This document shows, piece by piece, positions 1 to 43,861 of a stretch of DNA of 43,861 bases (its first letter is position 1; every line of letters begins with the position of its first letter). The translations under genes were made by a program, and so were the position numbers. Below the pieces are notes generated by a model, which saw nothing but the letters and a program-made list of their open reading frames with translations, was not told the origin of the DNA and did no database searches. The DNA lies in the NCBI RefSeq assembly GCF_900113655.1, contig NZ_FOQF01000029.1, forward strand, positions 1-43,861, given 5' to 3'. The stretch comes from Pseudobutyrivibrio sp. OR37. Lineage in GTDB: Bacteria > Bacillota > Clostridia > Lachnospirales > Lachnospiraceae.

Positions 1-199
1 CTCTCTATTCTTTTTTGTTGATGTTTAACAAAGAACCTTGATTTATCAAGCTTTGTTAAACTGTTTACAGTTACTTATATTGATCAAAATAGTGCATTAC
101 AGATATGAAGTTGGCTTCTTGGAGCCCTTTTCTGATGATTTTTGGTACAACAAAAAGAACGTCTTTGTTTTTTCTTTATGAAGGCCCTCTTGTCTCCCT

Positions 200-345
200 A
201 ATCACCTACAGTAACTAACCTCTCATGTCTACCAGGATCACTGACCTCTGTCAGGTCCTAAATTCCTTCGTACTGCTTATCCGTAGTTGGGTGCTGCTCA
301 TGCTCCTCAGTCAGGGTCGTTGCCCTATAATAAATGTCAACGCAG
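200..345 (-). ncRNA. candidate IS110 guide (bridge/seek) RNA region
   Basis: This is the non-coding flank downstream of the IS110 transposase. It holds a compact stem-loop at 234-259 (outer AGGA/TCCT, inner CTGAC/GTCAG, four-base loop) within about 240 bases without a credible gene. IS110-family elements are known to encode a structured RNA in a non-coding end that guides target choice, upstream of the transposase in the IS110 group and downstream in the IS1111 group. The location fits the downstream type. I cannot define RNA ends or guide loops by eye. A second stem at 24-60 (TTTAACAAAG/CTTTGTTAAA enclosing CTTGAT/ATCAAG) lies further out and may be the element end or flanking DNA. Confidence 0.35.
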
Positions 346-438
346 CTACTAGCTCTACTTTGTTCTCTATATTTTGTCATTCCTGTATTCAGCACCAACT
401 ATTGGCGGACGCTTCCTGTTTACAAGTTTCTTTTTTGA

Positions 439-1728
439 CTAGGCAGCGATTAGCTCGCTATTCCTATGGATATCCGTCATCATTTTGAATCTGTCATAAT
501 CCATACCTTTTGTTAATACCGCGTGAAATACGCGAATCAATTTGCAGCTTACGGCCATCATGGCTTGTCTGCGTTTCAGCGGATTCTTAACACGAGTAAC
601 ATAATAATCATAGATTTCTCTAAATTCATGGTTCCTTGCTAGCAATGGCACCATTACTTGATAAAGAATTCTTCTCAGTTTACGTCTTCCTCGTTTACTG
701 ATTCTCGTTTTTCCTTTATGCTTTCCAGAACTTCTTTCCACTAGTTCTAGCCCAGCATACTTTTGGATTTGTTTTGGTGATTTAAAGCGTCTTATATCAC
801 CAACCTCAGCTATGAATCCTGCTATTGTTACAACTCCTACTCCTTTAATGGCGAGTAACTTCTCCACGTTTGATACTTTTCGAATTGCTTCTTCAAGTAC
901 CTTATTTATAGCTTCTAATTGCGAAGCCCATAAGCGATGCTCTTCAAGTAGCATAAAGAACTCACTTTTTGCACCGATGCCTCCTTCTAGTCCAATACTA
1001 TTATGAGCCGCCTCAACCAGGGTCTCTGCCCTATCTTTACTTACTCCACGGCCTCGTTTTTTAGCATCTTTCCAGATTTGTTTAACACCGTCTACTCCAA
1101 GTGTAATGATATCTTGTGGCAAAGGCGCCTTTTCAAGAATCATTAAGCCACACACAGCATCATATCTTTTGTATAATCCCAGATACTCTGGGAAATGTAT
1201 TGCAAGCCAGCGCTGAATTCTATTTGCAGAAATGTTATGCTGCTTCATAATTCTATCGCGGCTGTATACCAAATCTCTTATTTCGGCATAAATGCCTTCC
1301 GGTATATATGGCTCTGAATATCTACCATCTATAACCAATTTTGCAATTGTTTTTGGATCTTTAGCATCTGTTTTCTTTGGGCTGTTATCATCTAATTCCT
1401 TTATCTTTTTAACAGAGAATGGATTTACCATTACAAGCTTCTTTTGATGGTCTTTCAAATACTTTGCTAATGAAAACCAATAATGACCTGTTGGCTCACA
1501 GCCTACTAAAACTTTTGTCTTTTTATTATCAGCTTTTAATGTCTCTGTCCAGAAATTAAAGGAATTGAACCCTTCTAAGTCATTATGAAATACAAATACT
1601 TTTCTTGTTAACTCACGTCCTCGGTTGTCAAATGCTCTAGCGTAGTGAGTTTGGCTTCCTATATCCACACCAACAACTAATGTCTCATCTGTTACTTGTT
1701 CGATTTTTTCATTCTGTGTATAATTCAT
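439..1728 (-). CDS. IS110-family transposase (DEDD, RuvC-like plus Tnp_20 domain)
   Basis: This recombinase moves the insertion sequence with a RuvC-like DEDD catalytic domain and a C-terminal helix-hairpin-helix (Transposase_20) region. The N-terminus shows VGVDIGSQTH with the first Asp, then GCEPTGHYW with the Glu, then KTDAKDPKTIAKL with the closing Asp pair. The C-terminal half has IKGVGVVTIAGFIAEVGDIR, typical of the Transposase_20 part. The start at 1728 (MNYTQ) is chosen because TGGAGG lies seven bases upstream; an in-frame ATG at 1782 has no such site. The protein is 429 residues, full length for the family and uninterrupted, so the element may be active. The long non-coding stretch at 1-438 lies downstream of it. 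Family assignment is confident; element ends are not resolved. Confidence 0.93.
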   Translation of the reverse strand: MNYTQNEKIEQVTDETLVVGVDIGSQTHYARAFDNRGRELTRKVFVFHNDLEGFNSFNFWTETLKADNKKTKVLVGCEPTGHYWFSLAKYLKDHQKKLVMVNPFSVKKIKELDDNSPKKTDAKDPKTIAKLVIDGRYSEPYIPEGIYAEIRDLVYSRDRIMKQHNISANRIQRWLAIHFPEYLGLYKRYDAVCGLMILEKAPLPQDIITLGVDGVKQIWKDAKKRGRGVSKDRAETLVEAAHNSIGLEGGIGAKSEFFMLLEEHRLWASQLEAINKVLEEAIRKVSNVEKLLAIKGVGVVTIAGFIAEVGDIRRFKSPKQIQKYAGLELVERSSGKHKGKTRISKRGRRKLRRILYQVMVPLLARNHEFREIYDYYVTRVKNPLKRRQAMMAVSCKLIRVFHAVLTKGMDYDRFKMMTDIHRNSELIAA

Positions 1729-1835
1729 TTGGAACCTCCAGTGTTTTGATTGATTTGTTACATCCGCCAAGATGCATCTCAATCTTACCTTGAGGTTCTT
1801 TTTTATTCAATTGGTGTTATTTATGAATTACAGGA

Positions 1836-2537
1836 ATGCTCCCTCTTAAGAGCCGAGATCCAGAAAACTGTGTTCTCTTAAGATTTATCAAACGCTTTAA
1901 ATCATTTGATGTAATCCGAAAGATGGGAAAAACAAGGTTCTTAGAGAGCTATAAAGTATTAGTCAAAAAAACTACTGACAGATATGCTCTTTCCAAAGGT
2001 CTTGCAATCTATGAATTAGTAATAAATAGCGTAACTACTAGAGGTGAAAATCCACTATCATCTATTGTCCAAGAACAATGCGTTGATTTAGTCTCGACCG
2101 CTCAAACTGCAGCCGATGAAATCAACCTGCAGATGAGGATTATTGCAGAAACCATACCTGAGTATAAAATCCTTCATGACATGCCTGGTGTTGGCGATAG
2201 ACTAGGCCCAATTATTCTTGCAGAAATAGGAGATATACGTCGTTTCCATAGCGGAAAAGCTTTAAATGCCTATGCAGGAAATGATGCCCCACCATATCAA
2301 TCTGGGCAATTCGAGAGCCGAAACCGTCATATCTCTAAACGTGGCAATCCGGCTCTACGAAAAGCTTGTTTTGAGGTTATGCAAGCTCTCAAACTATCCA
2401 AACCTCAAAACGATCCTGTCTATCTTTTCATGATAAAGAAAGAACAGGAAGGAAAGCCTTATAACGTAGCTAAAATGGCTGCCGTTAATAAGTTCCTCAG
2501 AATTTACTACGCCCGTGCAATGGAGCTATACAAGTAA
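1836..2537 (+). pseudogene. C-terminal fragment of a second IS110-family transposase
   Basis: The reading frame encodes about 233 residues carrying only the latter half of an IS110-type transposase. It has the MPGVGDRLGPIILAEIGDIR segment of the Transposase_20 domain and the NRHISKRGNPALRKACFE motif that follows it. The RuvC-like DEDD half is absent, and an in-frame stop lies just upstream at 1824-1826. No ribosome binding site precedes the first ATG. The sequence differs clearly from the neighbouring intact transposase, so this is a remnant of another element, probably cut when the IS110 copy to its left inserted around 1800-1835. The N-terminal half is not in the window and might lie left of base 1. 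Unlikely to be functional. Confidence 0.8.
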
Positions 2538-2563
2538 ATTCAATATCATAATTATAAACTCAT

Positions 2564-2594
2564 AATAAAGACCTGCATAGACAGGCCTTATTAA
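2564..2594. other. imperfect hairpin after the IS110 fragment
   Basis: An imperfect inverted repeat with core CCTG/CAGG and outer AATAA/TTATT follows the transposase remnant. It could be a weak terminator or an old element end. Confidence 0.3.
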
Positions 2595-2659
2595 AGTCAT
2601 GCTTTTTTCAAAAACTTAAACACATATTTCTTGTAAAAAAACGTTGACAAACATTAGCA

Positions 2660-2843
2660 AGATTTGTGATGTAATGACTTCAGGCAGTGTGGCGTAACTT
2701 GGCGACGTATTTGAAATATGGTGAAATACACTTTAGCTAACAAAAGTAAACTAAAATAAGCAATAGAAAATCAGTCCAATCTCAGCGAAATATTACGGTA
2801 AGAAGTAACTATTCATAGCATATTACCGTAGCATCACAAATCT
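2660..2843. repeat. 184-bp segment bounded by 12-bp perfect inverted repeats
   Basis: AGATTTGTGATG at 2660-2671 is repeated in inverted form as CATCACAAATCT at 2832-2843. Nested inside are ACGGTAA (2795-2801) with TTACCGT (2823-2829), and a smaller GTATTT/AAATAC stem. There is no open reading frame of note. The layout suits a small non-autonomous transposable remnant or a structured RNA; a TTGACA lies just upstream at 2644-2649 but no good -10 is placed for it. The 2538-3234 stretch holds this element and the repeat that follows, but no gene I would support. Confidence 0.5.
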
Positions 2844-2865
2844 CAAAGCCACAAAGCCCATTCGA

Positions 2866-2969
2866 GAGAAGAGAAATGAGCAGTGTTAGAAAGAAAAATA
2901 AGGTTAGTACTGCTTTGGAGAAGAGAAGTAGGCAGTGCTAGAGCAAAAAGTGAATCCAGCACTGCTTGG
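2866..2969. repeat. two tandem 52-bp repeats, each with a hairpin
   Basis: Two direct copies start GAGAAGAGAA at 2866 and 2918. Each contains a hairpin: GCAGTGTT/AGTACTGC in the first copy (with two G-T pairs) and GCAGTGCT/AGCACTGC in the second (perfect). The stem positions change while pairing is kept, which suggests an RNA or cruciform structure. Function unknown. Confidence 0.55.
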
Positions 2970-3156
2970 GAGTAGAAAAAAATATCACTTTTGAATTGTG
3001 TATTCCTTGCTGGATGTGGATTCTGTATAATTGAAAACAGTAAGATTAACAACTTCAAATTTGTCTGACTAAATGCAACATCGAAATATGTTTTGCTTTT
3101 ACCTGTAAAAATTTGCATTAAGTTTAAGAATTTTGCATTTACTAAAAAAGTTACTA

Positions 3157-3202
3157 CAAAAAAAGAAGTAATCGCCCACCCGTCAAAAGGTGCGATTACT
3201 TC
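3157..3202 (-). terminator. rho-independent terminator of the BASS transporter gene
   Basis: Eleven-base perfect arms GAAGTAATCGC (3165-3175) and GCGATTACTTC (3192-3202), with an A-run on the plus strand at 3157-3164 that reads as U on the minus transcript. It sits about 33 bases past the stop of the minus-strand transporter gene. Confidence 0.85.
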
Positions 3203-3234
3203 AAAAGCCAACTGAATTCAATTCCCCAATAATA

Positions 3235-4212
3235 TTAACTATTAGTAGCCTTTACATCAAGGTTAACCCCAACAGCAACTGCCTTCTCCTCAGTCATTCT
3301 GCGGTAGATGTTTGCAAGCAAAGCGCCTGAGATGTTGTGCCATACAGAGAAGATGGCGCCAGGTACTGTGGCCATTGCAAGATTAGGAAATGCTGTGGCT
3401 GCAAGAGAAGTTGCAAGTCCCGAGTTTTGCATTCCAATTTCAACAGAGAGTGCCTTCTTCTTAGCAAGTGGAAGTCTAAGGGCTTTTCCAAGAAGTAATC
3501 CGCAGCCATAACCAAGAAGATTATGAAGGATTACAACTACAAAGATTACAGCACCTGTTGTAAGAATCTGCTGTGAGTTGTGAGATACAACGGCTGCAAC
3601 AATCAGTGTGATTGCCAGCACTGAAACAAGTGGAAGTGCTTCCTTTACCTTAGTAGTGAATTTTCCAAAGAAGTGGTTAATGACGAAGCCCAGTGCGATT
3701 GGAACGATTACTACCTTGATAATTGATAGGAACATAGCCAGCACATCAACAGATACTGTTGTGCGAAGGAATAAATATGTGATAACAGGTGTAAGCAGTG
3801 GAGCAAGAAGAGTGTTTACGCTAGTCATGCCAACTGATAAAGCTACATCACCTTCACTAAGATATGTGATGACGTTGCTGGATGTACCACCAGGGCAAGT
3901 TCCAACTAGAATAACACCTGCAAGAAGTCCAGCCTCAAGACCGAAGGTCTTTCCCAGTATAAATGCAAGCAGAGGCATTATTGTGAATTGGGCAATACAG
4001 CCAATAAGAATATCCTTTGGATGAGTGAATACTAAAACAAAATCTTCAGGCTTAATTGTAAGACCCATTCCAAACATTACTATCATAAGGAGATAGTTAA
4101 TCCAACTAGTCTGAATCCAAAGGCATGTGCCTGGCTTAAAAAGAGCCAACGCTGCGACTACAAGTACAATGATAGCCATGTACTTTCCGATAAAGCTACT
4201 GATTTGTTTCAT
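3235..4212 (-). CDS. bile acid:sodium symporter (BASS) family transporter
   Basis: A polytopic membrane protein of 325 residues, normal for the family, with about nine or ten hydrophobic segments. Hallmark motifs are VGTCPGGTSSNV about one third in and VEIGMQNSGLATSLA in the last third; these correspond to the crossed-helix regions that bind sodium and substrate in BASS proteins. Family members import organic anions such as bile acids, pantoate or keto acids with Na+; substrate cannot be told from sequence. The start at 4212 has AAGGATGG about ten bases upstream. The gene stands alone on the minus strand, diverges from the YitT gene across a 180-bp spacer, and ends at a strong terminator. Residues after about 305 form a short polar tail. 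Confidence 0.9.
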   Translation of the reverse strand: MKQISSFIGKYMAIIVLVVAALALFKPGTCLWIQTSWINYLLMIVMFGMGLTIKPEDFVLVFTHPKDILIGCIAQFTIMPLLAFILGKTFGLEAGLLAGVILVGTCPGGTSSNVITYLSEGDVALSVGMTSVNTLLAPLLTPVITYLFLRTTVSVDVLAMFLSIIKVVIVPIALGFVINHFFGKFTTKVKEALPLVSVLAITLIVAAVVSHNSQQILTTGAVIFVVVILHNLLGYGCGLLLGKALRLPLAKKKALSVEIGMQNSGLATSLAATAFPNLAMATVPGAIFSVWHNISGALLANIYRRMTEEKAVAVGVNLDVKATNS

Positions 4213-4323
4213 AACATAATTCCATCCTTTCTTATAAATAATAGTTTAGCGCTTTAAAGTGATAGCGTTATGAACAAGATAGCACTTGTTAAAATATTTT
4301 TCAATAAGTGTGGGACACATCTG

Positions 4324-4352
4324 TTGATATGGAAAATATTGTTAGTTATAAT
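4324..4352 (+). promoter_or_regulatory. sigma-A type promoter for the YitT gene
   Basis: TTGATA at 4324-4329, a 17-base spacer, and a perfect TATAAT at 4347-4352, about 48 bases before the ATG at 4400. Confidence 0.75.
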
Positions 4353-4399
4353 TTTTATAAGAATCAATTTTACAGAACATTTACAGTAGAAAGGTGTAT

Positions 4400-5233
4400 A
4401 TGAAGAAAACTCAAGGGATTTTACAGTACATATTTATTGTAGTTGGAGCCATAATGGCAAGTTTTGCAGTCGCACTGATTATATTGCCAAATGACGCCAT
4501 TGATTATGGTACAGCAGGGGTTGCTATTATTATCAGCAAGCTTACTGGGCTTTCACTGGCGCCTCTTGTATTTTTAGTATTTATACCTTTTATAATAGCA
4601 GGACACGTAGTGCTTGGAAAAAGCTTCACTATCAAAGCTACATTAGGTTCTTTGACCTACACTTTGGGAATCCATTTTTTCGAGGAGATTCCCTTTGAGC
4701 TTAACACCGAGCATTTCCTTGCAGTTGCTTTTGGCGGGGCAATCCTTGGGGCAGGCCTATCCCTTATCCTTCGAAATGGTGGATGCATAGATGGTTCTGA
4801 GATATTAGCCAACATAGTTGTTAAACGCCTATCTGATAAAACAGGTCGAAATTACAGCATGACTCCCGTTTTGCTTGCATTCAATGCATTAGTTTATTTC
4901 ACAGTGTTTTTCACGATAGATATGACAGCGGCATTGCTTAGTCTTTTGGTTTATGTGGTGGCTACCACTGTTATCGATCATTACACTGACCATTTCGAAG
5001 CAATCAAGCAGGTGACAATTATCACCCAGGATCCTGATAACATCATAAAGGATATCAAGGAAAAGCTAAACAAGACCTGTACAATCATGGATTCAAGAGG
5101 TGCTATTGCAGGAGAGAATAACACTCTTATCTGCTACATCAGCTATTTTGAATTACCAATTATGAAGGATATCATCTCTAATCATTCAGGAAGTTTTAGT
5201 ACGGTATCTACTATCGACGAAATACTAAGATAA
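4400..5233 (+). CDS. YitT family membrane protein (DUF2179 C-terminal domain)
   Basis: An integral membrane protein of 277 residues with five or six hydrophobic helices over roughly residues 5-190, followed by a soluble C-terminal DUF2179 domain (about 195-277; begins QVTIITQDPDNIIKDIKEKL). This two-part layout is the YitT/YqfU family, common in Firmicutes. Transport has been suggested for the family but the substrate is not established. The ATG at 4400 is preferred over the GTG at 4394 because AGAAAGG sits five bases before it. A clear TTGATA/TATAAT promoter lies upstream. No terminator separates it from the J-domain gene 30 bases downstream, so the two may be co-transcribed. Confidence 0.88.
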   Translation: MKKTQGILQYIFIVVGAIMASFAVALIILPNDAIDYGTAGVAIIISKLTGLSLAPLVFLVFIPFIIAGHVVLGKSFTIKATLGSLTYTLGIHFFEEIPFELNTEHFLAVAFGGAILGAGLSLILRNGGCIDGSEILANIVVKRLSDKTGRNYSMTPVLLAFNALVYFTVFFTIDMTAALLSLLVYVVATTVIDHYTDHFEAIKQVTIITQDPDNIIKDIKEKLNKTCTIMDSRGAIAGENNTLICYISYFELPIMKDIISNHSGSFSTVSTIDEILR

Positions 5234-5263
5234 CTTGATTTATTACTGGAGCTTATAAAGTAA

Positions 5264-6199
5264 ATGAATAAAAGTACTGCGCGAAAAATCTTAGGGCTAA
5301 ATGGAACCGAGGATGAAAGAGCAATAAAAAGGAAATACAGAAAGCTGATGCATGAACATCATCCTGATAATAGTGAGTCCGAGGATAGTGAGCTTGCAGC
5401 AAAGATAAATACAGCCTATGAGATGGTTATGAAGGACTTTGATGGGAGTGATGGTAAGCATCATAGTACCCCAAAGAAGCCTACAACTAAAAAATCTACC
5501 AAAATAAAAAACTGGAACGCCAAGGAAAATAAAAATGCATATTGTGTTAGGCCTATATTTCATGAGGTAGAAGATTATGATGGTAGCAGTATCGGAACTA
5601 TAGAGATTGCCAGAGGTAAGTATGTGTGGTCAAAGGATGAGGAGTTTTCGTTATTTTTGAAGAGCTTGTACGAGACCAGTAAGGAGCTTATGGACAATGC
5701 AAGGCCTTCATTATTTTTTGAACCGCCAGCGGTAATTAAACAGAAATATCTGGCTGATATTACATATCTTCTAACAGGACAGTTTATTGATAGCAGCCTT
5801 ACACTGAATGAATTGGCAGTAATGGATACCAGTGCCTATAAGATAGATGCAATGGTGGAGCTAGAGATGAATACACCTGTGCCAAAGCCAGGTACCGCGC
5901 TTTATCCTGCCGGTATATCAAAACATCGTTTATATTTACGAAACAAGGGTGGCGAGATATTAGGCTATCTTAGTTTTAAGGATGATAGGCTATATTATGT
6001 AATCATCCCTCTATTTGAGCAAAAGAAAGCTCAGGTAAAGATGGTAGTATCCGACACTCCAAAGTCTACCAGATACGGCAAAAAGTATGCAGACATAGAT
6101 TTGTGGATAAAGATTATAGAGGACCAAAACTCAGCAATTGATAACACTAACCGTAAGATAGATGAGTTGCTGGAAAAATATGCAAAAGAAGGGCTGTAA
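5264..6199 (+). CDS. J-domain protein with an uncharacterised C-terminal region
   Basis: Residues 1-65 form a J-domain: ARKILGLNGTEDERAIKRKY, then the HPD tripeptide in EHHPDN, then an alanine-rich helix. J-domains stimulate the ATPase of DnaK-type Hsp70s and bring them specific clients. No Gly/Phe-rich linker or CxxCxGxG zinc centre is present, so this is a type III co-chaperone, not DnaJ itself. After a Lys/Thr-rich linker (about 66-95) comes a 210-residue globular region I do not recognise. There is no signal peptide or membrane segment. It follows the YitT gene by 30 bases, and its stop codon is embedded in a perfect terminator stem. The ribosome binding site is weak. Confidence 0.8.
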   Translation: MNKSTARKILGLNGTEDERAIKRKYRKLMHEHHPDNSESEDSELAAKINTAYEMVMKDFDGSDGKHHSTPKKPTTKKSTKIKNWNAKENKNAYCVRPIFHEVEDYDGSSIGTIEIARGKYVWSKDEEFSLFLKSLYETSKELMDNARPSLFFEPPAVIKQKYLADITYLLTGQFIDSSLTLNELAVMDTSAYKIDAMVELEMNTPVPKPGTALYPAGISKHRLYLRNKGGEILGYLSFKDDRLYYVIIPLFEQKKAQVKMVVSDTPKSTRYGKKYADIDLWIKIIEDQNSAIDNTNRKIDELLEKYAKEGL

Positions 6200-6222
6200 A
6201 TTGCAGCCCTTCTAAATTTTTT
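6187..6222 (+). terminator. terminator of the J-domain gene
   Basis: AGAAGGGCTG (6187-6196) pairs perfectly with CAGCCCTTCT (6204-6213), followed by AAATTTTTT. The upstream arm overlaps the end of the coding sequence. Confidence 0.85.
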
Positions 6223-6372
6223 ATATCTTGAGCTTTTCCATCTTTTGTTTGATATATCATCAATACCAACCAAAATGTTATAGCCTTTATTATACTTGAG
6301 GTCTTTATCTTGAACATGTAATGATGTAAAGTAAAAAGAGGGTTAAGGGAGAAGCTACAATGGAGGATAATG

Positions 6373-7596
6373 ATGAAAAAAGGTTCATTAGAGGTAGTAT
6401 GTTGGTTTATAATAGATTTAATAACGATAGTACTTGCTTGCATGTTTTCAAGCCATAAGGCTAATCTATGGGTGGTGGCAATTGGCGTTGTAGGATTTAG
6501 TATGTATAGCATATTTAAATCATACAAAACTCCTGGATATCTGCCAAATACACTAGCCATCCCTGAGAATAATCGTAAGCCGGTATATGATTATATTAGA
6601 ATTATCGCCGTAGTTTTTATCATAAGCGTTCATATACTTGGACCTGATTGGGAAAATACTAAAGGCATGGAAAATACCATTATCTATCATGTGCTAAACT
6701 ACATTCGCTGTTTCACAGGTGTCAGTGGTGATTGCCTTTTTATTATGATTTCTGGTGCATTGCTATTAGGCTTTAAGGAAGAGCCTGTATTAACCTTTTA
6801 TAGAAAAAGATTAACTAAGGTTGCGATTCCACTTATCATATATTATCTATTTTATCTCTGGCAGTATGATGCTATGGGCGGACTCAGTGTATTGCAGGTA
6901 ATCAAAAAGATTATCACAGCAGATTATGCAGGGGCAAATGTATACCATTTTTGGCTTATATATATCATTATTTCCTTGTATGTGATAGTACCGTTTTTAC
7001 GATATATGCTAAAGGATATGCCATACAAGGTTCTCACATCCCTTGTGGCAGTGCTGTTTATATATTATTTACTTACAAGGTTTATTATCAACGAAAGTGC
7101 AATGCCAATGCATTTTAGTTTTTGGCTTATGATGTTTATTATGGGCTATTGGTATGGTAGGAGTGAAACCAGAAAATACGATAATATTGCCATAGTAGTA
7201 GGCTTACTTGCAGCAATTCTCTTTGGAATATATCTTAAATTGCGAACAGGCTTGCCTGATGATTTAGACGGTGAATATCCATTTTTGATTCCTGCATCTA
7301 TAGGGATAATGGCTATATTTTTCAAGCTACAGGAAAAGTTAAAAAACATCTATCTAGTCAGAGTTATAAGTAAGTATAGCTATGGAATAATCTTAGTTCA
7401 CATGCTTGTAATTAATTTTGCTGTTAAGCTATATATATACAAATATTTTAGCGCTCTATATTATCAAGGGCTTGGATTTGTTTTAATAGTATTAATAACC
7501 TTAATAGGCTCACTAATTACGGCCTATTTCATAGATAATATATTTGTAAATCCAATTACGGCATTGTCAGGTAGAGATTTCAAACAAAGAAGGTGA
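6373..7596 (+). CDS. acyltransferase-3 family membrane protein
   Basis: A polytopic membrane protein (407 residues) of the acyltransferase 3 family, enzymes that O-acylate cell-surface polysaccharides or lipids using an inner-membrane donor. After two N-terminal hydrophobic segments, the family signature appears around residue 70 as YDYIRIIAVVFIISVH, including the conserved His that ends the first core helix, followed by about eight more hydrophobic helices. The substrate is unknown. Two adjacent ATGs exist at 6370 and 6373; the second is spaced better from GGAGG at 6362-6366. It is followed after nine bases by the DUF4349 lipoprotein gene, so the two probably form an operon of envelope functions. 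Confidence 0.87.
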   Translation: MKKGSLEVVCWFIIDLITIVLACMFSSHKANLWVVAIGVVGFSMYSIFKSYKTPGYLPNTLAIPENNRKPVYDYIRIIAVVFIISVHILGPDWENTKGMENTIIYHVLNYIRCFTGVSGDCLFIMISGALLLGFKEEPVLTFYRKRLTKVAIPLIIYYLFYLWQYDAMGGLSVLQVIKKIITADYAGANVYHFWLIYIIISLYVIVPFLRYMLKDMPYKVLTSLVAVLFIYYLLTRFIINESAMPMHFSFWLMMFIMGYWYGRSETRKYDNIAIVVGLLAAILFGIYLKLRTGLPDDLDGEYPFLIPASIGIMAIFFKLQEKLKNIYLVRVISKYSYGIILVHMLVINFAVKLYIYKYFSALYYQGLGFVLIVLITLIGSLITAYFIDNIFVNPITALSGRDFKQRR

Positions 7597-7605
7597 GGGG
7601 TAATT

Positions 7606-8541
7606 ATGAAAAGAAGACTATTAGCAGTAATTATTTCTTGTATGGTGCTAGCAACTACTGCCTGTGGGGGAACAAGTAGTGCAGATAGTGCAGCAACACT
7701 TGAAGGCGCTACTAATTCATTTATGGCAAAGGATGCAGTTGGGTTTGAAGAAACCGCAGCAGAATCCTATGACATGGATACTAATACCACCACGGATGCA
7801 GGTGGAGAGGAAGTAGACCTATCCGAATACGATACCAGCAGAAAACTAGTATATAATTCTAATATAAGGCTAGAAACTAAGAAGTTTGATGATGACCTTG
7901 CCAGGGTAAAAGCACTTGTCACTGAAAATGGAGGTTATTTAGAAAATAATTCCACCTATGGTAATGCAGAATATGGCAGCCGTAGTGCAAGCATGATAGC
8001 CCGCATTCCTGCTGATAAGTATCAAGCATTTATGTCTAGCGTGGGGGATGTAGGCTCAGTAACATCTAAGAGCGAAAGTGTGGATGATATTACATCAAGC
8101 TATGTTGATGTGCAGGCAAGATTAAAGAGCCTCAATACAAAGCTTGCCCGCCTTCAGGAGCTTGAGGCTAACGCAGAAAATGTGACAGAGCTTCTTGAAA
8201 TAGAAGATAGAATAAACGATGTTCAGTATCAGATTGAAAGTTACACAGCTCAGAAGAAGGCCTATGACGACCAGATAGATTACAGTACAGTTTCAATCGA
8301 TATTGAAGAGGTGGCAACCTATTCCGAGGTGAAGGCGGATAGTGCATGGAATCGTTTCGCAGAAGCCTTTGAGGGTTCCTTCGCAGGATTTATTACGTTC
8401 CTGCAAAATCTTGTGATTGGATTAATATATATACTGCCATACATTATTATAATATTAGTAGTGGTGGTGATTATAATTAGAATCCATAAAAAGAGAAAGA
8501 ACAAAAAGGAAAAGCAAAATAAAGAAGTACAAACTAAATAA
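7606..8541 (+). CDS. DUF4349 domain lipoprotein
   Basis: A 311-residue secreted lipoprotein anchored at both ends. The N-terminus has a lipoprotein signal with lipobox LATTAC, Cys20 being the lipidated residue. A low-complexity acidic linker (about 21-75) leads to DUF4349 (about 78-235), starting RKLVYNSNIRLETKKF and including a helical stretch with LNTKLARLQELEANAENVTE that may form a coiled coil. A transmembrane helix near residues 265-290 and a Lys-rich cytoplasmic tail follow. The family is widespread in Firmicutes envelopes but its function is not established. The ribosome binding site GGTGAGGGG is good, and a strong terminator follows. Likely co-transcribed with the acyltransferase gene. 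Confidence 0.85.
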   Translation: MKRRLLAVIISCMVLATTACGGTSSADSAATLEGATNSFMAKDAVGFEETAAESYDMDTNTTTDAGGEEVDLSEYDTSRKLVYNSNIRLETKKFDDDLARVKALVTENGGYLENNSTYGNAEYGSRSASMIARIPADKYQAFMSSVGDVGSVTSKSESVDDITSSYVDVQARLKSLNTKLARLQELEANAENVTELLEIEDRINDVQYQIESYTAQKKAYDDQIDYSTVSIDIEEVATYSEVKADSAWNRFAEAFEGSFAGFITFLQNLVIGLIYILPYIIIILVVVVIIIRIHKKRKNKKEKQNKEVQTK

Positions 8542-8550
8542 GAAAAGTAA

Positions 8551-8583
8551 AGAACCCGCGGGTGGCTGAAGCCCGCGGGTTCT
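8551..8583. terminator. bidirectional terminator between convergent genes
   Basis: Twelve-base perfect arms AGAACCCGCGGG (8551-8562) and CCCGCGGGTTCT (8572-8583) with a nine-base loop. It lies between the plus-strand DUF4349 gene and the minus-strand J-domain/TPR gene; the T-rich flank is better on the minus strand. Confidence 0.85.
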
Positions 8584-8632
8584 TTGAAGGGAGAAAATAT
8601 ATGAACGGTCCGAATGACCTAGTAATAATCTT

Positions 8633-9241
8633 TTAAAAGCAACAACATATATTGCACAACAGATTCAATAATAACATACTTACGCACCATCTGGTAACCC
8701 CTGAATAAGGTCTGGAGTAACCGTAGCCTGCGCCAGTGGTGTTGTACCAACTGCTTCCAAAGTCTATGCTTTGCTGAAACTGTCTATATCTAAAGTTGCT
8801 AGGCTCTAAAGCAATGGCACGAGAAATGTATTCTCTTGCATCGTTTAGATTACCAAGTCCCTGTGAAGCAACGGCAGCGAAGAAATACCACTGTCCGTTT
8901 CGTCCGCTATCAGGGATGGAATTAAGCACATTTAATGCCTGCCCAAACTGTCTTGCGTTGATATAATTAGCTGCGGCCTGCATCTCCATAGATGAATTAC
9001 CTGCTGTGGAATTGTAATTGTTGTAGCCAAATCCACTAGAATAGCTTCCGTTTTGGCGCTCATCCATGATTTGATTATATGCAGCCTGTATCTCTTTGAA
9101 TTTTTCTTCCGCCTGTGCCTTATTAGGATTGTTAATGTTGGCATCAGGATGATACTTGCGGCTAAGATTACGATATGCTTTTTTGATTTCCTCGTCAGAG
9201 GCGCCTCTATTAACGCCTAAGACACTATAAGGATCAATCAT
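8633..9241 (-). CDS. J-domain protein with TPR-like repeats
   Basis: The first 65 residues are a J-domain ([20 protein letters not shown], with HPD in KYHPDAN), predicted to recruit and stimulate a DnaK-type chaperone. A Gly/Ser/Asn/Tyr-rich linker follows, then two TPR-like helical hairpins at about 85-160 ([40 protein letters not shown]), and a hydrophobic cysteine-rich end ([13 protein letters not shown]) that could be a membrane anchor or lipidation site. Its ATG overlaps the stop of the DUF5685 gene in TAATG, so translation is probably coupled. It is the last gene of a three-gene minus-strand operon. The 202-residue length and architecture differ from the other J-domain protein in the window. 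Confidence 0.82.
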
Positions 9242-10092
9242 TAAGGCTTCTCCTTTGGAGTGTTTTTCTTCTCTTTAATCTGCAGATATTCATATTTAGT
9301 CCATACACCAGAATAAATGATGTTTCTTAAAATATCTACATTTTCAACTATAGGCAATCGCTCAAAGCCTTTGGCACATTCTGCCATGAGAGATGTAAGA
9401 TTAATTCTTACAAATGTCTCATATTCCTTTGGCGACTCATTTTTCATATATAGAAGAGGATTGTAGCTACCACGCTTTTCATCCTTCTTTAAATCTTCAT
9501 AAGCATCCAAAATGTAAATGAATTTACCCATGTGAAAGCCCATGCAATGGAGAGTCTTTCCCCAATTATCGTCCTTCCAGTTCATGAGAGTGCCAAGCAT
9601 CTCTCCAGTGTAGCTGGAAATTATATCGATGTTGCTTTCGTTTGCAGCCTCTGCCAGGGAAAGATTTTTAATATATTCTTCGATGGCAGCCACCTGTCTA
9701 GGGTATCTGTCTTTTATAAGAACATACTCCTTTTTCAGGCTATCTGCGGCAATTTTTGCAAGCCTTGAGTTGTCATCAATGTAATTGTCCATCAGACTGT
9801 AATATGACAGGATGATATCCATGTCAGCGGCGTATTTAATGGCTTCACTTTCAAAAAATGGCTTTTTCTTGAAAGGATGAATGACACACCAGTGATTGTC
9901 CTGTGACAAATCAGGCTCGTAAAGACTTTGCAGTAAAATAGCCAAAAAGCACAAATCATAATTAAGAAGCATCTGCCCCTTAAAGCCTGCAGTCTTTCCA
10001 AGTGAATGACATAATCCACAGTAAAATTGTCTGTATTTATTTTTGTCTTCTTCTGATAGCTGTTTTAAATCAGCGTTAATGTATCCAAACAA
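9241..10092 (-). CDS. DUF5685 family protein
   Basis: A 283-residue cytoplasmic protein starting [20 protein letters not shown], with [10 protein letters not shown] at about residues 29-38. This N-terminal pattern, with a conserved CxxC, is characteristic of DUF5685 (function unknown, common in Clostridia). The rest is largely helical; [20 protein letters not shown] is another conserved stretch, and its charged residues recall the helical fold of isoprenoid synthases, but I do not claim that activity. It is the middle gene of the operon, two bases after the zinc-ribbon gene and overlapping the J-domain gene by one base. Tight coupling to a J-domain protein suggests they act together. Confidence 0.82.
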
Positions 10093-10094
10093 GA

Positions 10095-10532
10095 TTACAC
10101 CTTTTTAATAAATACTGTATGACATTTACTACATGTTACCTGAATCTTACCACGTCCCTTTGGGGCGCGAAGCTTCTGTTTGCAGCTAGGGCATTTGAAG
10201 ATTGCGTATACCTTGCGCTGATTATAATCAGCCTTGGCCTTGTTAAAAAACGCCATAAGCTTTGCAGATAAAACAGAAAGCTTTCTTCGAATACCTGCGG
10301 TCTTTTCTAAGAATTTAGCGTTTTCATAGTAGCGCTTTTGATAGTTCTTAGAAAGCATACGCCAGAAGCTGTATAGGAGACAAGCCATGGCAAGCAGATA
10401 ACAAATATTTGAATGTGTAATCATAGTGAGAAGCATCAGGATAAGTGCTAACCAGGTAACAGCTCTGCCTAAGGCATCCACACCTGTGCGTCCACTAAAA
10501 AATTTTGCCATGCGATATCTGAAATCGTTCAT
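10095..10532 (-). CDS. zinc-ribbon membrane protein, first gene of the J-domain operon
   Basis: A 145-residue protein with one or two hydrophobic segments at about 24-62, a basic helical region, and a C-terminal zinc ribbon made of CPSC (about 114-117) and CSKC (about 133-136). The ribbon would face the cytoplasm if the basic region follows the positive-inside rule. I do not recognise a named family. The start is supported by CAGGAGG eight bases upstream. A plausible minus-strand promoter has TTGACG (complement of 10589-10594) and TATAAA (complement of 10568-10573) with a short 15-base spacer. Together with the DUF5685 and J-domain genes it forms a compact operon. Confidence 0.7.
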   Translation of the reverse strand: MNDFRYRMAKFFSGRTGVDALGRAVTWLALILMLLTMITHSNICYLLAMACLLYSFWRMLSKNYQKRYYENAKFLEKTAGIRRKLSVLSAKLMAFFNKAKADYNQRKVYAIFKCPSCKQKLRAPKGRGKIQVTCSKCHTVFIKKV

Positions 10533-10634
10533 ACCGGCCTCCTGTTAGGTAAAAACTCTAGTTGCACTTTATACGGAAATTAGCTCATCGTCAACACTTT
10601 GAAGGGTTATTTTAGAAAAGTTTAAGAATTGATT

Positions 10635-10679
10635 TATAATGCTTGAAAAAAGTCTATAGTTAGTGTAAACTAACTATAG
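10635..10679 (+). promoter_or_regulatory. -10 element and palindromic operator upstream of the DtxR-type regulator
   Basis: TATAAT lies at 10635-10640. Fourteen bases downstream begins a perfect inverted repeat with ten-base arms, CTATAGTTAG (10654-10663) and CTAACTATAG (10670-10679), separated by TGTAAA. The size and the TTAG/CTAA half-sites resemble boxes bound by DtxR/MntR regulators. Its position over the expected transcription start suits autorepression by the regulator encoded next. Confidence 0.7.
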
Positions 10680-10781
10680 TTTATACAGTTGCACAGGAGT
10701 AAGAAGTGTGATAACCTATACATTGTAAGTGGGTTGTGTGCAATTGAAATAATTGATCCATTTATACAGGAGGAAAACATT

Positions 10782-11159
10782 TTGAGAACTTTTGTTAATG
10801 AGTCAGCAGAAAATTATTTAGAGACTATTCTAGTTCTTAGCAAGAAATTGCCAGTTGTTAGATCTGTTGATGTTGCCAACGAACTAAATTTTAAAAAGTC
10901 ATCTGTTAGTATAGCAATGAAGAATCTTAGAGAAAAGAATCAAATCACAGTTACAGATGCAGGATACATATATCTTACAGAAGAGGGTAAGGAAATCGCA
11001 GAGATGATTCTTGAAAGACACGAGTTTTTTACAGACATTCTTGTGAAGCTTGGTGTTGATGAGGAAATCGCTGCTGAAGATGCTTGTAGAATTGAGCACG
11101 TAATCAGCAAGGAAAGCTTTAAGGCCTTAAGAGATTACGTTGAAAGAGTATCAAAGTAA
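10782..11159 (+). CDS. DtxR/MntR-family metal-dependent transcriptional regulator (short form)
   Basis: A metal-activated repressor controlling iron or manganese homeostasis. Residues 1-60 are a winged helix (SVDVANELNFKKSSVSIAMK is the helix-turn-helix) and 61-125 the dimerisation domain; the C-terminal SH3/FeoA domain of longer members is absent. Counting from the TTG start, Cys102, Glu105 and His106 (ACRIEHVIS) fall exactly where DtxR has C102, E105 and H106, whereas manganese-type MntR has Glu at the cysteine position. This argues for iron. TTG at 10782 is chosen because CAGGAGG lies just before it; an upstream in-frame ATG at 10689 has no such site and would add 31 residues unlike the family. 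A palindromic operator lies upstream and a terminator follows. Confidence 0.85.
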   Translation: MRTFVNESAENYLETILVLSKKLPVVRSVDVANELNFKKSSVSIAMKNLREKNQITVTDAGYIYLTEEGKEIAEMILERHEFFTDILVKLGVDEEIAAEDACRIEHVISKESFKALRDYVERVSK

Positions 11160-11177
11160 ATTAGCGTTGAAACTATT

Positions 11178-11202
11178 CCAGCCCTGTATGGGGCTGGTTT
11201 TT
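11178..11202 (+). terminator. terminator between the DtxR-type and Fur-like genes
   Basis: CCAGCCC (11178-11184) pairs with GGGCTGG (11191-11197), followed by five T. It lies only 28 bases before the Fur-like ATG, so that gene depends on read-through or on a promoter inside the upstream gene. Confidence 0.75.
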
Positions 11203-11229
11203 CATGTTATGGAACGAGAGGTAAAAGTG

Positions 11230-11694
11230 ATGGATGTTATGGAAACCGAACAGAGAGATATAATTATTCAGCAGCTTCGTGAATCAGGCTGTCGTATTAC
11301 TAAACAGCGTCTTACCATTTTGGATATCATTTTAAATAGCGATCCATCATGTGTTAAAGAGATTTACCGCGAGGCTGTAAAGATTGATAAAAATATAGGA
11401 AGCGCCACCGTTTACAGAATGGTTAATACATTAGAAGAAATTGGCGTAATCAATCGCAAAAACATGTATCAGGTAGACTGCACCAACTGTGCAAATCTTT
11501 GTGAGGATGCAGATTGCGACGAAAGCTGTCCTGGTGGTAGCTGCGCAGCCTGCGAGACCAATGTGGTAGTCACACTGGATGACGACACAAAGCTTGTTAT
11601 TGGCCGAAACGAGCTCACCAAGCTTTTGGAGGCAGGATTACATGCCACAGGCCGTGTAGAATCAGGCAAGAAGATTGCCAGATTGGCTATGTAG
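11230..11694 (+). CDS. Fur-family regulator with a cysteine-rich sensor half
   Basis: The N-terminal part (residues 10-80) is a standard Fur winged helix: SGCRITKQRLTILDIILNS and the recognition region IGSATVYRMVNTLEEIGVI. The second half is odd: the His-rich HxHHD-type metal site and spaced CxxC pairs of ordinary Fur, PerR or Zur are missing. Instead seven cysteines are packed at 84, 87, 91, 96, 100, 105 and 108, followed by a short beta region. This suggests zinc, another thiophilic metal or redox sensing through thiolates. The start at 11230 (MDVMETE) follows GAGAGG; an earlier in-frame start at 11140 would run through a terminator hairpin. 155 residues. Adjacent to a DtxR-type gene, hinting at a metal-response locus. 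Confidence 0.8.
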   Translation: MDVMETEQRDIIIQQLRESGCRITKQRLTILDIILNSDPSCVKEIYREAVKIDKNIGSATVYRMVNTLEEIGVINRKNMYQVDCTNCANLCEDADCDESCPGGSCAACETNVVVTLDDDTKLVIGRNELTKLLEAGLHATGRVESGKKIARLAM

Positions 11695-11730
11695 GATATT
11701 GAATAAATTTATGTTCTGATGTATCATAAA

Positions 11731-11765
11731 AGGGTTGCTAGTAGGTACTGGCAGCCCTAGTTTTG
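11731..11765 (+). terminator. terminator of the Fur-like gene
   Basis: AGGGTTGC (11731-11738) pairs with GCAGCCCT (11751-11758) with one G-T, followed by AGTTTTG. aspS starts 23 bases later, so its promoter must lie upstream or overlap this region. Confidence 0.65.
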
Positions 11766-11787
11766 TATTAAGAAGAGGAGATATAAA

Positions 11788-13554
11788 ATGACTCAGTCAC
11801 GTACACACAACTGTAACGAGCTCCGTCTTGCAGATGCAGGTAAGGAAGTTACGTTAGTTGGATGGTTTGAAAACATCAGAAAAGTGTCAAAGAATCTTGG
11901 ATTCGTTATCCTTCGTGATTTTTATGGCACTACACAGATAGTCGTAGAGACAGAAGAAATGATGGCTGTCATTGATTCTGTAAATAAGGAATCTACAATT
12001 TCAGTTACTGGTACAGTTCGCGAGCGTTCATCTAAGAACACAGAGCTTCCTACTGGTGAAATCGAAGTAGTTCCTACATCAATCGAAATACTTGGAAAGT
12101 GTACTCACAACGAGCTTCCATTTGAAATCAATCGTTCAAAAGAAGCAGATGAGAATACACGTTTAAAATATCGTTATCTTGACCTTCGTAATCCAGAGGT
12201 TAAGAGCAAAATCGTTCTTAGAAGCAAAATCGTTGCAGAGTTAAGAGCAGCTATGATTGCACATGATTTCATGGAAATCACAACACCAATCCTTACATGC
12301 TCTTCACCAGAGGGTGCACGTGATTACCTTGTACCAGCTCGTAATCATCCTGGTAAGTTCTATGCACTTCCACAGGCACCACAGCAGTTCAAGCAGATCC
12401 TTATGGCATCAGGTTTTGATAGATATTTCCAGATTGCACCTTGCTTCCGTGATGAGGATGCACGTGCTGATCGTTCTCCAGGAGAGTTCTACCAGCTTGA
12501 TATGGAGATGGCATTTGCTTCACAGGAAGATGTCTTCGCGGTAGTAGAAGATGTACTTCCACCAATCTTTGCTAAGTACGGCGTATATAAAACAGCTTCA
12601 ACAGCTCCATTCGTACGCATTCCATACCTTGAGTCTATGGATAAATATGGTTCAGACAAGCCAGATCTTCGTATCGACCTTGTACTTCAGGATGCTACAG
12701 ATGTTATGGCTGATTGCGGCTTTGGTCCATTCGAGGGCAATGTAGTTAAGGCTATCGTTGTTGATAATCTTACAGCTACACGTAAGCAGATTGATGCTAT
12801 GATCGCTGAAGTAGAAGTTGCTACAGCTCAGAAGACATACTGGTTCAAGCTTGACGAAAACGGAGAGCTTGTTGGTGGTATCGCTAAGTTCCTTCAAGAG
12901 CGAAAAGCTGCTGTTATCGAAAAGCTTGGTCTTAAGCCTGGCGATTTCGTTGGTCTTGCTGCAGGTCCACTTCTTGTTGCTCAAAAGACAGCTGGTGTAT
13001 TCAGAAAGCTTCTTGGTGCAGCAGCAGAAGGTCACATGAAGAAGGACACATACGAGTTCTGTTGGATCGTTGATTTCCCAATGTACGAAATCGGCGAGGA
13101 GTCAGGAGAGCTTGAGTTCTGCCACAACCCATTCTCAATGCCACAGGGCGGTAAGGAAGCACTTCAGACTAAAGAGCCACTTGATATCCTTGCATACCAG
13201 TACGATTTAGTATGTAACGGTGTAGAGCTTTCATCAGGTGCTATTCGTAACCACGATCCTGAAATCATGATCGAAGCATTCAAGCTTGTAGGTCTTGGTG
13301 AGGATGATGTTAAGGCTAAATTCCCAGCTATGTACAATGCATTCACTTATGGTGCACCACCACACGGCGGTATCGCTCCTGGTGTAGACCGTATGATTAT
13401 GCTTATCGCTGGCGAGGAATCAATCCGTGAGATTATTCCATTCCCAATGAATAAGAACGCACAGGATATTATGATGGATGCACCTGCTACTGTAGATCAG
13501 AAGCAGCTTGACGATGTTCACATCGCTATCGTAATGCCAGAAGAAGATAAATAA
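11788..13554 (+). CDS. aspS: aspartyl-tRNA synthetase
   Basis: Charges tRNA-Asp with aspartate in the cytoplasm. The 588 residues match the long bacterial type. The N-terminal OB-fold anticodon-binding domain (about 1-110) includes VTLVGWFENIRKVSKNLGFV. The class II catalytic core has the motif 2 loop FRDEDARADRSPGEFYQLDM, the QAPQQFKQILMASGFDRYFQ segment, the GAD insertion domain characteristic of bacterial enzymes in the middle, and motif 3 GIAPGVDRMIMLIAGEESIR near the end. GAGGAG precedes the ATG by about eight bases. It is monocistronic: a terminator hairpin lies just upstream and a compound one just downstream. Whether it is discriminating or also charges Asn cannot be settled without knowing if gatCAB is present. 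Confidence 0.97.
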   Translation: MTQSRTHNCNELRLADAGKEVTLVGWFENIRKVSKNLGFVILRDFYGTTQIVVETEEMMAVIDSVNKESTISVTGTVRERSSKNTELPTGEIEVVPTSIEILGKCTHNELPFEINRSKEADENTRLKYRYLDLRNPEVKSKIVLRSKIVAELRAAMIAHDFMEITTPILTCSSPEGARDYLVPARNHPGKFYALPQAPQQFKQILMASGFDRYFQIAPCFRDEDARADRSPGEFYQLDMEMAFASQEDVFAVVEDVLPPIFAKYGVYKTASTAPFVRIPYLESMDKYGSDKPDLRIDLVLQDATDVMADCGFGPFEGNVVKAIVVDNLTATRKQIDAMIAEVEVATAQKTYWFKLDENGELVGGIAKFLQERKAAVIEKLGLKPGDFVGLAAGPLLVAQKTAGVFRKLLGAAAEGHMKKDTYEFCWIVDFPMYEIGEESGELEFCHNPFSMPQGGKEALQTKEPLDILAYQYDLVCNGVELSSGAIRNHDPEIMIEAFKLVGLGEDDVKAKFPAMYNAFTYGAPPHGGIAPGVDRMIMLIAGEESIREIIPFPMNKNAQDIMMDAPATVDQKQLDDVHIAIVMPEEDK

Positions 13555-13566
13555 TATTAATATAAT

Positions 13567-13662
13567 AAGAGCCTAGTTATGTTATCAAGCTCTAGTATTG
13601 CTCAGTGAAGAAACTTATCACCAGAGCAATACAAGTACTTGAAAGCTACTAGGCTCTTTTTT
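13567..13662 (+). terminator. compound long-stem terminator after aspS
   Basis: AAGAGCCTAGT (13567-13577) pairs with ACTAGGCTCTT (13648-13658), followed by TTTT. A second perfect stem, GTATTGCTC (13595-13603) with GAGCAATAC (13624-13632), is nested inside. The outer stem with its T-run works as a terminator; the roughly 95-base extent is long for one. Confidence 0.75.
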
Positions 13663-13730
13663 ACTTACATATTATAATTTTTAGAAGAACCAATACCAAA
13701 ACAAGTAATCCAGGGCTTTTCGTCTATGTG

Positions 13731-13961
13731 GCCTGCGATAAAAATTGGAAGATATTGGCTGAATTTTATCATAAGAAGTCTGGGAAGCCGCAAGTTACCG
13801 TTGGCTTGCGATAAAAATTGGAAGATATTGGCTGAATTTTATCGCAAGAAGTCTGGGAAGCCGCAAGTCACTGTTGGCTTGTGATAAAAATTGGAAGATA
13901 TTGGCTGAATTTTATCGCAAGAAGTCTGGGAAGCCGCAAGCTACCGTTGGCCTGCGATAAA
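13731..13961. repeat. three tandem 73-bp repeats plus a partial fourth
   Basis: Near-identical 73-bp copies occupy 13731-13803, 13804-13876 and 13877-13949, with a 12-base start of a fourth. Each has one long hairpin, arms CTTGCGATAAAA and TTTTATCGCAAG in the second copy around GGAAGATATTGGC. A second potential stem, AAGCC/GGCTT, spans the copy boundary. Differences cluster in the stem ends. No coding frame runs through. It fills the aspS to tRNA-Glu gap. Confidence 0.8.
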
Positions 13962-13985
13962 TGAGGTGGAGTTGAGGCAAGATTA

Positions 13986-14022
13986 TAAAAAATAAAAAAA
14001 AGCACTCGAATCATCGAGTGCT
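13986..14022 (-). terminator. terminator of tRNA-Glu
   Basis: AGCACTCGA (14001-14009) pairs with TCGAGTGCT (14014-14022); the A-rich run at 13988-14000 reads as U on the minus strand, directly after the tRNA 3' end. Confidence 0.85.
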
Positions 14023-14027
14023 TTTAG

Positions 14028-14099
14028 CAGTTCCTAGCGGAATCGAACCGCTGTTTTCGCCGTGAGAGGGCGACGTCTTAACCGCTTGACCAAGGAACC
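14028..14099 (-). tRNA. tRNA-Glu (anticodon CUC)
   Basis: Cloverleaf read on the minus strand: acceptor GGTTCCT with AGGAACT (first pair G-U), anticodon arm TCGCC / loop CTCTCAC / GGCGA giving anticodon CTC, and T-arm with GGTTCGATTCC. CCA is not encoded. A TTGACA / 17 bases / TAATAT promoter and a terminator flank it, so it is a single-gene unit. Confidence 0.88.
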
Positions 14100-14142
14100 A
14101 TGTTCGCTGTTTTCTTTTGTGTTTGCCTCAGCAACGAAGATA

Positions 14143-14171
14143 ATATTACAGTATAAAACACATTATGTCAA
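14143..14171 (-). promoter_or_regulatory. promoter of tRNA-Glu
   Basis: On the minus strand, TTGACA (complement of 14166-14171), a 17-base spacer, and TAATAT (complement of 14143-14148), about 44 bases before the tRNA 5' end. Confidence 0.8.
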
Positions 14172-14275
14172 CAACTTTTTTACATTTTTTTTCAATAGTT
14201 ACTTTTGGGCAAATATATGATAAAATCTTACTTGCTTTTAAGAGAATAAATACTAATTATTAGGAGGAAAATAAA

Positions 14276-14542
14276 ATGTTACCAGAGCAGTCAATTGAAT
14301 TTAGATATGACACACAGCTTCTTATTGAAGGAGAGGATCTTGATGAGGATGCAATCAACGATTACATCACAGAGAACTTTGTAGGTGATAGCCTTCTTGC
14401 AGTAGGTGATGAGGAGCTTATCAAGATTCACTATCATACAAACGAGCCATGGAAGGTACTTGAGTATTGCCGTACACTTGGCGAAATCTACGATATCGTA
14501 GTAGAAGATATGGATAGACAGGCTAGAGGTCTTCAGGGCTAG
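14276..14542 (+). CDS. stand-alone FakA/YloV-like domain protein
   Basis: An 88-residue protein resembling one segment of the fatty-acid kinase FakA (DAK2-domain YloV family). GDSLLAVGDEELIKIHYHTN followed by EPWKVLEYCRTLGEIYDIVV matches the FakA stretch with the GDSLVVVGDDDLIKVHVHTN-type motif. In FakA this module lies between the DhaL-like kinase domain and the C-terminal DegV-like part. No kinase domain or FakB gene is beside it, so it cannot be a kinase; it may be a regulatory or binding module, or help another FakA. AGGAGG lies eight bases before the ATG. The guanine deaminase gene follows after 27 bases with no terminator, so they may be co-transcribed. Confidence 0.72.
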   Translation: MLPEQSIEFRYDTQLLIEGEDLDEDAINDYITENFVGDSLLAVGDEELIKIHYHTNEPWKVLEYCRTLGEIYDIVVEDMDRQARGLQG

Positions 14543-14569
14543 CAGTTATTTTTTACAATTAGGAGTTTT

Positions 14570-15862
14570 ATGAATAAAGATAGTTTTGTCCTTCGCGGAG
14601 GCATTGCCTTTTCGGAGGGAAGTAAAAGTATAGTTACATATAGCAATGGCTATGTGGTTTGTGTGGACGGCATCTGTAAGGGTGCCTTTTCCAAACTTCC
14701 AGACCAGTACAAGGATTTACCAGTATATGATTATGGCGATAAGCTAATCATTCCAGGAATGACTGATTTGCATGTTCATGCGCCTCAGTATACCTTCCGT
14801 GGAATCGGTATGGATGAGGAGCTTTTGGAGTGGCTTAGCAAATACACATTCCCAGAGGAAGCAAAGTATGCGGATTTGGCATACGCCCGTAAGGCCTATG
14901 AATATTTCTCAGAGGATTTACGCCGTTGCTTTACCACACGTGCAGTTGTATTTGCCACACTTCACAATGAAGCTACCATAGAGCTTATGGATCAGCTTGA
15001 AAAGACAGGCATGATTACCTACGTTGGTAAGGTAAACATGGATAGAAATGGTGGCGTCGGACTTGAAGAGGAAGATGCAGCTGCATCTCTTAAGGCTACC
15101 GTAGAATGGTTAGAAGCTATTAAGGGCAGATATAAAAACACCATGCCAATCCTTACACCTAGGTTCATTCCATCATGCTCAGATGATTTGATGAAGGGAC
15201 TTGGCGAAATGTCAGCTGAAAGAGGTCTTAGAATTCAGTCACATCTTTCAGAAAATAAGTCCGAGGTTGCCTGGGTAAAGGAGCTTGTTCCTGAATCTAC
15301 CAGCTATGCAAATGCATACGAAATTTTCGATACAATGGGCTCAGCCGAGCTTCCTACAATAATGGCACATTGTGTATATTCTGATGAGGAAGAAATGAGA
15401 ATCCTCAAGGAGCATGGAGCATATATTGCTCACTGCGCAGATTCAAATATGAACCTTACATCAGGTATCGCACCAATACGTAAGTTTATGGATGCCGGAA
15501 TCAACATTGGTCTTGGTACTGATGTGGCGGCAGGTTCATCTATGAACATGATTAAGACAATGCTTATTTCTCTTCAGGCGTCAAAGATGTACTACCGTTT
15601 AGTAGATACTAATGTAAAGCCATTATCCTTTGAGGAAATGTTCTATCTGGCTACAATGGGTGGAGGAAGCTACTTTGGCAAGGTTGGAACATTCAAGGAT
15701 GGATACGATTTCGACGCCGTTGTAATAGATGATAGCAAGATGTTTTCAATGCGAGATATGTCTATTAGAGAAAGAATCGAGCGTATGGTCTATAACGATG
15801 CTGATGCTATTATTACCGATAAATACGTACGCGGTAACAATATATATTCAAATGTAAAATAG
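14570..15862 (+). CDS. guaD: guanine deaminase (amidohydrolase family)
   Basis: Cytoplasmic zinc enzyme that converts guanine to xanthine in purine salvage. The 430 residues fit the family. The amidohydrolase metal site is complete: DLHVHAP (HxH) near residue 68, QSHLSEN near 224, MAHCVYSD near 265, and GLGTDVAAG near 318 with the catalytic Asp. TPRFIPSCSDDL before the first distal His is typical of guanine deaminase rather than chlorohydrolases or cytosine deaminase. Preceded by AGGAG about seven bases before ATG, and closed by a terminator immediately after the stop. Its association with the small FakA-like gene has no obvious metabolic link. Confidence 0.88.
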   Translation: MNKDSFVLRGGIAFSEGSKSIVTYSNGYVVCVDGICKGAFSKLPDQYKDLPVYDYGDKLIIPGMTDLHVHAPQYTFRGIGMDEELLEWLSKYTFPEEAKYADLAYARKAYEYFSEDLRRCFTTRAVVFATLHNEATIELMDQLEKTGMITYVGKVNMDRNGGVGLEEEDAAASLKATVEWLEAIKGRYKNTMPILTPRFIPSCSDDLMKGLGEMSAERGLRIQSHLSENKSEVAWVKELVPESTSYANAYEIFDTMGSAELPTIMAHCVYSDEEEMRILKEHGAYIAHCADSNMNLTSGIAPIRKFMDAGINIGLGTDVAAGSSMNMIKTMLISLQASKMYYRLVDTNVKPLSFEEMFYLATMGGGSYFGKVGTFKDGYDFDAVVIDDSKMFSMRDMSIRERIERMVYNDADAIITDKYVRGNNIYSNVK

Positions 15863-15868
15863 TCTAGA

Positions 15869-15897
15869 GAGTAGTCATTTTTGGCTACTCTTTTTTT
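15869..15897 (+). terminator. terminator of the guanine deaminase gene
   Basis: GAGTAG (15869-15874) pairs with CTACTC (15885-15890), then seven T. Confidence 0.85.
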
Positions 15898-16018
15898 GTA
15901 CGCAAATTTCGATACGGGTGAGGATTTGTACACATTTATTTAACATTTGTCACACAATTATTTCCGAAAAAAATAGTAAAATTTACGCTGAGGGGTGTGA
16001 AAAGTAAAGGAGGCAAAT

Positions 16019-18088
16019 ATGGGCGAGAAGACAAAAAAAGCCACGAAACCAGCTAAAAGCACTATAGCTGTTAAAGACAGTATTAAGACTAAGCTGATAT
16101 TATTGATGGCAGCATTAGTGGCAGTACCGTTATTGATTGCCATTATTGTTAGCTACAATAGCTCTACAAGTAAGGCAAAAGAAGATGCTTTGCAATTGTT
16201 GAATTCAAACGCTCGTCTTGTGGAGTCCATGTTTTCAGAGATGGTTGAGAAGAATACTTCATTGCTAGAAACTATTGCTACGGCTCCCAGCACTATTGCC
16301 TTCATTGAAACCTATGGAACTGAAGGTCAAGCAGTTCCGGATGCAGCAATGCTTGCGCAGATGGATGCTCTTAACGAATATATGAATGATGGTAATATTA
16401 ACATCATTATTTCAACGACAACTGGTGATCAATTAGTTAGAGCTGATAGAAATGAATTAACAAATATAGCTGACAGAGAATATTTCCAGCAGGCGATTAA
16501 CACAGGAAAGCCAGCAGTATCTGATGTCGTTGTAAGTAAAGCGGTTGGAAATCGAATCACTATTATTTGCGTCCCTGTTTATAATGAAGCCCATACACAG
16601 ATAATCGGAACAGTTCAGCGAAGCTTCGATTTAAATGTTTTACATGAATTTTTGGCAGCAAACATTAGCGATGGCTTTATCGCAGATACAAAGGGTATGA
16701 TGGTAGCTCATGCTCAGTTTGAAATTACACCTGAAGATGAGTATGACTTAAGCGGATATGAATTCATGACATCCTCAGATTCGAGCGGTCTTATTACATC
16801 TTCATTTGACGGGGAACTTACCTATATGTCTTGGGTAAAAGAACCAGCTAGTGGATATTATGTAGCGGTATCACAGAAGAATAGCGAAATCATGGCGTCA
16901 GCTATAAAAGCCGCACTTTTAGTAGTAGCAATCGGAACGATTTTATTGATTTTAGGCGTTGTAATTGCCATCCTTGTTGCTACAAGCTTCACAAAACCAA
17001 TTGTTGCGGTTACAAATACAGTTACCCTTCTTGCTGACGGTAGATTTAAGAAAATTGAAGGTTATACAAAGCGCAAGGATGAATTTGGCGAGATTGTGCG
17101 AAGTACGAATTCAGTTATAGATAAGCTGCGAGACATTGTGAATGCTATCAAGCAATCGGCTTCAACAGTCACAACGTCCTCTGAAGATTTGGCAGATATG
17201 GCAAATCAGATTGCTGCCACAACAGACACAGTAGCAAACGCAGTACAGGAGATTGCTACTGGCGCTGTTCAGCAGGCTGAAGAAATCCAGGAGGCTGCTG
17301 AAAACGTTGGTAAGATTACTGATGCCGTAGGCGGTGTTCAGAATTCTACTGATAATGTAGAGAGTCTGGCAGGCAAGATGAAAGAAGCTTCTCAGGCTTC
17401 TAGTAAGTCCCTCATCAATCTTAAGGATTCAAGTAGCGATATGACCGAAAAGATTGAAGAGATTGCAAGAACCATTTCTGCAACACAAAATGCGGTTGCA
17501 AATATTAATGATAGAGTAGAAGGCATTTCGGGAATCGCATCCCAGACTAATTTGCTTTCACTGAATGCTTCAATCGAGGCAGCCCGTGCAGGTGAAGCTG
17601 GTAAGGGCTTTGCTGTAGTTGCTGAGGAAATCAGAAAACTGGCAGATGATTCCGATAGCATGGCACAGGCAATTCGAGTTGAGATGGATGAGCTTCTGAG
17701 GCAGGCCGAGGCGGCGGTTGCAGCTGCAAATCTTGTTAAACAGGGCAATTTGGAGCAGCAGGAAGCTATCGGCGGAACGCTTGAGTCTGTAAACGGAATG
17801 TTGGAAGATATCAATGGTACTGTAGTAGGTATCAGAGATATTGCTGGTGGCGCATCTACCTGCGTTACATCTAATGATGTAGTATCTGATGCAATGTCTT
17901 CTCTTTCAGCTATTTCAGAAGAGAATGCAGCTAGCTCGGAAACCACAGGCGCTTCCGTTCAGGAGCTTTCAGCAACAGTTTCAAGTCTTGCAAATTCTGC
18001 AGATGATTTGAAGGAAATTGCTCAAAAACTAAATGAAGAAATGCTGTTCTTCAAGGATGATAAAGAGGTTAACCCAGAGGCTGAATAA
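16019..18088 (+). CDS. methyl-accepting chemotaxis protein with dCache-type sensor
   Basis: A membrane chemoreceptor signalling through CheA/CheW to the flagellar motor. Order: basic cytoplasmic N-terminus, TM1 (about 26-46), extracytoplasmic dCache_1-like sensor (about 48-295; includes [18 protein letters not shown], common in such sensors), TM2 (about 299-322), HAMP (about 323-376, starting [13 protein letters not shown]), and a long coiled-coil signalling domain to 680. The hairpin tip [20 protein letters not shown] followed by [20 protein letters not shown] (about 503-545) is unmistakable. The ligand is unknown; dCache sensors often bind amino acids or other small organics. 689 residues, AAGGAGG before ATG, monocistronic, followed by a terminator. 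Suggests a motile host. Confidence 0.95.
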
Positions 18089-18104
18089 AGGAGTTTAAAA
18101 TAGG

Positions 18105-18135
18105 GGGCTAGCTTGTTATGTTAGCCCTCTTTTTT
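18105..18135 (+). terminator. terminator of the chemoreceptor gene
   Basis: GGGCTAGC (18105-18112) pairs with GTTAGCCC (18120-18127) with one G-T, followed by a run of six T. Confidence 0.85.
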
Positions 18136-18289
18136 AATATTTTACAGTGATGTTAGGATTGTTTTCGAAGGTTAGACAAACCTAATGTCAAGTTTACAAA
18201 TCTATACAGATTGCCCAATTTGTATCTTATATTTTTGTGTAAAAAGTTTAAAATGAGGGCTATCAAAAGAAAGAATAGGAGGTGTTTTC

Positions 18290-18976
18290 TTGACTTTAGC
18301 AGAAAAGCTTGTAGAAGAGCTTAATTGTGAAGAGGTATTTCGAATGCACATTGGTGGCTATGAAATCCCGGTCATGGAATCAGTTGTAGTTACTTGGATT
18401 ATCATGGCTGTGCTTATTCTCTTGGCAATTTTCTTGACTACGGGACTAAAGACACAAAACATCAGTAAAAAGCAGGCTTTTGCAGAGCTTATTTACGAAA
18501 AACTAAATGCTATTGTTGGAGCCACTTTAGGTGAAGAAGGAAAAGCTTATACTGGTTATTTGGTTACAGTACTTTTATACATTGGTTTATCCAACATAAT
18601 AGGTCTATTTGGTTTTAAGTCACCAACCAAAGATGTTAATGTTACAGCAGCACTTGCTCTTATGAGCATTATCTTAGTTGAGGCTGCTGGTATTTATCAG
18701 CTTGGTGTTAAAAAATGGCTACACAAATTCGTAGAGCCAGTTGCAATCGTAACACCATTCAACATCCTTGATGTATTTACCCGTCCATTGTCTTTGTGCA
18801 TGCGACTTTTTGGTAATGTACTTGGTGCATTTGTTATCATGGAATTACTTAAGATTGTAGTTCCACCAGTTATTCCAGCCGTATTCAGTCTCTACTTTGA
18901 TTTATTCGATGGACTGTTACAGGCATACGTATTCGTATTCTTAACTTCTTTGTACATCAAGGAAGCTATTGAATAA
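18290..18976 (+). CDS. atpB: F-type ATP synthase subunit a
   Basis: The membrane stator subunit forming the ion half-channels against the c-ring. The 228 residues contain five or six hydrophobic helices; the penultimate region PLSLCMRLFGNVLGAFVIM carries the essential Arg that faces the c-ring carboxylate. The start is TTG at 18290, set by AGGAGG eight bases upstream. It opens the operon B-E-F-HA-G-D-C; no atpI lies upstream. The 150-bp region before it contains a small AGGTT/AACCT stem and AT-rich DNA, but I cannot place a confident promoter. Confidence 0.95.
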   Translation: MTLAEKLVEELNCEEVFRMHIGGYEIPVMESVVVTWIIMAVLILLAIFLTTGLKTQNISKKQAFAELIYEKLNAIVGATLGEEGKAYTGYLVTVLLYIGLSNIIGLFGFKSPTKDVNVTAALALMSIILVEAAGIYQLGVKKWLHKFVEPVAIVTPFNILDVFTRPLSLCMRLFGNVLGAFVIMELLKIVVPPVIPAVFSLYFDLFDGLLQAYVFVFLTSLYIKEAIE

Positions 18977-19055
18977 TCGTACTAAAAGAAATTTTATTTA
19001 TTAACTAATTTAATGAGTTTGTCAGCGTAACAAACAGACTTAGGAGGAAAAATTT

Positions 19056-19277
19056 ATGAACACTTTAATTGCAGTTGGAGCAGGTATTGCAGTAGTAACA
19101 GGTCTTGGTGCTGGTATTGGTATCGGTATCGCAACAGGTAAGGCATGCGAAGGTATTGCTCGTCAGCCAGAAGCAGAGAGTAAGATTCAGAAGAACCTCA
19201 TTTTAGGTTGTGCCCTTGCAGAAGCAACAGCCATCTATGGTTTCGTTATCGCTCTTATGATTATGTTCGTATTGTAA
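19056..19277 (+). CDS. atpE: F-type ATP synthase subunit c
   Basis: The 73-residue proteolipid that forms the rotor ring: two hydrophobic helices joined by the polar loop ARQPEA (35-40), with the ion-binding carboxylate Glu56 in the second helix (CALAEATAIYG). Relative to Na+-binding c subunits such as that of Ilyobacter tartaricus, the first-helix Gln is Ile23 (GIGIGIATG against GVGQGYAAG) and the residue after the Glu is Ala57 rather than Ser, while Thr58 and Tyr61 are kept. The full Na+ signature is therefore missing and proton coupling is more likely; this is inference. AGGAGG precedes the ATG. The spacer 18977-19055 is A/T rich. Confidence 0.95.
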   Translation: MNTLIAVGAGIAVVTGLGAGIGIGIATGKACEGIARQPEAESKIQKNLILGCALAEATAIYGFVIALMIMFVL

Positions 19278-19319
19278 AAAGCATTTTATATTTTATAAAT
19301 ATAAGGATAGGTAATATAT

Positions 19320-19802
19320 ATGATTAATATTTCATTTTGGAGTATTCTCTGGACAGTAGTCAATCTTCTTATCCTGTTTGTAGCTTTCAGAATCTTCTTC
19401 TTTAAGCCAATTGCCAATATCATTGCAAAGCGCCAGGAAGAAGCAAATGAGGTTTATGCAAAAGCTACAGCAAAGGAAACTGAAGCTAATGAGCTTGCTG
19501 CACAGTATGAACAGAAGGTTGCAGAGGCTGAGACAGAGAAGAAGCAGATTATAGCTGATGCAAGAAAATCAGCAGATGGTCAATATCAGAAGATTGTTGC
19601 TGAGGCTAAGGCTAATGCGTCAGAGATTAAAACAGCAGCAGCTACAGAGGCAAATCGCGAGAAAGAGCAGATTATTGCCAGTGCTAAGAAAGAAATTGCA
19701 GACATTATTGTTGATGCAACTACAAAGGTCGTTGGTGGTCAGACAGGCGCTGAAGTTGATAGCAGTTTGTTTGATGAGTTTATCGGTAAAGCAGGTGAGT
19801 AA
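19320..19802 (+). CDS. atpF: F-type ATP synthase subunit b
   Basis: The peripheral stalk: one N-terminal membrane helix (about 6-28, FWSILWTVVNLLILFVAFRI) followed by a long charged helix rich in Ala, Glu and Lys that dimerises as a right-handed coiled coil, 160 residues as expected. It joins Fo to the delta region on top of F1; here that delta region is fused to alpha, so b must dock on the fusion protein. It stops two bases before the GTG of the next gene, and the end of this gene supplies the AGGTGAG ribosome binding site. Translational coupling is likely. Confidence 0.95.
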   Translation: MINISFWSILWTVVNLLILFVAFRIFFFKPIANIIAKRQEEANEVYAKATAKETEANELAAQYEQKVAEAETEKKQIIADARKSADGQYQKIVAEAKANASEIKTAAATEANREKEQIIASAKKEIADIIVDATTKVVGGQTGAEVDSSLFDEFIGKAGE

Positions 19803-19804
19803 AA

Positions 19805-21820
19805 GTGACAGAGAAAACATTAGAATATGCACACAGTTTGCATAGTATAGCTAATGCAGAAGTTTTTTTGCAGTCTGCCGCTTCTATTCTTGAAGCTGTG
19901 CCTGCAGTTGGCGAAGAGCTACGAAATCCTACAGTGGAGCTTGCAAAAAAGTGTATCGTTGTAGATAGCATCTTCCCACATGAAATTAGAAACTTCTTGA
20001 AGCTTCTATGTTCAAACGGAGATTTTGATTTATTTTATGAAATTAAAGAATCCTTTGAAGATAGCCAGAGGGCTAAATCAGAGGTTGTAGAAAAGGCAAA
20101 GCTTAGATACGTTACAGCTCCATCAGACGAACAGCTTGCTGGAATTAAGAAATTCCTTGTTAAGGAAACAGGCAATGCTGATATCGAAATTAATCTTGTA
20201 AGTGATCCATCTATCAAGAGCGGTTTCATTCTTTCAGTTGGAACAAAGGAGTACGACTGGAGTGAGCAGGGCCGTATCAAGCAGTTGGCCACAAAAATCG
20301 ACGCAGCAGTTGGTATTTCATCAGTTGATGAAAGCATCCTTTCAATTTTGAAGGCTAGCGTTGATGAATTTGAATTAGAGATTAAGGATAACGAAGTTGG
20401 TATTGTAACATGGGTTGGTGATGGTATCGCCAATATCGATGGTATCGACCATGCCTTCTACGGTGAAATCGTTATCTTTGATTGTGGTGTCAAGGGCATG
20501 GTTCAGGATGTTCGACGCGATGAAATCGGTGTTATCCTATTTGGCCGTGACACAGAGATTAAAGAGGGTACACGTGTTGTTCGTACAGGCAAGATGGCTG
20601 GTATACCAGTAGGTAACGGCTTCCTTGGACGTATCGTTGATGCACTTGGTTCTCCTCTTGATGGAGCTGGAGAAATCGATGCAGATGGTTACAGACCAAT
20701 CGAGTGCCCAGCACCAAGCATCGTTGATAGAAAATCCGTTAGTGTTCCTATGGAAACAGGACTTCTTTCAATCGATTCAATGTTCCCAATCGGCCGTGGT
20801 CAGCGTGAGCTTATCATCGGCGATAGACAGACAGGTAAGACATCAATCGCCACTGATACAATCATCAATCAGAAGGGTAAGGATGTTGTCTGTGTTTATG
20901 TTGCAATCGGTCAGAAGGCTTCTACCGTTGCAAAGCTTGTAAACACATTAAAAGAACACGGCGCTATGGATTATACAATCATCGTAAATGCTACTGCATC
21001 TGATTCAGCATCATTGCAGTACATCGCTCCTTACGCTGGTACAGCGCTTGCAGAATTCTTCATGTATTCAGGCAAGGATGTACTTATCGTTTATGATGAT
21101 TTATCAAAGCATGCCGTTGCATATCGTGCTATTTCACTTCTTCTTGAGCGTTCTCCAGGACGTGAGGCATACCCTGGTGATGTATTCTACTTACACTCAA
21201 GATTGCTAGAGCGAAGCGCACGAATCACAGATGAAGCAGGAGGCGGTTCAATCACAGCCCTTCCAATCATTGAAACACAGGCTGGTGACTTATCAGCTTA
21301 TATTCCTACAAATGTTATTTCCATCACAGATGGTCAGATATTCCTTGAGTCAGAGCTTTTCAATGCTGGTCAGCGCCCAGCGGTAAACGTAGGTCTTTCA
21401 GTTTCCCGTGTAGGTGGTGCCGCGCAGACAAAGGCTATGAAGAAGGCAGCAGGTTCTGTTCGTATCGACCTTGCTCAGTATCGTGAAATGGAAGTATTCA
21501 CTCAGTTCTCATCAGACCTTGATGATGCAACTAAGAAGCAGCTTGCTCATGGACGAGCTCTTATGGAGCTTTTGAAGCAGCCACTTTCACGTCCATTCTC
21601 AATGGCAGAGCAGGTAATCATTTTGGTATCTGCTAACGCACACATCTTCAGTGATGTAGCGCTTTCAGATATCAAGAAGTTCAGAACAGATATGCTGAAT
21701 TTCTTCAAGACAGAGCACTCAGATATCATCAGCCAGCTGGAATCATCAAAGGATTTATCAGATGGCATAAAGGCTGCAATCATTGATGCCGCTACTGAAT
21801 TTAAGAAGAATCAGGAGTAA
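19805..21820 (+). CDS. atpHA: fused F-type ATP synthase subunits delta and alpha
   Basis: One 671-residue frame encodes delta (about 1-165) joined to a complete alpha (about 172-671). The delta part ends with VSDPSIKSGFILSVGTKEYD, the conserved delta C-terminus. The alpha part starts with the helix SSVDESILSILKASVDEF, which in ordinary alpha binds delta, then VGIVTWVGDGIANIDGIDHA, Walker A GDRQTGKT (339-346) and the C-terminal helical domain. No stop or frameshift lies at the junction, and I find no in-frame ATG or GTG with a Shine-Dalgarno there that would give free alpha. F1 normally has three alpha and one delta, so stoichiometry is a puzzle: extra deltas, processing or hidden re-initiation. 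Start GTG at 19805. Confidence 0.93.
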   Translation: MTEKTLEYAHSLHSIANAEVFLQSAASILEAVPAVGEELRNPTVELAKKCIVVDSIFPHEIRNFLKLLCSNGDFDLFYEIKESFEDSQRAKSEVVEKAKLRYVTAPSDEQLAGIKKFLVKETGNADIEINLVSDPSIKSGFILSVGTKEYDWSEQGRIKQLATKIDAAVGISSVDESILSILKASVDEFELEIKDNEVGIVTWVGDGIANIDGIDHAFYGEIVIFDCGVKGMVQDVRRDEIGVILFGRDTEIKEGTRVVRTGKMAGIPVGNGFLGRIVDALGSPLDGAGEIDADGYRPIECPAPSIVDRKSVSVPMETGLLSIDSMFPIGRGQRELIIGDRQTGKTSIATDTIINQKGKDVVCVYVAIGQKASTVAKLVNTLKEHGAMDYTIIVNATASDSASLQYIAPYAGTALAEFFMYSGKDVLIVYDDLSKHAVAYRAISLLLERSPGREAYPGDVFYLHSRLLERSARITDEAGGGSITALPIIETQAGDLSAYIPTNVISITDGQIFLESELFNAGQRPAVNVGLSVSRVGGAAQTKAMKKAAGSVRIDLAQYREMEVFTQFSSDLDDATKKQLAHGRALMELLKQPLSRPFSMAEQVIILVSANAHIFSDVALSDIKKFRTDMLNFFKTEHSDIISQLESSKDLSDGIKAAIIDAATEFKKNQE

Positions 21821-21823
21821 TCT

Positions 21824-22849
21824 ATGGCTAGTACAAAGGAAATCCAAAATAGAATAAATAGTATTCAGGATACCATGAAGATTACTAGAGCCATGTACAT
21901 GATGTCTTCAATGAAGCTGAGAAAGGCAAGAAAGAAGCTGGAAGAGACTGAGCCATTTTTCAAGGGTACTCAGATCGGACTGGCAGAATGCCTGGCTCAT
22001 TTCCCAGATATCAGACATATCTATTTTGATAACCGAGTAGAAGATGATAATGAATCCATGAAAAAGCATGGAATCATCGTCTTCACAGGCGATAAAGGAA
22101 TGGCAGGTGCTTACAACCACAACGCCATCAAGCTTGCGGTTGATCGTGTAAAAGGTATAGCTGATGGAGATGATTGTACGCTGTTTGTTGTTGGTGAGGT
22201 TGGACGTTCATTCTTCTTGAACGGTGGATACAAGGTTGACGAGAATTTCAGATTTTCATCAAACAATCCTTCCATGCACCGCGCCAGAGTAATGGCATCA
22301 TACATGATTGATTTGTACAACAAGGGTGAGCTTGACAGGATAGATGTGGTCTACACAAAGATGCTTAACTCAATCACTGAGGAGGTATGTGTAGAACGTC
22401 TACTTCCACTTAAGACACATAAGTTTATCAAGGAACAGGCAGAGGAAATCGCAGCTGATTCCGAGGGCGTAAGTAAAGCCGCCCGAGAGATGAAGGAAGG
22501 CATCAAGCATGTTCACTCCATCAACAGCTACGAAATGGAGGCTATATCTCAAGGAGATAATTTCATTCCATTTTATCCTTCTGTTTCGGTTGTCCTAGAG
22601 AAGCTTGTACAAAATCATTTTACAGCCTTCTGCTATGGAGCTTTAGTAGAATGTTCAGCCAGTGAGGAAAACGCCAGAATGATGGCCATGCAATCTGCAA
22701 CTGATAATGCGGAGGCAATTCTTCATGATTTATCTATAGAATACAACAGAGTGCGTCAGGCCCAGATTACACAGGAAATTACCGAGGTAATCGGTGGTGC
22801 CAAGGCACTTAAGAAAAAGAAAGAGAAAAAGAAATTACAGAACAAATAA
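21824..22849 (+). CDS. atpG: F-type ATP synthase subunit gamma (enlarged)
   Basis: The central rotor shaft. The N-terminal helix (TKEIQNRINSIQDTMKITRA) and the C-terminal helix (SATDNAEAILHDLSIEYNRV, then RQAQITQEITEVIGGAKAL) form the coiled coil inside the alpha/beta ring. At 341 residues it is about 50 longer than usual. The excess is a charged insert at about 200-245 (between ERLLPLKTHKFIKEQ and GDNFIPFYPS) and a Lys-rich C-terminal tail (KKKKEKKKLQNK). The insert sits in the globular domain facing the foot of the rotor. AGGAG at the end of the upstream gene serves as ribosome binding site; three bases separate the genes. Confidence 0.93.
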   Translation: MASTKEIQNRINSIQDTMKITRAMYMMSSMKLRKARKKLEETEPFFKGTQIGLAECLAHFPDIRHIYFDNRVEDDNESMKKHGIIVFTGDKGMAGAYNHNAIKLAVDRVKGIADGDDCTLFVVGEVGRSFFLNGGYKVDENFRFSSNNPSMHRARVMASYMIDLYNKGELDRIDVVYTKMLNSITEEVCVERLLPLKTHKFIKEQAEEIAADSEGVSKAAREMKEGIKHVHSINSYEMEAISQGDNFIPFYPSVSVVLEKLVQNHFTAFCYGALVECSASEENARMMAMQSATDNAEAILHDLSIEYNRVRQAQITQEITEVIGGAKALKKKKEKKKLQNK

Positions 22850-22886
22850 TTATTTTCGAGCACCGTTGCTTGGAAATGAGAGGTGA

Positions 22887-24293
<1,407 letters not shown>

Positions 24294-24296
24294 CTT

Positions 24297-24713
24297 ATGG
24301 CATCAGTATTTAATCTTAAAATAGTGGCTTGTAACGGAGTCTTTTACGATGGACCAAGCGAGATGCTTGTGTACCCAGCTGACGATGGTGAAATCGCCAT
24401 CATGAATCATCACGAGAAGATGACAGGTGTGGTAGATATCGGTGAAATCCGCTTCAAGCTTGAAGATGGCACCTGGCAGCACGCAATCATTTCAGATGGC
24501 TTGCTTTCAGTATATCCCGACGGCGGTGTCAAGATTCTGGCCTACTCCTGCGAGAAGCCAGAAGACATCGACACCTTTAGAGCTCAGGAAGCTTTAGAGC
24601 GTGCTCAGGATGCATTGCAACAGAAGCAAAGCTATATTGAACACCAGATGTCAATCGCAAACATGGCCCGCGCCATGGCCCGACTTAAAGGCGCAAGCCA
24701 CCATAATAATTAA
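24297..24713 (+). CDS. atpC: F-type ATP synthase subunit epsilon
   Basis: Rotor-foot subunit that couples gamma to the c-ring and can inhibit ATP hydrolysis. The 138 residues show the N-terminal beta-sandwich (NLKIVACNGVFYDGPSEMLV, with PADDGEIAIMNHHEKM) and a C-terminal two-helix region (about 90-138, rich in Ala and Gln). Three bases separate it from atpD, whose end carries AAGGAG. It closes the operon, followed by a strong terminator. Confidence 0.95.
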   Translation: MASVFNLKIVACNGVFYDGPSEMLVYPADDGEIAIMNHHEKMTGVVDIGEIRFKLEDGTWQHAIISDGLLSVYPDGGVKILAYSCEKPEDIDTFRAQEALERAQDALQQKQSYIEHQMSIANMARAMARLKGASHHNN

Positions 24714-24717
24714 AATA

Positions 24718-24747
24718 AAAACTGCCAAGTTTTTGGCAGTTTTTTGT
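24718..24747 (+). terminator. terminator of the ATP synthase operon
   Basis: AAACTGCCAA pairs with TTGGCAGTTT around GTTT, followed by T-rich sequence. Confidence 0.88.
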
Positions 24748-24802
24748 TGCTTTTAAATGGGGATTATGATATATTATTCTACGTCGATGAGCCGACTAAT
24801 GT

Positions 24803-24879
24803 AAGTAATTTCGCTCATGCAGTGAGTGAAATTACTTGCCCAGAATTGCCCATTGCGAAGCAATTTTAAATGGCAATTC
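24803..24879 (+). other. two strong hairpins in the tRNA-Leu leader
   Basis: AAGTAATTTCGCTCA (24803-24817) pairs with TGAGTGAAATTACTT (24823-24837) with one G-T. GAATTGCC (24843-24850) pairs with GGCAATTC (24872-24879), enclosing ATTGC/GCAAT. Neither has a T-run. They lie between a possible promoter (TTGCTT near 24748, TATATT near 24771) and the tRNA. Confidence 0.55.
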
Positions 24880-24891
24880 TTCATTGCTTAC

Positions 24892-24971
24892 GCGGGTGTG
24901 GCGGAATTGGCAGACGCGCTAGATTTAGGTTCTAGTGGGCGACCGTGCAGGTTCAAGTCCTGTCACCCGCA
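24892..24971 (+). tRNA. tRNA-Leu (anticodon UAG), prophage integration site
   Basis: Acceptor GCGGGTG (24892-24898) pairs with CACCCGC (24964-24970), with discriminator A. The anticodon arm CTAGA / TTTAGGT / TCTAG gives anticodon TAG. There is a long variable arm and a T-arm with GGTTCAAGTCC. CCA is not encoded. The integrase gene lies 150 bases downstream pointing toward it, as for elements that integrate into tRNA 3' ends; the tRNA is intact. Confidence 0.92.
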
Positions 24972-25000
24972 TCTCAGAAGCGCCAATAGGCGTAAACGAA
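24950..25000. other. probable left attachment site (attL) at the tRNA-Leu 3' end
   Basis: Inferred from the tRNA followed directly by a tyrosine integrase and phage genes. The core is probably within the T-arm and acceptor 3' half. The matching right copy is not found in this window, so core limits are unknown. Confidence 0.5.
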
Positions 25001-25043
25001 AAGAGCACATTCCTTGATTTTTCAAGGTTTGTGCTCTTTTTTG
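25001..25043 (+). terminator. terminator after tRNA-Leu
   Basis: AAGAGCACA (25001-25009) pairs with TGTGCTCTT (25030-25038) with an inner CCTTG/CAAGG stem, then six T. Confidence 0.85.
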
Positions 25044-25066
25044 ATGTAAATAAGTGGCAATATTTT

Positions 25067-25116
25067 TGCCCCTTAATTGCCCCTTTTTGAAAAAATGTGC
25101 CCCTTAATTGCCCCTT
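25067..25116. repeat. direct repeats next to the integrase gene, candidate arm-type sites
   Basis: The octamer TGCCCCTT occurs four times, as two pairs at 25067/25078 and 25098/25109. Within each pair the period is 11 bases, one helical turn; the pairs are 31 bases apart. They lie between the tRNA end and the integrase stop, where lambda- and Tn916-type integrases bind arm sites. Confidence 0.6.
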
Positions 25117-25117
25117 A

Positions 25118-26233
25118 TTAAGCAAGTAGATTAACAGAGCGGACAAGTTCCTTATCCTTTTCTTTCATTCTCTCAGTAACGTGCAGATATATCTTTTTAG
25201 TGATTCTTGAATCCTCGTGGCCAACTCTTCTTGTAATGGTATCAAGAGGCACGCCAGCCTCAGCAAGAAGTGACACATGAGTATGTCTTAGCACATGAGT
25301 AGTTATTGGACGCTTCAGAACATCCTCTGACGTCTTCTTAAGGTATTTATTAAAAGCATAATAATTCAAATAATCCCCGTTTTCATCACAGAAGAATAAG
25401 CGAAGCCTCAAGCCTGTTTTAAACCGTCTAGCGTTTAGATCCTTTTTAATCTCCTGGCACAAAGATTCAAGCTCAGGTTGCATATCTATATCTCTATTAG
25501 AGCAGCTGGTCTTGGGAGAGTGCACATCAGATTTTATCTGAGCGTCTAAAGTTTTGTTAATGTGTATCTTCTTATTTCTGAAATCAACATCAACGATTGT
25601 AAGAGCTAGCACTTCACCTACACGCATCCCCGTAAGAGCCATGAACTGAGTAAGCCCTTTCCACCGTTGCACCTTCATAGAATTAACAAGAAGGTTCAGC
25701 TCCTCACGTTCTAGGAACTTATGCTCTAGCTTCTCCTTAGCCTCTTTATCATTTACAGGCTTTAGCTTGTCAATCCATCTGATATCTGCAATATAGTCAT
25801 TATCATAAGCCCAGTGCATAAACGATTTGAACCTAACGAGCCTCTCGTTCTTGGTGCTAGCCTTGTCTCTTGTGGAATATAGATTATTGGCCACGTACCC
25901 AGCAGTCAGGTTGGAGACGATTGCAGCAGGATTAAGCATCTTGCAAATGGTGTTAAGAGTGCTCCTGTTGCGCTTAACAGTTCCTTTGGTAACAGTTTTT
26001 GCTTGATATTCGATATAAAGGTCCGCAAGCTCTCCAAGAGTAATGTTCTCATGCTTGAGAGCAGGGGTAGATGCAGCGGCTATCTTTTCAGCCAGGATTG
26101 CAGCAGCATCCTTCCTAGTCATTTTATTATCTTTTAGAAGAGTAACAGAGACCTTCTTAGTTTTACCCGTGAGAGGGTCTTTGTATCTCTCACAGAATTT
26201 AAATTTTCCATTATCTAAAGGTTCAACCCACAT
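25118..26233 (-). CDS. int: prophage tyrosine integrase
   Basis: Site-specific recombinase for prophage integration and excision. The 371 residues show an N-terminal arm-binding domain (about 1-60), a SAM-like core-binding domain (about 65-165; LGELADLYIEYQAKTVTKGT) and a catalytic domain with Arg in MALTGMRVGEVLAL (about 205), HVLRHTH with the H-x-x-R pair (about 315), VGHEDSRITKKIYLHV with the second His and the nucleophilic Tyr. All catalytic residues are present. GGAGG lies eight bases before the ATG. Its 3' end points to tRNA-Leu with four TGCCCCTT repeats between, fitting integration at that tRNA. Confidence 0.95.
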   Translation of the reverse strand: MWVEPLDNGKFKFCERYKDPLTGKTKKVSVTLLKDNKMTRKDAAAILAEKIAAASTPALKHENITLGELADLYIEYQAKTVTKGTVKRNRSTLNTICKMLNPAAIVSNLTAGYVANNLYSTRDKASTKNERLVRFKSFMHWAYDNDYIADIRWIDKLKPVNDKEAKEKLEHKFLEREELNLLVNSMKVQRWKGLTQFMALTGMRVGEVLALTIVDVDFRNKKIHINKTLDAQIKSDVHSPKTSCSNRDIDMQPELESLCQEIKKDLNARRFKTGLRLRLFFCDENGDYLNYYAFNKYLKKTSEDVLKRPITTHVLRHTHVSLLAEAGVPLDTITRRVGHEDSRITKKIYLHVTERMKEKDKELVRSVNLLA

Positions 26234-26314
26234 AATAAATACCTCCTTGAATATGCAAATTGAAATCTATATAATAGGCGTTGCCTGGTTGCATGAGTTA
26301 GAGGGAGACAGATT

Positions 26315-26407
26315 ATGAGTTTCATCGTTCAAGTGGCTCAGTTAGCAGTGAATATTATTCGCTTGCTTTATGAAATCTGGCGCGACCGTCACAAAAGTGA
26401 CTGCTAG
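26315..26407 (+). CDS. 30-residue hydrophobic small protein, candidate type I toxin
   Basis: A short frame with a good ribosome binding site (GAGGGAGA about eight bases upstream). The product begins MSFIVQVAQLAVNIIRLLYE, a single amphipathic or membrane helix, then IW and a charged tail RDRHKSDC. The layout, hydrophobic helix then Trp and charged end in about 30 residues, resembles Fst/Ldr-type small toxins, but similarity is only in pattern. It is transcribed away from the integrase and lies between integrase and repressor. A predicted sRNA 170 bases downstream is complementary to its codons 2-6, which would fit RNA control. Could also be a chance ORF. Confidence 0.45.
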   Translation: MSFIVQVAQLAVNIIRLLYEIWRDRHKSDC

Positions 26408-26423
26408 TTAATCTAGCCTGATG

Positions 26424-26541
26424 ATGCAGCAGAAGCTCTCAGAAGTAGCAGTGTAGCTCGCAAGCTCAAACCGTTCACTTGAGACATTAAAATCTCATGC
26501 AACTGGCGAGCCAGGCACTACGGAAGTGAGTGGAGCTGCAT
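26424..26541 (+). other. nested-stem structured region
   Basis: Four nested complementary pairs in correct order: ATGCAGC (26424-26430)/GCTGCAT (26535-26541), AGTG (26450-26453)/CACT (26516-26519), GCTCGC (26456-26461)/GCGAGC (26506-26511), GAGA (26481-26484)/TCTC (26493-26496). It covers the 3' region of the small ORF transcript and ends at the sRNA promoter. Confidence 0.5.
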
Positions 26542-26544
26542 TAT

Positions 26545-26572
26545 TTGACAAAAACTAAAGATGTGATAATAT
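26545..26572 (+). promoter_or_regulatory. promoter of a small RNA
   Basis: TTGACA at 26545-26550, a 16-base spacer, and TAATAT at 26567-26572, with TG just before the -10. No coding sequence follows before a terminator about 90 bases on. Confidence 0.65.
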
Positions 26573-26578
26573 ATCTAT

Positions 26579-26665
26579 AGAACGATGAGACGGTTCATAA
26601 CTGAACTTTCTAAACAGCAGCCTGAACAACTGCGAACAATTTAGCACCCTGCGGGGTGCTTTTTT
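26579..26665 (+). ncRNA. candidate prophage small RNA (~87 nt)
   Basis: Bounded by the promoter at 26545-26572 and an intrinsic terminator, GCACCC (26644-26649)/GGGTGC (26654-26659) followed by six T. No frame of use lies inside. Bases 26580-26591 can pair with 26319-26330, just after the start codon of the 30-residue ORF (12 pairs, one G-U), suggesting translational repression in trans. Confidence 0.55.
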
Positions 26666-26673
26666 GTTTATCT

Positions 26674-26693
26674 AAATTGCACCGGTGCAATTT
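26674..26693. promoter_or_regulatory. 20-bp perfect palindrome containing the TTGCACCGGTGCAA motif
   Basis: The perfect palindrome AAATTGCACCGGTGCAATTT lies between the sRNA terminator and the repressor stop. Its 14-bp core recurs at 32209-32222 and 35010-35023. A second palindrome, CCGACGTCGG, follows within five bases. Probable protein-binding site. Confidence 0.65.
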
Positions 26694-26720
26694 TCCCGAC
26701 GTCGGCAAAACGATAAGACT

Positions 26721-27227
26721 TTACCTATCTAGTTCATGCTCTTCCATTTCAGTTCTTTCATGTTCTAGTGCTACTTCTTGCTTTAATCTGTTTTCACGTT
26801 CTCTATCATCTAATCCGAGCGCTCTGCAAACCATAGCTTTAGTTATATTATCTGCTGAGCGATATTTCTCAATTACAGTTTTTTCCTCGGGAGTAATACC
26901 TGTTGTCACGAACTGTTTGTTTGCGCGAGCCAAGAATTCTTTATCATCTAAAGATTCTGTAATTGGCATCTTTATTAATTCAACTACATTTTCACCATCC
27001 ATTACTGGCATGTTAATAGAACCGGTTTGTTGCCATCCCATCAAAAAGGCGGGGGGCACATTACATAATTTGGCGGCAAGTTCGATTTTGTCTGATGGAA
27101 TATTGGTTATAATATTATTTTCATATTTGTATAGTGTTTGCTTTGAAACGCCGATTTTGTCGGCAAACTCTACTTGCGGCATGCACATCTTTTCCCTTAG
27201 TACTTTAATTCGGTCCCCAACGGTCAT
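26721..27227 (-). CDS. cI-like phage repressor (XRE helix-turn-helix)
   Basis: Maintains lysogeny by binding operators in the divergent region to its right. The N-terminal 65 residues are an XRE-type helix-turn-helix: VGDRIKVLREKMCMPQVEFA, DKIGVSKQTLYKYENNI. The remainder (about 70-168) is acidic and helical, ending in a Glu/Arg-rich tail. It has no visible LexA-like Ser/Lys protease site, so induction may need an antirepressor or ImmA-type partner, which I do not see. The start at 27227 is fixed by GAAGGAGG about eight bases upstream; an in-frame start 16 codons earlier has none. 168 residues. It diverges from the Cro-like gene. Confidence 0.88.
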   Translation of the reverse strand: MTVGDRIKVLREKMCMPQVEFADKIGVSKQTLYKYENNIITNIPSDKIELAAKLCNVPPAFLMGWQQTGSINMPVMDGENVVELIKMPITESLDDKEFLARANKQFVTTGITPEEKTVIEKYRSADNITKAMVCRALGLDDRERENRLKQEVALEHERTEMEEHELDR

Positions 27228-27299
27228 TGCTACTTCCTCCTTCAATATTTGAATATGTATACATAATATCATCAAAAAAGTTACCGAACAAGAAAAAAA

Positions 27300-27314
27300 T
27301 AACTTGACAAGTTA
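27300..27314. promoter_or_regulatory. repressor operator overlapping the -35 of the rightward promoter
   Basis: The 15-bp palindrome TAACTTGACAAGTTA encloses the TTGACA of the rightward promoter. The same half-site reappears in 27336-27352 and as a single half-site AAGTTAC near 27278. Confidence 0.7.
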
Positions 27315-27331
27315 CAAAAATGTAATATGAT
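27304..27331 (+). promoter_or_regulatory. rightward early promoter (PR-like)
   Basis: TTGACA (27304-27309), a 16-base spacer, TATGAT (27326-27331). It is flanked by operators and drives the Cro-like gene. Confidence 0.75.
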
Positions 27332-27335
27332 ATAA

Positions 27336-27352
27336 GTAACTTAAAAAGTTAC
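27336..27352. promoter_or_regulatory. second repressor operator
   Basis: GTAACTT and AAGTTAC arms around AAA, just downstream of the -10 and 12 bases before the Cro-like ATG, where binding would block transcription start. Confidence 0.7.
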
Positions 27353-27364
27353 GGAGGCGATTAA

Positions 27365-27565
27365 ATGATAAAGACCAATGAGCTTAGAGGGAGGTTCGCA
27401 GCTAAGGGATACAGTCAGAAAGAAATAGCTGATATGCTTGGAATAAGCACAAAAACACTGTACCTCAAGATGAAATCTGGAATATTTGGAAGTGATGAAA
27501 TCCAAATAATGATAGATAAGCTCGAAATCGAGAATCCTATGGATATTTTTTTTGCACACGAGTAA
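27365..27565 (+). CDS. Cro-like helix-turn-helix protein (DUF739-like)
   Basis: A 66-residue DNA-binding protein. GYSQKEIADMLGISTKTLYL is a clear helix-turn-helix, and KMKSGIFGSDEIQIMIDKLE is typical of short phage Cro/DUF739-type regulators. It is the first gene of the rightward early operon, transcribed divergently from the cI-like repressor, so it probably competes for the TAACTT...AAGTTA operators to favour lytic growth. CGGAGG lies about eight bases before the ATG. Its stop codon is inside the first of three consecutive palindromes. Confidence 0.85.
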   Translation: MIKTNELRGRFAAKGYSQKEIADMLGISTKTLYLKMKSGIFGSDEIQIMIDKLEIENPMDIFFAHE

Positions 27566-27631
27566 CCTTTTAGGTTACTACTGTGATACCCTACGGCTAT
27601 CACAGTAGACATATGTTGACAACATATGTCT
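27561..27631. promoter_or_regulatory. three consecutive perfect palindromes after the Cro-like gene
   Basis: (1) AGTAACC/GGTTACT at 27561-27579; (2) ACTGTGATA/TATCACAGT at 27580-27606; (3) AGACATATGTT/AACATATGTCT around GAC at 27607-27631. They abut without gaps. The first shares GTAAC/GTTAC with the operators; the third, with its GAC centre and embedded TTGACA, looks like another operator. No T-run follows any of them. Confidence 0.65.
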
Positions 27632-27656
27632 AAAACATTGGGGAAGGGAGGAAGAT

Positions 27657-28028
27657 ATGGAATTACAAAGAGGCGACGAAATCCAAGTATTAGATAGGAA
27701 TGGACATTACTTATTTGATGGAATGGTAACTGGAATTAATCCAAAAAGAAAGCGCAATGTTCATTATATAAGACCTAATGGATATGTAGGAGTAGTTAAG
27801 AGTACGCAGGTAATTAAGACAGGGAAAAGATACAGATTTGATGCTGTACTTGAAGATGAGATGAAGAAAGCATATGTACAGCTCCAGCTTGACGATTCAG
27901 AACTAAAAGCTGTAAGGAAGAAAGCTGAAGAATTAAAGAATTTACTAAAAGAAGCCAGCTCTTTGCAGAAAGAACTGGCCAATACAGAAGTAAAAATAAA
28001 AGTAAAGCTACCTTCTAAACAAAGCTAA
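27657..28028 (+). CDS. hypothetical phage early protein
   Basis: A 123-residue protein not recognised as a family. Residues 1-65 look like a small beta-barrel (GDEIQVLDRNGHYLFDGMVT, then KRKRNVHYIRPNGYVGVV), which might bind nucleic acid; residues 70-115 form a charged, probably coiled-coil helix (DSELKAVRKKAEELKNLLKE). It has a strong GGGAGGA ribosome binding site and is the second gene of the early operon. Its 3' end overlaps by 14 bases with a small zinc-ribbon gene on the opposite strand. Confidence 0.65.
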   Translation: MELQRGDEIQVLDRNGHYLFDGMVTGINPKRKRNVHYIRPNGYVGVVKSTQVIKTGKRYRFDAVLEDEMKKAYVQLQLDDSELKAVRKKAEELKNLLKEASSLQKELANTEVKIKVKLPSKQS

Positions 28029-28194
28029 CTTCGAAATCTTTTTCGCAATTAGGGCAGTTCACTAAAAGCGAAAATACGTGTACTTCTGAATTACAGTGAG
28101 GGCAAATCACATCAATGCCAATTGTTGAAACATTGGCAGATATTTCAGCAAGCATGTCTGAAATGCCTTTTTCATCGAGTTCGATATCGCACAT
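28015..28194 (-). CDS. 59-residue zinc-ribbon protein
   Basis: A short minus-strand gene starting MCDIELDEKG, with an acidic N-terminal helix and a C-terminal ribbon CPHC (about 32-35) and CPNC (about 48-51). AAGGAGG lies about eight bases before the ATG. Four cysteines correctly spaced for zinc plus the strong ribosome binding site make it real despite its size. It is convergent with the preceding gene and divergent from the next, so it is a separate transcription unit inside the early region. Possible roles are DNA binding or modulating host polymerase; unproven. Confidence 0.75.
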   Translation of the reverse strand: MCDIELDEKGISDMLAEISANVSTIGIDVICPHCNSEVHVFSLLVNCPNCEKDFEVSFV

Positions 28195-28266
28195 AACATT
28201 AACCTCCTTATCTTATTTCAGCTCTGCAACAGCTGATAAGGAGAGTATAGCAGAAAGGAGACCACG

Positions 28267-28644
28267 GTGGGAACGGAAGAAAAGCTAAAAGAAGCAATAA
28301 CACAAGCCTATGAGGCTATGAACGAGCTTGCGGTTGAATTAGAAAGCTCCAGAAAAATGGCTGTTAAAATTCCCCACGCGTACGAGAACAAGAGCCAACT
28401 GGCAGAGACCTTTGGACTATCTCGCCAATGCATTGGCAACTGGTACTCGGATTTTGAGGCGGTGGTTGCAACAGGTCGATATGGACCATACGCAATCTTA
28501 GATACCCAAACGAATGTGGCGGCATTCGCAGACTTCATTAAATACCGTAGATGGTTCAAGGAGAAGAACATGGCCAAAAATATTCCGGCATTCAACCTGA
28601 TTGCCGCGATAAACATAATCATTCCCGAGCAAGCGGCTCGTTGA
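28267..28644 (+). CDS. phage protein with helix-turn-helix, function unknown
   Basis: A 125-residue protein with start GTG at 28267, supported by GAAAGGAG. Residues about 42-75 (NKSQLAETFGLSRQCIGNWY) read as a helix-turn-helix, so it is probably a DNA-binding regulator; the N-terminal 35 residues form an acidic helix. The final segment (FNLIAAINIIIPEQAAR) is hydrophobic. No named family recognised. The SleB-like gene follows after 17 bases. Confidence 0.62.
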   Translation: MGTEEKLKEAITQAYEAMNELAVELESSRKMAVKIPHAYENKSQLAETFGLSRQCIGNWYSDFEAVVATGRYGPYAILDTQTNVAAFADFIKYRRWFKEKNMAKNIPAFNLIAAINIIIPEQAAR

Positions 28645-28661
28645 AAGGAAAAAAGGAGAGA

Positions 28662-29303
28662 ATGAAAAGAAAAAAGTTAAGGCTGCTAAGGTATACAGCG
28701 GTACCGATTGCAGCAGGGCTACTTGTCGGCGGATTAACAAGTAGGCTCACAATGGATTATCTAGACAACAAGCTAGATGAAATGATAGTTGCCAAAGCGA
28801 GCGCTCCAAGAGCTGGAGCAATTGCAGCAGTATCAAAGATACAAAAAGAAACAGAAGAACCATATCTGATCCTTAATATGGTAAGTCCGAATTACTCTGT
28901 TGCGACGTCGCAAGCGGACGATGTTTCAGGACTAACATTCGCTGATGAAGAATCACAAATGCTTTTAAAGATAGCCATGGCTGAAGCGGAAGACCAGGGC
29001 GTTATCGGAAAAGCACTTGTAATGAATGTAATCAAAAACAGAGTAGATTCAGAAGCATTCCCAAACAGCATTGAGGATGTCATATACGATTTTAAGCAAT
29101 TCAGTCCCGTCTGGGATGGTCGATATGATGAGGCGGTACCCGATGCAGAATGCTACGAATCACTAGAGATGGTTTTAAACGGTTGGGATGGCTCCAGCGG
29201 AGCACTTTACTTTGAGGCAGACTGGAACGAAAGCCAGTGGCACAAAGAAAATCTTCAAGAGCTGTTTCAATACGGAAATCTAATATTTTACAAGGGAGAA
29301 TAA
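28662..29303 (+). CDS. membrane-anchored cell wall hydrolase, SleB/CwlJ (Hydrolase_2) family
   Basis: A 213-residue protein with a basic N-terminus and one hydrophobic segment (about 9-28), then a coiled linker, then a Hydrolase_2-like domain from about residue 85: LLKIAMAEAEDQGVIGKALV followed by MNVIKNRVDS, SIEDVIYDFKQFSP and GALYFEADWNESQWH. SleB/CwlJ enzymes are lytic transglycosylases or amidases acting on peptidoglycan, with the Glu in the AMAEAE motif catalytic. The position among early/replication genes is unusual for a lysin; it may remodel the wall in lysogens. The start at 28662 has AAAGGAGAG; an in-frame ATG at 28551 lies inside the preceding gene. Confidence 0.82.
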   Translation: MKRKKLRLLRYTAVPIAAGLLVGGLTSRLTMDYLDNKLDEMIVAKASAPRAGAIAAVSKIQKETEEPYLILNMVSPNYSVATSQADDVSGLTFADEESQMLLKIAMAEAEDQGVIGKALVMNVIKNRVDSEAFPNSIEDVIYDFKQFSPVWDGRYDEAVPDAECYESLEMVLNGWDGSSGALYFEADWNESQWHKENLQELFQYGNLIFYKGE

Positions 29304-29332
29304 AAAATGAAATTGGGAGAGGGTGTTTCACA

Positions 29333-29449
29333 TTGCCAGTCGGCAACAATTTCACTTTATTAAAAAATGTAAAAAAAGACCAATCAACTAAGTGATTGGC
29401 CAAGCACCTTACGGCTTTTTTCAACTAAAGAAAGTATACCATAAGGTGC
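29333..29449. other. hairpin-rich region before the Rep gene, candidate replication origin
   Basis: Three inverted repeats: TTGCC/GGCAA (29333-29346), CCAATCA/TGATTGG (29380-29399) and GCACCTTA (29404-29411)/TAAGGTGC (29442-29449). HUH initiators nick at such hairpins, often near their own gene. The second stem followed by A-run on its left could instead terminate a minus-strand transcript. No gene lies in 29304-29525. Confidence 0.4.
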
Positions 29450-29525
29450 CCACCAATGCAATTTTTAAGGGCTGCCAAGGGCAGTCTTGAAAGCTTGATA
29501 AGAATATTAAAGTTAGGGACACACC

Positions 29526-30305
29526 ATGGCATATATAAGAGAAGAATACACATTCCCCGACTCAATAGAAGTAGAGATTAAATGGACTGGTAGGTATGGA
29601 GCCAGGGGAGAGAGACGAGGCCCACGACAGAAAGCTACGCCAGAGGTTATTGAAAAACAAAATCAGCGAAACAAGGAAAAGAGATATCGAAGATTAATAA
29701 AGGCCAATTTCAGGAAGGGAGACCTGTGGTTGACTCTCACTTACCCACGAGGAACTAGACTAACCATCGAGGAAGTGAAAAAGGATATTTCGAATCTCAA
29801 CAAGATGCTCAGGCGGGAGTATCGAAAACGAGGAGCTGATTACAAATGGATTAGCAGAATCGAAATTGGGGCAAACGGTGGCATCCACATACACATGATT
29901 GTTAATCACGTAAGAGGAGAGCCAAGCATAGAACAATTTATAGCGGAACACTGGAAGCAGGGACGAGTCAATTTCGAAATGTTCAAAGGCGATGAAGAGT
30001 CAAACAAGAAGATTGGAGACTACATCACCAAGCCATTGACTGAGAACCAGGTTAAACGAGCAAGAGAGCAAGACATCAATCCAAAGGAACTTGTCAAGGT
30101 ATCCAGCTCCCGCAACTTGATCAGGCCAAAGCCAAAGCGAAAAGCGTATAGTCACAGAACCATGCGCAAGGTTGTTGACACAGGTCAGCCAATAGCACGT
30201 AAAGGCTATTACGTGGATAAGAGCTCTGTGGTATTCGGAGTTAACCCGTTCACAGGACTCAGCTATTGCTATTACACGGAAATCCGAGGAGACACGGAAC
30301 CATGA
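29526..30305 (+). CDS. HUH rolling-circle replication initiator (Rep)
   Basis: Endonuclease that nicks the origin and attaches to the 5' end to start rolling-circle replication. The three HUH motifs are in order: WLTLTYP (68-74), GIHIHMIVNH with metal-binding His121 and His123, and IGDYITKP with nucleophile Tyr166 and Lys169. The arrangement is single-Tyr (Y-x-x-K). No helicase domain follows in the 259 residues. It replaces the usual initiator and helicase loader of a tailed prophage; no primase, polymerase or SSB gene is visible. A hairpin-rich spacer precedes it. Its stop overlaps the next start (ATGA), so the two proteins are coupled. The spacing before the ATG shows no strong ribosome binding site. 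Confidence 0.82.
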   Translation: MAYIREEYTFPDSIEVEIKWTGRYGARGERRGPRQKATPEVIEKQNQRNKEKRYRRLIKANFRKGDLWLTLTYPRGTRLTIEEVKKDISNLNKMLRREYRKRGADYKWISRIEIGANGGIHIHMIVNHVRGEPSIEQFIAEHWKQGRVNFEMFKGDEESNKKIGDYITKPLTENQVKRAREQDINPKELVKVSSSRNLIRPKPKRKAYSHRTMRKVVDTGQPIARKGYYVDKSSVVFGVNPFTGLSYCYYTEIRGDTEP

Positions 30306-30721
30306 AAGTAACAATATACACAGACAGCACCATCAAGGGCCCAGCGGAAACAGATGGCTGGTGTGCAGCAGTTGTTGAATACGAGGGCGGAAGAAGCCGA
30401 ACAGCCTTCTCTCAGATACGAGGAACTACTCAAAAAGCAAACCTCATGTGTTTAAAAGGAGCGTTAAGGCTGATAAACGTTGAAGCCGACGAGCTTTTAA
30501 TATACACAACATCAACATACGTTGCAAAAGGACTTACCAGCTTGGATGAATGGAACGCTAACGACTGGAAGAAGACGGATGGGAAGGAACTCAAATATGC
30601 GCCTCACTGGTCAGCGATATTTGAGCATATTAGGACCAAAGAAATCACTGTAAGTACAGAGAGCCATAGTTATTCAAAGTGGATGAAGTCAGAGATGGAA
30701 AGGAGAGCAGCTGATGGATAA
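30302..30721 (+). CDS. RNase H-like protein with degenerate active site
   Basis: A 139-residue protein following the RNase HI layout: VTIYTDST near the start (Asp8 equals the first catalytic Asp), TTQKANLMCLKGALRL where TTNNRMELMAAI normally lies, LLIYTTSTYVAKGL where STDSQYV lies, then NDWKKTDGKELKY. The Glu of the second motif is replaced by a hydrophobic residue, and the Asp at position 70 is Thr. Only one of four catalytic carboxylates is clear, so it probably binds rather than cuts RNA/DNA hybrids. It starts in ATGA overlap with Rep and overlaps the next gene by eight bases. Confidence 0.7.
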   Translation: MKVTIYTDSTIKGPAETDGWCAAVVEYEGGRSRTAFSQIRGTTQKANLMCLKGALRLINVEADELLIYTTSTYVAKGLTSLDEWNANDWKKTDGKELKYAPHWSAIFEHIRTKEITVSTESHSYSKWMKSEMERRAADG

Positions 30722-30935
30722 GCAAGTGGAGTTCATCAATCTTGAAATAAAGCTGAAAAAAAGCTGTGCGCCAAATCTCAACCATCATGTTTATTTGAAC
30801 TTGATTCATCCCAAAGAAAACTTTCTACAAATCAAGCGAGGCGAAACAGTTCTTAGAACTATACGAGAAGAGGACGAGGAACTACTATGGCATGCAGGCA
30901 TTAAAATCCTTGAAGGCATAGAAAAGGATAGTTAA
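30714..30935 (+). CDS. small hypothetical phage protein
   Basis: A 73-residue protein, not recognised. It is mixed alpha/beta with basic and acidic patches and a C-terminal acidic helix (REEDEELLWHAGIKILEGIE). It overlaps the RNase H-like gene by eight bases, with AGGAGAGCAG upstream, so it is probably translated by coupling. No cysteine cluster or membrane segment. Confidence 0.6.
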   Translation: MDKQVEFINLEIKLKKSCAPNLNHHVYLNLIHPKENFLQIKRGETVLRTIREEDEELLWHAGIKILEGIEKDS

Positions 30936-30957
30936 ACACGGAAAGGAAAAAGTTGTT

Positions 30958-31455
30958 ATGTTTGAAAGATTCGGAAATCTAGACACAGCAGATGCAATCA
31001 ACAAGGTCGCAGAGGAAATCAAAGCGACAGGAGACGAAGAAAAGCTAAAGGCTTTATGCGAAGAGAACGGAATAGACCAAGAAGATGCAGAAGACTATAT
31101 GGACGGAGTTCTAGATGAGCTTGTTACTCCGTTGTCAGCAGCTCTTGGAAAACTTAGAGCAGAGGAAGCGTATCTGAAGCTTGGCGGAATCCTAACAGAC
31201 TGGGTAGATGAACTTAGAAATGAATGCATAAACGATGAAAAGATGCAGCAGGCTGTTAGATCATCATCAAAGGAGCTTGCAGGATATATTGCAGCTCTTG
31301 CTGAAAACGGATATGAGAACAGATGCGTAGTAAGCCCAGCAATTGTGAAGCAGACAAAAACAATTAATAAGCTGCTAAATGGCCACGAGTTTTCTATAGG
31401 TGTGCCAGATAAAGCTACAAGATTGCAATTGATGAAGGACTACTACCTGAGTTAG
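30958..31455 (+). CDS. hypothetical acidic phage protein preceding the PcfJ gene
   Basis: A 165-residue acidic, mainly helical protein, starting MFERFGNLDTADAINKVAEE. I recognise the pattern FERFGN...ENGID.EDAEDYMDG as recurring in clostridial mobile elements but cannot name a family. PcfJ genes are often accompanied by PcfK-like genes, a group that includes the Cas9 inhibitor AcrIIA9; this gene occupies a comparable place, but I see no sequence basis to assign it there. GGAAAGGAAA precedes the ATG. Confidence 0.62.
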   Translation: MFERFGNLDTADAINKVAEEIKATGDEEKLKALCEENGIDQEDAEDYMDGVLDELVTPLSAALGKLRAEEAYLKLGGILTDWVDELRNECINDEKMQQAVRSSSKELAGYIAALAENGYENRCVVSPAIVKQTKTINKLLNGHEFSIGVPDKATRLQLMKDYYLS

Positions 31456-31464
31456 GAGGCCATC

Positions 31465-32052
31465 ATGATTTGTTACAAAGGATTCAATCGAGACTTGGTG
31501 TGCACATTAGGAAATGGAGCATTTCAGTACAAGGTTGGCCAAACCTACAAAGAAGAGAAAGCCCAGTGCGTTCAGACTGGATTCCATGCAGTTGAAGAAC
31601 CAATCCAGGTATTTAGATGGTATAGCGGTAACGGAGCAAGATATTGCATATGCGAAGCAAAAGGAGATGTCCATGAAGATGGTGCTGACAGAATATCTTG
31701 TACCGAACTGACATTGCTCAAAGAGGTAACAAAGGAGCAGATAGCAGCTCTGGAATGCGAGTGGATGAGACAGAGACCCAATCGAGATTATGACGGATTT
31801 GTTCAACGAAATTCAGGTTATGCATCCAAAAACGAGATTCTTATCGTAAGAGGCACAAATCCTAAAGCATCAGGAGACGAGAGAGCAACCTTATTCCTGG
31901 TAAAAGAAAAAGGTAAAGCTCATGAAAAGGAAATAGTATCGATTGATGTGATTAAGGTTACAGAGGAAACAAAAAACATTGTTTTCTTAAGCGGGGGAAG
32001 GATAGATGCAAAAAGCAGAATTAAGAAAACTCCGAAGGCTAGATGCGACTAA
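31465..32052 (+). CDS. DUF7666-like phage protein
   Basis: A 195-residue protein whose N-terminus (CYKGFNRDLVCTLGNGAFQY, KVGQTYKEEKAQCVQTGFHA, VEEPIQVFRWY) matches the pattern of DUF7666: a short sandwich with YKGF, YxVGxxY and GFHxxExPxxVF motifs. Members occur in phages and plasmids; function unknown. The C-terminal third (about 135-195) is Lys/Thr-rich and probably extended. TTAGGAGG lies before the ATG. The last 47 bases overlap the start of the PcfJ gene. Confidence 0.72.
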   Translation: MICYKGFNRDLVCTLGNGAFQYKVGQTYKEEKAQCVQTGFHAVEEPIQVFRWYSGNGARYCICEAKGDVHEDGADRISCTELTLLKEVTKEQIAALECEWMRQRPNRDYDGFVQRNSGYASKNEILIVRGTNPKASGDERATLFLVKEKGKAHEKEIVSIDVIKVTEETKNIVFLSGGRIDAKSRIKKTPKARCD

Positions 32053-34189
32053 AGAGATGATGCAAAAGGCAAAGTATAAAATTACGGTCCATGACAGATA
32101 CGAGGATGAGGACACGCAGATTTATGAGTACGAAGCCTTTATCAGAATACAAAACCTAGGAGCTTATATCAAAATAGCAATCTTTGACCCAAGCTGGATG
32201 AGGGCAAATTGCACCGGTGCAAAATTCGAAGTGTTTTTAAACATCGAAGGTCAGGAATACATCACAAGAGAGCTCGATCAGGAAGGCAACGAAGTAAAAT
32301 GGCTAACAGCCATGATATACAACTTGTTAGAGAAGAACGGGCTCAAGCATTACTGGTGGCAATATGATTGCAAACAAAAGATATTTGCTAATGCAGATGC
32401 AATGAAGACATTAGCAAGAATTCCAGTAGAACATGAAAGAGGCTATAAAGGGATAGAAAGGTTGCAGCAGTGGCAACAAGCAGTCAAAGACGAGGAAACA
32501 AAGAGAAGAGAGAAGGCAGAACAGAAGCCATGGGATGAGGATATGGCAAAGATACCAGCACTGCCAAAGAACTTCAATGTATGGGCTAGGAAGAATGTGC
32601 TTAAAGACCATTTTATCTTCTACGAATATAGCCCAAAGAAGACTACCACAGGGTGGTGCACGAATTGTAGAACTGAGGTAACAGTCCAGGAGCCTAAGTA
32701 CAACAAAACAGCAAGGTGCCCTCACTGTAGAGCTAAAATCATCTACAAGTCCACAGGCAAGATTAAGACGCTATACGCTGAAGGATATTCAGCGAACATC
32801 ATTCAAAAGATTGATGGAGGAATTGTCGAGAGGACATTTACGTATAGCGAGAGCTATCGAGGTGATCCAAGGCATCCGCAAGAACACTTCTACGAGTATT
32901 CAAGAAAGCTTTTAGTGGATGACGAAGTGAAGACATACTACTGGCAGTCATACAAAAACAAATATGTTAGATGGTGCCTAGGAGAGACCATTAGTGTAGC
33001 CCATGAAGGCTTCCACTATGGCTGGTATGAAAACACGATTCTATACAAAGGCAATCTCAAGAAGATGGATAGTCCTTTGCTTAAACATAGCTCATATATG
33101 CTATGGAACAAGCTTCCAACGAGGTTGATGGCATACGTAATACTCGAAAAGCGATACCCAGTAATCGAGAGACTGGCCAAAGTGGGATTGTTTAGCCTGG
33201 CAAAAGAATTAATTCGAACCAGCAACAGCGAGCAACTAAAAAAGTATTCAGAACAGACATCTCTTGCAGATGGATTAGAGCTTGATAAGTTCAGGCTTAA
33301 AAGATTAAAGGCCATGGATGGCAATTTAACAGCACTCAGATGGCTACAGCGCGAAAAGAAGGATAACGAGGTTATATCAGACGACATAATCAAAACATTG
33401 GCCTCAGAGAACATTGGATATCTAGACATAGCATTTGCTCTCAAACGTCTATCAATAACCAAAACCTTTAACTATTTAGTAAAGCAGGCTGACGCAATGG
33501 GCGAGAGTATCGGACAGACAATCACAACATGGAAAGATTATTTGAGCATGGCAGAAAGGGCAAAGCTGAATCTTGCAGCAGACCAACTATTTAAGCCAAA
33601 AGACCTCAAGCTGGCACATGATGCAATGGTTCTTGATTCGAAGAAAGAAGAGAGAGCAAAGCTGGTTAAAAAGCTAGAAAAGGAATGGCCAAAGGTTGAC
33701 TCAAAGATGCCAAAGCTCAAGAAGTTCGAGTTTGCAGCAGACGGATATCAAATTGTGGTTCCTAACGGAATTGAAGACATCGTAACAGAAGGTTTGTGCT
33801 TGAGACATTGTGTACATACCTCAACATACTACTACGACAGAATCCAAAGGGACGAAAGCTATATTTTCTTTTTGCGAAGAGCTGAGAACCCTGATTTTCC
33901 TTGGTACACCTTAGAGGTAGAGCCATCAGGAAATATTAGGCAGAAAAGAACCACTGGAGACAAGCAAAACGATGATTTCAAGAAAGCAATAGCCTTTTTG
34001 AAAAAGTGGCAGAAATACTTCAAAAAACAGCTGACAAAAGAGGAGAAAAAGCTTGGAGTCATAGCGGACCAATTAAGACAAGAGAACTACAGCCAGCTGA
34101 GGAAGGATAAAAAAGAGGTATGGCATGGCAAATATGCCGGACAACTTCTGGCAGACATCCTGGAGGCTGATTTCATGAAAGCAATGTAA
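32006..34189 (+). CDS. PcfJ domain protein
   Basis: A 727-residue protein found in plasmids, conjugative elements and phages of Firmicutes, named after pCF10 PcfJ; function not established. Order: N-terminal region (1-190), a zinc ribbon CTNC/CPHC at about 218-240, a long helical middle part, and the conserved PcfJ segment near 590-650 with EGLCLRHCVHTSTYYYDRIQ, SYIFFLRRAENPDFPWYTLE and RQKRTTGDKQN. These motifs are clear. GGGGAAGG lies five bases before the ATG, which sits inside the preceding gene. It contains one of the three TTGCACCGGTGCAA palindromes (32209-32222) in frame as N-C-T-G-A. Confidence 0.85.
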   Translation: MQKAELRKLRRLDATKEMMQKAKYKITVHDRYEDEDTQIYEYEAFIRIQNLGAYIKIAIFDPSWMRANCTGAKFEVFLNIEGQEYITRELDQEGNEVKWLTAMIYNLLEKNGLKHYWWQYDCKQKIFANADAMKTLARIPVEHERGYKGIERLQQWQQAVKDEETKRREKAEQKPWDEDMAKIPALPKNFNVWARKNVLKDHFIFYEYSPKKTTTGWCTNCRTEVTVQEPKYNKTARCPHCRAKIIYKSTGKIKTLYAEGYSANIIQKIDGGIVERTFTYSESYRGDPRHPQEHFYEYSRKLLVDDEVKTYYWQSYKNKYVRWCLGETISVAHEGFHYGWYENTILYKGNLKKMDSPLLKHSSYMLWNKLPTRLMAYVILEKRYPVIERLAKVGLFSLAKELIRTSNSEQLKKYSEQTSLADGLELDKFRLKRLKAMDGNLTALRWLQREKKDNEVISDDIIKTLASENIGYLDIAFALKRLSITKTFNYLVKQADAMGESIGQTITTWKDYLSMAERAKLNLAADQLFKPKDLKLAHDAMVLDSKKEERAKLVKKLEKEWPKVDSKMPKLKKFEFAADGYQIVVPNGIEDIVTEGLCLRHCVHTSTYYYDRIQRDESYIFFLRRAENPDFPWYTLEVEPSGNIRQKRTTGDKQNDDFKKAIAFLKKWQKYFKKQLTKEEKKLGVIADQLRQENYSQLRKDKKEVWHGKYAGQLLADILEADFMKAM
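32209..32222. promoter_or_regulatory. TTGCACCGGTGCAA palindrome, copy 2 (inside PcfJ gene)
   Basis: Exact 14-bp copy of the core at 26677-26690. It is read in the frame AAT-TGC-ACC-GGT-GCA, different from copy 3, so conservation is at DNA level. Confidence 0.65.
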
Positions 34190-34198
34190 GGAGGAGAC

Positions 34199-35542
34199 AT
34201 GGAAAACGAAATAACTTACCAAAAGACCTATGCGCAGTTCAAAGAGGAGTGCGACACAGTAGTCAAGCAGACCGCAGAAAGCTTTGTAAGGCTTGGATAT
34301 CTGCTGAAGGTGGCAAGAGACACAGACATCTTGAAAGAAAGCACCTACAATACGGTGGCCGAGTTTGCTGAAGCTGAATACGGATTAAATGCCACCTACG
34401 TGAGCAGATTTATTTCTATCAACGACAGATTTTCAGAAGGTGGCTACTCAGATCGGCTTGAGAGCAAATATCAAGGCTTCGGATACGCAAAGCTCTCAGT
34501 AATGCTTCAGCTTCCAGATGCGATGAACGAGGAACTATCAGCAGACATGACTAAGGCAGATATAACAGCCGTTAAAGACGAGTTCGACGCTGAAAAAAAG
34601 GTGACAGATATAGAGCGAATGATAGAGCCTCAAGCAGAAGCTCCTGAGTTGCCAATGAGGTTGCAATTATTGTACAAGACACTTGATAGCCTCGGAGAAA
34701 GTGAGCCAGAGATATTTATCAAGGTTGCCAAGTCTGCAGACTTAGAAAACACGGAAAGCCGAGTGGTACTTGCAATGGTTCCTAGTGATACAAAGGTGTA
34801 TTCGGTAAGAGTTATGGGCTTAGGCAGAATGGTGCTGACATGCTCAGAGGATAAGGTCTCAATCGTAAATTCTAGAACAGCTGATAAGCAGCTTTACACT
34901 TGGGCTGAGGTTAAGCAAATGTGGGAGGAGATTGGAGCTATTGAAGAGCTGCCATTTCCAAACAAACCTGAAGAAAGATGGGAAAAGCACTATGGCCGAA
35001 AACTAGAAATTGCACCGGTGCAAGAGGAAAAGAAAGAGACAAAGAAAAAGGAGTCAAAAGTTGTCAAAGCCAAGGAAGTAACAGAAACAGATACTCACCT
35101 GACAGAGGCTGAAAACAAATCAAACGATTCTGAGAACGAAAATCAAGGATTTGAGAACGAATCACATGATTTTGAGAACGATTCTTGTGAAGATGATAAC
35201 GGGGAGATAGAAGATGAAACTGATAATGGTAATCCTGGAGAGGATGATTATTCAGACGAAGCTGAAGCTGATGATGAAGTAGAACATGTTGAGGTTGCAG
35301 CAGTAGAAGATTTTGTTGATGACAGTCACGAGCCAACACCTATTGAGATTGAGTTGGCAGAGTGCATCAATCTTTTAGATGGCTACAGAGCAGAGCTGTG
35401 CAAACCTAATTTAACAAGTCGAGGCGTAAGGGAACTCAAAGACAATATGGTTCCATTAATCGCCCAAGCAATGGGAAGACTTGCATCAGCGCTTTGGGAT
35501 AAAGAGATAGCAGAAGACGATGAGGAGGACGAGGGAGAATGA
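34199..35542 (+). CDS. phage protein with DUF3102-like N-terminus and long acidic disordered region
   Basis: A 447-residue protein. Residues 1-75 (AESFVRLGYLLKVARDTDIL, AEFAEAEYGLNATYVSRFIS) resemble the DUF3102/ParB-adjacent helical module seen in phage proteins that choose or bind DNA. Residues about 275-375 are a highly acidic, Asn/Asp/Glu-rich low-complexity stretch with repeats such as GFENESHDFENDS, and the C-terminal part (376-447) is helical and acidic. Such acidity suggests DNA mimicry or a flexible linker; not proven. Palindrome copy 3 lies at 35010-35023. GGAGG precedes the ATG; the stop overlaps the next start. Confidence 0.62.
   Translation: MENEITYQKTYAQFKEECDTVVKQTAESFVRLGYLLKVARDTDILKESTYNTVAEFAEAEYGLNATYVSRFISINDRFSEGGYSDRLESKYQGFGYAKLSVMLQLPDAMNEELSADMTKADITAVKDEFDAEKKVTDIERMIEPQAEAPELPMRLQLLYKTLDSLGESEPEIFIKVAKSADLENTESRVVLAMVPSDTKVYSVRVMGLGRMVLTCSEDKVSIVNSRTADKQLYTWAEVKQMWEEIGAIEELPFPNKPEERWEKHYGRKLEIAPVQEEKKETKKKESKVVKAKEVTETDTHLTEAENKSNDSENENQGFENESHDFENDSCEDDNGEIEDETDNGNPGEDDYSDEAEADDEVEHVEVAAVEDFVDDSHEPTPIEIELAECINLLDGYRAELCKPNLTSRGVRELKDNMVPLIAQAMGRLASALWDKEIAEDDEEDEGE
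35010..35023. promoter_or_regulatory. TTGCACCGGTGCAA palindrome, copy 3
   Basis: Exact 14-bp copy, read as ATT-GCA-CCG-GTG-CAA (I-A-P-V-Q) at the border between the folded and acidic parts of the host gene. Confidence 0.65.
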
Positions 35543-35835
35543 GAGTTTATTTAAGTGGACCAATCACAGGAAAAAAGAATTACATGAAGCATTTTGCAGC
35601 AGCAGAGAATGATGTCAAAAGAGGCGGACACGAGGTAATCAATCCAGCAAAGAATGCTCACGTAATGCCAAGAACAACTACACACAAAGAGTACATGAAG
35701 GTGTGCTTGGCTCAGCTAGATTGTTGCGATGCAATTGTAATGCTTAACGGTTGGAAGGAATCCAGCGGAGCTAGAGAAGAATTCTGCTATGCAGTAGATA
35801 AACGTATACCAATATTTTTTGAGGAGGAAAAATAA
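35539..35835 (+). CDS. DUF4406 protein (nucleoside 2-deoxyribosyltransferase-like fold)
   Basis: A 98-residue protein with MRVYLSGPITGKKNYMKHFA at the N-terminus, NPAK in the middle and CDAIVMLNGWKESSGAREEF near the end. These are the hallmarks of DUF4406, related to nucleoside deoxyribosyltransferases and widespread in phages; nucleotide binding or metabolism is likely but unproven. The catalytic Glu could be that of the SGAREE motif. It starts four bases inside the preceding gene (ATGA overlap) and its last base is the first of the next gene, so it is part of a tightly coupled run. Confidence 0.85.
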   Translation: MRVYLSGPITGKKNYMKHFAAAENDVKRGGHEVINPAKNAHVMPRTTTHKEYMKVCLAQLDCCDAIVMLNGWKESSGAREEFCYAVDKRIPIFFEEEK

Positions 35836-36230
35836 TGTCAAACGAAATCCCAAGCAAAGAAACAAGCAGAGGAACAATAGTACACTACGGAGCATGCCGA
35901 TATTGTGGCCAGCATCATTCCTTTGAAGGAATAATCGACATGACCGAAGAGGAGAAGATCACAAAGGCCACATCAATGTGTGATTGTGAGGAAGCGATAG
36001 GAGAAACAAAGCGCCTAGAGGGCGTAGAGCTGGCGAAGAAGAACGTAGACAAGCTTTTAGGCAAGTATGCATTTGCTGAACTTCTAAAGCCATTCGCAGA
36101 GGAGCTTGCTAAGTTCCATCTAGACAGCCTTACAGTCAAAGTTGGTAATGTTACAGCCTCAATGAGCTACAAGGATGGAAAAATCATCGTCAAAAAGAAA
36201 GTCACAGACGAGAGTACATTGGAGGCTTAA
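35835..36230 (+). CDS. phage protein with cysteine-rich N-terminus, function unknown
   Basis: A 131-residue protein with HYGACRYCGQHH (about 16-27) and later MCDCEEA (about 48-54), likely one zinc site, followed by a helical and then a beta-rich C-terminus (VGNVTASMSYKDGKIIVKKK). Not assigned to a family. AGGAGG lies before the ATG; it overlaps DUF4406 by one base. The last base is two bases before the next ATG. Confidence 0.62.
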   Translation: MSNEIPSKETSRGTIVHYGACRYCGQHHSFEGIIDMTEEEKITKATSMCDCEEAIGETKRLEGVELAKKNVDKLLGKYAFAELLKPFAEELAKFHLDSLTVKVGNVTASMSYKDGKIIVKKKVTDESTLEA

Positions 36231-36231
36231 G

Positions 36232-36651
36232 ATGAGCAAATCAATCATGCATCAGAAGGATGGCAGCTGCTACCTGTGTATGCGATTGAACCTTGACTAT
36301 GATACGCACAAGACTACAGAAGAGCATCACGTAGTGTTCGGAGTCCAGAACAGAACCAAAGCCGAGCACTACGGACTCAAGGTTTATCTTTGCCATGAGC
36401 ATCACACGGAAGGCAAATATGCAGTACATAAGAATTACAAGATAGCTCGTATGCTTCAGAACGAAGCACAAATGAGATTCGAGGCAGTACACCCAGAGTT
36501 AGACTGGATGAGCGTATTTGGACGCAACTATAAGCAAGATGAACAGTCGGTTGCGACATCGCAAGAAACAGAAGATACAGAGCCAGGATTTAGATTTTTG
36601 GAAGAGGAAGAAATAAATGGCACGCAAGAAAGCAGAATACAGAGGACCTGA
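36232..36651 (+). CDS. HNH-like zinc protein of the phage recombination/replication region
   Basis: A 139-residue protein with an HNH-type arrangement: CYLCMRLNLDYDTH, then EEHHVVFGVQNRTKAEHYGL, then LCHEHHTEGKYAVHKNYKIA. CxxC plus HHVV and CxxHH match phage-encoded HNH nucleases of the recombination-protein type. If active it would be a small metal-dependent nuclease, possibly resolving DNA junctions. The start at 36232 has TTGGAGG; an in-frame ATG at 36175 lies in the preceding gene. The acidic C-terminal tail (about 100-139) contains SVATSQ, encoded by a near-palindrome similar to one in the SleB-like gene. Confidence 0.7.
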   Translation: MSKSIMHQKDGSCYLCMRLNLDYDTHKTTEEHHVVFGVQNRTKAEHYGLKVYLCHEHHTEGKYAVHKNYKIARMLQNEAQMRFEAVHPELDWMSVFGRNYKQDEQSVATSQETEDTEPGFRFLEEEEINGTQESRIQRT

Positions 36652-36964
36652 TGAAACAGACATTGCAGCAGGAGCTGCGAAAAAGAGTCTAAAGAGCTAT
36701 GGACATTACATGGAGGAGCTTCAAAGAAAGGATGTTGTAGTTATTCAATGCGACGGGGTAGAACGCAAAACAGTAAGGGAAAGAATGCAAGAAGAACGTG
36801 AGAGGAGAATTGAAATGGGAGAATTAAAAGCTGGTGATACAGTTAAATGTTTTAACCATGAGGATATGCGCCACGTTTTAGAGAGTCTAAAAAAGCAGGG
36901 CTACAAGGCAGATTATCTGTATGAGAAAGATGGCAAGGAAGGAATGCGGATAATTATCAAATAG
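36617..36964 (+). CDS. hypothetical phage protein
   Basis: A 115-residue basic/acidic mixed protein, not recognised. The N-terminal half has a charged helix (VERKTVRERMQEERERRIEM); the C-terminal 40 residues (KAGDTVKCFNHEDMRHVLES, QGYKADYLYEKDGKEGMRII) look like a small alpha/beta fold. It starts inside the HNH-like gene with GGAAGAGGAAG upstream, so translation is coupled. Confidence 0.58.
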   Translation: MARKKAEYRGPDETDIAAGAAKKSLKSYGHYMEELQRKDVVVIQCDGVERKTVRERMQEERERRIEMGELKAGDTVKCFNHEDMRHVLESLKKQGYKADYLYEKDGKEGMRIIIK

Positions 36965-36981
36965 CAAAAAGGAGGTAAGTT

Positions 36982-37185
36982 ATGGAACAGATTGTAGGAT
37001 TAAGGGTTGAAGGAGCACCACCATACGCAAAGGACTATCAAATTTGGATTGTAAGAGTTGATGAATTGCATCAGGATAAAGCCTGGTTTTTTGGAGCTTA
37101 TGAGACAGAAGAATATGCTAAGGAGATAGTAAAAGATATCCATAGAGCAGTAATAGTGCTTAATCCTGTAACAGAAGGAATCTAG
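36982..37185 (+). CDS. small hypothetical phage protein
   Basis: A 67-residue protein, not recognised, starting MEQIVGLRVEGAPPYAKDYQ. AAAGGAGG lies seven bases upstream. It is alpha/beta with a DUF-like YETEEYAKEIVKDI stretch. The following 100 bases contain only a very short frame. Confidence 0.55.
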   Translation: MEQIVGLRVEGAPPYAKDYQIWIVRVDELHQDKAWFFGAYETEEYAKEIVKDIHRAVIVLNPVTEGI

Positions 37186-37292
37186 TAGGAGGGGAACATG
37201 GAGAAGGAAAGAGAGCCACCAAAGTAATTGGTCTATTGCAGCAGGATAATAAATTTTATATACCACACGAAAAAAAGGGAGATTAAATAAGC

Positions 37293-37697
37293 ATGACAAA
37301 AGCGGAAGTGCACGAGATATTAACATCACCAAGAAGGACTAAAAGACAGATAGCGGTCACTAAAGCTCAGATGGAGAAGCTTAGAGTTATGATGCTGCCT
37401 GGAGCAATACGATACGACAAGGATAGCGTGCAATCATCGCCACAAGACCCAATGTTGATATTCGCCGAGAAGCTGGACGAGCTAATGCAAACCGCAAAGA
37501 GATTGGAACTTGCATACATGCAGCAGTATACAGCAGTGGAGACTCTAGCAAATGCCCTGGATGATGCACACAGAGATGTAATAAAACTAAGATATTTGGC
37601 GGATTATGGAGCACCACAGATAGCACTAGAGCTAAACTATTCGGAATCTACGGTATACAAGCTCAAAAGAGAAGCAATAAAACTTTTAGAAGGATGA
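37293..37697 (+). CDS. ArpU/RinA-like late transcription regulator (sigma-70 region 4-type)
   Basis: A 134-residue protein with an N-terminal helical part and a C-terminal region-4-like helix-turn-helix: DDAHRDVIKLRYLADYGAPQ, then IALELNYSESTVYKLKREAI. This matches phage proteins that switch on late (packaging and structural) genes, and sits where ArpU-type regulators usually lie, just before HNH and terminase genes. The next 190 bases include a terminator; late transcription probably begins there. No strong ribosome binding site (AAAAAGGGAG somewhat distant). Confidence 0.78.
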   Translation: MTKAEVHEILTSPRRTKRQIAVTKAQMEKLRVMMLPGAIRYDKDSVQSSPQDPMLIFAEKLDELMQTAKRLELAYMQQYTAVETLANALDDAHRDVIKLRYLADYGAPQIALELNYSESTVYKLKREAIKLLEG

Positions 37698-37788
37698 TAG
37701 TAAAAGTCAAGAAAAAAAGTTTTTATAGTGCTACTATGATAGTGTAAAAAAACTTAAAGACCCCCCAATACAAATTACTTCTCCGAAA

Positions 37789-37816
37789 GGACTTAGCGTG
37801 ACGCTAGGTCCTTTTT
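37789..37816 (+). terminator. terminator between early and late regions
   Basis: GGACTTAGCG (37789-37798) pairs with CGCTAGGTCC (37802-37811) with one G-T, then five T. Confidence 0.85.
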
Positions 37817-37874
37817 GAGTATAACAAAGCATTAACAGCTGGCCTGTTCGAGTGCTTTTTATAATAGATCATGT

Positions 37875-37899
37875 CGGGGCAGCATATAAATGCGCCCCG
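37875..37899 (+). other. GC-rich hairpin before the HNH endonuclease gene
   Basis: CGGGGC (37875-37880) pairs with GCCCCG (37894-37899), enclosing GCAT/ATGC with loop ATAA and a bulged A. It ends 20 bases before the ATG at 37920 and has no T-run. Confidence 0.5.
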
Positions 37900-37919
37900 A
37901 GGCTAAGGCCGAGGCAACT

Positions 37920-38261
37920 ATGAAGAACGAAAGATATGCAAATGGTAGCTTAAGAAGAAAACATAGAGCAAGATTCAAGGCTATGGATGCACCCTGTGGC
38001 ATCTGCAAAGGCAAATACGGCCCCATCCATTACGACGAGCCTAGCGACCATAACCACCCGCTATCGTTCGTTATCGACGAGATAATACCGATATCGAGAG
38101 CTTTAGAGTTCGGTTACAGCTCGAAGCGTGAAGCTGCCGAGGACTGGAATAACCTACAAGCGGCTCATTATTGGTGCAATGCCCAGAAGAGCAACAAGCT
38201 TCCAAACGAACAAAAGAAAAAGGTTTCACATTCAAGAATTGTGCAGGACGGCAACTGGTAA
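37920..38261 (+). CDS. phage HNH endonuclease
   Basis: A 113-residue nuclease. APCGICKGKYGPIHYDEPSD carries the first CxxC, DHNHPLSFVIDEIIPISR the metal/catalytic core, and WNNLQAAHYWCNAQKSNK the closing CxxxK-type motif (NLQ..H..CN). In HK97-like phages of Firmicutes an HNH protein encoded just upstream of the terminase works with it at cos cleavage. The start at 37920 is preferred over the frame's first ATG at 37890, which lies inside a GC-rich hairpin. The terminase small subunit gene follows 205 bases on. Confidence 0.85.
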   Translation: MKNERYANGSLRRKHRARFKAMDAPCGICKGKYGPIHYDEPSDHNHPLSFVIDEIIPISRALEFGYSSKREAAEDWNNLQAAHYWCNAQKSNKLPNEQKKKVSHSRIVQDGNW

Positions 38262-38300
38262 AACTCTTATATGTCATATAGATTCTCCTTTTTCGCTGAA

Positions 38301-38430
38301 GGGTGGGGAGGGACCCCTCCCCACACCCCTAAGCGACCCCATGCCGTACCAGCGTCGACACACTAAATGCAAAAATCCACAGTTTTTGCATCAGGTTTCA
38401 AAAGTAACAACATAATGAACAAATGTCGTT
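38301..38430. other. candidate cos region
   Basis: Between HNH and terminase lies a strong G/C dyad, GTGGGGAGGG (38303-38312) with CCCTCCCCAC (38315-38324), followed by GCAAAAA/TTTTTGC and TGTCGT/ACGACA stems. The location and symmetry suit a cohesive-end site; the nick positions cannot be set by reading. Confidence 0.45.
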
Positions 38431-38466
38431 TCACTTTACGACAAAAAACAACAAAGGAGGTGCATT

Positions 38467-38778
38467 ATGGCTACAACAAAGAAGACTACAACAAAGCGCA
38501 AAAGCACTAAAACAGCGAGCTCGCGGACATCAGCAAGAAGTGTTAATTCTGTTGAAAAGAAGTGGAAATCTGAGGGCGAACTTGGAGCAGTTGAAGCAAT
38601 CATTCTTAAATACGCAAAGATGATAGATATCACAGATTCGAGCAGAGATTTGAAGCCATTGGCATCTGGAATGCTTGAAGCTATCGACAGAAAGAAAGCC
38701 CTTGAAGCGGCGAAGGGCGAAAGTGGAGCAATGGAAGCTCCAGTATTTAAGATTCTAAAGGCAGCTAATGGAAATTAA
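38467..38778 (+). CDS. terminase small subunit (candidate)
   Basis: A 103-residue protein with a Lys/Thr/Ser-rich basic N-terminus (about 1-25) and a mostly helical remainder (VEAIILKYAKMIDITDSSRD, LKPLASGMLEAIDRKKALEA). No single motif is decisive; the assignment rests on size, basic tail and position directly before the large subunit, whose start lies within its last codons (11-base overlap). The small subunit recognises the packaging site and regulates the large one. AAGGAGG precedes the ATG. Confidence 0.65.
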   Translation: MATTKKTTTKRKSTKTASSRTSARSVNSVEKKWKSEGELGAVEAIILKYAKMIDITDSSRDLKPLASGMLEAIDRKKALEAAKGESGAMEAPVFKILKAANGN

Positions 38779-40231
38779 GCTGGGGTGCCAGGAGCCCACC
38801 TTCAGATGGTCCGCTCCATATGAAAAAACGGAAGGTGGCTTTGCTAGTCAGTTATCAGCCGCTTATGATTTAACACCCCATGAATGGCAAGACCTGGTAT
38901 TAAATGATTGGCTTGCTGTAGATGAAAACGGAGTATTGATTAATCACACCTGCGTGCTAATGGTGCCACGTCAAAATGGTAAGACTGGCGTTTCAGATCC
39001 TCGTGAGACATGGGGATTAATTGCACGAGGTGAGAGCATATTACACACAGCTCAAGAGTATCAAACAGCTAAAAAGGCATTTGATAGATTGAGAGCTAAA
39101 TTTGGTGAAAAAAGGAATGATCCATTTGCAAAGTATCCCGAACTTAATGCAATGGTGAAAAAGTATACTACATCAGCCAATCAAATGATTCTCGATTTGA
39201 CTAATGGCGGACATATTGAATTCAGAACTCGTGGCAACGGTACAGATGTTGGCCGAGGCGGTACATTCGATTTGGTAGTAGTTGATGAGGCGCAGAGCTA
39301 CACAGAAGCACAAGCTGAAGCTCTAGCGCCTTTAAATATATCAGCCCCTACAGGTAGTCCTCAAACAATATTGATGGGGACTCCACCAACACCAGAGGCA
39401 ATACACAAAGGATTTATCCTGGCTAAGACAATTAAAGAGATAAGAGCCGACAAGCCTAAAGGTTCATGCTTGCATCTTTGGGGAGTGGATGAGGTTGGAG
39501 ATGTCAAGGACATAACAAGATGGTACAGATGCAATCCATCTCTGGGATACAACCTTTTGATTTCTGGTCTTGAAAAAGACATGAGAATGATGACCGATGA
39601 TGGATTCGCTAGAGAGCATTTAGGATATATTGCGAACATTCTGGAGAAGAAACAAGACTTTGCACTAAATCATAAAATGTGGGAGGCTTGCAAATCTTCT
39701 AGGAAACAGGATGGAGAAGGCAAAAGAGCCTATGGAGTCAAGTTCTCATCAGATGGAGCCATGGTCACTCTTTGTGGAGCGATTATTGATTCTAAGGGAT
39801 ATGCAAGAATATCACTTATAGAGCACAAAGAGACTATCCATGGTACTAACTGGCTTGCAGATTGGCTTAATGCAAGATACAACACGGCATCTTGCGTTGT
39901 AATAGATGGACGAAACGGTGTAGATGTGCTTGTCGACAAGATAGCACCTACATGGAAGCGCAAAGGCTCTGTTGTTCGTCCAAGAGCAAACGACATGATT
40001 GCAGCAGTATCTACTCTGATCAATGAGCTGGCGGAAGAAACTGTTAGCTGGTATGGAGAGCAGGAGCTGCTTAATGATAGTGCATTGACATCTGTTAAAA
40101 GGTCTATTGGCTCAGGCGGTGGATTTGGATTCGGTGGTGAAAATCCCGAACCTATTGAGGCTTGTGCATTAGCTCTTTGGGGATGTAGGAATAGTAAATC
40201 AGAACCAGGAAGAAAAATGAGGATAGGTTAA
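38768..40231 (+). CDS. terminase large subunit
   Basis: ATPase/nuclease that packages DNA into the procapsid. In 487 residues it has Walker A PRQNGKT (67-73), Walker B and catalytic Glu in LVVVDEAQ (about 168-175), the coupling motif in ILMGTPPTPEA, and a C-terminal RNase H-fold nuclease with GVKFSSDGAMVTLCG and the Asp of VIDGRNGVDVLVD. This is the HK97/lambda-type large subunit. It overlaps the small subunit gene, and its stop shares a base with the portal start. The start ATG is preceded by GGCAGCTA only, consistent with coupling. Confidence 0.93.
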   Translation: MEIKLGCQEPTFRWSAPYEKTEGGFASQLSAAYDLTPHEWQDLVLNDWLAVDENGVLINHTCVLMVPRQNGKTGVSDPRETWGLIARGESILHTAQEYQTAKKAFDRLRAKFGEKRNDPFAKYPELNAMVKKYTTSANQMILDLTNGGHIEFRTRGNGTDVGRGGTFDLVVVDEAQSYTEAQAEALAPLNISAPTGSPQTILMGTPPTPEAIHKGFILAKTIKEIRADKPKGSCLHLWGVDEVGDVKDITRWYRCNPSLGYNLLISGLEKDMRMMTDDGFAREHLGYIANILEKKQDFALNHKMWEACKSSRKQDGEGKRAYGVKFSSDGAMVTLCGAIIDSKGYARISLIEHKETIHGTNWLADWLNARYNTASCVVIDGRNGVDVLVDKIAPTWKRKGSVVRPRANDMIAAVSTLINELAEETVSWYGEQELLNDSALTSVKRSIGSGGGFGFGGENPEPIEACALALWGCRNSKSEPGRKMRIG

Positions 40232-41628
40232 TGGAATTCAATATCAATCCAGATAGCATTGTAAACTTTCCTTCTAACGAAGCTGCAAAATTGCAGCAGT
40301 TATTTGATGTTTACGATCGCCATAAAGCACAAAATGAAACAAAAGAAGAGTATTACGAGGGTAAGGTTACCCTTAATCAGGTCAATATTGGTATTGCCTT
40401 ACCAGATGGCTTAAAGAATCTTAGAATCGGCTGTGAGTGGGCTACAAAGACTGTAGATGTGCTTGCGGCACGTTCTATGTTTGATGGCTTTGTAAGTGTA
40501 AAGGGAACAGAAAACAAGACACTTGATGCTATCTCGAAAGAAAATAAGCTGGTAACCATGTATAAGGCTGCTTGTAAGGATGAGCTTAAGTTTGGATGTA
40601 CATTTGTGACCTTATCAGCAGATAAGAAAATCAAATGCAAAATCAAATTTCATTCCCCACAGACTGCGGCGGCTCTCTGGAACGGCGAAAAGGATAGGAT
40701 TGATTGTGGCTTTGCCATTATCGATACTGTTCCGGACGAATCAAAGCAGGGAGAATACAAGCCATCACATATAAACTACTACACTGATGAGGCCATATGG
40801 GAAATCATCCGTGAGGACGGTGTTTGGGTAGCTCATGAGTATAAGCATAAGATGGGATGTCCTCTGATGGAAGCTCTTGTGTGGAATAAGACAACAGCAA
40901 AGCCTTTTGGTCGTTCTCGTATTAAGAGCACTGTAAGAAGCTTGGTAGATGGTCACATTAGAACTGTAGCCAATGCCACAATTGGCTTAGAGTTTGCAAC
41001 ATCACCGCAGAAGTATTTACTAGGCATTACTGATGAACAGTACGATGCGATGATTGACAACAAATTCAAGACATATGTTGGCTCACTTTTGACAGCAACA
41101 ATGAATCCAGACAGTGATAAGCAGCCACAATTTGGCCAGCTCACTCAAGGAAGCCTACAGCCTCACATCGATATGATGAGAATGTTGGCCACACAGTTTG
41201 CAGCAGAAACAGGATTGTCTGTTACAGATACAGGTGTCATTAATGATGCTAATCCTACATCAAGTGATGCAATTTTGGCACAAAGCAAAACATTAGTATC
41301 GCTTGCAGAAGAACTGAATTCAGGAAATGGTGATGCATTAGAGCATATTGCAAGAATGGCTCTAGCTATTGCAGAAAATAAGAGCCTGGATGAATTGGAT
41401 GAGACAGCGGATGTGATAGCACATTTCAAAAATCCTGCAATGCCTAATGTTGCATCAACAGCAGATGCGGCTATTAAGCTTGCAAGTGCTAGAAGCAATT
41501 TCGCAGATACAGACGTATTTTTGGAAATGGTGGGCTTTAGCCCAGCAGATATTGCAAGAATCAAAGCTCAGGAGCAAAGAGCTAGAGGATTGGCTCTGAT
41601 AGAGGACATAGATGCAGATATCAACTAA
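40231..41628 (+). CDS. phage portal protein (SPP1 Gp6-like)
   Basis: Forms the dodecameric ring through which DNA enters the capsid. 465 residues, with the N-terminal FDVYDRHKAQNETKEEYYEG and NIGIALPDGLKNLRIGCEWA, then the stem/wing region VDGHIRTVANATIGLEFATS and the C-terminal helical AETGLSVTDTGVINDANPTS. This pattern is the Gp6-like portal family. Typical length; no sign of decay. Its end overlaps the next gene by 17 bases. Confidence 0.88.
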   Translation: MEFNINPDSIVNFPSNEAAKLQQLFDVYDRHKAQNETKEEYYEGKVTLNQVNIGIALPDGLKNLRIGCEWATKTVDVLAARSMFDGFVSVKGTENKTLDAISKENKLVTMYKAACKDELKFGCTFVTLSADKKIKCKIKFHSPQTAAALWNGEKDRIDCGFAIIDTVPDESKQGEYKPSHINYYTDEAIWEIIREDGVWVAHEYKHKMGCPLMEALVWNKTTAKPFGRSRIKSTVRSLVDGHIRTVANATIGLEFATSPQKYLLGITDEQYDAMIDNKFKTYVGSLLTATMNPDSDKQPQFGQLTQGSLQPHIDMMRMLATQFAAETGLSVTDTGVINDANPTSSDAILAQSKTLVSLAEELNSGNGDALEHIARMALAIAENKSLDELDETADVIAHFKNPAMPNVASTADAAIKLASARSNFADTDVFLEMVGFSPADIARIKAQEQRARGLALIEDIDADIN

Positions 41629-42955
41629 GGACTGGAAGAACTACATAGCGAAGTTATCCAAACTTAACGCTACAGCAGCTGAAAAGATGCAGCAGTATAT
41701 TGCCAAACACGGATTTGCAGATACAGAGGCCATTATTGATTATGCATACGGTCTTGTAACTAAGTACGGTGAAGGCTCTGCCGCCTTATCGGCGCAGATG
41801 TTTGAAACTATAGCAGAGATGGAAGGGGCTGTTATTCAGCCCGCTGTAATGGCTCAAACAGCCTCTAGAAACGAAGTAGCAAAAATGGTTAATGGCATTA
41901 TGAAGCAGACTCAAAATGAGAATGTTATAGCGAATGCCGTAGGTAGAAAAGTCAAGCAAGCTGGAGCTGATACCACGCTCCAGAATGCTTTGAGATATGG
42001 AGCAGAATTTGCATGGATTCCTGCTGGTGATACATGTGCCTTCTGTATTGCACTTGCATCAAGAGGTTGGCAGTTAGCCTCGAAGAATGCTATTAAGAAT
42101 GGACACGCAGAGCATATTCATTCAAATTGTGATTGTACCTATGCCATCAGATTTGATTCAAAGACTCATATTGAAGGCTACGATCCGAAGTATTATGAGC
42201 GCATGTATTATGATGCTCAGGATAGAGCAGCTGAGGAAGGAACCTTCTGGAGCGGAAAGTCCGATAAGGATGCCATCAATCAGATGCGTAGAGATAAGTA
42301 CAAGCTTAATGCTGAGAAGATTAGAGAGCAGCATAGAGCTGCTTACGCGAAGCGACAGATGGATTTTAGGCATGAACGCGATACGGATAATCCTTTTGTA
42401 TCAAACGTAAAAGAAGGCACAATAACAGCAAAAGGAATTACAAGAAGTCCAAACGGCATATACGTCTCTGATAAGCTAAATATAAAGCCCAAAAAGTTAC
42501 AAGAAATAGAGAATAATGTCACACAATTTAAAAAGATGATAGGAGTGGAGGGAAAGGTAGAACCTAAGATTGTTCTTGTAGCGGATACAGAATTGGGAAA
42601 ATCTGGTGGTAGATATGTGGCGGCAGAAAACACACTCTATTTTAAAGTGTTTGAAGATAAAAATGTTGAAAGACATATGAATTTGCATGAGCTCTTTCAT
42701 TGGGAGGATTCACAGCAGTACATAAATGCCGGAAATATTATTAATTCTGATGAGGACGTTATCGACTATATGTGTGAAAAAAGTAAGAGAATTCTTGACA
42801 AAAAAGGCATTACAGCCGATAATGTAGGTGAGATAAGTATATATGCAAGGCATATGTATAATGCAAAGAGATTTGATGAGGTATATGTTGAATATAGAAC
42901 AGTAGAGGGATTGAAAAATGCCAATTTTACCAAAGGAATTACAAGAAAAACTTAA
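41612..42955 (+). CDS. phage minor head (VG15/MuF-like) protein with C-terminal zincin-like domain
   Basis: A 447-residue protein encoded after portal, the place of minor head/MuF proteins. Residues 1-250 fit the VG15-like head family: helical N-terminus, then GDTCAFCIALASRGWQ and HIHSNCDCTYAIRFD with metal-binding cysteines. From about 265 a second domain begins: GVEGKVEPKIVLVADTELGK, GRYVAAENTLYFKVFEDKNV, HELFHWEDSQQY with an HExxH zinc motif (His359, Glu360, His363), and DEVYVEYRT with a possible third ligand Glu427. Fusions of MuF head proteins to toxin domains are known polymorphic toxins of temperate phages; here the toxin-like domain would be a metallopeptidase. It ends intact, overlapping a 51-codon gene. 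Confidence 0.82.
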   Translation: MQISTKDWKNYIAKLSKLNATAAEKMQQYIAKHGFADTEAIIDYAYGLVTKYGEGSAALSAQMFETIAEMEGAVIQPAVMAQTASRNEVAKMVNGIMKQTQNENVIANAVGRKVKQAGADTTLQNALRYGAEFAWIPAGDTCAFCIALASRGWQLASKNAIKNGHAEHIHSNCDCTYAIRFDSKTHIEGYDPKYYERMYYDAQDRAAEEGTFWSGKSDKDAINQMRRDKYKLNAEKIREQHRAAYAKRQMDFRHERDTDNPFVSNVKEGTITAKGITRSPNGIYVSDKLNIKPKKLQEIENNVTQFKKMIGVEGKVEPKIVLVADTELGKSGGRYVAAENTLYFKVFEDKNVERHMNLHELFHWEDSQQYINAGNIINSDEDVIDYMCEKSKRILDKKGITADNVGEISIYARHMYNAKRFDEVYVEYRTVEGLKNANFTKGITRKT

Positions 42956-43073
42956 GATTGTTGAAAAATGGATGAAGAATGGGCAATTCATCGAGGGAAC
43001 TCCAGAATATGTCTTGGAGTTTGACAGAGAAATTGGTGATTTTTATATTAAAGAGTCTGAAGGCGTGATGTAG
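42918..43073 (+). CDS. 51-residue protein overlapping the head-zincin gene, candidate immunity protein
   Basis: A short frame starting at 42918 with GAGGGA eight bases upstream, overlapping the 3' end of the head-zincin gene by 38 bases in another frame. It starts MPILPKELQEKLKIVEKWMK and has an acidic second half (GTPEYVLEFDREIGDF). Immunity genes normally follow their toxin in this way, with overlap for coupled expression. No family recognised. A perfect palindrome lies eight bases after the stop. The small size leaves open that it is a chance ORF. Confidence 0.55.
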   Translation: MPILPKELQEKLKIVEKWMKNGQFIEGTPEYVLEFDREIGDFYIKESEGVM

Positions 43074-43080
43074 CAAGAAT

Positions 43081-43104
43081 GAGCACTTACCTAGGTAAGT
43101 GCTC
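43081..43104. terminator. perfect palindrome at the prophage/IS1182 border
   Basis: Arms GAGCACTTACCT and AGGTAAGTGCTC, zero spacer, directly after the candidate immunity gene. Hairpin as for an intrinsic terminator but without a T-run; the IS next to it may have displaced the T-run, or the palindrome may be part of the insertion target. Confidence 0.5.
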
Positions 43105-43120
43105 AGACTGTAGACAAAGA

Positions 43121-43160
43121 GGATGCTGCAAAACCGAGTTTTGCAGCATCCTTTCTTTTT
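43121..43160. terminator. terminator at the end of the IS1182-type element
   Basis: GGATGCTGCAAAAC (43121-43134) pairs with GTTTTGCAGCATCC (43138-43151) around CGA, followed by TTTCTTTTTT on the plus strand. Blocks transcription into the element; T-rich sequence on the other flank is weaker. Confidence 0.8.
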
Positions 43161-43201
43161 TCTAAGTTTCTTTTCTGATTTTTGTTGAAAAAGGCCTTTC
43201 T

Positions 43202-43861
43202 TTAGGCCATTTCTAATTCCCATTCTTGCTGTATCTTTGCCAGTTTCTTTAAATTCATACACGCAAAGGTAAGCGCGACTTTCATTATCATGCGCGCCTT
43301 ACCATACATTTGTGTATATCTAAAACCATGATTCTCTTTAGCTGTTCCAAAGATTCTTTCTATGGTTTCTTTTCTGTGAGAGTATAAATCTTTCATACCT
43401 AAGGTCTGTCTTATATCTTCACATGCTTCCATGTATTCTTCCCAGACATGGCGAGTTACAATTTTTACATGATTCTTGCTTGCTGTACATTGTCCTAAGA
43501 ACTCACACTTCTCACATATGTGACCACAGCTTTTGTATTCCTTATAACCATCTCTATTTGTAGTACTGTATTTTAATATCTGGTCATTAGGGCAAATATA
43601 GCAGTCATTGTATTCATCATAGACATACTCATATTTCTTAAAGAATCCTTCTTTGGTCTGAGGCCTCTTATAAGGGAAAACTGGTTTGACTCCATCATCA
43701 AGAAGTAGCTTTGCAATGGCAGGAGTTTTATAACCTGCATCAACAACACATTTTTCCATACCAATGTCCTGAAGTTTATCATACAGACCTTTGAAAGTTC
43801 TGCTGTCATGCTCATTGCCAGGATTAACATCGAAGCCTAAAATCCACCCATTCTTATCACA
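43202..43861 (-). CDS. IS1182-family transposase, partial (runs off the window)
   Basis: DDE transposase whose frame is open to the right edge: it continues upstream of the first in-frame ATG (43759) as GWILGFDVNPGNEHDSRTFK. At least 219 residues of the C-terminal half are visible, with NPGNEHDS, VVDAGYKTP (second catalytic Asp), a cysteine-rich segment CGHICEKCEFLGQC, and ETIERIFGTAKENHGFRYTQ holding the catalytic Glu. This is the DDE_Tnp_1_6 pattern of IS1182. It inserted next to a palindrome behind the prophage minor head genes. The start codon and the other inverted repeat are outside the window. Confidence 0.88.
   Translation of the reverse strand, partial: CDKNGWILGFDVNPGNEHDSRTFKGLYDKLQDIGMEKCVVDAGYKTPAIAKLLLDDGVKPVFPYKRPQTKEGFFKKYEYVYDEYNDCYICPNDQILKYSTTNRDGYKEYKSCGHICEKCEFLGQCTASKNHVKIVTRHVWEEYMEACEDIRQTLGMKDLYSHRKETIERIFGTAKENHGFRYTQMYGKARMIMKVALTFACMNLKKLAKIQQEWELEMA

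Follow-up and report, generated by a model that had tools for sequence, protein, structure and literature searches.

A textbook rule for F-type ATP synthases is that each enzyme has one delta subunit and one peripheral stalk. In work on the Bacillus PS3 enzyme, the N-terminal domain (NTD) of delta was removed and the C-terminal domain (CTD) was fused to alpha, and the resulting enzyme is reported to assemble and work (Ueno et al. 2025, PMC12229609). This deltaDeltaN-alpha FoF1 is described there as having up to three stalks and a-subunits, with an average of about two and with triple-stalk particles being rare in cryo-EM; its proton pumping was below that of the wild type, and its H+/ATP ratio was 5.8 rather than 3.0 (PMC12229609). 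In the same paper, the NTD, located on the symmetry axis, is viewed as limiting the stalks to one, and natural NTD-less fusions are named (Acidaminococcus fermentans, UniProt G4Q3K6 and A0A1I2C5T3). Among the papers listed in our literature searches, none was seen to describe a delta-alpha fusion of full length.

Here we describe such a fusion, through which bacteria of the rumen and gut that can be cultured break the rule of one delta and one stalk at the level of the gene. With delta and alpha made as one protein, each enzyme should carry three anchors, not one.

Delta and alpha in a single frame

The window, that is, the whole stretch of DNA analyzed, comprises 43,861 nucleotides of Pseudobutyrivibrio sp. 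OR37 (contig NZ_FOQF01000029.1) and contains an ATP synthase operon at positions 18290 to 24713, arranged in the order a, c, b, delta-alpha, gamma, beta, epsilon (Table 1). The original prediction was that one frame of this operon holds a full delta and a full alpha with no stop between them, and the open reading frame (ORF) listing and the Pfam and NCBIfam matches bore this out. The frame, atpHA, opens with a GTG codon 2 bases past the b stop codon, has no internal stop, and is predicted to encode a chain of ~73 kDa in which both delta (OSCP) and alpha are complete. The Pfam OSCP match covered residues 8 to 164 (E value of 6e-19); PF00213 scored 69 bits relative to a cutoff of 22, with these residues of the 671 aligned to profile positions 5 to 171, covering both delta domains. 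The ATP-synt_ab_N, ab, and ab_C domains (Pfam) fell inside residues 197 to 666, and TIGR00962 (NCBIfam atpA) matched residues 176 to 669 with 752 bits relative to a cutoff of 484. With TIGR03324, the profile for the alternate F1F0 (N-ATPase), the window alpha scored 612 bits, below the curated cutoff of 750.5 bits.

The junction had been placed at the delta-contacting helix of alpha, rightly in our judgment, and this helix (residues 178 to 196) is retained. The linker preceding it is ~9 residues long in the window and 6 to 18 residues (median, 9) in the full fusions described below, and its sequence is not conserved.

Table 1. Features of the fused ATP synthase operon in the window
Feature	Coordinates	Strand	Support
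atpB, subunit a, 228 aa, TTG start	18290..18976	+	PF00119, E value of 9e-41; NF004486 above cutoff
atpE, subunit c, 73 aa	19056..19277	+	PF00137; motifs GIGIGIATG and AEATAIY
atpF, subunit b, 160 aa	19320..19802	+	PF00430
atpHA, fused delta-alpha, 671 aa	19805..21820	+	Pfam, NCBIfam, conservation in the genus
delta NTD, residues 1-92, six predicted helices	19805..20080	+	OSCP match 8-164; AlphaFold2 pLDDT of 92-94 at residues 21-80
delta CTD (b-binding), residues 97-168	20093..20308	+	OSCP match; AlphaFold2 pLDDT of ~72
linker, residues 169-177, variable	20309..20335	+	low confidence in both AlphaFold models
alpha N-terminal helix, residues 178-196, retained	20336..20392	+	alignment with separate alphas of relatives
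alpha body, residues 197-671	20393..21817	+	TIGR00962
atpG, gamma, enlarged, 341 aa	21824..22849	+	PF00231; length comparison
atpD, beta	22893..24293	+	TIGR01039
atpC, epsilon	24297..24713	+	PF02823, PF00401

Two further features had been pointed out in this operon, an enlarged gamma and a missing atpI. The window gamma is indeed long at 341 aa. The 25 members of the genus that were measured have a gamma of 335 to 341 aa, 13 other full fusions one of 296 to 338 aa, and 42 relatives with a separate delta one of 289 to 309 aa, so that the large gamma is mainly a trait of the genus Pseudobutyrivibrio and a few relatives. The ORF listing likewise contained no frame of at least 60 aa in the interval from the end of the preceding gene (18088) to the a gene, but four unfused relatives (L071 to L074) also lacked, as judged by eye, a small membrane frame ahead of their a gene; a link between the fused operon and the loss of atpI was rejected on this ground.

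Next to the operon, from about 24895 to 26233 and onward, an apparent leucine tRNA gene (recognized by eye) precedes a frame for a site-specific recombinase (25118-26233, minus strand) and phage-like genes, a stretch that is probably an integrated element.

Occurrence of full and NTD-less fusions

A stop codon deleted in sequencing or assembly would also yield a single frame, and we give this explanation practically no credence. Full-length fused frames without stops were found in 26 of the 29 genus genomes (78 to 100% identical), and the three genomes without one (G015 to G017) are 81 to 86% complete. Among the best 80 of 567 confirmed candidate loci, a set that shares assemblies with the family and genus genomes, 59 were full fusions, 19 were NTD-less, 1 was separate, and 1 was unclear. 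Full fusions occur in several culture-collection strains, such as the rumen strain P. ruminis DSM 9787 (L175), P. xylanivorans DSM 14809, Lactobacillus rogosae ATCC 27753, and Eubacterium uniforme ATCC 35992, as well as in Agathobacter ruminis JK623. The artefact explanation was rejected on these grounds, and with it the possibility that a sequencing error had removed a stop at the junction; the fused frame is genuine.

For a survey of the family, alphas were taken from the matches listed down to an E value of 4e-196 in 299 genomes plus those of the genus; the incomplete frame of G175 was dropped, and eight alphas of the other, ordinary type served as the outgroup. The 141 alphas classed as the window type comprised 54 with a separate delta, 45 full fusions (26 in the genus and 19 elsewhere), and 42 fusions lacking the NTD. 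In the last group, no NTD match (E value of 0.01) was found in the frame or in the frames just upstream, and the nearest upstream frame was b-sized (149 to 204 aa) in 39 of the 42. Delta-alpha fusions, which the original prediction had proposed looking for in other Lachnospiraceae, are thus widespread there. The prediction recognized a true fusion but missed its spread, its NTD-less state, the additional operon elsewhere in the genome, and the engineered counterpart. In the class Clostridia (391 genomes), stop-free frames with delta and alpha were present in at least 26 genomes of 15 other families among the matches listed, and a domain profile applied to 17 of these 26 genomes (11 families) classed 13 as NTD-less and 4 as full. 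Fused frames of ~600 aa, only distantly like the window frame, were seen in families f7 (G445, G553, G654, and G328), f52 (G396), and f10 (G656); they are possible further independent fusions.

Several unusual arrangements were encountered. A 778-aa frame (G096:C33, L136:2003-4339, plus strand), one of the three NTD-less fusions whose nearest upstream frame is not b-sized, combines b, the delta CTD, and alpha, and upstream of it only a and c frames and no separate b were seen; if real, it would bring three b chains to each F1. On metagenome-assembled contig CAKNOA010000010.1, a 782-aa frame (L240:4404-6749, plus strand) has two tandem copies of the delta NTD ahead of its CTD and alpha parts. 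A 756-aa fusion (L166, G321) has ~80 extra, mostly charged residues beyond the alpha domain, and one genome (G169; contigs C51, C10, and C34) has an unfused operon of the window type, an NTD-less fused operon, and another separate delta.

A second operon and the likely coupling ion

The window genome (3.56 Mb in 81 contigs, 99.99% complete) also has an ordinary F-ATPase operon on contig C46 (L003), with a PF09527 gene upstream. It encodes a free delta of 188 aa and a free alpha of 504 aa which is 56% identical to the fused alpha; at least 21 of the 29 genus genomes have this free alpha in full length. Its c subunit has GIGQGIAAG and AETTGLY in place of the window motifs (Table 1). We take the Gln in this motif to denote the Na+ type, so that the second enzyme would be of the Na+ type and the window c, which has no Gln and hence presumably no Na+ ligand motif, of the H+ type. 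Both H+- and Na+-dependent ATP synthase activities have been found in P. ruminis membranes, as stated in a review citing Schoelmerich 2020 (PMC11026938). Together with the c motifs, this makes it probable that the window operon encodes the H+ enzyme in the two-circuit scheme of P. ruminis. An organism with a fused H+-type and an ordinary Na+-type operon would offer a built-in control.

Evolutionary history

In a tree of alpha bodies (149 rows), the window type formed one clade apart from the ordinary type with a support of 100, and 83 fused alphas (43 full and 40 NTD-less) formed one clade with a support of 98, in which the full and NTD-less forms were intermixed. On this tree, in which 63 of the 146 inner branches were open and re-rooting may have moved some support labels, irreversible NTD loss would have occurred at least 5 times counting branches with a support of at least 95, 9 times at 80, and 15 times on the best tree. 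The corresponding number of fusion gains was 1 (at 90 or 95), 2 (at 80), or 3 (best tree), G078 being the clearest case of an extra fusion. We infer that the window version, with its NTD kept, is probably the precursor state of the NTD-less fusion.

A second tree (90 rows) added complexity. The full fusions of family f20 grouped with a separate form of their own family with a support of 100, most simply indicating an independent fusion, and NTD-less forms of other families were nested within the Lachnospiraceae NTD-less group, which suggests gene transfer between families. Two separate forms of another family, f14, namely G472f14 (L261) and G400f14 (L263), fell inside the fused clade (support of 95), the latter within a group of NTD-less forms supported at 97. 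These could reflect splitting, transfer, extra fusions, or tree error, and their placement counts against a simple one-way history of fusion. G110 and G211 switched position between the two trees.

Constraint and predicted structure of the delta part

Substitution rates were compared among 19 genus genomes, using the 162 of 171 pairs with an alpha dS of 0.05 to 1.2. The dN/dS values, which are rough because dS was high and uneven, were ~0.18 for the NTD, 0.13 for the CTD, 0.34 for the linker, 0.16 for the alpha helix, and 0.08 for the alpha body of the fused gene, versus 0.08, 0.17, 0, and 0.05 for the NTD, CTD, alpha helix, and alpha body of the second operon in the same genomes. The NTD dN was 3.7-fold that of the accompanying alpha body in the fused gene and 4.2-fold in the second operon.

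Pairs matched for an alpha-body identity of 0.72 to 0.80 had an NTD identity of 0.335 in separate and 0.341 in fused forms. CTD identity was 0.384 in separate, 0.461 in fused, and 0.418 in NTD-less forms. Identity of the alpha N-terminal helix was 0.572, 0.434, and 0.343, respectively; these pairs share rows, and the order for the helix was the same in disjoint pairs, where the alpha bodies of NTD-less forms were also less alike (0.688 versus 0.753). From these comparisons, the window NTD appears to be under purifying selection and not decaying, though looser than that of the second operon in raw dN/dS. A decaying NTD in the genus was unsupported by the matched identities or by alpha-relative dN, while its raw dN/dS exceeded that of the second-operon NTD (0.18 versus 0.08). 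Our reading of the helix values is that the alpha helix meeting delta was freed once delta and alpha were tied together.

AlphaFold2 modeled the delta part as a six-helix NTD followed by a less confident CTD (Table 1), with a mean pLDDT of 74.6 and a pTM of 0.47; the whole-chain AlphaFold model was mediocre (mean pLDDT of 67.6). The best Foldseek matches of the delta model were the delta/OSCP chains 6vof_d (E value of 2e-8) and 6n2y_I (E value of 1e-7), with TM-scores over the full delta length that were low, mostly 0.3 to 0.4, because the interdomain angle is poorly set in the model. In the same listing, chains S and W of the Chloroflexus ATP synthase (PDB 9itk) both matched delta. This is perhaps a natural enzyme with two deltas, on which a literature search found no paper.

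Integrity of the fused chain and the number of stalks

Should the fused chain be cleaved, or alpha also be started internally, the enzyme would have free alpha and one delta and the classical 3:1 stoichiometry would be preserved. The linker is variable and modeled with low confidence, and the window junction has two in-frame TTG codons, though no ATG or GTG. As claimed originally, there is no visible internal ribosome site in the window, neither TTG being preceded by a Shine-Dalgarno match of at least 4 bases. Across the 45 full fusions, an in-frame ATG, GTG, or TTG in the stretch that separates the delta CTD from the alpha body was absent in 25 and present in 20, and in 2 of the 45 such a codon had a Shine-Dalgarno match of at least 5 bases; among NTD-less genes, 33 of 42 had some junction start codon, 5 of them with such a match. 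The same 5-base test was passed by 35 of 45 full fusions at their own start, 18 of 42 NTD-less starts, and 21 of 54 starts of separate alphas, and since so many real alpha starts fail it, a missing Shine-Dalgarno match alone says little. More telling is that most full fusions have no junction start codon at all, and on this ground, weak as the Shine-Dalgarno test is, we rejected internal initiation as a conserved device. With a linker that is both short and unconserved, and with NTD-less CTD-alpha fusions that would hardly be sensible were the link cut, we regard cleavage or internal initiation as improbable. Another way to dilute delta would be a mixed F1, with the fused alpha in one of three places and the free alpha of the second operon in the other two. 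Such an alpha is available in the window genome and in much of the genus, but it differs from the fused alpha at nearly half of its positions, and free subunits are not general among fused genomes. When the 61 fused genomes outside the genus (42 NTD-less and 19 full) were searched with the OSCP profile, no second delta above the cutoff was found in 24 (18 NTD-less and 6 full), each of which had a single alpha match at an E value of 1e-60, so every alpha there should carry a delta CTD. Fifteen of the 18 NTD-less genomes are at least 90% complete, and in these 18 no NTD was found at all; in two of them, G165 and G090, the profile alignment extends upstream, but through stops in the b gene, and was not counted as an NTD. 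Mixing with free subunits was rejected as a general answer, and for the window enzyme we consider it very improbable.

The reading that we favor, with reasonable though far from full confidence, is that the chain stays intact and is present in three copies, with one NTD docked, one stalk as the usual state, and the NTD becoming dispensable later. The claim that each F1 would receive three deltas provided that the chain stays whole is, in our judgment, right. The window operon would encode the F-type ATP synthase that serves the proton circuit, with delta-alpha as one uncleaved 73-kDa chain. F1 would be built from three such chains, so that each alpha has its own covalently tied delta CTD, the holder of the b dimer. 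One NTD would most likely occupy the central socket atop F1 as in ordinary enzymes, with the other two displaced; the enzyme would then mostly have a single, firmly tethered peripheral stalk, probably with two docking sites to spare. With the adaptor role of the NTD taken over by the covalent tie, the NTD would become dispensable, as its repeated loss in relatives suggests, and the NTD-less relatives would match the engineered enzyme with its up to three stalks. Against this reading stand the geometric objection that three NTDs cannot share one central socket, the fused NTD dN/dS exceeding that of the second operon, the f14 forms, the many open branches of the first tree, the weak Shine-Dalgarno control, and the junction start codons of 20 full and 33 NTD-less fusions. 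Alternatively, the full fusion may already be multi-stalk, its NTDs swinging aside and each CTD holding its own b dimer and a-subunit; the enzyme could then have as many as three stalks, and its raised H+/ATP ratio would suit a low proton force. The stalks and H+/ATP ratio of the engineered fusion agree with this, as do the less conserved alpha N-terminal helix and well-kept CTD of fused forms. An EchE-like gene (PF00346) was present in 21 of 61 fused versus 4 of 53 unfused genomes (Fisher p of 6e-4; G169 left out and the window genus represented by G000 only); this raw contrast is strong, but it reduces to 2 to 3 independent contrasts on the tree, too few for the Ech link to be a result rather than a hint. 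Ueno et al. regard the NTD as limiting stalks to one, and triple-stalk particles were rare even in their own NTD-less sample (PMC12229609), while the window NTD is kept and appears constrained. We consider a multi-stalk full fusion unlikely, though, as the main rival, clearly less so than a cut chain. Somewhat less doubtful, but still tentative, is the view that the full fusion is an evolutionary gateway, possibly already multi-stalk, with stalk number an evolving trait switched by at least five NTD losses.

Comparison with known systems

The second operon of the window genome has the same subunits and gene order as the fused operon but differs in its separate delta and alpha, its presumably Na+-type c motif, and its upstream PF09527 gene. 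The mycobacterial b-delta fusion (PDB 7jg5, 7njk, and others), entries of which were among the Foldseek fold matches of the delta model, resembles the window in joining delta to another stator subunit. There the partner is, as we understand it, b, so that each enzyme has one delta and no stoichiometry problem arises. The natural operons named by Ueno et al. (Acidaminococcus fermentans and the two UniProt entries), compared by description only, have the same fusion order as the window and are predicted by those authors to be multi-stalk, but unlike the window they lack the NTD, as do the 42 NTD-less relatives. Of the 60 PDB sequence matches listed out of 68, the engineered PS3 deltaDeltaN-alpha (PDB 9jc1) was the only one to span delta as well as alpha. 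In this protein and in the window, the delta CTD is joined by a short linker to the alpha N terminus, whereas the PS3 protein is engineered without the delta NTD and the window retains a six-helix NTD, absent from the 42 relatives. By domain content, those 42 relatives fit the design of Ueno et al., and the full fusion, which keeps an apparently constrained NTD, would be a variant different from the one in the main-text parts of that paper (PMC12229609). The graded natural series of separate, fused, and fused without the NTD would allow direct tests of the roles of the delta domains and of how the H+/ATP ratio evolves.
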